Positions 1-34,733 of a DNA stretch of 34,733 nucleotides are shown here, one piece after another. The position numbers and the translations under genes are program-made. Every line of letters begins with the position of its first letter. Positions within the stretch are counted from its first letter, which is position 1. The notes under the pieces were generated by a model. The model was given only the letters and a program-made list of their open reading frames with translations. It did not search any database and was not told the origin of the DNA. Source of the stretch: Pseudomonadota bacterium (GTDB taxonomy: Bacteria > Pseudomonadota > Gammaproteobacteria > Burkholderiales > Thiobacillaceae); NCBI GenBank assembly GCA_030690985.1, contig JAUYFG010000103.1, positions 1-34,733 of the forward strand, in the 5' to 3' direction.

Positions 1-51
1 ATTTCTATTGTCCGCCAACATTTCCTATGGCTACCATGCCGCGCCGATCAT

Positions 52-345
52 CCTAGAAACCTCAGTTGAACGCGCCCGAGTGTGCGGTTTTTGGGTCGGC
101 TGGCAAGGCGCGACGACGCAGCGGGCCGGGGCCCGCAAGGATAAGCAGGGACTTTGCCGCCGTCTTTTGGCGGCTTAGTCCTTCGCTTAGTAGTTTCATC
201 AGGAGCAACGCCGCCAGCCGACCCAAAAACCGTGCAATCGGGCGCGTAGCGGGTTCACCCGAATAGTGAGCGTGATCGAAGGCGCTAACGCTAGTATCCT
301 TGCGGCCTCACAAGGGCTGATGAGCGGTCAACTGAGGTTTCTAGG
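52..345. repeat. 294-bp element with 18-bp terminal inverted repeats and nested hairpins
   Basis: The ends CCTAGAAACCTCAGTTGA (52-69) and its exact reverse complement (328-345) form a perfect 18-bp terminal inverted repeat. A 20-bp perfect inverted repeat lies inside at 85-104 and 213-232. Within that are two more stems: GCGGGCC/GGCCCGC near 120-135, and GCCGCC/GGCGGC around a CTTTT loop near 158-175, the latter extended by GACT/AGTC. The termini match the 189-bp elements at 4150-4338 and 15010-15198 but the interior is different. GATCA occurs on both outer edges (46-50 and 345-349) and could be a target duplication, though it overlaps the element end. No transposase is encoded, so it is MITE-like or a structured-RNA cassette. 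Confidence 0.8.
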
Positions 346-502
346 ATCAAGGGAGACATCAACAAAATGCATCATCCAGCCCAACGCTGCGTCCACGCTC
401 AAGTCGTTCGCCGGGCCGTCCCAAGAACGACTTGGCCCCGCATTTGCCACCACTCGGGGGCGGCTCGGGCGTTTTTTCCGAGACGGGGGCACAGGTAACC
501 CC
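346..502 (+). other. Leader region of ccoS with a hairpin and an unrecognised short ORF
   Basis: This stretch separates the repeat element from ccoS. It contains a perfect 10-bp stem, CAAGTCGTTC (400-409) with GAACGACTTG (425-434), and a GC-rich run ending in six T at about 472-477. A 43-codon ORF (367-498) starts with ATG behind GGGAGA and ends 4 bp before ccoS. Its Arg/His-rich product resembles nothing I know, so I do not call it a gene. The ccoI copper ATPase that often precedes ccoS is not in the window. Confidence 0.35.
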
Positions 503-697
503 ATGGACATCCTCTACCTCCTGATCCCGCTCAGCCTGGTGTTCGTGGCAGTCATCGCCTACGTGTTTCTCTGGGCGGTCAAGAGCGGACAGTTCGAAGA
601 CATGGAAGGCCCGGCGCATCGCATCCTCATGGACGACGATCTCGCGCCACCGACCGCCGGCGAAAATAAGCGCAAATCGGACAACAATGTCGATTGA
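503..697 (+). CDS. ccoS: cbb3-type cytochrome oxidase assembly protein CcoS
   Basis: A 64-residue protein with one N-terminal membrane segment (about residues 3-26), followed by the family pattern of a short polar tail with FEDMEGPAHRILMDDD. CcoS is required for cofactor insertion into cbb3 oxidase. The ATG at 503 begins MDILYLLIPL, the usual family start, although the reading frame is open further upstream through the leader. The Shine-Dalgarno match before it is weak. The stop codon (695-697) lies inside the Fnr-type box that precedes ccoN, so regulation of the oxidase operon is built into the end of this gene. In many relatives ccoS follows ccoI. Here it is directly upstream of ccoN. Confidence 0.9.
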   Translation: MDILYLLIPLSLVFVAVIAYVFLWAVKSGQFEDMEGPAHRILMDDDLAPPTAGENKRKSDNNVD

Positions 698-707
698 CAT
701 TAATCAA
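694..707 (+). promoter_or_regulatory. Fnr/Anr-type box upstream of ccoNOQP
   Basis: TTGAC-ATTA-ATCAA differs from the consensus TTGAT-N4-ATCAA at one base. It sits 79 bp before the ccoN start and overlaps the ccoS stop. Low-oxygen activation of cbb3 operons by Fnr/Anr/FixK proteins is well known. That this site is used is inference. If it is a class II site, transcription would start near 742. Confidence 0.75.
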
Positions 708-785
708 GCCGGTTAATAGCATTCGGCCGTCGATTTTTCGGCGTTCGTTTTTTTAGACCCAGCCTCAACTGCGAAGGAGACCCGT

Positions 786-2231
786 ATGGAAGCAACATAC
801 AACTACAAGGTCGTCCGCCAATTCTCCATCATGACTGTTGTATGGGGGATTGTCGGGATGTTGGTCGGCGTCATTATTGCCGCTCAGCTCATCTGGCCGA
901 CTTTGACCGAAGCCCTGGGGCCCCTGGCTCCGTACCTCTCATACGGGCGCCTGCGTCCATTGCACACCAATGCGGTTATTTTTGCCTTCGGTGGCTCCGC
1001 GCTGTTCGCTACCTCGCTGTATATCGTCCAGCGCACCTGTCAGACCCGTCTACTGTCCGACGGACTGGCGGCTTTCGTGTTCTGGGGCTGGCAACTGGTC
1101 ATCCTGCTGGCGGCGGTCTCGCTGCCCATGGGCTACACCACCGGCAAGGAATATGCCGAACTGGAGTGGCCGATCGACCTGTTGATCACCGTGGTCTGGG
1201 TGGCTTACGCCGTGCTGTTCCTGGGTACCATCATCATCCGCAAGACCAAGCACATCTATGTGGCCAACTGGTTCTTCGGCGCCTACATCATCACCATCGC
1301 CCTGCTGCACTTGGTCAACAGCGCCGAGTTGCCATGGGCGCTGGCCGGTGGTTCCTGGCTCAAGTCCTACTCCGCCTATGCCGGCGTACAGGATGCCATG
1401 GTGCAGTGGTGGTATGGCCACAACGCGGTGGGCTTCTTCCTGACCACCGCCTTCCTGGGCATGATGTACTACTTCATTCCCAAGCAGGCCGGCCGCCCGA
1501 TCTACTCCTACCGCCTGTCCATCGTCCACTTCTGGGCGCTGAACTTCATCTACATGTGGGCCGGCCCGCACCATCTGCTGTATACCGCGCTGCCCGACTG
1601 GGTTCAGTCCCTCGGCATGGTGTTCTCGCTGATGCTGATCGCACCTTCCTGGGGCGGCATGTTGAACGGCATCATGACCCTGTCCGGCGCCTGGCATAAG
1701 CTGCGTACCGACCCGATCCTGAAGTTCCTGATCACCGCGCTGTCCTTCTACGGCATGTCGACCTTCGAAGGCCCGATGATGTCGGTGAAGACCGTGAACG
1801 CCTTGTCCCACTACACCGAGTGGAACATCGCCCACGTGCACTCCGGCGCTCTCGGCTGGGTCGCGATGATCTCGATCGGCTCCCTGTACCACCTCATCCC
1901 GCGCCTCTATGGCCGTGAAGAAATGCACAGCGTGAAGCTGATCAACGTGCACTTCTGGTGGTCGACCATCGGTGTGGTGCTCTACATCGCTTCGATGTGG
2001 ATAGCCGGTGTGGCGCAAGGCCTGATGTGGCGCGCAACCAACGTGGACGGCACGCTGACCTACAGCTTCGCCCAGTCCGTCGCCGCCATGTACCCCTTCT
2101 ACGTGATTCGCCTGATCGGCGGCACCATGTTCTTCGCAGGCATGCTGCTGATGGCCTGGAACGTGTGGAAGACCATCGCTGCGGGCAAGTGCGTCAACGA
2201 CGCCCGCATTCCTGAAGCCGTCGCGGCCTAA
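786..2231 (+). CDS. ccoN: cbb3 cytochrome c oxidase subunit I (CcoN)
   Basis: The catalytic haem-copper subunit of the cbb3 oxidase, which reduces O2 to water in the inner membrane and pumps protons. The product has 481 residues, near the family norm, and about twelve hydrophobic segments. Expected histidine ligands are visible: H60 in [10 protein letters not shown]212 in [10 protein letters not shown] (CuB), the pair H262-H263 in GPHHLLYT, and H350/H352 in [11 protein letters not shown] strong ribosome site GAAGGAGA (773-780) fixes the ATG at 786. It is the first gene of ccoNOQP, with 15 bp to ccoO, and lies behind an Fnr-type box. Nothing appears damaged. Confidence 0.98.
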
Positions 2232-2246
2232 CAAAGGAGACACCCC

Positions 2247-2858
2247 ATGTTTTCTCACAAGGCTCTTGAAAAGAACATCGGCTGGCTGATGGTCCTGACG
2301 TTCATCGTCGTTTCCATCGGTGGTCTGGTCCAGATCGTGCCGCTGTTCTTCCAGAAATCGACCACGGAAGCGGTGCCGGGCCTCAAGCCCTACACCGCGC
2401 TGCAACTCACCGGCCGCGACGTCTACATTCGGGAAGGCTGCTACAACTGCCACTCCCAGATGATTCGGCCGTTCCGCGCCGAGACCGAACGCTATGGCCA
2501 CTTCTCCGTGGCCGGCGAATTCGTCTACGACCGTCCGTTCCAGTGGGGCTCCAAGCGCACCGGCCCGGATCTGCACCGTGTCGGCGGGCGTTACTCGGAT
2601 GACTGGCACTACACCCACATGATGAACCCGCGTGACGTGGTGCCGGAATCCAACATGCCCGCCTACCCCTGGCTGGCTGACGCCCCGGCAGATGCCGCCG
2701 ATATCCAGGCCAAGATGAAGACGTTGAACATCGTCGGCCATGGCTACACGGAGCAGGAAATCGCCGAGGCGCCCGCCATGCTGGAAGGCAAAACGGAAAT
2801 GGACGCCATGATCGCCTACCTGCAAGTGCTTGGCACTTTCGGCCCGAAGGCACAGTGA
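2247..2858 (+). CDS. ccoO: cbb3 oxidase subunit II, monohaem cytochrome c (CcoO)
   Basis: A membrane-anchored c-type cytochrome that passes electrons from CcoP to CcoN. It has 203 residues, with an N-terminal anchor at about residues 12-35. The haem motif is CYNCH at residues 65-69 in [13 protein letters not shown], a family signature, followed by the usual [13 protein letters not shown] and MPAYPWL segments. The latter contains a probable Met ligand. The ribosome site AAAGGAGA lies just before the start. It is the second gene of the operon, and its stop is 1 bp before the ccoQ start. Confidence 0.98.
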
Positions 2859-2859
2859 C

Positions 2860-3027
2860 ATGGACGCCGGCACCCTCAGTTCAGTCGTAACCGTTCTCTT
2901 CTTCGTCCTGTTCATCGCGATCTTGTGGTGGGTTTTCAAGCGCGATAACAAGCAGAAGTTCGAGGACGCCGGCAATCTTCCCTTCCAGGAAGACGCCGAG
3001 GATGCCGGCAAACGCCGCACAGACTAG
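2860..3027 (+). CDS. ccoQ: cbb3 oxidase subunit CcoQ/FixQ
   Basis: A 55-residue protein with one membrane helix (about residues 8-26) containing the FFVLFIAILWW core, then a charged tail KRDNKQKFEDAGNLPF. Both parts are typical of CcoQ, which stabilises the assembled oxidase. The ATG at 2860 follows the ccoO stop with a single base between. An earlier ATG in the same frame (2830) lies inside ccoO and would add non-family sequence, so I reject it. Confidence 0.93.
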   Translation: MDAGTLSSVVTVLFFVLFIAILWWVFKRDNKQKFEDAGNLPFQEDAEDAGKRRTD

Positions 3028-3036
3028 GAGACACTC

Positions 3037-4044
3037 ATGATTGCTGGATATGCAGTACCCGACTTTGTCAGTGAGTTCTGGCATTACTACATTGCCGCAT
3101 TCACTGTTCTTGGTATTCTTTTTTCGCTCTTTCTAATCAAGAGCCAGACCACCACGAAGCTTGCCGAAGGTGAGCAGGCTGAATTGATGGTTCACACCTG
3201 GGATGGCGATCTGCAGGAACTGAACAACCCGCTGCCACGCTGGTGGATGTTCATGTTCTATGGCCTGGTTTTCTTCGCCATCGGCTACCTGGTGCTCTAC
3301 CCAGGCATGGGCAAGTTCGCCGGCACTTTGGGCTGGACCTCCTTCCAGGAATGGAAAGACGACAAGGATGCGGTCGACGCCGAGTTCGACAAGGTCATGG
3401 GGCCCTACAAGGGTCAGGACATCATGACGGTTGCGGCCGATCCCAAAGCCAAGGAAATGGGCCAGAACCTGTTCATGACCTACTGTTCCCAGTGTCACGG
3501 CTCCAGCGCCCAGGGCGGCAAAGGGTTCCCCAACCTGACCGATGCCCAGTGGCTGTTCGGCGGCACCCCGGAGGACATCAAAGCCAGCATCGCCGGTGGC
3601 CGTATCGCCGAAATGCCGGCCATGGGTGATGCCGTGGGTGGCGAGCAAGGCGCCAAGGAAGTGGCCAACTACGTCCTTTCCCTGGGTGGCAAGCCGCATG
3701 ATGCGACTCTGGCTGCCGCCGGCCAGGCCAAGTACGCGGCCTGTGCAGGTTGCCACGGTGAAAACGGCAAGGGCATGGCCGCCGCCAGCTTCCCCGACCT
3801 GACCGACGATGCCTGGCAGCATGGCGGCAGCGAATCCGCCATCGCGCAAAGCATCATCAAGGGTCGCAAGGGCGGTATGCCGGCGCAGTCGAAAGTCTCC
3901 GGAGGGCTATTGGACGACTCGAAGATTCACCTGCTGTCCGCCTATGTCTGGGGCCTGGGTGGCGGCAAGCAGCCTGCTGCCCCGGCACCCGCCGAGGCCA
4001 TGGCCGCTCCGGCTGAAGCAGTAGCCGCACCTGCGGCCAACTAA
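3037..4044 (+). CDS. ccoP: cbb3 oxidase subunit III, dihaem cytochrome c (CcoP)
   Basis: The entry point for electrons from soluble cytochrome c or the bc1 complex. The 335 residues include two N-terminal membrane segments (about 14-36 and 68-90), the FixP_N signature HTWDGDLQELNNPLPRWW between them, and two haem c domains with CSQCH at 150-154 and CAGCH at 236-240. A Pro/Ala-rich tail (about 315-335) follows the second haem domain and is probably flexible. The start is supported by AGGAGA 9 bp upstream. It closes ccoNOQP and is followed by hairpins and a repeat element. Confidence 0.97.
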   Translation: MIAGYAVPDFVSEFWHYYIAAFTVLGILFSLFLIKSQTTTKLAEGEQAELMVHTWDGDLQELNNPLPRWWMFMFYGLVFFAIGYLVLYPGMGKFAGTLGWTSFQEWKDDKDAVDAEFDKVMGPYKGQDIMTVAADPKAKEMGQNLFMTYCSQCHGSSAQGGKGFPNLTDAQWLFGGTPEDIKASIAGGRIAEMPAMGDAVGGEQGAKEVANYVLSLGGKPHDATLAAAGQAKYAACAGCHGENGKGMAAASFPDLTDDAWQHGGSESAIAQSIIKGRKGGMPAQSKVSGGLLDDSKIHLLSAYVWGLGGGKQPAAPAPAEAMAAPAEAVAAPAAN

Positions 4045-4061
4045 ACCCGCAAGGGATACGA

Positions 4062-4116
4062 GGCTGGCCCCGTAAGGCCGGCCCCGGAACCCAGCCCATT
4101 CCCGAGAGTGGGCTGG
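4062..4116 (+). terminator. Two GC-rich hairpins after ccoP, possible terminator
   Basis: GGCTGGCC (4062-4069) pairs with GGCCGGCC (4076-4083), with one G-T pair. CCAGCCCA (4091-4098) pairs with TGGGCTGG (4109-4116). Neither stem is followed by a clear T run, so termination is only likely. Confidence 0.45.
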
Positions 4117-4149
4117 CTTCCGGTTCGATAATTAACCCAGGCAATACAT

Positions 4150-4338
4150 CCTAAAAACCGCAGTTGGCCACACTCTGACCACCAGGATGCCGCATGGATG
4201 CCCGCGCCGGGGCTTCCCATGGCGTTCACCCTCCGGGTGAAACCGCGCGGTTGCCGTAGGAGCGGGCTTGCCCGCGATAGCGCGGCGGTTATCGCGGGCA
4301 AGCCCGCTCCTACGACGCGGGCAACTGCGGTTTTTAGG
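4150..4338. repeat. 189-bp composite element: terminal inverted repeats around a REP hairpin
   Basis: The ends CCTAAAAACCGCAGTTG (4150-4166) and its exact reverse complement (4322-4338) form a 17-bp terminal inverted repeat. The interior holds a small TTCACCC/GGGTGAA hairpin near 4225-4241. It also holds a near-perfect REP stem, GTAGGAGCGGGCTTGCCCGC at 4256-4275 and its complement ending at 4314. The copy at 15010-15198 has the same length and order of parts. It sits between ccoP and ccoG. There are no coding sequences or obvious target duplications. Confidence 0.85.
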
Positions 4339-4418
4339 TTCAATCAGAGGGTTCCACCGGAAACAGGTAACGAGTCGGACTCGCTTGGCTCATACCTTTT
4401 TTGAGAAAGAGGAATACT

Positions 4419-5843
4419 GTGTCCGATACCAAACCTCCAAGCATCCCCATCATCAAGGATGCCGGAAGCGACGCCGAGCAATCGCTCTACGCCGTACACG
4501 AGAAAATCTACCCACGCGCCGTCTCCGGCCTGTTCAATTACTGGCGCATCGCGCTGGTGGTGGTCACCCAGGCTATTTTCTATGGCCTGCCCTGGTTCAA
4601 CTGGAATGACCGTCAGGCGGTGCTGTTCGATCTCGGTGCGCGCAAGTTCTACCTGTTCGATCTGGTTTTCTGGCCGCAGGATTTCATCTGGTTCGCCGTC
4701 ATCCTGATCCTCGCAGCACTCGGCCTGTTCCTGTTCACCGCCATCGCCGGCCGCCTCTGGTGCGGTTATGCCTGCCCGCAAACGGTCTACACCGAGTTGT
4801 TCATGTGGGTCGAGGGCTGGATCGAGGGCAACTACAAGAAACAGCAGAAACTCAACGCCATGCCCTGGAACGGCGAGAAGATCCTGCGCCGTGGCGGCAA
4901 GCATGTCGCCTGGGTGCTGCTCTCGCTGTGGACCGGCTTTTCCTTCGTGGCTTATTTCACGCCGGCCACCGAGCTCTGGCGGGAAATGCTGGTATTCGAC
5001 TTCGGCCCCTGGGAAGCGTTCTGGATATTCTTCTACGCCTTCACCACCTGGGGCTTCGCCGGCTTCATGCGCGAACAGGTGTGCAAGTACATGTGTCCCT
5101 ACGCTCGCTTCCAGAGCGTGATGTTCGACACCGACACCCTGATCATCACTTACGACTACAAGCGTGGCGAATCACGCGGCACACGCAACAAGAGCACCGA
5201 CTACAAGGCGCAGGGCCTGGGTGATTGCGTGGATTGCGGCATCTGCGTGCAGGTCTGCCCGACCGGCATCGACATTCGCAATGGCCTGCAATACATGTGC
5301 ATCGGCTGCGCGGCCTGCATCGACGCCTGCGATCAGGTCATGGAAAAGATGGGCTATCCCAAGGGACTGATCCGCTACTCGACGCAGAACGCCATCGATG
5401 GCCTCTACACCGACAAGGAAATCCCCAAACACGTATTCCGCTTCCGCACGCTGTTCTATATCGCTGTCGTCAGCATCATCACCATCGCCTTCTTCTACAC
5501 CCTGGCGATGCGCATCCCCATGCGCACCGACGTGATTCGGGATCGCCAGACGCTATCGCGTGAAGTCGAGAACGGGCAGATCGAGAATCTGTACCAGCTG
5601 CGCATCATCAACATGGAAAACCGCGCCCATCACTACCGCATCAAGGCCAGCGGCATCGAAGGCCTGCGCATGACGGTAGGCGATAACGTGGAAGTGCCGG
5701 CATTGGGCACGGTCAACCACAACGTCGTGCTGCGCGCCGACCCGTCCGAATTGAAGCGCCCCAGTCAGCCGGTCATCTTCACGATCCAGGCGGATGCAGA
5801 CGCCGGCATCGTGCGCGAAGCCAAATCCAGTTTCCTGAAATAA
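4419..5843 (+). CDS. ccoG: cbb3 oxidase accessory protein CcoG, membrane polyferredoxin
   Basis: CcoG (RdxA/FixG) supports cbb3 biogenesis, probably by supplying reduced copper. The protein has 474 residues from the GTG at 4419, which sits 6 bp after AGAGGA. A TTG six codons earlier (4401) is in frame but overlaps that site. Several membrane segments fill the first half, with the conserved CGYACPQT motif. A ferredoxin-like block near the middle reads CVDCGICVQVCPTGIDIR and CIGCAACIDACD, giving eight cysteines for two 4Fe-4S clusters. An Ig-like periplasmic domain ends the protein. ccoH follows after 8 bp. Confidence 0.95.
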   Translation: MSDTKPPSIPIIKDAGSDAEQSLYAVHEKIYPRAVSGLFNYWRIALVVVTQAIFYGLPWFNWNDRQAVLFDLGARKFYLFDLVFWPQDFIWFAVILILAALGLFLFTAIAGRLWCGYACPQTVYTELFMWVEGWIEGNYKKQQKLNAMPWNGEKILRRGGKHVAWVLLSLWTGFSFVAYFTPATELWREMLVFDFGPWEAFWIFFYAFTTWGFAGFMREQVCKYMCPYARFQSVMFDTDTLIITYDYKRGESRGTRNKSTDYKAQGLGDCVDCGICVQVCPTGIDIRNGLQYMCIGCAACIDACDQVMEKMGYPKGLIRYSTQNAIDGLYTDKEIPKHVFRFRTLFYIAVVSIITIAFFYTLAMRIPMRTDVIRDRQTLSREVENGQIENLYQLRIINMENRAHHYRIKASGIEGLRMTVGDNVEVPALGTVNHNVVLRADPSELKRPSQPVIFTIQADADAGIVREAKSSFLK

Positions 5844-5851
5844 GGCCCCAA

Positions 5852-6382
5852 ATGATGACGCTCGATCCCTCTGAAAGCCGCCCCTGGTGGAAAGAACCGA
5901 TGATCTGGCTGATCGTCGGTCTACCAACCGCTGCGGTCATCGCCAGTTTCGCCAGCTACTTCATCGCCGCCCACGAACCGGACACCATGGTCAAATCCAG
6001 TTACCGCAAGGAAGGCTTCGCGGTGGTGGCACCGACCACGGCAGCCGACAAAGCCGCGGCGGCACTTGGCCTGAGCGCAAGATTGACCGCGAAGAACGGC
6101 CAGATGGAACTGATCATGCGTGGCGGCCTGGCCACCGGCCCGATGCGCCTCACCCTGAACATCCTGCACCCCACGCTGGAGAATAAGGACATCAATATCC
6201 TCTTGGCTCATTCACATGAGCTGTCGTATATTGCCCCTGCTCCGGTCCTGGGATCAGGGAAACGAATTCTGGTACTCGAACCGGAAGACCGGGCCTGGCG
6301 ACTCACCGGCCAGTGGATGGCACCCTTCTCCGGCATGACGGAGCTGGTTGCCGAAGCAAGCAAATCATCAACGCACCCGTAA
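5852..6382 (+). CDS. ccoH: cbb3 oxidase assembly protein, FixH/CcoH family
   Basis: A 176-residue single-pass membrane protein. WWKEPMIWLIVGLPTAAV (about residues 12-29) is the family's start of the membrane helix, and SSYRKEGFAV (about 49-58) follows it. The remainder is a beta-rich periplasmic domain. CcoH is needed for stable cbb3 assembly. The gene starts 8 bp after ccoG, and the next small gene starts 24 bp downstream. The first codons are ATGATG, so the start could be 5852 or 5855. Confidence 0.88.
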   Translation: MMTLDPSESRPWWKEPMIWLIVGLPTAAVIASFASYFIAAHEPDTMVKSSYRKEGFAVVAPTTAADKAAAALGLSARLTAKNGQMELIMRGGLATGPMRLTLNILHPTLENKDINILLAHSHELSYIAPAPVLGSGKRILVLEPEDRAWRLTGQWMAPFSGMTELVAEASKSSTHP

Positions 6383-6406
6383 AGGGGCAATCACAGGAGC
6401 ACGCAC

Positions 6407-6535
6407 ATGGACGCCGTAATGAATCTGTTGTTCAACTCACCCATCGGGCTACTCAGCCTGTTCACTCTTGGCTTCATCGTTGCCATGGGCTTGTTCATCT
6501 GGTTCAAGCTAGCCCAGAAGTCTCTCGAACACTGA
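6407..6535 (+). CDS. Small DUF3149-type membrane protein
   Basis: A 42-residue ORF starting MDAVMNLLFNSPIGLLSL with AGGAG (6395-6399) at correct spacing. One hydrophobic helix covers about residues 12-34, followed by a short Lys-containing tail. The pattern of LLF, SPIGLLSL and MGLFIWFK is what I associate with DUF3149, a family of unknown function. Its position, the last gene before the terminator of ccoGH, suggests cotranscription with cbb3 assembly genes and perhaps a role there, which is inference. Confidence 0.8.
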   Translation: MDAVMNLLFNSPIGLLSLFTLGFIVAMGLFIWFKLAQKSLEH

Positions 6536-6570
6536 GACTCCCCGGCGTCCATCAGGCCGCGCCCCCATGG

Positions 6571-6596
6571 AAAAGCCGGCCTCGCGCCGGCTTTTT
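6571..6596 (+). terminator. Intrinsic terminator of ccoGH-DUF3149
   Basis: AAAAGCCGGC pairs with GCCGGCTTTT across the 5-nt loop CTCGC and ends in five T. It lies 35 bp after the DUF3149 stop. Confidence 0.9.
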
Positions 6597-6665
6597 CATG
6601 GTCGGCCGGATCGTGGCTACATAGGCCAGGCTGCGGCTTCATCGCTACCTGGCGATCAGCCGGCC

Positions 6666-6770
6666 GTAGGGTGTGGTTACCGAAGGGTAGGGGCTTCATC
6701 AGAGCGCAGCGAACCGCACCATGCAATGCGACCGTACTTGATGCGGTTCGCTGCGCTCACCACATCCTAC
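6666..6770. repeat. 105-bp palindromic intergenic element
   Basis: The outer arms GTAGGGTGTGGT (6666-6677) and ACCACATCCTAC (6759-6770) pair with one mismatch. The inner arms GAGCGCAGCGAACCGCA (6702-6718) and its exact complement (6742-6758) form a 17-bp stem. There is no coding content, and no second copy is in the window. Confidence 0.75.
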
Positions 6771-6779
6771 GAGCTACTT

Positions 6780-6827
6780 GTAGCGCCGGCTTCCAGTCGA
6801 CCGTGCCGGCAAGGATGCCGGCGCTAC
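6780..6827. repeat. REP-like palindrome, GTAGCGCCGGC family
   Basis: GTAGCGCCGGC at one end and GCCGGCGCTAC at the other, with a degenerate centre. Relatives are at 12579-12638, 26766-26790 and 30326-30384. This copy ends 5 bp from the purU stop codon and may form the hairpin at the end of the purU message. Confidence 0.8.
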
Positions 6828-6832
6828 ACCCC

Positions 6833-7687
6833 TCAGTCGAACACCACCGTCTTGTTGCCGTAGACCAGGATGCGATTGTCGATGTGCCAGCGCACGGCGC
6901 GCGACAGCACCACTTTTTCCAGATCCGCCCCCTTGCGCACCAGGTCGTCGATGTCGTCGCGATGCGAGATGCGGGTGACGTCCTGTTCGATGATGGGGCC
7001 GTCGTCCAGCACTTCCGTAACGTAATGACTGGTGGCGCCGATCAGCTTCACCCCCCGCTCGAACGCCCGCTGGTAAGGCTTGGCGCCATGAAAAGCGGGC
7101 AGGAAGGAGTGGTGGATATTGATGATGCGACCGGGGTAATGGCCGATGAAATCCGCTGACAGCACCTGCATGTAACGCGCCAGGACCATGAAATCGACAT
7201 GATGGGCCTCCAGCAAGGCGCGCTGCTGTCGCTCCGCTTCCGGCTTGTTGTCCTTGTTCACATGAATGTGCTGGAACGGCACCTTGTAGGTCGCCGCCAG
7301 CCAGTGCGTATCCGGGTGGTTGCTGATGATCAGGGGAATGTCGCAATACAGCTCGCCGGCATGCCAACGGTAGAGCAGGTCGGCCAGGCAATGGTCGTAC
7401 TTGGATACGAAGATCGCCAGGCGCGGCTTCACGCTGGACAGCGACAGCTTCCAGTCCATGTCATGTTCCAGGGCAATGGGGCCGAAGGTCTCGTCGAATT
7501 GGTGCAAGCCCAGCTCGAAGCCTTCCAGTTCCCATTCCACCCGCATCAGGAACAGACCGGCGGCACTGTCCTGATGTTGATCGGCGTGCAGGATGTTGGC
7601 GTTGTGCTTGAGCAGAAAATTGGCGATCGCGGCGACCAGACCCTTTTTGTCCGGACAGGCGATGAGAAGGACGGCGGTATTACGCAT
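6833..7687 (-). CDS. purU: Formyltetrahydrofolate deformylase
   Basis: Hydrolyses 10-formyl-tetrahydrofolate to formate and tetrahydrofolate, balancing one-carbon pools and supplying formate for purine synthesis. The 284 residues comprise an N-terminal ACT domain (about 1-85, beginning MRNTAVLLIACPDKKGLVAA) and a formyltransferase-fold domain. The catalytic-site pattern is present: ISNHPD, then NIHHSFLPAFHGAKPYQRA, then GATSHYVTEVLDDGPII. Length and termini match the family. It stands alone on the minus strand, and a REP-like repeat abuts its stop. No riboswitch is visible upstream. Confidence 0.96.
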   Translation of the reverse strand: MRNTAVLLIACPDKKGLVAAIANFLLKHNANILHADQHQDSAAGLFLMRVEWELEGFELGLHQFDETFGPIALEHDMDWKLSLSSVKPRLAIFVSKYDHCLADLLYRWHAGELYCDIPLIISNHPDTHWLAATYKVPFQHIHVNKDNKPEAERQQRALLEAHHVDFMVLARYMQVLSADFIGHYPGRIINIHHSFLPAFHGAKPYQRAFERGVKLIGATSHYVTEVLDDGPIIEQDVTRISHRDDIDDLVRKGADLEKVVLSRAVRWHIDNRILVYGNKTVVFD

Positions 7688-8020
7688 GGTTGGAGCCTAT
7701 CTCGGCAGGATTCATGTGCAGTGCAAAAACGGCCGCCATGATACCCCCGGCAGACACGCCGCTTTCCGTCGACGAACAAGTCTGTTCCACTATCATGTCG
7801 CGTAGCGCCGTAGGGCAAAGCGAAGCGTGTCCAACGCTTCAATCCAGGCTTCACCCGAGGCCGCTTGCTGATCAGTTTTCTTATCGCGCACCCGCACACA
7901 TACAAGAAGAGAACCCCATGCTGAACCGCACAGGCGACTAAACCGCTTAAAGAGACTCCAGCCTGGGTTAAGTAGACAATTCACCACCACATCCCACCCT
8001 TTCCAACCAGGACACCCCCG
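7688..8020. other. Intergenic region between purU and nrfJ-like gene
   Basis: This is the divergent promoter space. It contains a degenerate fragment resembling half of the 17079-17151 repeat (GGGCAAAGCGAAGCGTG near 7813-7829). It also holds a 7-codon ORF at 7918-7941 behind an AAGAAGAGA stretch, too short to support. I see no clear promoter, Fnr box or RNA gene. Confidence 0.4.
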
Positions 8021-8386
8021 ATGAAAACCTTTTTCCTGCTGCCCGTGCTCGCCTTCTCCGCTTCTGTCTTTGCCACCTCGCCGACCACCCCGGCCAGCAA
8101 CCCGCATGCCGGCATGAATTTGCCGGCATTGAGCGCGCCCGAAGCGCGCCCGATGCAACAAGCCACCGTGCTGAGCACGGTCAGCGCCCCCCCGTACATT
8201 TATATCGAAGCGGCACAAGGCAAGAACACCGTGTGGCTGGCCGCTACCAGCGTTGCGGTAAAAAAGGGGGATGTGGTTCAGTTCGATCAGGACATGGTCA
8301 TGAGCAACTTCTACAGCAAAACGCTGAAGCGCACTTTCCCCAGCGTCATCTTCGTCAGCCGCCTGACCGTCGGCGGGAAGAAATAG
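8021..8386 (+). CDS. Exported NrfJ-like protein
   Basis: A 121-residue protein with a signal peptide (about residues 1-18, cut near VFA). It also has a C-terminal small beta domain: PPYIYIEAAQGKNTVWLAA, then KKGDVVQFDQDMVMSNF, then SKTLKRTF and IFVS. That pattern (Y-Y/I-x-V-W-A-A, GD, M-x-NF-x-SKTL-x-RTF) is the one I associate with NrfJ-type periplasmic proteins near multihaem nitrite reductases. Here no nitrite reductase is nearby, so the role is open. A Pro/Ala-rich linker with several Met and His residues (about 19-50) could bind metal, which is speculation. A strong terminator follows. Confidence 0.6.
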   Translation: MKTFFLLPVLAFSASVFATSPTTPASNPHAGMNLPALSAPEARPMQQATVLSTVSAPPYIYIEAAQGKNTVWLAATSVAVKKGDVVQFDQDMVMSNFYSKTLKRTFPSVIFVSRLTVGGKK

Positions 8387-8420
8387 CCTTGTACTGAGAG
8401 CGGGCTTCCCCCCTTCTCAT

Positions 8421-8464
8421 GGCAAAAACAAGGGCGAGCCGAATGGCTCGCCCTTGTTTTTGCC
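8421..8464. terminator. Bidirectional intrinsic terminator between nrfJ-like gene and metY
   Basis: A perfect 20-bp stem with loop GAAT. Its outer arms are A-rich on the left and T-rich on the right, so a T run follows the GC stem on both strands. It lies between the convergent ends of the plus-strand gene (8386) and metY (8522). Confidence 0.93.
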
Positions 8465-8521
8465 GGTAGACAACCGAGAGCCAGCTTCCCCACTTTTATA
8501 ACGCGGGGAACACTCCCGCGT

Positions 8522-11266
<2,745 letters not shown>

Positions 11267-11270
<4 letters not shown>

Positions 11271-11608
11271 CTCCCGCCCTGCTGCGCAACCTGGCTTCCG
11301 GCAGCCTGATCGCGTTGATCGCGCTCTGCGTGGCCTGGGAACTCTGGCTGGCGCCCTTGCGCCCGGGTGGTTCCTGGCTGGTGCTGAAAGTCCTGCCCCT
11401 GCTATTGCCCTTGTTCGGTATCCTGCATGGCCGTATCTATACCTACCGCTGGTCCACCCTGTTGATCTGGCTTTACTTCACCGAAGGCACGGTGCGGGCG
11501 TGATCCGACCATGGCGATTCCGCCACATTGGCTTTGCTCGAAGTGGTGCTTTCTCTGGTGTTTTTCGTCGCTGCAGCCTGGTACGCCCGCATCAATCCAC
11601 GAAGTTGA
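11267..11608 (+). pseudogene. DUF2069 membrane protein gene interrupted by an in-frame TGA
   Basis: From GTG 11267, 78 codons encode a DUF2069-type membrane protein (LWLAPLRPGGSWLVLKVLPL, then ILHGRIYTYRW and YFTEGTVRA), stopping at TGA 11501-11503. Continuing in the same frame gives 34 more codons, SDHGDSATLALLEVVLSLVF then WYARINPRS, up to TGA 11606-11608. That tail is a normal-looking third membrane helix of this family, bringing the total to the expected 113 or so residues. In the family the interrupted position is typically an aromatic or polar residue, and TGG (Trp) to TGA is one base. So this is a nonsense mutation, an assembly error, or readthrough. The N-terminal part might still be made. 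Confidence 0.85.
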
Positions 11609-11701
11609 CCTTGACCAACCCCCCCTATTGCGACGGCACGTCAAATTGACGACATTCAAGTCCGCTTATAAACTCTCTCGCCATCTTTCTGAGGAACCCT
11701 C

Positions 11702-12469
11702 ATGTCCAACCTGAATAACGTGCACTTCAAATTCCTGCCCTTGTCGATGCGGGTGCTGTTTTCCATGGCGCTGCTGGTCTTCGGTCTGGGCTACAACATG
11801 GCCATGATCCAGGTCTGGGAAAATCATGCCGGCAAGGACGGCGACCCGATGCTGTCCGGCAAGGACCTGATGATCGCCTACGGCGGCAACCCCGAAGGCA
11901 CCAAGCTGGAAACCTCCCTGCGCGGCTCGATGGCGGACATGCTGCCGGCCGAGAAGCGCCAGGTGATTTTTGACTGGCTGCACAACGGCGCCAATCCCGA
12001 GGAAATCGAGACCAAGATCAACCCCATCCTGCAAGAGCATTGCGTCGCCTGCCACAACCCGGAAGCCAACCCGCACCTACCCAATTACGCCAAGGCGGAT
12101 GGCCTCAAGTCGGTGATCGCCAAAGATGAGGGCATGACCATTCCCACCCTGGTGCGCGTCTCCCACATCCACCTGTTCTCCATCACCTTCATCTTCTTCA
12201 TCGTCGGCTTCATCTACACCCACGCTTATGTGCGCCCCACCTGGTTGAAATGCGTGGTCATCGCGATGCCTTTCCTGACCCTGATTACCGACGTCGCTTC
12301 CTGGTATCTGACCAAGGTGTGGAGCGGCTTCGCCTGGGTGGTGATCGGTTCCGGTGCCCTGATGGGCACGGCCTTCACCATCATGTGGTTCACCTCGATG
12401 TACCAGATGTGGCTGGGCAAGGTGCCGGCAGAGGTGGGTGAGGACGGCAAGATCCCCTGTATCCGTTAA
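11702..12469 (+). CDS. Membrane-anchored monohaem cytochrome c, function unknown
   Basis: A 255-residue protein with an N-terminal membrane helix (about 15-38), then a periplasmic stretch with one haem c site CVACH (114-118) in a minimal context. Three further membrane helices follow (about 152-176, 182-204, 208-238). The first of these contains H155-x-H157 in RVSHIHLFS, and H174, suitable for haem b ligation or quinone chemistry, which is inference. Similar proteins occur in betaproteobacteria without assigned function. It is probably an electron-transfer protein between quinone and periplasm. The start has GAGGA upstream. It is a single gene ending at a strong terminator. Confidence 0.8.
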   Translation: MSNLNNVHFKFLPLSMRVLFSMALLVFGLGYNMAMIQVWENHAGKDGDPMLSGKDLMIAYGGNPEGTKLETSLRGSMADMLPAEKRQVIFDWLHNGANPEEIETKINPILQEHCVACHNPEANPHLPNYAKADGLKSVIAKDEGMTIPTLVRVSHIHLFSITFIFFIVGFIYTHAYVRPTWLKCVVIAMPFLTLITDVASWYLTKVWSGFAWVVIGSGALMGTAFTIMWFTSMYQMWLGKVPAEVGEDGKIPCIR

Positions 12470-12486
12470 GCTCAGTTCCCGAATGC

Positions 12487-12527
12487 AAAACGGGCGACCG
12501 GTGTTGTCAACATCGGTCGCCCGTTTT
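12487..12527. terminator. Intrinsic terminator after the membrane cytochrome gene
   Basis: AAAACGGGCGACCG (12487-12500) pairs exactly with CGGTCGCCCGTTTT (12514-12527). It is symmetrical, so it could also stop leuA transcription coming from the right. Confidence 0.92.
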
Positions 12528-12578
12528 GTATTGTGCCAGCCGATAAACTTGGGCTCCCCGGTTGGACGCGCCTGATCT

Positions 12579-12638
12579 GTAGCGCCGGCATCCCATCCGG
12601 CGTCTTTGAAATGACGCCCGCAGGGATGCCGGCGCTAC
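12579..12638. repeat. REP-like palindrome, GTAGCGCCGGCAT family
   Basis: GTAGCGCCGGCAT at the left end and its complement at the right end (12626-12638), with inner stem GGCGTC/GACGCC. It lies in the gap between convergent genes, 9 bp from the leuA stop. Confidence 0.85.
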
Positions 12639-12646
12639 ACAGGCGC

Positions 12647-14197
12647 TCAGACCAGCGGGTGCGCCCGCTCCTCGGCGCCGAACAGCTTGTTCAACGCATT
12701 CAGATAGGCCTTGGCCGAGGCGATGACGATATCGGTATCCGCGCCCTGGCCGTTGACGATGCGGCCGTTGCGGGAGAGCCGCACGGTCACCTCGCCCTGG
12801 GCATCGGTGCCGGTGGTGATGTTGTTCACCGAGTAGAGCAGCAGGGTGGCGCCGCTCTCCACCCGCTTTTCGATGGCGCGGAACGAGGCATCCACCGGGC
12901 CGCCGCCGAATTCGTCGGCACGCAGTTCCGTGCCACCGTCGGAGAGCACCACGAAGGCATGCGGCGTCTCCCCGGTCTCGGAACAGACCTTGAGCGAAAC
13001 CAGCTTGAAGCGGTCGCAGGTGTCGAGGCCGCCATCCACGGCCACCAGGGCATGCAGGTCTTCGTCGAAGATTTCCCGCTTCTTGTCGGCCAACTCCTTG
13101 AAGCGGGCAAAAACGGCGTTAAGCGCCTCTTCGCTCTCCATGACGATGCCGAGTTCATGCAAACGGGTGCGGAAGGCATTGCGCCCGGACAACTTGCCCA
13201 GGGTGAGCTTGTTATGGCTCCAGCCCACGTCTTCGGCGCGCATGATTTCGTAGGTTTCACGGTGCTTGAGCACGCCGTCCTGGTGAATGCCGGACTCATG
13301 CGAGAAAGCGTTGGCGCCGACGATGGCCTTGTTCGGCTGCACCGGGTAGCCGGTGATCTGCGAGACCAGACGCGAACTTGGCACGATCTGGGTGGTGTCG
13401 ATGCGGGTATCGCAGGTGAACACATCGCGCCGCGTTTTTACCGCCATCACGATTTCCTCAAGCGAGGCGTTGCCCGCCCGCTCGCCCAGGCCGTTGATCG
13501 TGCATTCCACCTGGCGCGCGCCATTCATCACCGCCGCCAGCGAGTTGGCCACCGCCATGCCGAGGTCGTTATGGCAGTGGGTGGACCAGATCACCTGGTC
13601 GGAATTCGGCACCCGCTCGATCAACTGGCGCATGCGCTCGCCCCACAGGGCCGGGATGCTATAGCCGACGGTATCCGGCACATTGAGCGTCTTGGCGCCG
13701 GCCTTGATGACCGCATCGAACACGCGGCAGAGGAAGTCCATTTCGGAACGCACCGCGTCCTCGGCGGAAAACTCGACGTCGTCGGTGTACTCCAGGGCCA
13801 ACTTCACCGCCTTCACCGCCGCTTCCACCACTTGATCTGGCGTCATGCGCAGCTTCTTTTCCATGTGGATGGGGCTGGTGGCGATGAAGGTGTGGATACG
13901 GCCGCCGGCATGGCCATCCCGAGTCGCCGGCCGAATCGCCTCACCGGCCGCGCGCACATCGCGTTCGTTGGCACGCGCCAGCGAACACACGGTGGAACCC
14001 TTGATGATCGAGGCAATGCTCTTGATCGCCTCGGCATCCCCCGGGCTGGCGGCGGCGAAGCCCGCCTCGATGACATCCACGCCCAGGCGTTCCAACTGCC
14101 GCGCGATGCGGATCTTCTCGTCCTTGGTCATGGCGGCGCCGGGGCTCTGCTCGCCATCGCGCAAGGTGGTATCGAATATGACTAATTTGTCGTTCAT
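12647..14197 (-). CDS. leuA: 2-isopropylmalate synthase
   Basis: The first committed step of leucine synthesis: acetyl-CoA plus 2-oxoisovalerate gives 2-isopropylmalate. The 516 residues match class I LeuA. The start [20 protein letters not shown] contains the catalytic R-D pair. The metal-binding [14 protein letters not shown] and the [13 protein letters not shown] motif follow, and a C-terminal leucine-sensing domain covers about residues 395-510. GGAG precedes the ATG. An upstream ATG in frame (14239) adds non-family residues. The gene stands alone, away from ilvBNC. A small hairpin and a 57-bp minisatellite lie in its upstream region. Confidence 0.97.
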
Positions 14198-14218
14198 GAC
14201 GTACTCCAATGGTTCACC

Positions 14219-14235
14219 CGCCCAAATCCTGGGCG
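14219..14235 (-). promoter_or_regulatory. Small hairpin in the leuA leader
   Basis: CGCCCA-AATCC-TGGGCG is a perfect 6-bp stem 22 bp upstream of the leuA start, just before its ribosome site. No leucine-rich leader peptide is visible, so a regulatory role is a guess. Confidence 0.3.
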
Positions 14236-14289
14236 TCAACGGATAACAAATATGGGTACAGCAGGGGGAGGAGAGAGATCAGTGCCCGC

Positions 14290-14470
14290 GCGGGGGCAGC
14301 GGAGTCGTTGCCGTCTTCAGCGGCTTACAAATCCGGCGTCCCCCTTGCGGGGGCAGCGGAGTCGTTGCCGTCTTCAGCGGCTTACAAATCCGGCGTCCCC
14401 CTTGCGGGGGCTGCGGAGTCGTTGCCGTCTTTAGCGGCTTACAAATCCGGCGTCCCCCTTGCGGGGGCAG
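14290..14470. repeat. 57-bp tandem repeat (three copies plus a partial fourth)
   Basis: The unit starting GCGGGGGCAG recurs at 14290, 14347, 14404 and 14461, exactly 57 bp apart. Copies 1 and 2 are nearly identical and copy 3 differs at about two bases. Each unit contains a CCCCC-TTGC-GGGGG hairpin. Since 57 is divisible by three, the plus strand stays open (14209-14496) with a 19-residue repeat, but I see no evidence that it is translated. The minus strand reads towards leuA, so the repeat may lie in or before its promoter. Confidence 0.93.
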
Positions 14471-14696
14471 CAGCAGCCGAGTGGCATGCCGCATGAGGAA
14501 GCAGAACGGAACGGGATGAAATGAATCGCGCATGCGTCCGAATGTAAACGACTAGATGGCTTCCGACAAGGCACCGACAGACGCCGGGGCAATCACAGTA
14601 CAGCGCGTGGGTGCAGGGTGAAGCACTCGCCCCATCTTCGGTGTCTACAACTCTCGCCGCTCCACAGACAAATAGAATCGCGCAATTCCCACATCC
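14471..14696. other. Gene-free stretch before the YggT-like gene
   Basis: No ORF or RNA is recognisable. TAGAAT at 14673-14678 could be the -10 box of the following gene, but no good -35 is present at 17 bp. It would give a very short leader. Confidence 0.3.
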
Positions 14697-15008
14697 ATGA
14701 CGACATCCATGCAGGTCGACCTCCTCCTGGTCAGCGCGGCACGCGCGCTGGTAGAAATAGCCGGGTTTGCGCTGCTCGGCCAGGGTGTGCTGGCCCTGTT
14801 GGCGGGTGTACAGCGCCACGCCAATCCCTTCTACAAGATTCTCGAAATCATTACCGGGCCGACGATGAAGGCAGTGCGCTTCATCACGCCGCGTTTCATC
14901 ATCGATACCCATATTCCAATCCTGACTTTCTTCTTGTTGTTCTGGCTGTGGATCGCGCTGGCGCTGGCGAAGCGCTATGTGTGCGGACTGCATGGAGTCG
15001 TCTGTTGA
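14697..15008 (+). CDS. Small YggT-like membrane protein
   Basis: A 103-residue protein with two hydrophobic helices (about 8-36 and 70-92) separated by NPFYKILEIITGPTMKAVR. This resembles the loop of YggT/Ycf19-type proteins (NP-x-x-x-I-x-x-x-T-x-P), but the match is loose and I hold it lightly. There is no clear ribosome site. ATG 14709 is an alternative start. A composite repeat begins 1 bp after the stop. Confidence 0.6.
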   Translation: MTTSMQVDLLLVSAARALVEIAGFALLGQGVLALLAGVQRHANPFYKILEIITGPTMKAVRFITPRFIIDTHIPILTFFLLFWLWIALALAKRYVCGLHGVVC

Positions 15009-15009
15009 A

Positions 15010-15198
15010 CCTAGAAACCTCAGTTGAACGCTCCGTGACCACCGGGACGCCACATGGATACAGGCGCGGGAGCGCCCGCTGCGGTTCACCCTTCGGGTGA
15101 CTCCGCGAGGTCGTCGTAGGAGCGGGCTTGCCCGCGATAGCCGCCGTGGTATCGCGGGCAAGCCCGCTCCTACGACGAGGTCAACTGCGGAATCTAGG
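15010..15198. repeat. 189-bp composite element, second copy
   Basis: The ends CCTAGAAACCTCAGTTGA (15010-15027) and TCAACTGCGGAATCTAGG (15181-15198) pair with three mismatches. The interior again has a GGTTCACCC/GGGTGA hairpin and then the REP stem GTAGGAGCGGGCTTGCCCGC from 15116 to 15174. Length and part order are identical to 4150-4338. It starts immediately after the YggT-like gene and ends 34 bp before the HD-GYP-like gene, so it occupies the whole promoter region. Confidence 0.88.
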
Positions 15199-15232
15199 AT
15201 AATGACCATTCTGATTTCCATTACTCGCCGCC

Positions 15233-16327
15233 ATGCTGACGCTTCTCCCCATAGAAATCGGCCCGCAACATCTTGACCACCCCCTGCCCTACGATCTGTA
15301 TAACCGGCAGGGGGTGCTCCTCGCCCGCTGCGGCACCCACATCCAGGACCATGCGCGTCTCGCCCACCTGGCGGGTCAGCGCCTATACCGTCCGGGTGAC
15401 CCGAGCGACGCTTCGCGGCTGAGTCCGCTTGCGAGCCTGCATTCCTTCGCTCGCAAGTACAGCGAGACCATCACCGACATTCCTCGCCTCGATGTGGATG
15501 CCCTTTCCGCGCTGGCGCTCGAACTGCGCCAACTGGTTCTGGAACACCCGGAGGTCTGCATCGGCATGGGGCAACGTCTGCCGCTGCCCAGCCTGGCGCA
15601 GCGCCACGCTTTGTTCGTTGCCATCATGGCGGTGGTCATGGCCAGGCACGCCGGGATGGAAGCAGCGCAACAGGTGAATCTCACGCGCGCTGCCCTGACC
15701 ATGAATCTGCCTTCGCTGTCGCTACAGGATCAACTCTCCGCCTCCGTGGGTCGGCCGGACGCCAGCCAGCACGAAGTCTTGTTCCATCACCCACAGCGGG
15801 CCTGTGCGCTGCTGGTCGCGGCGGGGGTGACCGATTCAACCTGGCTGGAATTGGTGGCGCAGCATCACGAAAACGTGGATGGCAGCGGTTATCCGCTGGG
15901 CCTGAAAGGGCAGCAGATTGGCCCGGAAGCCCGCATCCTGCGCGCGGCGGATGTCTGGTGCGCCCTGTTCAGCCACCGTCATAACCGCCTGGCACGTTAT
16001 CCGATGCAGGCTTTCCAGGAAGGCTACATACGGGAACGCGGTCGCCTCGATGATGCGGCCTTGTTGTCCTTGCGCCATTTGCTCGGACCGTTCCCGCCCG
16101 GCACGCTGGTGCGGCTGGCAAATCGTGAAACCGCCTTGATCACCCGTTGGTTTGGCAATCGTCATTCACCGGGTTTTGCCATCAGCCTGTTGCGGCCTGA
16201 TGGACGCCCAACGACGCGACCACAAAGGCGTAGCACGGGGGCCACCGGCTATGCCATCCGTGGTTACACCTACCTTCCCCTCCACCACGACCCGGTCGAC
16301 TGGGAACGGGCCTGGGCGCTGGCGTAG
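15233..16327 (+). CDS. Degenerate HD-GYP domain protein
   Basis: A 364-residue soluble protein. Its centre follows the HD-GYP (cyclic-di-GMP phosphodiesterase) plan. HHPQRACALL (185-194) stands for the HP-x-x-G segment, HHENVDGSGYP (211-221) is the diagnostic GYP motif, and ARILRAADVWCAL follows at about 233-245. The earlier metal-binding HD-x-GK motif is absent: where it should be (about 155-162) the sequence reads LTMNLPSL. With the HD pair lost it is probably inactive as a hydrolase and may be a sensor or binding protein. A roughly 100-residue N-terminal region and a C-terminal tail are unrecognised. There is no good ribosome site before ATG 15233. Confidence 0.8.
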   Translation: MLTLLPIEIGPQHLDHPLPYDLYNRQGVLLARCGTHIQDHARLAHLAGQRLYRPGDPSDASRLSPLASLHSFARKYSETITDIPRLDVDALSALALELRQLVLEHPEVCIGMGQRLPLPSLAQRHALFVAIMAVVMARHAGMEAAQQVNLTRAALTMNLPSLSLQDQLSASVGRPDASQHEVLFHHPQRACALLVAAGVTDSTWLELVAQHHENVDGSGYPLGLKGQQIGPEARILRAADVWCALFSHRHNRLARYPMQAFQEGYIRERGRLDDAALLSLRHLLGPFPPGTLVRLANRETALITRWFGNRHSPGFAISLLRPDGRPTTRPQRRSTGATGYAIRGYTYLPLHHDPVDWERAWALA

Positions 16328-16373
16328 CCGGCCGAAGACCTGAAACCGGTACGACCGTCGCGTCCGGAAATGC

Positions 16374-16985
16374 TCACTTGCCTCCGCCGAAGTCCACCGT
16401 GGGCGGCTTGGCCAGCGCTTTTTCGTTCTCCACCGTGAAATTCGCCTTGGTTTGATGGCCGAACATCATCGCAGTGAGGTTGCTGGGGAAGGAACGCACC
16501 GTCACGTTGTATTCCTGCACGGTCTTGATGTAGCGGTTGCGGGCGACGGTGATGCGGTTCTCGGTGCCTTCCAGTTGCGCCTGCAAATCGCGGAAGCCGG
16601 CATCGGCCTTGAGCTGGGGATAGTTTTCCGAAACCACCAGCAGGCGCGAGAGCGCGCCGGAGAGCTCGCCCTGGGCCGCCTGGAACTTCTCCAGGGCGGC
16701 GGGATCGTTGATGAGCTCCGGGCTGGTGCCGAGTTTGCCAACAACCTGGCCGACGCGGGCGCGCGCGGCCGTGACTTCGGTGAGCACGCGGGCTTCGTGC
16801 GCGGCATAGCCTTTCACCGTATTGACCAGATTGGGCACCAGATCGGCGCGCCGCTGGTATTGGTTCAATACCTCGGACCAGCCCGCTTTGACGGCTTCGT
16901 CCTGTGTTTGCAAGGTGTTGTAGCCGCAGCCGGAAAGACTGTTTACGGTCAGCAATATGGCGATATAAATCAATAATTTGCGCAT
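16374..16985 (-). CDS. lemA: LemA family protein
   Basis: A 203-residue protein with an N-terminal hydrophobic segment ending in LSGC (Cys20), a probable lipobox. The LemA helical core follows: WSEVLNQYQRRADLVPNLVN, then VKGYAAHEARVLTEVTAARA and SENYPQLKADAGFRDLQAQL. The function of LemA proteins is poorly defined. They often precede TPM-domain membrane proteins, but none is adjacent here. AGGAGA lies before the start. It is probably monocistronic. Confidence 0.93.
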   Translation of the reverse strand: MRKLLIYIAILLTVNSLSGCGYNTLQTQDEAVKAGWSEVLNQYQRRADLVPNLVNTVKGYAAHEARVLTEVTAARARVGQVVGKLGTSPELINDPAALEKFQAAQGELSGALSRLLVVSENYPQLKADAGFRDLQAQLEGTENRITVARNRYIKTVQEYNVTVRSFPSNLTAMMFGHQTKANFTVENEKALAKPPTVDFGGGK

Positions 16986-17078
16986 GATTTCTCCTGTTTT
17001 ACACGAAGTTTCTTGTGCCCAAGCCAGGTCCGTTGAGCGAGGTCTTTCAACTGCTTCATGGTATTGGCCGCCAGCTTT

Positions 17079-17151
17079 GTAGGTTGGGCAAAGCGTAGCG
17101 TGCCCAACAAACCGCCACGACGTTGGGCACGCTGCACTTTGCCCAACCTAC
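17079..17151. repeat. 73-bp palindromic repeat beside the udg stop codon
   Basis: GTAGGTTGGGCAAAGCGTAG and onward (17079-17108) pairs with 17122-17151 with about three mismatches. It starts 2 bp after the glycosylase stop codon in transcription order and may act as the 3' hairpin of the tsaB-rimI-udg message. A degenerate half copy lies near 7813-7829. Confidence 0.85.
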
Positions 17152-17153
17152 GA

Positions 17154-18521
17154 CTACGCCTTCAATAGCTTCATCGTGTTCATCGCCAACACCAGGTCTT
17201 CCCAGGCCTTGGCTTTGTCCGCCGGGCTGCGCAACAGATAGGCGGGGTGATAAGTCACCACCAGGGGCACGCCGCGATATTGGTGCACACGCCCACGCAG
17301 CTTGCCGATGGGGGTGTCGGTCGCCAGCAGGTTTTGCGCGGCGATGCGGCCGACGGCGACGATGATTTTCGGCTGGATCAGGTCGATCTGCCGCTCCAGG
17401 TAGGGCAGGCAGGCCGCCACTTCTTCCGGGCGCGGGTCGCGGTTGCCGGGTGGGTGCGATTTCAGCACATTGGCGATGTAGACGTTCTCGCCGCGCTTCA
17501 GCCTCAAGGCACCGAGCATGGCGTCGAGCACCTTGCCGGCCTGGCCGGCGAAAGGCTCGCCCTGGCGGTCTTCATCCGCCCCCGGCGCCTCGCCGATGAA
17601 CAGCCATTCGGCATGGAGGTCGCCGACGCCGGGTACGCCCTGGGTGCGGGTCTGGTGCAGATCGCACAGGGTGCAGGTTTTGATGGCGGCGGTAAGGGCG
17701 GGCCAGTCCATGCTTTGAAAAGACGCAGGCGAGGACGCCTGCGCTACAAGGACGGCATCTGGCGGCTCGCCCGATGTCGCAGGCGAGGACGCCTGCGCTA
17801 CAGGAACGGCATCTGGCGGCTCGCCCAATGTAGCGCAGGCGTCCCCGCCTGCGTTTTTCCAGGCGCTGCTGAAACGGAAGCCGTCTTCCTCCGCGCACAA
17901 CCTCGCCTTCACCGGGTTTCTCCGGATGTAAGCCGCGAGCGCCCGCATCTCATCGTCGTCGCGAATCACCCGGTCGAAGCTCTCCCGCTGCCAGGTCGCG
18001 CCGCCGCGATTCAGTTGCTGGTTGATCCGATGGGCGGTCCACGACTTGATGCTGTGCAGGATGTCGCTCAAGGCATGCTCACCCAACGGCGTCAGAAGCA
18101 AATGCACATGGTTGGGCATGACCACGAATTCGTGCAGGGTGTAGCGGTCTTCATGGTGATGCAGGGCCTGAATCACCCACTCGGCCAGTTCGGGGCGGAC
18201 AAGCAGGCATTCACCGGCGCCCCGGTCAAGGTAACGCTCGGCTTCCCGCGCCCGTTCGATCTCCGGCAGATCGCGCCAACTGTCCAGCACGTCCTGGGGC
18301 AGGCTGTCGGCCAGGCGGAAGGTGACGAAGTAAGTGGCACCCTGGGCTTTGACGTGGGGAAGATAGCCTCGGGAATGGATGCCCTGAGTCAGGTGGGCGC
18401 GATCCTTCGGCGGTGGAATGGCGGACGCAGGCGAGGACGCCTGCGCTACATTGGCTGCCTCCTTCAGCCGCCAGCGCGGCAACAGGCCCATTTCCTTGAA
18501 GCAGTCTTCGCGCGAGAGCAT
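17154..18521 (-). CDS. Family 4 uracil-DNA glycosylase with an in-frame RAYT transposase inserted
   Basis: One ORF of 455 codons. Residues 1-23 (MLSREDCFKEMGLLPRWRLK and three more) are the short N-terminal piece usual in this glycosylase. Residues 25-34 are a translated REP. Residues about 46-222 are a complete REP-associated tyrosine transposase domain: RGYLPHVKAQGATYFVTFRL, MPNHVHLLL with H138-x-H140, and candidate nucleophile Y198 in LAAYIRRNPVKARL. Residues about 230-268 are a repeat-coded linker (GEPPDAV and VAQASSPA, twice). Residues 271-455 are the glycosylase: C283-x-x-C286, GEAPGADED (310-318) and HPAYLLR (425-431). The ATG overlaps the rimI stop (TGATG). The transposase has no Met of its own near its start. 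The Fe-S cysteine expected in KCRPPGN is replaced (KSHPPGN, S355). Both halves may be functional or split after translation. Confidence 0.9.
   Translation of the reverse strand: MLSREDCFKEMGLLPRWRLKEAANVAQASSPASAIPPPKDRAHLTQGIHSRGYLPHVKAQGATYFVTFRLADSLPQDVLDSWRDLPEIERAREAERYLDRGAGECLLVRPELAEWVIQALHHHEDRYTLHEFVVMPNHVHLLLTPLGEHALSDILHSIKSWTAHRINQQLNRGGATWQRESFDRVIRDDDEMRALAAYIRRNPVKARLCAEEDGFRFSSAWKNAGGDACATLGEPPDAVPVAQASSPATSGEPPDAVLVAQASSPASFQSMDWPALTAAIKTCTLCDLHQTRTQGVPGVGDLHAEWLFIGEAPGADEDRQGEPFAGQAGKVLDAMLGALRLKRGENVYIANVLKSHPPGNRDPRPEEVAACLPYLERQIDLIQPKIIVAVGRIAAQNLLATDTPIGKLRGRVHQYRGVPLVVTYHPAYLLRSPADKAKAWEDLVLAMNTMKLLKA
17724..18450 (-). mobile_element. REP-flanked RAYT insertion inside the glycosylase gene
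   Basis: The transposase-coding part (about 17856-18386) lies between REP copies. CGCAGGCGAGGACGCCTGCG followed by CTACA is at 18426-18450, 17778-17802 and 17724-17748, and an inverted copy is at 17829-17853. The last two direct copies are part of a 54-bp duplication that also contains GGCATCTGGCGGCTCGCCC. RAYTs are known to sit among REPs. What is unusual is that this one is inside a gene with the frame preserved. The exact insertion ends cannot be fixed without an uninterrupted homologue. Confidence 0.85.
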
Positions 18522-18985
18522 CACAGGATCATCCGCATGACCAGCGCGTCTTCGCGCCCCTGGTCGGCCGGGTAGTAGTTGCGGCGCAGGGCGATGCCGT
18601 CGAAGCCGAGGCGTTCGTACAGGTTCACGGCGCGGGTGTTGGAGGGGCGCACTTCCAGGTAAAGCGTTTCGGTGCCGTGGTGGCGGGCGGTGTCGATGAG
18701 GTTCTCCACCAGCGCGCGGCCAAAGCCCCGGCACTGCCAGGCGGGGGCGATGCAGCAGTTGAGGATGTGCCCTTCGCCTACCGCCATCGTCAGTATCCAG
18801 TAGCCGGCCAGCGCGCCTTCGACTTCTCCCACCCAGCTGGAATAGCCGGAATCCAGGCAATCGCGAAAATTGACCAGGGTCCAGGGGTAGGGATAGGACG
18901 CGCGCTCGATTTTGATCAGCGCATCCAGATCCTCCGGCCGCATCGGCCTGAACGCCATTTCCAGCGGTTTCAACAAGGCATTCAT
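18521..18985 (-). CDS. rimI: Ribosomal protein bS18 alanine N-acetyltransferase
   Basis: A GNAT acetyltransferase of 154 residues that acetylates the N-terminus of S18 using acetyl-CoA. The motif FRPMRPEDLDALIKIE opens the fold. The acetyl-CoA loop is seen in IAPAWQCRGFGRALVENLI, and the C-terminal LYERLGFDGIALRRNYYP is typical of RimI. The start overlaps the tsaB stop by 3-4 bp, and the stop overlaps the glycosylase start by 1 bp, so translation of tsaB-rimI-udg is probably coupled. Confidence 0.95.
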   Translation of the reverse strand: MNALLKPLEMAFRPMRPEDLDALIKIERASYPYPWTLVNFRDCLDSGYSSWVGEVEGALAGYWILTMAVGEGHILNCCIAPAWQCRGFGRALVENLIDTARHHGTETLYLEVRPSNTRAVNLYERLGFDGIALRRNYYPADQGREDALVMRMIL

Positions 18986-19656
18986 CGCTCACTCACCTTG
19001 AGCGCCACCTTGTTGCGCACATAGAGCGGTTCCGCCGTTTCCGGCGCGCCGAACTCGCCGGCAGCAAAGCGCGGCGCGGCCAATCTGACGATGGCGCGAG
19101 CATGCGGGATGGCGTCGCTGACGATATTCGCCAGACGGCCCGCCATGCGCTCACGCAGGGCCGGATAGGCGGCAAAGCCGGGGCCGGCGCCGATGCAGCT
19201 GGCGCTTTCCGGTAGCGGTGCGGCTTGCGGCGGGCAAACGACTGGCCCGACCAGGGCGCGCCAGCCCAGTCCTTCGCGTTGATAGAGCGCGGCGTAAACC
19301 TCGTTCATGCGCGCATCGAGGCAGGCCAGCACTTCATCGGCGCCCTCTCCGGCTTCTTCCGCCAGCGCTTCCAGGGTGGAGACCCCCAGCACCGGCAGGT
19401 CGGCGCCCAGCGCCAGCCCCTGCGCGACGCCGCAGGCAATGCGCAGGCCGGTGAAGGAGCCCGGCCCGCAGCCGAATGCCAGCCCGTCGAGCTGGCGATA
19501 ACTCAGGCCGGCGTCGCGCAGGAGTTCGCCCAGCATGGGGGTGAGTAGTTCGGAATGCTTCTGGCCGGCGTGCACGGCGCGAAAACTCACCGCGCCGTCG
19601 ATGAACAAGGCGGCCGAGCACCATTCACTGGCGGTATCGAAGGCGAGGAGTTTCAT
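18982..19656 (-). CDS. tsaB: tRNA threonylcarbamoyladenosine biosynthesis protein TsaB
   Basis: The non-catalytic partner of TsaD in making t6A37 of ANN-decoding tRNAs. The 224 residues begin MKLLAFDTASEWCSAALF, the family start. They contain the ASKHA-type GLAFGCGPGSFTGLRIACG segment and LGVSTLEALA. The ATG at 19656 has no Shine-Dalgarno because a REP palindrome ends 4 bp before it. The frame is open upstream through that REP but without family sequence. It is the first gene of the tsaB-rimI-udg unit and possibly cotranscribed with the DUF1015 gene 97 bp upstream. Confidence 0.95.
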   Translation of the reverse strand: MKLLAFDTASEWCSAALFIDGAVSFRAVHAGQKHSELLTPMLGELLRDAGLSYRQLDGLAFGCGPGSFTGLRIACGVAQGLALGADLPVLGVSTLEALAEEAGEGADEVLACLDARMNEVYAALYQREGLGWRALVGPVVCPPQAAPLPESASCIGAGPGFAAYPALRERMAGRLANIVSDAIPHARAIVRLAAPRFAAGEFGAPETAEPLYVRNKVALKVSER

Positions 19657-19660
19657 GTTT

Positions 19661-19733
19661 GTAGCGCGGGCGTACCCGCCTGCTCGTGGGTCTGATCGCG
19701 TTTGCACGAACGCAGGCGGGACGCCTGCGCTAC
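19661..19733. repeat. REP palindrome abutting the tsaB start
   Basis: GTAGCGCGGGCGTACCCGCC (from 19661) pairs imperfectly with GGCGGGACGCCTGCGCTAC (to 19733). It is the same family as the copies flanking the RAYT (GTAGCGCAGGCG). It takes the place of the tsaB ribosome site. Confidence 0.85.
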
Positions 19734-19753
19734 AAGCGGCGGCTTGGCGTGGT

Positions 19754-21016
19754 TCACAGCAGATGCGAAGCCAGCCCGTCGGCCAGCTTGGGCTCGAACC
19801 AGGTGGATTTGGGCGGCATGACCTCGTTGGCGTCGGCCACGGCCATCAGGTCTTCCATGCTGGTGGCGTGCAGCGAGAAGGCCAGGGCCATTTCGCCGGA
19901 GTCGACGCGTTTTTCCAGGCCACCCAGACCACGGATGCCGCCGACGAAGTCGATGCGCTTGTCGCGGCGCGGGTCGCTGATGCCGAGGATGGGAGCGATC
20001 AGGTTGTTTTGCAGCAGGCTGACATCGAGGCGCCCGACCGGGTCGGCGGGAATCAGGTCGGCGCGGATGGTGAGTTTCATCCAGCGGCCGTTGAGATACA
20101 GGCCGAACTCGCCGGGCGCGGCGGGCTTCACCGCCTCGCCCCACATTTCGATCATGAAGTTTTCTGCGACCTTCTCCATGAACGCCGCTTCGGACAGGCC
20201 GTTCATATCCTTGATCACCCGGTTGTAATCGAAGATGCGCATCTGGTGATGCGGGAAGATCACCGAGAGGAAATAGTTGTAGGGCTCCTCTCCCGTATGC
20301 GCGCTGTTTGCGGCCTTGCGCGTCGCGCAGATGCGGCTGGCGGAGGCGGAACGATGGTGGCCGTCGGCGATGTAGAGCGCCGGCAGGGCGTCGAACAGTT
20401 CGGTCAGACGCGCGATGGCGCCGGCATCGCGGATCACCCAGAGGGTGTGGCGCACGCCACCGCCATTGACCCCTTCACCGACGCCATCGGAATCCGGCGC
20501 GTTCTGGGTGGCGGCGGCGAGGATGGCATCCACTTCCGGCGCATGCGGATAGGCCAGCAGCACCGGGCCGGTCTGGGCGTCGAGCGCGTCGATCTGGCGC
20601 ACCCGGTCGTCTTCCTTGTCGGGGCGGGTGAACTCGTGTTTGCGGATGCGGTTGGTGTCGTAATCGGCCACGCCGGCGGCGGCGACCAGGCCCACCTGGA
20701 CGTGCTTGCCCATGATCAGGCGATAAGCGTAGTAACAGGCTTGCGCATCCTGTTGCAGCACCCCGGCGGCGACCATCTTCTTCAGGTTTTCCGCTGCCTT
20801 GGCGTACACCTCCGGCGCGTAGGGGTCGGTGCCGGGCGGCAGGTCGATTTCCGGCTTGGATATGTGCAGGAAGCTCCATGGCCGGCCTTCGGCAAGCACT
20901 CGCGCTTCTTCGGTGTTGAGCACGTCATAGGGCGGCGCCATCACTTCCGGGGCGCGGCCGGGGGCGGGCCGGAGGGCGGCGAAAGGACGAACTAGCGAGG
21001 CACGAACAAGCGTCAT
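19754..21016 (-). CDS. DUF1015 family protein
   Basis: A 420-residue protein matching DUF1015 throughout. It opens VRPFAALRPAPGRAPEVMAP with PYDV, followed by HISKPEIDLPPGTDPYAPEV and the central YIADGHHRSASASRIC. Members are related to the ParB/Srx fold and some relatives are serine kinases, but the function in proteobacteria is unsettled. The ATG at 21016 has AGGA 9 bp upstream and starts MTLVRASLVRPF. Two earlier Met codons (21046 and 21088) lack ribosome sites. It is divergent from the YihY gene. Confidence 0.9.
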   Translation of the reverse strand: MTLVRASLVRPFAALRPAPGRAPEVMAPPYDVLNTEEARVLAEGRPWSFLHISKPEIDLPPGTDPYAPEVYAKAAENLKKMVAAGVLQQDAQACYYAYRLIMGKHVQVGLVAAAGVADYDTNRIRKHEFTRPDKEDDRVRQIDALDAQTGPVLLAYPHAPEVDAILAAATQNAPDSDGVGEGVNGGGVRHTLWVIRDAGAIARLTELFDALPALYIADGHHRSASASRICATRKAANSAHTGEEPYNYFLSVIFPHHQMRIFDYNRVIKDMNGLSEAAFMEKVAENFMIEMWGEAVKPAAPGEFGLYLNGRWMKLTIRADLIPADPVGRLDVSLLQNNLIAPILGISDPRRDKRIDFVGGIRGLGGLEKRVDSGEMALAFSLHATSMEDLMAVADANEVMPPKSTWFEPKLADGLASHLL

Positions 21017-21077
21017 GGGGTTTTCCTGGCCTTGAAAAAGGTGCATTTTAGCGTCCCGTCCCGACTTCCCGCCTCCC

Positions 21078-22358
21078 ATGTCTGTCATCCGGCTGCAAGA
21101 AACCCAAAAGAACAGCCTGGATTGGTTGTTGCAGACGGCCTATACCGCCTGGCGCCTGTTCGTGAAGAACGAACTGGTCAACCACGCCGCCGCCACCACC
21201 TTCTACTTTCTCCTCTCCGCCGCCCCGCTGGTGCTGTTGCTCACTTACGGCACGCAATACCTGGCGCAACTGGCGGAAACCTCCGTACTGGCGAGCATGT
21301 TGCTGGCGGCGCTCTACAACCAATTCCAGTTGGATCAACTCGCCACGCTGGGGCTGATTCCACAGAAAACCGCCATCGCCGCCGGTGGTGTCGGCCTGCT
21401 GACCCTGCTGTTGTCTTCGCGCGGCCTGGTCAACGCCTTGCAAAGCGCGTTCCGGGTGATCTTCCCGGAGGAGGCGAAACGCAATTTCGTATTCAAGTGG
21501 GTCTTGCCGCTGATCATCATCCCCGTGGCCTTCGCGCTGGTCGGCGTGACCGTGGCCACCCAGGCCGTCATCAATTTCTTCGCCGGCGTCGAACTGCTCG
21601 GCGCCGGCCGCATCATCCTGCTGAAAACGCTGAACCTGCTGCTCGGCGTCGGCCTGGTTTGGGGTTTGCTCTATCTGGTGTTGCGGCGGATGCCGCTGCG
21701 GCATCCGCCCAAGTTGCCCACTTTCGTCGTCAGCGGCCTGGCCACGCTCACCCTGGGCCTGCTTTACCTGGGCTTCGGGTATTTCTTCCACATCGAGAAA
21801 TACCAGGCGGTTTACGGCGCCCTCGGCGGCGTGGTGTTCATCCTGATCGGCGCCTACCTCGCCTGTATGGCCTTCTACTTCTGGGCGCAGTTCCTCTATG
21901 CCCTGACCAAGGTGGATGTGGCCGCGCTGGAAAAGCTGTTTCTTGGCGGCGAAGGCCAGGGCGCGAGCAAGCTGGACAACCTCGTCTTCGGCCGCGCCAA
22001 CCGGCTGCTGGCCAAATACGGCCAGACCTTCGCGGCGGGTGAAACGCTGATCCGCGAAGGCGACACCTCACAAGAGGCCTTCTTCCTGTATGCCGGCAAG
22101 GTAGGCTTGTTCAAGGAAATCGGCGGCCAGGAAAAACGTCTGGGTGAACTGGGGGAAGGCGAGCTGTTCGGGGAAATGGCCTACCTGCTGGGTGAACATC
22201 GCACCGCCACCGTGCGCGCGGAAAGTGAGGTCACCGCCCTGGTATTGCCGCCGGAAATGCTCGAAGAACTGATGCGCTACTCCGCCCCGCTGGCCCGCCG
22301 CATCATCGACAGCCTGGCCGGGCGCCTGATGCGGATGAATCAGGCAGCGAAGGGATGA
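21078..22358 (+). CDS. YihY/BrkB membrane protein fused to a cyclic-nucleotide-binding domain
   Basis: A 426-residue protein. Residues about 15-285 form a YihY/BrkB-type membrane domain: HAAATTFYFLLSAAPLVLLL, then SSRGLVNALQSAFRVIFPE, then YGALGGVVFILIGAYLACM, with six helices. Residues about 315-415 form a cNMP-binding/Crp-like beta barrel: FAAGETLIREGDTSQEAFFL, then LGEGELFGEMAYLLGEHRTA with TVRAESEV. FGEMAYLLGEHRTATV matches the phosphate-binding cassette pattern FGE-x(2)-L-x(4)-R(S/T)A, so ligand binding is plausible. The YihY function is unknown and the fusion suggests ligand-gated activity. The stop overlaps the next ORF start (ATGA). Confidence 0.88.
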   Translation: MSVIRLQETQKNSLDWLLQTAYTAWRLFVKNELVNHAAATTFYFLLSAAPLVLLLTYGTQYLAQLAETSVLASMLLAALYNQFQLDQLATLGLIPQKTAIAAGGVGLLTLLLSSRGLVNALQSAFRVIFPEEAKRNFVFKWVLPLIIIPVAFALVGVTVATQAVINFFAGVELLGAGRIILLKTLNLLLGVGLVWGLLYLVLRRMPLRHPPKLPTFVVSGLATLTLGLLYLGFGYFFHIEKYQAVYGALGGVVFILIGAYLACMAFYFWAQFLYALTKVDVAALEKLFLGGEGQGASKLDNLVFGRANRLLAKYGQTFAAGETLIREGDTSQEAFFLYAGKVGLFKEIGGQEKRLGELGEGELFGEMAYLLGEHRTATVRAESEVTALVLPPEMLEELMRYSAPLARRIIDSLAGRLMRMNQAAKG

Positions 22359-22465
22359 ACAGCGAAACGACGCTCCCCGACCGACTCGTCTTCATCGACC
22401 TGGAAACCTGCAAGCTGCTGAAAACCCACCTGGGCAAGGGCAAGCTGAAAGTCAGGGCGCTGTAG
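22355..22465 (+). pseudogene. Short exonuclease N-terminal remnant cut by a REP
   Basis: A 36-codon ORF overlapping the YihY stop by 4 bp. It begins MNSETTLPDRLVFIDLET, and the DRLVFIDLET segment is the ExoI motif of DnaQ-type (DEDD) 3'-5' exonucleases. After residue 18 the sequence (CKLLKTHLGKGKLKVRAL) is not family-like, and the stop codon TAG comes from the first bases of the REP at 22462. This looks like the head of an exonuclease gene left after a deletion. A genuine 36-residue peptide cannot be excluded. Confidence 0.6.
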
Positions 22466-22521
22466 GAGCGGGCTTGCCCGCGATTGCCACCGTGGTTATC
22501 GCGGGCAAGCCCGCTCCTACG
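22462..22521. repeat. Free-standing REP hairpin, GTAGGAGCGGGC family
   Basis: GTAGGAGCGGGCTTGCCCGC and its complement enclose a short spacer. It is the same stem as inside the 189-bp elements at 4256-4314 and 15116-15174, here without the outer terminal repeats. Confidence 0.9.
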
Positions 22522-22562
22522 ACCGACGGCAGGTAAACTCGCGCGCCTGTAAAGGAACCCCC

Positions 22563-22943
22563 ATGAGCAAACCCTGCCCCTTCTGCGTCCTCGACCCCGC
22601 CCGCATCCTGGCCGATGACGAACTCACCGTGGTCTACAAGGATGGTTTCCCGGTGTCTCCCGGCCATACCGTCATCATCCCGAAGCGCCACTTTCCCAGC
22701 CTGTTCGACGCCACCCAGGAAGAACGCCTCGCCCTGCTCGCCGCCCTCGACCAGGCCAAAGTGATTCTCGACGAACGGCATCGGCCGGATGGCTACAACA
22801 TCGGCATCAACCAGGGCGCCGCCGGCGGTCAATCGGTTCCCCACCTGCACATCCATCTGATCCCGCGTTACCAGGGCGACAAGGAAGACCCGCGCGGCGG
22901 TGTCCGCTGGGTGTTGCCGGATACGGCGAAGTACTGGGCCTGA
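22563..22943 (+). CDS. HIT family nucleotide hydrolase
   Basis: A 126-residue histidine-triad protein with HLHIHLIPR (His94, 96, 98) as the active-site triad. CPFC near the N-terminus (residues 5-8) and the PGHTVIIPKRHFPSLFD segment are typical of the branch. The C-terminal DPRGGVRWVLPDTAKYW is common in proteobacterial members. It probably hydrolyses nucleoside phosphoramidates or dinucleoside polyphosphates. The next gene starts 14 bp downstream, in a run leading to metG. Confidence 0.94.
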   Translation: MSKPCPFCVLDPARILADDELTVVYKDGFPVSPGHTVIIPKRHFPSLFDATQEERLALLAALDQAKVILDERHRPDGYNIGINQGAAGGQSVPHLHIHLIPRYQGDKEDPRGGVRWVLPDTAKYWA

Positions 22944-22957
22944 ACGAGAACACACGC

Positions 22958-23287
22958 ATGAAATTCCAGTTGCTCCCCCTCGGTGCCCGCTTCGAATACG
23001 AAGGCAAAACCTATGTAAAGACCGGGCCGCTGACCGCCGCCGGGGATGACGGTCAGCGCATGATTCCGCGCCACGCGGTGCTGATGCCGTTGGATGGCGC
23101 CCCGGCCGAAGCGCCCCGGCACATCGGCCGCAAGCTGGACGAGACAACGGTGAAAGCGGCGCTGGAAGCGTTTCATGGCGAATGCGCCCGCCTGCTACTA
23201 ACCGTCGCCGAGAAGCCGGATCAGGGGCCGGCCGCGCGGGCGGTATTGGATGCGGCCCGCCGGCGCTTTCTCGACGCCCTGGCGTGA
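22958..23287 (+). CDS. Conserved-looking small protein, function unknown
   Basis: A 109-residue soluble protein. The first half (FQLLPLGARFEYEGKTYVKT then GQRMIPRHAVL) resembles a small beta module seen in short betaproteobacterial proteins. The second half is helical and Ala/Arg-rich. I do not recognise a domain. Codon use and position (14 bp after HIT, 4-bp overlap with the Sel1 gene) argue that it is a real gene in this transcript. Confidence 0.7.
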   Translation: MKFQLLPLGARFEYEGKTYVKTGPLTAAGDDGQRMIPRHAVLMPLDGAPAEAPRHIGRKLDETTVKAALEAFHGECARLLLTVAEKPDQGPAARAVLDAARRRFLDALA

Positions 23288-23766
23288 GCCGACTGCCCTA
23301 CCGGCGGCTCGGCCTCGCGCTGCTGCTGGTCGGCGCCTTGTTCGCGTGGCGCGACCGGATCGCGTTCGAACTGGGTTACGCCTATGCCAACGGCGATTTC
23401 CACGGTTGGACGCTGGCGCGCGACGATGAAAAAGCAGCAACCTGGCTGCGCCGGGCGGCCGACACCGGCCACGCACGGGCGCGCTACCTGCTCGGCCTGA
23501 GCTACTCGCGCGGCTGGGGCGTGCGCCAGGACGACGCCGAGGCGGAACGCTGGTTCGTCCTTGCCGCGAGTCAGAACTACGCCCCGGCCTGCTTTCACCT
23601 GGCCTGGATGTATCACAAGGGCGACGGGGTGGCGCGCGACGAGGTTCGCGCTCAGCACCTGATGGCGCGCGCCGCCGATCTGGGCATGGCGGACGCCGTT
23701 ACCGCACTGGATCGCCTTCGGCGCGGCGAGGCAGGCCGCCGTGCAGCAAGCGGGGCCGGCGGCTAG
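23284..23766 (+). CDS. Sel1-repeat membrane-anchored protein
   Basis: A 160-residue protein starting at GTG 23284, which overlaps the previous stop (GTGA). An N-terminal hydrophobic segment (about residues 8-18) suggests an anchor or signal. It is followed by Sel1-type alpha/alpha repeats: DDEKAATWLRRAADTGHARA, YLLGLSYSRGWGV, AEAERWFVLAASQNYAPACF and HLAWMYHKGDGVARD. Such proteins mediate protein contacts. The exact partner is unknown. A longer frame upstream overlaps the neighbouring gene and is unlikely. Confidence 0.82.
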   Translation: MSRLPYRRLGLALLLVGALFAWRDRIAFELGYAYANGDFHGWTLARDDEKAATWLRRAADTGHARARYLLGLSYSRGWGVRQDDAEAERWFVLAASQNYAPACFHLAWMYHKGDGVARDEVRAQHLMARAADLGMADAVTALDRLRRGEAGRRAASGAGG

Positions 23767-23799
23767 AATTGCGCGACTTTTTGAACCCGGCCCAAACCC

Positions 23800-25887
23800 A
23801 TGCCCCGCAAGATCCTCGTCACCTCCGCCCTGCCCTACGCCAACGGCTCCATCCACCTGGGCCATCTGGTCGAATACATCCAGACCGACATCTGGGTGCG
23901 TTTCCAGAAAATGCGTGGGCATCAGTGCATCTACTGCTGCGCCGACGACACCCACGGCACGCCGATCATGCTGCGCGCGGAAAAGGAAGGGATCACCCCG
24001 GAACAACTGATCGACCGGGTCTGGCACGAGCACAAGCGCGATTTCGACGGTTTCCAGGTCGAATTCGACAACTACTACTCGACCAATTCAGTGGAGACCC
24101 GGCATTACGCCGACACCATCTACACGCGACTCAAGGAAGCCGGGCTGATCGAAATCCGCTCCATCGAGCAGTACTACGACCCGGTGAAGGAAATGTTCCT
24201 GCCGGATCGTTTTATCAAGGGCGAGTGCCCGAAGTGCCACGCCAAGGATCAGTACGGCGATAACTGCGAGGCCTGCGGCGCCGCCTATCAGCCCACCGAT
24301 CTGATCGAGCCTTACTCCGCCGTATCGGGTGCCAAGCCGGTGCGCAAGTCCTCCGACCACCATTTCTTCCGGCTTTCCGATACGCGCTGCGCCGATTTCC
24401 TGGAAGGCTGGATTCAGCCGCCGCATGTCCAGACGGAAGCCGCCAACAAACTCAACGAGTGGCTGCACGCCGGCCTTTCCGACTGGGACATCTCGCGCGA
24501 TGCGCCCTACTTCGGCTTCGAAATTCCCGACGCGCCAGGCAAGTATTACTACGTCTGGCTGGACGCGCCGATCGGCTACATGGGCAGCTTCCAGAACTAC
24601 TGCGACAAGAATGGGCTGGATTTCGACGAATATTGGAAGCCGGATTCCGAAGCCGAGCTGTACCACTTCATCGGCAAGGACATCCTCTATTTCCACGCCC
24701 TGTTCTGGCCGGCCGAACTCGCCCATGCGGGTTTCCGCACCCCGACCGGCGTGTTCTGCCACGGCTTCCTGACCGTGAACGGCACCAAGATGTCGAAATC
24801 GCGCGGCACCTTCATCACCGCCGAGAGCTATCTCAACCACCTCAACCCTTCATTCCTGCGCTATTACTACGCGGCCAAGTTGAACGGCTCGATGGAAGAC
24901 ATCGACCTGAATCTGGAAGACTTCGCGGCGCGGGTGAACAGCGATCTGGTGGGCAAGTACGTCAACATCGCCAGCCGCTGCGCGGGCTTTATTACCAAGA
25001 AGTTCGCCGGCAAGCTGGGGGCGATTGACGCTGCCGCCACGGCGGAATTCCTCACCGTTTTCGAAAACGGCGAAATCGCGAAAAGCTACGAAGACCGCGA
25101 CTATGGCCGCGCCCTGCGCGAAATCATGCGGCTGGCCGATGTCGCCAACCAGTACATCGCCGAGAAGCAGCCCTGGGCCATGGCCAAGCAGGAAGGACGC
25201 GAGGCGGAACTGCACGAGGTCTGTTCCACCGCGATGACCCTGTTCCGCGACCTCACGCTGTATCTCAAGCCGGTGTTGCCGAAGCTGGCGGAACAGGTGG
25301 AAGCCTTCCTCAATATTCCGCCGCTGGCCTGGACCGACACCTGGGCGGCCCTGCCCGCCGGCCACGCCATCAACGAATACCAGCACCTGATGACCCGGAT
25401 CGACCCGAAGAAGATCGAAATCATGGTGGAAGAGAACAGGCAGAGCCTGGCGCCTACCCCCGCTTTTGCCAACACGCCAGCGCCGGCCAGGCACGCCGAG
25501 CACCAGCAGAACGAAGCCAAGGCCGAAGCCGCAGCCAGTGACGAAAAATCAGCCTGGGAGCCGTTCATTTCCATCGACGACTTCACCCAGGTCGATCTGC
25601 GCATCGTCCGCATCGCCCATGCGGAACACGTCGAAGGCGCCGACAAACTGCTCAAACTCACCCTGGATCTGGGCGGAGAAACCCGCACCGTGTTCGCCGG
25701 CATCAAGGTGGCCTATGCCCCGGAAACGCTGATCGGGCGGCTGACCGTCATGGTCGCCAACCTGTCGCCGCGCAAGATGAAATTCGGCCTGTCCGAAGGC
25801 ATGGTGCTGGCCGCCGGCGACGAACGCGGCGGCCCCTTCCTGCTCTCGCCCGATTCCGGCGCGCAGCCGGGAATGCGGATCAAGTAA
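23800..25887 (+). CDS. metG: Methionyl-tRNA synthetase
   Basis: Charges tRNA-Met. The 695 residues include the HIGH-type site NGSIHLGH (about 15-22), the zinc knuckle [18 protein letters not shown] (near 146-163), KMSKS at 330-334, and an anticodon-binding helical domain. A variable Ala-rich linker (about 550-585) and a C-terminal EMAPII-like tRNA-binding domain ([20 protein letters not shown] and [12 protein letters not shown]) complete it. This is the long, dimeric form. It starts 33 bp after the Sel1 gene. Confidence 0.98.
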
Positions 25888-25898
25888 GGAGCTTGCTC

Positions 25899-26459
25899 AT
25901 GCAGCAACACGTCCTCATCCACCTGAGCGAAGCCGACTACCTGGAAATGGAAGCCGACAGCCCGGTGCGCCATGAATTCGTGGGCCGCCTCACCTATCCG
26001 ATGGCCGGCGCATCGGTGCGGCATAACCGCATCGCGCTCAACCTGGCCAGCCGGCTTCTGGCCAAAGCCCCCCGCACCTGCCAGGTGCTGATCGGCGACG
26101 TCAAACTCAAGGCCGATGCCTGGCCTACCTATTACTACCCGGACGTCATGCTGGTGTGCGATCCGGACGACAACGACCCGCTGATCAAGACCCGCCCCTG
26201 CCTGCTGGCGGAAGTGCTCTCGCCTGGCACAGAAGCCATCGACCGGCGGGAAAAGCTCACCGCCTACCAGCGCCTGCCCAGCCTGCGTGAATATCTCCTG
26301 ATCGCCCAGGACGAAATGCGCGTGGAACTCTATCGACGCCTTAATTTGCGGGATTGGGTACTGGAAATCCACAGCCCCGGCGACGTGCTCAAGCTGGCGT
26401 GCCTTGATCTGGAACTGCCGATCGAAGTGCTCTACGACGGCCTCGACAACATCGCCTGA
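25899..26459 (+). CDS. Uma2 family (DUF820) PD-(D/E)XK nuclease-like protein
   Basis: A 186-residue protein from ATG 25899, with TAAGGAG at 25885-25891. A TTG two codons earlier would leave the ribosome site too close. The Uma2 pattern is clear: HEFVGRLTYPMAG, then RHNRIALNLASRL, YYPDVMLVCD, LLAEVLSPGTEAIDRREKL and AYQRLPSLREYLLI. The D-E-x-S arrangement suggests a restriction-endonuclease-like fold. Biological roles are unknown. It lies between metG and acyP with short gaps, probably read with them. Confidence 0.92.
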   Translation: MQQHVLIHLSEADYLEMEADSPVRHEFVGRLTYPMAGASVRHNRIALNLASRLLAKAPRTCQVLIGDVKLKADAWPTYYYPDVMLVCDPDDNDPLIKTRPCLLAEVLSPGTEAIDRREKLTAYQRLPSLREYLLIAQDEMRVELYRRLNLRDWVLEIHSPGDVLKLACLDLELPIEVLYDGLDNIA

Positions 26460-26465
26460 CGCGCC

Positions 26466-26741
26466 ATGCCCATTACGCTCCACCTCGTCATCTCCGGCCG
26501 CGTTCAAGGCGTCTGCTATCGCGAATCCATGCGCATGGAAGCCGAGCGTCTGGGCGTGGCCGGCTGGGTACGCAATGGTCGGGATGGTTCGGTGGAAGCG
26601 ATGGTGCAGGGTGAGAAAAGTGCGGTCGGCGCCCTCATCGAATGGGCATGGAAAGGCCCGCCGGCGGCGCGGGTGGATGACGTGGCGAGCACGCCGGCCG
26701 AAGGCGTATTCACCCATTTCGAGCGCCGGCCCACGATCTGA
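26466..26741 (+). CDS. acyP: Acylphosphatase
   Basis: Hydrolyses acyl phosphates such as 1,3-bisphosphoglycerate. The 91 residues contain the signature GRVQGVCYRESM with catalytic Arg19 and GWVRNGRDGSVEA with Asn37. Start ATG 26466 is 6 bp after the Uma2 stop. Length and motifs are normal. Confidence 0.95.
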   Translation: MPITLHLVISGRVQGVCYRESMRMEAERLGVAGWVRNGRDGSVEAMVQGEKSAVGALIEWAWKGPPAARVDDVASTPAEGVFTHFERRPTI

Positions 26742-26765
26742 ATAAAGCGCGGGTGGGCGCAAAAG

Positions 26766-26790
26766 GACGCCGGCTGGAAGCCGGCGCTAC
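26766..26790. repeat. Short REP-like hairpin, GCCGGCGCTAC family
   Basis: GACGCCGGCTGGAAGCCGGC followed by GCTAC forms a GCCGGC-TGGAA-GCCGGC stem. It is a half-size relative of the repeats at 6780, 12579 and 30326, and lies in the acyP-map gap. Confidence 0.7.
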
Positions 26791-26850
26791 AACTTTACAT
26801 TCCCCTCCCCCCCTCCTATCCTCGCCCTCCCTTTTTGCTTTGCCACCACC

Positions 26851-27657
26851 ATGTCCATCACCATCAAGACCCCGGAAGAAATCGAAAAAATGCGCATCGC
26901 GGGGCGATTGACTGCGGAAGTGCTCGACTTCATCAAACCCTTCGTCAAACCCGGCGTGACCACCAATGAACTGGACAAGCGCTGCCACGACTTGATGGTC
27001 GACGTGCAGAACAGCATACCGGCGCCGCTCAATTACGCGCCGCCCGGCCACGCGCCCTACCCCAAGTCGATCTGCTCCTCGATCAACCATCAGGTCTGCC
27101 ACGGCGTGCCCAGCCCGGACAAGAAACTGAAGAACGGCGATGTGGTGAATCTGGATATCACCGTCATCAAGGACGCCTGGCATGGCGACAGCTCGCGTAT
27201 GTTCTTTGTCGGCGAACCCGGCATCATGGCGCGCCGGCTGACCGAAATTACCTACGAGTGCATGTGGAAGGGCATTGCCGCCGTGCGCCCCGGCGTGCAT
27301 CTGGGTGTCGTGGGTGCGGCCATCCAGAAGTACGCCGAAGCCCGTGGCTACTCGGTGGTGCGCGAGTTCTGCGGCCACGGCATCGGCCGGGGGTTTCACG
27401 AAGAACCGCAGGTGCTGCACTACGGCAAGGCCACGGAAGGCCCGATCCTGGAGCCGGGCATGACCTTCACCATCGAGCCCATGATCAACGCCGGCAAGCG
27501 CGACATCCGCGTATTGGGTGATGGCTGGACCGTGGTGACCAAAGACCATTCGCTCTCGGCGCAGTGGGAACACACCATCCTGGTGACGGAAACCGGTTAT
27601 GAAGTGCTGACACTTTCCGCCGAATGCCCGCCGCCACCGGCGTTCATTACCGGGTAA
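26851..27657 (+). CDS. map: Type I methionine aminopeptidase
   Basis: Removes the initiator Met from nascent proteins. The 268 residues carry the five metal ligands in their contexts: LDITVIKDAWHGD (two Asp), CGHGIGRGFHEEP (His), TIEPM (Glu) and QWEHTIL (Glu). The start MSITIKTPEEIEKMR is typical. It is the first of a map-glnD pair (24 bp apart). An rpsB gene, often divergent from map, is not present here. Confidence 0.97.
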   Translation: MSITIKTPEEIEKMRIAGRLTAEVLDFIKPFVKPGVTTNELDKRCHDLMVDVQNSIPAPLNYAPPGHAPYPKSICSSINHQVCHGVPSPDKKLKNGDVVNLDITVIKDAWHGDSSRMFFVGEPGIMARRLTEITYECMWKGIAAVRPGVHLGVVGAAIQKYAEARGYSVVREFCGHGIGRGFHEEPQVLHYGKATEGPILEPGMTFTIEPMINAGKRDIRVLGDGWTVVTKDHSLSAQWEHTILVTETGYEVLTLSAECPPPPAFITG

Positions 27658-27681
27658 TAGACACCTCAGGTGGCTGATCCC

Positions 27682-30252
27682 ATGCCCACTCCCAACGCAA
27701 GCACCTGGCGCGCCACCCTCCGGTGCGGCCGCGCTGCGCTATTCGAGGCGTACCTGGCACGACCCCGCGCGCAGGTCCTGCTCAGCGACCTCACCCACCT
27801 GACCGATCAGGTGTTGCGCGACATCTGGCAAGCGCATGGCCTGCCGGAGCGTGCCGCGCTGGTGGCGGTAGGGGGCTATGGCCGCAGCGAGATGTATCCG
27901 CAATCCGATGTCGACGTCCTGATCCTGTTCGACGACGCACTGCCGAATGCGGAACACGCCCGCTTCGAACCTCTGATCGGCCTGTTCTGGGATGTCGGCC
28001 TGCCCATCGGCCACAGCGTGCGGCGGCTTTCCGAGTGCCTGAGCGAATCGGCGGGCGACATCACCATCCAGACCAATCTGCTGGAAGCGCGCCACCTCGC
28101 CGGCGACCCGGCCCTGTTCCAGCGCATGCGGCGGGGCTTGGCGGCACAGATGAACCCGGTCGCTTTCTACCAGGCCAAGGCGCTGGAACAGAAGGCCCGC
28201 CACGGTCGTCATGCCGACGTGGCCCTGTTGCTGGAACCCAATCTCAAGGAAAGCCCCGGTGGGCTGCGCGACATCCAGACCCTGTTCTGGGTCTGCCGCG
28301 CGGCAGGGTTGATCCAGGGGCAAGACCATGGCCTCAAAGACCTGGTGGGCGCCGGCCTCTTGTGCGAAGCGGAGGCGCGCGCGCTCAGCGCCGACTACGC
28401 CTTGCTCGCGAATCTGCGTATCCGCCTCCACCTCGCCATCAACCGGCGCGAAGACCGGATGCTCTACGAGTTCCAGGAGCGCATCGCCGACGACATGGGC
28501 ATCAGTGCAGACGGGCCGCGCCGTGCCTCGGAACGCATGATGCAGCGCTATTACCGCGCCTCCCGCAGAGTCAGCCTGATCAACAACCTGGTGATGGGTG
28601 AACTGCGCGACCGCCTGCAAATGCCGCCCGCCCCGCGCGATCTGCCGGGGCAGACCGGCTTTCGCGCGGTGGGCAACCTGCTCGACGCCGAGGAAGACCA
28701 GTTCGCGCGTAACCCCGACAGCCTGCTGGAAGCCTTTCTGGTGCTGTCACGCGAGCACACCCTGGTCGGTTGCACGCCGCGCCTGTTACGCGCGCTGTCG
28801 CGCGCCGGCCGGCTCATCAACGCCGATTTCCGTCACGACCCCGGCAACCATGCCCGTTTCCTCGAACTGCTGCGCGAACCACATGGGGTCAGCACGGCGC
28901 TCCGGTTGATGCACCGGCTCGGCATCCTCGGCCGCTACATTCCCCTGTTCGGGCGCATCACCGGGCAGATGCAGCATGACCAGTTCCACATCTACCCGGT
29001 GGACGAACACACCCTGATGGTGCTGCGCAACCTGCGCCGCCTCGCGCTCAACGAATTCGCCCACGAATTTCCCCTCGCCCACCGCCTGATGAGCGCCTGC
29101 CAGCGCCCCGATCTGCTCTATCTGGCCGCGCTGTTCCACGATATCGCCAAGGGCCGCGGTGGCGACCACTCCGCGCTGGGCGCGCTGGATGCACGTCGCT
29201 TTTGCCTGTCCCAGGGTTTGCCGCGCGAGGAAGCTGAACTGGTTGCCTGGCTGGTGGCGGAACATCTCACCCTGTCGCAGACCGCGCAAAAGCAGGACCT
29301 CTCCGACCCCGACGTGATCTGCGCCTTCGCAGCGCGCTGCGGCGACGTCAAACGTCTCACCGCGCTGTATCTGCTGACGATCTCCGACATCCGTGGCACC
29401 AGCCCGAAAGTCTGGAACGCCTGGAAAGACAAGCTCACCCGAGAACTGTATCTGGCCGCCCGCCGCGTTCTCGAGGGAGGCGTCCCGCAAATCGACAGCG
29501 TCGAGGAAAAGAAGGAACTGGCGCGCGCGCAACTGCGGCTCTACGGCTACCCAAACGAAGCCGAGGCGGCGTTCTGGAAGCGCCTGGACGATGTCTATTT
29601 CCTGCGCCAGGACGCGCGCGACATCGCCTGGCAGACTCGCCGCCTGCTGCCCCTGTTGAATCGCCAGAACCTGATCGTGAGCGCCCGCCTGGCGCCGGTG
29701 GGTGAAGGCGTCGAAGTCCTGGTCTACGCGCCCGATGAAGAGGCCCTGTTCGCGCGCATCTGCGCCTTTTTCGCGCGCCTGGGCTACAGCATCCTCGCCT
29801 CCAGCATCCACACCACCCGCGACGGCCACGCCCTCGATACGTTCTATGCGCTCGACCCGGAACATCCCCAGGTTCCCTACCGCGATTTCCTGAACTACAT
29901 CGAGCACGAACTCAGCGCCGATCTGGCGGCACACCAACCCCTGGGGCCACCACTCAAAGGGCGTCTCGCGCGCCGCCTCAAGGCCTTCCCCCTGGAACCG
30001 GAAGTCAGCCTTACCCCCAGCGACAACCGAAAAGACTACCTCCTCACCTTCATCGCCGGCGATCGACCGGGCCTGCTCGCCCAGGTCGCCCGCGTCCTCA
30101 CCGAGCATCGCGCCAGCGTCATCACGGCTCGGATCAGCACCCTCGGCCAGCGCGCCGAGGACGTTTTCGTCCTGGAAGGCGAAGCCCTGGAAAAAACAGG
30201 AAAACGCCTGGCGCTGGAAAAAGCGTTGATCGACACCTTGAAGGTGGCATAA
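27682..30252 (+). CDS. glnD: Bifunctional uridylyltransferase/uridylyl-removing enzyme GlnD
   Basis: Senses glutamine and adds or removes UMP on the PII proteins, setting nitrogen control. The 856 residues from ATG 27682 include the nucleotidyltransferase site GGYGRSE (64-70) with Asp76 and Asp78, the HD domain ALFHDIAKGRGGDHS (His486-Asp487), and two C-terminal ACT domains (about 668-730 and 788-850, the latter with FIAGDRPGLLAQVARVLTEH). AGGTGG lies 8 bp before this ATG. A GTG four codons earlier (27670) is possible. The last 45 nt and the following terminator are duplicated downstream (30565-30646). Confidence 0.97.
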   Translation: MPTPNASTWRATLRCGRAALFEAYLARPRAQVLLSDLTHLTDQVLRDIWQAHGLPERAALVAVGGYGRSEMYPQSDVDVLILFDDALPNAEHARFEPLIGLFWDVGLPIGHSVRRLSECLSESAGDITIQTNLLEARHLAGDPALFQRMRRGLAAQMNPVAFYQAKALEQKARHGRHADVALLLEPNLKESPGGLRDIQTLFWVCRAAGLIQGQDHGLKDLVGAGLLCEAEARALSADYALLANLRIRLHLAINRREDRMLYEFQERIADDMGISADGPRRASERMMQRYYRASRRVSLINNLVMGELRDRLQMPPAPRDLPGQTGFRAVGNLLDAEEDQFARNPDSLLEAFLVLSREHTLVGCTPRLLRALSRAGRLINADFRHDPGNHARFLELLREPHGVSTALRLMHRLGILGRYIPLFGRITGQMQHDQFHIYPVDEHTLMVLRNLRRLALNEFAHEFPLAHRLMSACQRPDLLYLAALFHDIAKGRGGDHSALGALDARRFCLSQGLPREEAELVAWLVAEHLTLSQTAQKQDLSDPDVICAFAARCGDVKRLTALYLLTISDIRGTSPKVWNAWKDKLTRELYLAARRVLEGGVPQIDSVEEKKELARAQLRLYGYPNEAEAAFWKRLDDVYFLRQDARDIAWQTRRLLPLLNRQNLIVSARLAPVGEGVEVLVYAPDEEALFARICAFFARLGYSILASSIHTTRDGHALDTFYALDPEHPQVPYRDFLNYIEHELSADLAAHQPLGPPLKGRLARRLKAFPLEPEVSLTPSDNRKDYLLTFIAGDRPGLLAQVARVLTEHRASVITARISTLGQRAEDVFVLEGEALEKTGKRLALEKALIDTLKVA

Positions 30253-30289
30253 AAAAAACCGCGTTTAGGCGGGTTATCGAAGGTTTTTG
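30253..30289. terminator. Terminator region after glnD (first copy)
   Basis: A run of eight A followed by AACC-GC/GGCGGGTT, an imperfect stem with a bulged G, and GGTTTTT further on. On the minus strand the same hairpin is followed by eight T, so it also fits a terminator for transcription coming from the tRNA side. Confidence 0.6.
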
Positions 30290-30325
30290 GTGACTGTTCA
30301 GTACGCTGGGGCGTTTTGCTTGTGT

Positions 30326-30384
30326 GTAGCGCCGGCATCCTTTCCGGCGGGTTTAAAAGACGCCGGCAAGGATGCCGGCGCTAC
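30326..30384. repeat. REP-like palindrome, GTAGCGCCGGCAT family
   Basis: GTAGCGCCGGCATCC at the left and its complement at the right, with inner CCGGCG/CGCCGG arms. It is the same family as 12579-12638. It separates the two copies of the glnD tail together with the next repeat. Confidence 0.88.
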
Positions 30385-30395
30385 CGGAGAAGCCC

Positions 30396-30561
30396 GTAGC
30401 CCGGATGCAGCCCGCCCGGTGCCGGTGGCCTACCTGGCCACGGTTCCGGGCGGAATCCGGGGAACGTGGCACGAAACCGGCGCGTCGCTGCCACCCCGGA
30501 TTCCGCCCGGCAGCGTCCTGCGCGGGTTCAACGGTTGGCGGGCGGGCTGCATCCGGGCTAC
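30396..30561. repeat. 166-bp nested palindromic element, GTAGCCCGGATGC type
   Basis: The 21-bp ends (30396-30416 and 30541-30561) are exact complements. Inside, GGGCGGAATCCGGGG (30448-30462) pairs exactly with 30494-30508. There is no coding content. The duplicated glnD tail starts 3 bp after the right end. Confidence 0.88.
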
Positions 30562-30564
30562 GCG

Positions 30565-30646
30565 CTGGCTCTGGAAAAAGCGTTGATCGACCCCCTGAAG
30601 GTGGCATAAAAAAACCCGCACTTAGGCGGGTTATCGAAGGTTTTTG
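30565..30646 (+). pseudogene. Duplicated 3' end of glnD with its terminator
   Basis: An 82-bp stretch that matches 30208-30289 at 76 positions by my count. It includes the last 14 codons of glnD, the TAA, the A run and the hairpin. The codon changes are partly synonymous (GCG/GCT, TTG/CTG). It has no start of its own and cannot be expressed as protein. Confidence 0.9.
30608..30632 (-). terminator. Intrinsic terminator for tRNA-Thr inside the duplicated tail
   Basis: Read on the minus strand, AACCCGC pairs exactly with GCGGGTT across a 6-nt loop and is followed by seven T. It lies 35 bp after the tRNA-Thr 3' end. Confidence 0.85.
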
Positions 30647-30666
30647 AACTATCTGGGAGGTTGAAT

Positions 30667-30742
30667 TGGTGCCGGCACCCGGATTCGAACTGGGGACCTA
30701 CCGCTTACAAGGCGGTTGCTCTACCAACTGAGCTATGCCGGC
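30667..30742 (-). tRNA. tRNA-Thr (anticodon UGU)
   Basis: A 76-nt cloverleaf. The acceptor stem is GCCGGCA/TGCCGGC, the D arm GCTC-AGTTGGTA-GAGC, and the anticodon stem ACCGC/GCGGT with loop CTTGTAA (anticodon TGT). The T arm has GTTCGAATC, the discriminator is A, and CCA is encoded. It decodes ACA and, with modification, other Thr codons. Confidence 0.97.
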
Positions 30743-30785
30743 AATGACGAAATGATAACGATCAGGTGGCCCCGGGAAGTCAAAC

Positions 30786-31247
30786 CTACTTGACCACACG
30801 CAGTTGCGGGCGCCCGCGTGGCGGTTTCGGGGGTTCCTCGGGGTCGGAACCCTCTTTCCCCTGCGCGGCATTGACCGCAGTCAGTTTCTCGGAGACATCC
30901 GCGCCTTCTTCCGTAGCAAAGCCCATGCCCTCACCCGTTTCGCGTGAGTAGATGGCCAATACATTGGCCATCGGCACTTCGATTGAGTGTGAAACTCCGC
31001 CGAAACGGGCCGAGAAGGTGACCCACTCGTTGTCCATATTCAGGTTGCGCACCGCGCTGGGGCCGAGGTTCAGGACAATCTGGCCATCCTTGACGAAACC
31101 CTGCGGCACCCGTGTGCGGTGATCCACGCGCACCGTCATATAAGGCGTCAGCCCACTATCCACACACCACTCGTAGAGGGCGCGAAGGAAATAGGGCTGT
31201 TGCGATAGCTGAGGTGAACCCGGAGGGGGGGTATTCGTGGCTGCCAC
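30786..31247 (-). CDS. sspB: ClpXP protease specificity-enhancing factor SspB
   Basis: The adaptor that delivers ssrA-tagged proteins to ClpXP. The 153 residues have the substrate-binding core PYFLRALYEWCVDSGLTPYM then VDHRTRVPQGFVKDGQIVLN, an acidic flexible linker, and the C-terminal ClpX-binding peptide RGRPQLRVVK. The start is GTG, 10 nt after the sspA stop, with no clear Shine-Dalgarno, so translation is probably coupled to sspA. A Pro-rich N-terminal stretch (about residues 4-17) is longer than usual. Confidence 0.95.
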   Translation of the reverse strand: MAATNTPPPGSPQLSQQPYFLRALYEWCVDSGLTPYMTVRVDHRTRVPQGFVKDGQIVLNLGPSAVRNLNMDNEWVTFSARFGGVSHSIEVPMANVLAIYSRETGEGMGFATEEGADVSEKLTAVNAAQGKEGSDPEEPPKPPRGRPQLRVVK

Positions 31248-31257
31248 GCTATTGGGA

Positions 31258-31857
31258 CTACTTGCGCATGGCCTTTTCCACCGGCGTCAGCGCTTCGATG
31301 AAGGCTGGGCGGGAGAACAGGCGTTCCGCGTATTTCAGGATGGGCAGACCCTGCTTGGGCAACTGAATACCGTAGTGCTCCAGACGCCACAACAAGGGCG
31401 CGATCGCCACATCCAGCATGGAGTAGTCCTCGCCCAGGATGTGTTTCTGCTTGGCGAAGATGGGCGCGATCTGGGTGAGGTTGTCACGCACGATGCCACG
31501 CGCTTTCTCGGCCGCCTTGGTGGTTCCGTGTTCGAGGTCACTGATATGCGAAAACAGATCGTGCTCGAAGTTGTACAGGAACAGGCGAGCGCGAGCGCGC
31601 ATCACCGGGTCGGCCGGCATCAGTTGCGGATGCGGAAAACGCTCGTCGATGTACTCGTTGATGATGTTGGACTCATACAGCGTCAAATCACGTTCCACCA
31701 GAATGGGGACTCTGCTGTAGGGGTTCATGACGGCGATCTCTTCCGGCTTGTCATGCAAGTCCACATCGCGAATTTCAAAATCCATGCCTTTCTCGTACAA
31801 AACGATACGGCATCGATGGCTGAACGGGCACGCGGTACCCGAATAAAGAATCATCAT
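31258..31857 (-). CDS. sspA: Stringent starvation protein A (GST fold)
   Basis: An RNA-polymerase-associated glutathione-S-transferase-like protein of 199 residues. The thioredoxin-like domain reads YSGTACPFSHRCRIVLYEKG with PYSRVPILVERDLTLYESNI, followed by the helical domain (SMLDVAIAPLLWRLEHYGI). It follows petC by 18 bp in the petABC-sspAB order common in beta- and gammaproteobacteria. The ATGATG start leaves a one-codon ambiguity. Confidence 0.95.
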   Translation of the reverse strand: MMILYSGTACPFSHRCRIVLYEKGMDFEIRDVDLHDKPEEIAVMNPYSRVPILVERDLTLYESNIINEYIDERFPHPQLMPADPVMRARARLFLYNFEHDLFSHISDLEHGTTKAAEKARGIVRDNLTQIAPIFAKQKHILGEDYSMLDVAIAPLLWRLEHYGIQLPKQGLPILKYAERLFSRPAFIEALTPVEKAMRK

Positions 31858-31875
31858 GAACTTGTCACTCCCCGC

Positions 31876-32604
31876 TTAATGCAGGCCTTTCCAGTAGTCT
31901 TTCTTCAGGTAGAAGGCGATGATGAAAAACACGCCCAGGAACAGCAACACGAAGATGCCGGTAGTCATACGCGCGCCCTTGGCGGGTTCACCCATCCAGT
32001 CCAGGTAGTTGACCAGATCGCCCACCAATGCGTCGTACTCGGCCAGCGTCAGCTTGCCGGGTTTGGCCAGTTCGAAATGCTCGATGGCCTGATGCGGCTT
32101 GCCATCCTCGCCTTGCACGGTGTGATAGACCGGCACCATCTGGCCTTGCAGTTCATGCAGGACATGCGGCATGCCGACCTTGTCGAATACCGTGTTGTTC
32201 CAGCCCAGAGGCCGGGTGTCGTCACGGTAGAAACCACGCAGATAGGTGTAGACCCAATCGGCGCCACGCGAACGGGTGATGACGGACAGGTCGGGCGGCG
32301 GGGCGCCGAACCAGGCCTTGGCATCGGTAGTACGCATGGCCACCTGCATGAGTTCGCCCGGCTTGTCGGCGGCGTAGAGCAGGTTGTCCTTGATCTGCGC
32401 CTCGGAGAGGCCGATGTCCTGCATGCGGTTGTAACGCATGTAACCGGCGCTATGGCAGTTGAGGCAGTAGTTCACGAATACACGGGCGCCGCGCTGGAGT
32501 GATTCCTGATCGTTCAAGTTGACCGGGGCATGATCGAGGTGGACGGCAGCGGAGGCGAATGCGGCCGTCGGCCACGCCAGGAGCAGGAAGAGGAACTTTT
32601 TCAT
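31876..32604 (-). CDS. petC: Ubiquinol-cytochrome c reductase, cytochrome c1
   Basis: The haem c subunit of the bc1 complex, passing electrons from the Rieske protein to cytochrome c. The 242 residues include a signal peptide (about 1-19), haem site CLNCH at 47-51 in FVNYCLNCHSAGYMRYNR, and a C-terminal membrane anchor (about 212-232). The expected Met ligand would be in the MPHVL region. The start overlaps the petB stop by 4 bp. Confidence 0.96.
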   Translation of the reverse strand: MKKFLFLLLAWPTAAFASAAVHLDHAPVNLNDQESLQRGARVFVNYCLNCHSAGYMRYNRMQDIGLSEAQIKDNLLYAADKPGELMQVAMRTTDAKAWFGAPPPDLSVITRSRGADWVYTYLRGFYRDDTRPLGWNNTVFDKVGMPHVLHELQGQMVPVYHTVQGEDGKPHQAIEHFELAKPGKLTLAEYDALVGDLVNYLDWMGEPAKGARMTTGIFVLLFLGVFFIIAFYLKKDYWKGLH

Positions 32605-33824
32605 TGGGTCACCCTTTCCGGAACCGGCTTGGTCGAATCGTTCCTGGTGTACCAGGGCATGAGCAGGAAGAACGCGAAATACACCACTGTCAAAATTTGC
32701 GAAATCAAAGTGTAGAGCGGCGTGACGCGCAGAATACCCAATACGCCGAGGCCGACGAAAGCGATCACGAACAAGGTCAGGGCGATCTTGAACTTCGGCC
32801 CGCGATAGCGGATCGACTTGACCGGCGACCTGTCCAGCCAGGGCAGGGCAAAGAAGATCAGCACGGCCACGCCCATCGCCAACACGCCCGGGAATGTGGA
32901 GCCGAACATCGGCGGCACCGCACGCAGGATCGCGTAGTAGGGGGTGAAGTACCAGACCGGGGCGATGTGCTCCGGGGTCTTCAACGAATCGGCCGGGATG
33001 AAGTTGTTGGCTTCCAGGAAGTAGCCGCCCATTTCTGGGGCGAAGAACACGATGGCGGCAAACACGATCAGGAAGACCACCACGCCCAGAATGTCCTTCA
33101 CCGTGTAATACGGGTGGAACGGGATGCCGTCCAGCGGATGGCCGTCTTCGCCTTTCAGCTTCTTGATTTCGATGCCGTCCGGATTGTTGGAGCCGACTTC
33201 GTGCAGCGCCACCAGGTGCGCGACCACCAGGCCCAGCAGCACCAGGGGCAGAGCAATCACGTGGAAGGCGAAGAAGCGGTTCAGGGTAGCGTCGCCGATC
33301 ACATAATCGCCGCGTATCCAGGTCGACAAGTCTTCACCAATGAAGGGCACGGCGGCGAACAGGTTGACGATCACCTGGGCGCCCCAGTAGGACATCTGGC
33401 CCCAGGGCAGCAGGTAGCCCGTGAAAGCTTCGGCCATCAGCACCAGGTAGATGATCACGCCAAACAACCAGATCAGTTCGCGCGGCTGGCGGTAGGAGCC
33501 GTAGATCAGACCACGGAACATATGCAGGTAGACCACCGCGAAGAACATGGAAGCGCCGGTGGAGTGGATGTAGCGGATCAGCCAGCCGAAATCCACGTCG
33601 CGCATGATGTACTCGACGGAGGCGAAAGCCATGGCCGCATCCGGCTTGTAATGCATGGTCAGAAAAATGCCGGTGACGATCTGAATCACCAGCGCCAACA
33701 GCGCCAGAGAGCCGAAGAAGTACCAGAAGTTGAAGTTCTTCGGCGCGTAGTACTCGGACAGATGCGCCTTGTAGCTGGCGGTGAGCGGGAAACGCTCATC
33801 CACCCAGTTAAGCAGTTTTTCCAT
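32601..33824 (-). CDS. petB: Ubiquinol-cytochrome c reductase, cytochrome b
   Basis: The membrane core of the bc1 complex, with both quinone sites and two b haems. The 407 residues contain VEYIMRDVDFGWLIRYIHST, GYLLPWGQMSYWGAQVI, and PEWY-type APVWYFTPYYAILRA. In the last, the canonical PEW is AHIAPVWYF, an A-P-V-W variant at the Qo site that deserves an alignment check. Helix pattern and length are normal. It lies 21 bp after petA. Confidence 0.96.
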   Translation of the reverse strand: MEKLLNWVDERFPLTASYKAHLSEYYAPKNFNFWYFFGSLALLALVIQIVTGIFLTMHYKPDAAMAFASVEYIMRDVDFGWLIRYIHSTGASMFFAVVYLHMFRGLIYGSYRQPRELIWLFGVIIYLVLMAEAFTGYLLPWGQMSYWGAQVIVNLFAAVPFIGEDLSTWIRGDYVIGDATLNRFFAFHVIALPLVLLGLVVAHLVALHEVGSNNPDGIEIKKLKGEDGHPLDGIPFHPYYTVKDILGVVVFLIVFAAIVFFAPEMGGYFLEANNFIPADSLKTPEHIAPVWYFTPYYAILRAVPPMFGSTFPGVLAMGVAVLIFFALPWLDRSPVKSIRYRGPKFKIALTLFVIAFVGLGVLGILRVTPLYTLISQILTVVYFAFFLLMPWYTRNDSTKPVPERVTQ

Positions 33825-33845
33825 TGTTCAAGTCCCTCTTTGCAA

Positions 33846-34445
33846 TCAGGCGGCGACGCCCTGGTCCACACCGATCAGCACTTTGGTGTCGGACAGGTAT
33901 TGGTGCGGCGGGATGACCAGGTTGGTCGGCGCGGGCGAGCCGTTGAACACGCGCGCGGCCAGATCGAAACGCGAACCGTGGCAAGGGCAGAACCAGCCGC
34001 CCGGCCAATCGCTACCCAGGTCAGCGGGCCCCACTTCCTTGCGGAAGGTCGGCGAACAGCCCAGGTGGGTGCAGATGCCGACGACAATCAGGTACTCAGG
34101 CTTGATCGAGCGGTGCGGGTTCTTGCAGTAATCGGGCTGCTGCGCGGCGTTTTCCGATGCGGAGTCGGTCAACTTGCCGTCATGTTTGGCCATCAGATCA
34201 AGCATTTCCTTGCTGCGATTGACCACCCAAACCGGCTTGCCACGCCATTCCACGGCCAGGAGCATGCCTGGCTCGATCTTGCTTATATCCACTTCCACCG
34301 GCGCACCAGCGGCTTTCGCGCGCGCGCTCGGCATCATGCTCATGACCAAGGGGGCCGTAACGGCCAAGGTAGCCGCGCCACCCGCCGCCGAAGCCATGAT
34401 CACCAGAAAGCGGCGCTTGGAGGTATCAACGCTCTTGTCGCTCAT
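33846..34445 (-). CDS. petA: Ubiquinol-cytochrome c reductase, Rieske iron-sulfur subunit
   Basis: Carries the 2Fe-2S cluster that takes the first electron from quinol. The 199 residues begin MSDKSVDTSKRRFLVIMASA, with R11-R12 as a twin-arginine-type signal and anchor helix (about 13-38). Cluster ligands are in CTHLGC (125-130) and CPCHGS (153-158). AGGA precedes this ATG. A Met 15 codons upstream in the same frame gives non-family sequence. It is the first gene of petABC-sspAB. Confidence 0.97.
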   Translation of the reverse strand: MSDKSVDTSKRRFLVIMASAAGGAATLAVTAPLVMSMMPSARAKAAGAPVEVDISKIEPGMLLAVEWRGKPVWVVNRSKEMLDLMAKHDGKLTDSASENAAQQPDYCKNPHRSIKPEYLIVVGICTHLGCSPTFRKEVGPADLGSDWPGGWFCPCHGSRFDLAARVFNGSPAPTNLVIPPHQYLSDTKVLIGVDQGVAA

Positions 34446-34544
34446 AACGTCTGTCCTGCCTGAGGGATGAAATTTTCGCCGGCTGCGCACCCGATTTCGG
34501 ATATTCAGGTCGAGTAAACAGCTTGCCGGCCCAACAAACCGCGC

Positions 34545-34550
34545 ATTCTA
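34545..34550 (-). promoter_or_regulatory. Candidate -10 box of the petABC promoter
   Basis: TAGAAT on the minus strand, about 100 bp before petA. An AT-rich TTTAAT lies roughly 17 bp upstream as a weak -35. This is pattern only. Confidence 0.35.
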
Positions 34551-34619
34551 CAGATAAACCTGGAATGAATTAAAGCCCTGAAGCATTCAGTACACGGCAA
34601 ATTTGTTCTGACCTTCAGC

Positions 34620-34722
34620 CGTCATTCCCGCGCAGGCGGGAATCCAGATTCCTCCGTCTAATCAGGCCGTTAAAAAACTGATTTGATGAACACACTGGAT
34701 TCCCGCCTGCGCGGGAATGACG
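34620..34722. repeat. Inverted pair of 28-bp palindromic repeats upstream of petA
   Basis: The unit at 34620-34647 (CGTCATTCCCGCGCAGGCGG and eight more bases) and its exact complement at 34695-34722 enclose 47 bp. Each arm is itself a small hairpin (TTCCCGC/GCGGGAA). Sequences of this type are widespread in proteobacterial genomes. There is no gene in 34446-34733 that I can support. Confidence 0.88.
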
Positions 34723-34733
34723 GTAATTCAATG

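Follow-up and report, generated by a model that had tools for sequence, protein, structure and literature searches.

RAYTs (TnpA-REP proteins) and REPtrons, here taken as RAYT genes bounded by inverted GTAG-type REPs, are described as IS200/IS605-like Y1 HUH transposases (PMC8266576, PMC2817692), and the GTAG tetranucleotide matters for the action of TnpA-REP on REP hairpins (PMC8266576). Intragenic REPs and Rickettsia palindromic elements are another related system, in which palindromic repeats located in coding genes, many of them for DNA synthesis and repair, add repeat-encoded peptides to the products (PMC3733652). The locus analyzed here lies in a window of 34,733 nucleotides (the whole stretch of DNA that was analyzed) and contains a RAYT within the open reading frame of a family-4 uracil-DNA glycosylase (UDG). 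This RAYT resembles those of known REPtrons in its HUH motif and Tyr, in a REP_Tyr_transpos match above cut-off, in its flanking inverted GTAG REPs, and in the presence of REPs elsewhere in the genome. Unlike REPtrons, which are separate genes in the accessible portion of PMC8266576, it is located inside a host frame without an ATG, GTG, or TTG of its own close by, and therefore is not in the autonomous state usual for RAYTs. A further difference, from intragenic REPs and Rickettsia palindromic elements, is that the repeats here enclose an entire transposase that continues the host frame.

The usual view of RAYTs is that they are domesticated genes standing on their own, and intragenic REPs are commonly regarded as odd peptides. 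Inteins with homing endonucleases are in-frame, DNA-cutting guests that occupy fixed sites in DNA-metabolism genes, are patchily distributed, and are exchanged. The embedded RAYT is likewise a patchy, exchanged, in-frame guest at a fixed site of DNA-metabolism genes and presumably cuts DNA; in the Pfam scan of the window protein, which gave only UDG and Y1_Tnp, no intein domain was present, and nothing suggests protein splicing. The host enzyme resembles family-4 UDGs (TIGR00758; 4zby, 1ui0) in its catalytic domain, its GEAPG and HPAYLLR motifs, and its fold, but differs from them in having the RAYT between its N-terminal piece and its catalytic domain. The reading favored here, which we hold to be probable, is that a REPtron resides in frame in the linker of a family-4 UDG as a mobile guest domain that is subject to exchange and loss; the arrangement is seen in several lineages of environmental bacteria.

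Architecture of the Fused Gene

The fused gene begins at an ATG that overlaps the stop codon of the upstream neighbor (TGATG). This neighbor and the next gene are presumed to be rimI-like and tsaB-like, respectively (Table 1). The original prediction of a single 455-codon frame that encodes a UDG N-terminus, a RAYT, REP-derived linkers, and a UDG catalytic domain is borne out by Pfam and NCBIfam. In the window protein, Pfam locates Y1_Tnp at residues 124–201 (E 4.1e-9; 37 bits against a cut-off of 23) and UDG at residues 297–443 (E 5.2e-37), and NCBIfam gives REP_Tyr_transpos (NF047646) at 83.8 bits (cut-off 80) and UDG_fam4 (TIGR00758) at 209.6 bits (cut-off 125.3). The fusion architecture of the window gene is real and confirmed, and it is not a product of chance, because other genomes contain the same architecture in a single open frame and purifying selection acts on both parts (see below).

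In unfused family-4 UDGs of related bacteria, an N-terminus such as MSLSRQDRLQVLGLWPAWRLR is followed by a variable linker and then by the catalytic domain, and the RAYT is located, as had been proposed, at this variable linker. Most of the linker sequence of the window protein is translated REP: a single copy precedes the RAYT, and an inverted copy and two direct copies follow it. The flanking GTAG REPs are thus inverted around the RAYT, and all four REPs are translated in frame in the host gene, consistent with the proposal of a linker made from REP copies.

The view that the transposase has no private start nearby holds for ATG, GTG, and TTG: none of these codons occurs in frame in the stretch of the window gene from the UDG N-motif to the RAYT core, and only two CTG codons are present there. 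The most likely product is accordingly a UDG(N)–RAYT–UDG(catalytic) polypeptide with the RAYT in its middle. No match to a sigma-70-type promoter was found at window positions 17600–19800. The UDG domain of the window gene has an ATG at residue 271, which could in principle re-initiate translation, and a TTG in the linker. The start-codon scan of fused genes gave results for 13 rows, in which L006, L007, and L008 have no such start codon at the UDG-domain position, and some relatives (e.g., L098, L010, and L011) have an in-frame ATG, GTG, or TTG ahead of the RAYT.

Table 1. Features of the fused gene and its upstream neighbors (window coordinates).
Feature	Position	Strand	Remark
RAYT-embedded family-4 uracil-DNA glycosylase gene	17154..18521	-	455 codons plus stop, one open frame
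UDG N-terminal piece, residues 1–24, MLSREDCFKEMGLLPRWRLKEAAN	18450..18521	-	resembles N-terminus of unfused UDGs
REP copy upstream of RAYT, GTAGCGCAGGCGTCCTCGCCTGCG, translated VAQASSPA	18426..18449	-	
RAYT domain, residues 43–220	17862..18395	-	Pfam, NCBIfam, and profile matches
HUH motif H138-V139-H140	18102..18110	-	invariant in 12 aligned fusions
Candidate catalytic Tyr198 (YIRRNP)	17928..17930	-	invariant in 12 aligned fusions
Inverted REP copy downstream of RAYT, in frame within NAGGDACAT	17830..17853	+	
Linker REP copy (VAQASSPA)	17778..17801	-	
Linker REP copy (VAQASSPA)	17724..17747	-	
UDG catalytic domain, residues 271–455	17157..17711	-	Pfam, NCBIfam, AlphaFold, Foldseek
Upstream neighbor, presumably rimI-like	18521..18985	-	overlaps fused-gene start
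Presumed tsaB-like gene	18982..19656	-	neighbor control for dS

Predicted Structure and Catalytic Residues

The AlphaFold model of the window protein has two folded parts, RAYT residues 61–220 (ten-residue pLDDT means of 70–91) and the UDG from residue 271 (84–98), and the linkers at residues 12–58 and 221–264 have pLDDT values below 50. Given the overall pLDDT of 75.1 and pTM of 0.47, the relative placement of the RAYT and UDG parts in this model is meaningless. A Foldseek search with the model returned family-4 UDGs first (top match 4zby, E 2.7e-19) and the complex of a RAYT with a REP hairpin (4er8) at rank 39 (E 1.2e-6). A separate observation concerns rank 38 (9qhs), which is part of a 1122-residue phage family-A DNA polymerase and may point to a UDG-like domain in that protein.

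The HUH and Tyr motifs are kept in all 18 of 18 embedded RAYTs, and the GEAPG-type and HPAYLLR motifs in 16 of 16 UDG domains (the split G403 included). Family-4 UDGs have four Cys ligands for a 4Fe–4S cluster. The third ligand is Ser in the window protein (KSHPPGN) and in the members of its family f1 that were compared, fused or unfused (KSRPPGN), and it is Cys in MM3, NC, and genus g95. Fusion as the cause of the Cys-to-Ser change is ruled out, since unfused family members share the Ser.

Distribution of the Fusion

When genome contigs were scanned with the window protein, nine further in-frame fusions (L006–L014) were found. L014 starts at a contig edge, and L011 is from the isolate Methylobacillus sp. 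MM3, in which the fused gene has 489 codons from ATG and is located on a 180-kb contig. In the genus of the window (g1), the fusion is present in 10 of 23 genomes (G000, G005, G006, G008, G009, G011, G016, G017, G019, and G022), and a UDG match without an embedded RAYT was found in 12, both counts being among the matches listed; the remaining genome, G012 (58% complete, weak match), was set aside as unjudgeable. The linker sequence of G006 is common to two contigs, and the UDG part of G009 is out of sight because the contig ends just after the RAYT. The same fusion therefore occurs in other genomes, as the original prediction had suggested looking for.

In the order sample (399 genomes), spanning matches were limited to the window genus and to genus g95 (in another family, f50), among the matches listed. 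Of the eight g95 genomes, four have the fusion (that of G346 starts at a contig edge), one (G457) has a copy truncated by the end of its contig, G285 is unfused, and G375 has no UDG match among those listed. In the eighth, at G403:C14 (L133), RAYT and UDG are in different frames, which is either a natural fission or an assembly error. In the class sample (369 genomes, mostly with four candidates scored per genome), the window gave the only spanning match among the matches listed, and fusions elsewhere in the class were accordingly set aside. In one family of this class, UDG matches at G719:C116 and G817:C12 lie in 787-codon frames with a stop noted inside the match; these frames are spurious or possibly represent another fusion. 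Two further lineages carry the RAYT-UDG fusion, namely MM3 and the groundwater genome of L012. Viral and plasmid carriers were considered and rejected, as viral contigs contained only one weak relative and eight plasmid records showed just 27–33% identity. Neither an embedded RAYT nor a RAYT-UDG fusion is described in the literature searched, which consisted mainly of freely readable papers (including the accessible portions of PMC6006769, PMC3733652, and PMC8266576).

Exchange of the REP–RAYT–REP Block

In the UDG tree (84 of 131 rows, without the class-search loci and some of the distant unfused rows), fused rows are found in five places among unfused relatives. These are a genus clade of eight rows from eight species (support 100/97); G011, whose placement is unsupported; MM3, beside unfused Methylobacillus (98/82); a clade shared with unfused L041, L065, and L082 (100/99); and g95, in which unfused G285 is nested among fused rows. 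Six changes of state are needed, at least five of which are forced by supported branches, and each is either a gain or a loss. In the RAYT tree (26 of 63 rows), UDG-embedded RAYTs cluster apart from seven ordinary RAYTs, and a long-branched copy embedded in HsdR is located among them, its position being uncertain.

Comparison of dS between the RAYT, the UDG, and the neighboring genes indicates distinct histories. For G019 and G006, dS is 0.27 in tsaB, 0.31 in rimI, and 0.23 in the UDG, compared with 1.61 in the RAYT, and for the window and G006 the corresponding values are 0.28, 0.25, 0.36, and 1.29 (dS above 1 being near saturation). The values for the window and G019 are alike throughout (0.35, 0.30, 0.27, and 0.30), and the opposite relation is seen between the window and G017 (RAYT 0.23; UDG and neighbors 0.39–0.53) and between G008 and G009 (RAYT 0.17; neighbors 0.24–0.33). 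Over genus pairs, median dS is 1.18 for the RAYT, a value near saturation, and 0.62 for the UDG. G019 and G006 share 93.2% nucleotide identity in their UDG domains and 71.0% in their RAYTs; identity falls from about codon 9 and recovers where the catalytic domain begins, and the two differ in the class of their linker REPs. Because this RAYT divergence is unlike that of its surroundings, the block was either replaced or filled separately in the two lineages. The RAYT of G011, although from the same genus, is 49% identical to that of the window, compared with 60% for Methylobacillus. Taken at the level of sequence comparison, these data indicate that the REP–RAYT–REP block has been exchanged between relatives and that the host UDG has been inherited vertically.

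The empty site that the original prediction had proposed to seek in related glycosylases was found in L041 and L082, which share with L012 a REP-bearing left linker and the right linker but have no RAYT. In L012, some 10 nt separate the start of the RAYT from a preceding REP copy that L041 and L082 also have.

When dN/dS was calculated separately for the two parts (Nei–Gojobori method), as had also been suggested, the RAYT had a median of 0.152 (36 pairs) and the UDG one of 0.123 (28 pairs) in the core genus clade, from which G011 is excluded; in g95 the medians were 0.112 (15 pairs) and 0.092 (10 pairs), respectively. Both parts are thus under purifying selection, and the RAYT appears from these codon comparisons to keep its HUH and Tyr residues under such selection.

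REPs in Genomes with and without the Fusion

A CAGG-type REP pattern was derived from the window linker and scanned in 22 of the 23 genus genomes (G012 being left out), with the reversed pattern as a control. Among the matches listed, CAGG-type REPs are present in 10 of 10 genomes with an embedded RAYT and in 0 of 12 others, and the control gave matches in 0 of 22. The counts in the embedded genomes, on both strands and with linker copies included, are 70 (window, G000; including its four linker REPs), 64, 20, 17, 16, 8, 5, 3, 2, and 2 among the matches listed, the last four being those of G022, G006, G005, and G011. A split of 10/10 against 0/12 has a chance probability of 1.5e-6 if the genomes are independent, which they are not, as eight belong to a single UDG clade and the neighboring genes of G009 place it near G008. 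A CCGG-type pattern, which is the linker class of G006, G022, and G005, was likewise found in 10 of 10 embedded genomes (4 to 113 matches), with one match in 1 of 12 non-embedded genomes (G010) and one control match (G008), among the matches listed. G011 has a CAGG-type linker, yet its genome contains 2 CAGG-type and 113 CCGG-type matches among those listed. The window genome has eight RAYT-like matches including its own, among the matches listed, and at the four other RAYT loci examined neither CAGG- nor CCGG-type REPs are nearby.

Outside the genus, where a joint REP pattern was used (control matches, one each in G872 and G1226 among those listed), the association with the fusion is weaker than inside it. 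All counts that follow are among the matches listed. MM3 has 23 matches compared with 0 in unfused Methylobacillus, and in its part of the UDG tree four more genomes have 0 and G873 has 1. For the genome of L012 the count is 13, and three unfused relatives have between 2 and 4. Among g95 genomes, those that are fused, cut, or split have 31, 28, 21, 7, 6, and 5; unfused G285, with 10, exceeds fused G317 (7), cut G457 (6), and fused G346 (5), and G375, in which no UDG was found, has 30. Novimethylophilus kurashikiensis (G1224, L026) has 39, one of them in its unfused UDG linker, and no RAYT was found in this genome with profile A2. The REPs of G285 and G1224 are presumably footprints of a lost embedded RAYT. 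A general enrichment of GTAG hairpins in unfused UDG linkers was rejected, as the strict form occurs in 1 of 115, compared with 0.97 in shuffles (maximum 5).

Related RAYTs in Other Host Genes

In a search of the 399 order genomes with a RAYT-domain profile, the best 11 matches listed are all UDG-embedded, cut, or split (at least 284 bits). Next among the matches listed, at 115 bits, is L208 (G395:C14), a RAYT in frame inside an EcoEI-type HsdR, at about codons 443–623 of the open reading frame and flanked by the REP-like peptides VEAASRRLP and RRDAASTA; because the NP after its Tyr is altered, this copy may be decaying. In 398 phylum genomes, the match that follows the window among those listed, at 222 bits, is L258 (G875:C36), a RAYT from another class that is in frame inside a DUF1156 DNA methylase and is accompanied by the repeated REP-like peptides GARASRPHSQDD. 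Aligned plasmid homologues indicate an empty site for both hosts. A Gemmobacter plasmid HsdR aligns to residues 4–419 and 635–884 of L208, with 12 nt in place of 215 residues between the two segments, and a Meiothermus plasmid DUF1156 gene aligns to residues 31–474 and 724–1164 of L258, with 12 nt in place of 249 residues.

The three host families (UDG, HsdR, and DUF1156 methylase) all act on DNA, which is suggestive, although only three families are involved, and which echoes the reported frequent occurrence of intragenic REPs in DNA synthesis and repair genes (PMC3733652). Members of the subfamily also occur in short frames of their own, in G995 (192 and 200 aa; 208 and 184 bits) and, more weakly, elsewhere, among the matches listed. 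Embedding of ordinary RAYTs was considered and rejected: eight loci with long open frames (G344, G175, G425, G1218, G775, G874, G920, and G328), judged by eye without a family scan, look like separate genes with their own Met and a spurious upstream frame.

Origin and Maintenance of the Embedded RAYT

The anatomy, the linker position, and the REP-derived peptides of the original prediction are upheld, whereas a very recent insertion is refuted, since the fusion is shared by eight species of one UDG clade (plus G009) and by distant lineages and the median dN/dS of the RAYT is 0.15. A new bifunctional protein, its other suggestion, is possible but not needed. In such an enzyme, selected for synergy, the tethered REP nuclease would couple uracil removal to single-stranded REP or lagging-strand DNA. 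This explanation, which we consider unlikely, would account for the intact frame, the purifying selection on both parts, the presence of one RAYT lineage in the same UDG linker at five places of the UDG tree, and the action of all three host families found on DNA, and it is in keeping with the reported frequency of intragenic REPs in DNA synthesis and repair genes (PMC3733652). However, 12 of 23 genus genomes and other unfused family members have a UDG without a RAYT, among the matches listed, close relatives (L041, L082, and G285) manage without one, the RAYT block has been exchanged independently of the UDG, and the HsdR and DUF1156 hosts have no obvious partnership with uracil repair. A bifunctional advantage of the fusion is possible, and a mobile in-frame guest fits better than a UDG-specific bifunctional enzyme because of the patchy distribution, the block exchange, and the HsdR and DUF1156 hosts.

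Many losses on the UDG tree would be required by a single ancient fusion that was inherited vertically, with the dS contrast caused by faster evolution of the RAYT. The clustering of embedded RAYTs, their common position in the UDG, and the higher median RAYT dS (1.18, near saturation, compared with 0.62) agree with this history, but RAYT dS is not uniformly high (0.23 for the window and G017 and 0.17 for G008 and G009, yet a near-saturated 1.61 for G019 and G006) and the G011 RAYT is more distant from that of the window than is the Methylobacillus RAYT (49 and 60% identity), which makes it distinctly improbable; one ancient gain followed by many losses plus recombination is possible. A chimeric assembly or read-through of a pseudogene in a metagenome-assembled genome (MAG) is very hard to reconcile with the isolate MM3, with the agreement of separate MAGs, and with dN/dS values well below 1, and we regard it as highly improbable even though the window genome is broken into 314 contigs with 5.28% contamination, many members are MAGs, and contig ends fall in the RAYT or linker, or close to them, in G006, G009, and G457.

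In the favored reading of a REPtron as a resident mobile guest, the element would settle in frame in the disordered UDG linker, and disordered, length-tolerant linkers would let both enzymes fold. The fused protein is presumably translated, active, and REP-cleaving, and its RAYT probably processes cognate single-stranded REP hairpins in the genome by analogy with known TnpA-REP proteins. The REP–RAYT–REP block would be gained, exchanged, and lost at or near REPs while the host UDG is inherited vertically, insertion and loss presumably being mediated by the RAYT or by REPs. If the block were lost through recombination between the direct REPs that flank it, a REP scar and an intact UDG would remain. 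The guest is proposed to persist because an out-of-frame deletion would cost the host its UDG. From sequence data, the parts of this scheme that can be recognized are the architecture and its conservation, the block exchange, the association with REPs in the genus, and two other hosts with empty sites.

A RAYT lineage that resides inside DNA-metabolism frames and passes from one species to another suggests a way for palindromic elements to be taken up by genes without destroying them, and also for fusions of nucleases with repair enzymes to arise. It also makes REP spread testable, as each linker pairs a candidate cognate REP with its transposase, and the cassettes of close relatives differ although their host enzymes are almost the same. 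As a tentative but plausible extension, the embedded RAYTs may constitute a distinct subfamily of in-frame 'homing' guests that moves as a REP–RAYT–REP cassette into linkers of repair, restriction, and modification enzymes and leaves them unbroken, uses the host gene for expression and for protection from deletion, multiplies REPs genome-wide, and may gain access to DNA from the host. If true, such a guest would be the transposase counterpart of inteins and would supply the agent so far missing from accounts of in-frame palindromic elements in DNA repair genes.

Other Repeats in the Window

Several further repeats were observed in the window. A 30-nt inverted repeat (93%) is located just downstream of the fused gene (17079–17151) and differs in length in G019 and G006, and an inverted pair of linker-class REP-like units is located upstream of the presumed tsaB-like gene (19659–19741). 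A 73-nt repeat occurs in three direct copies, 95–100% alike and with 57-nt spacing, at 14285–14471, and a perfect 29-nt inverted repeat with a 10-nt loop is present at 15111–15178.
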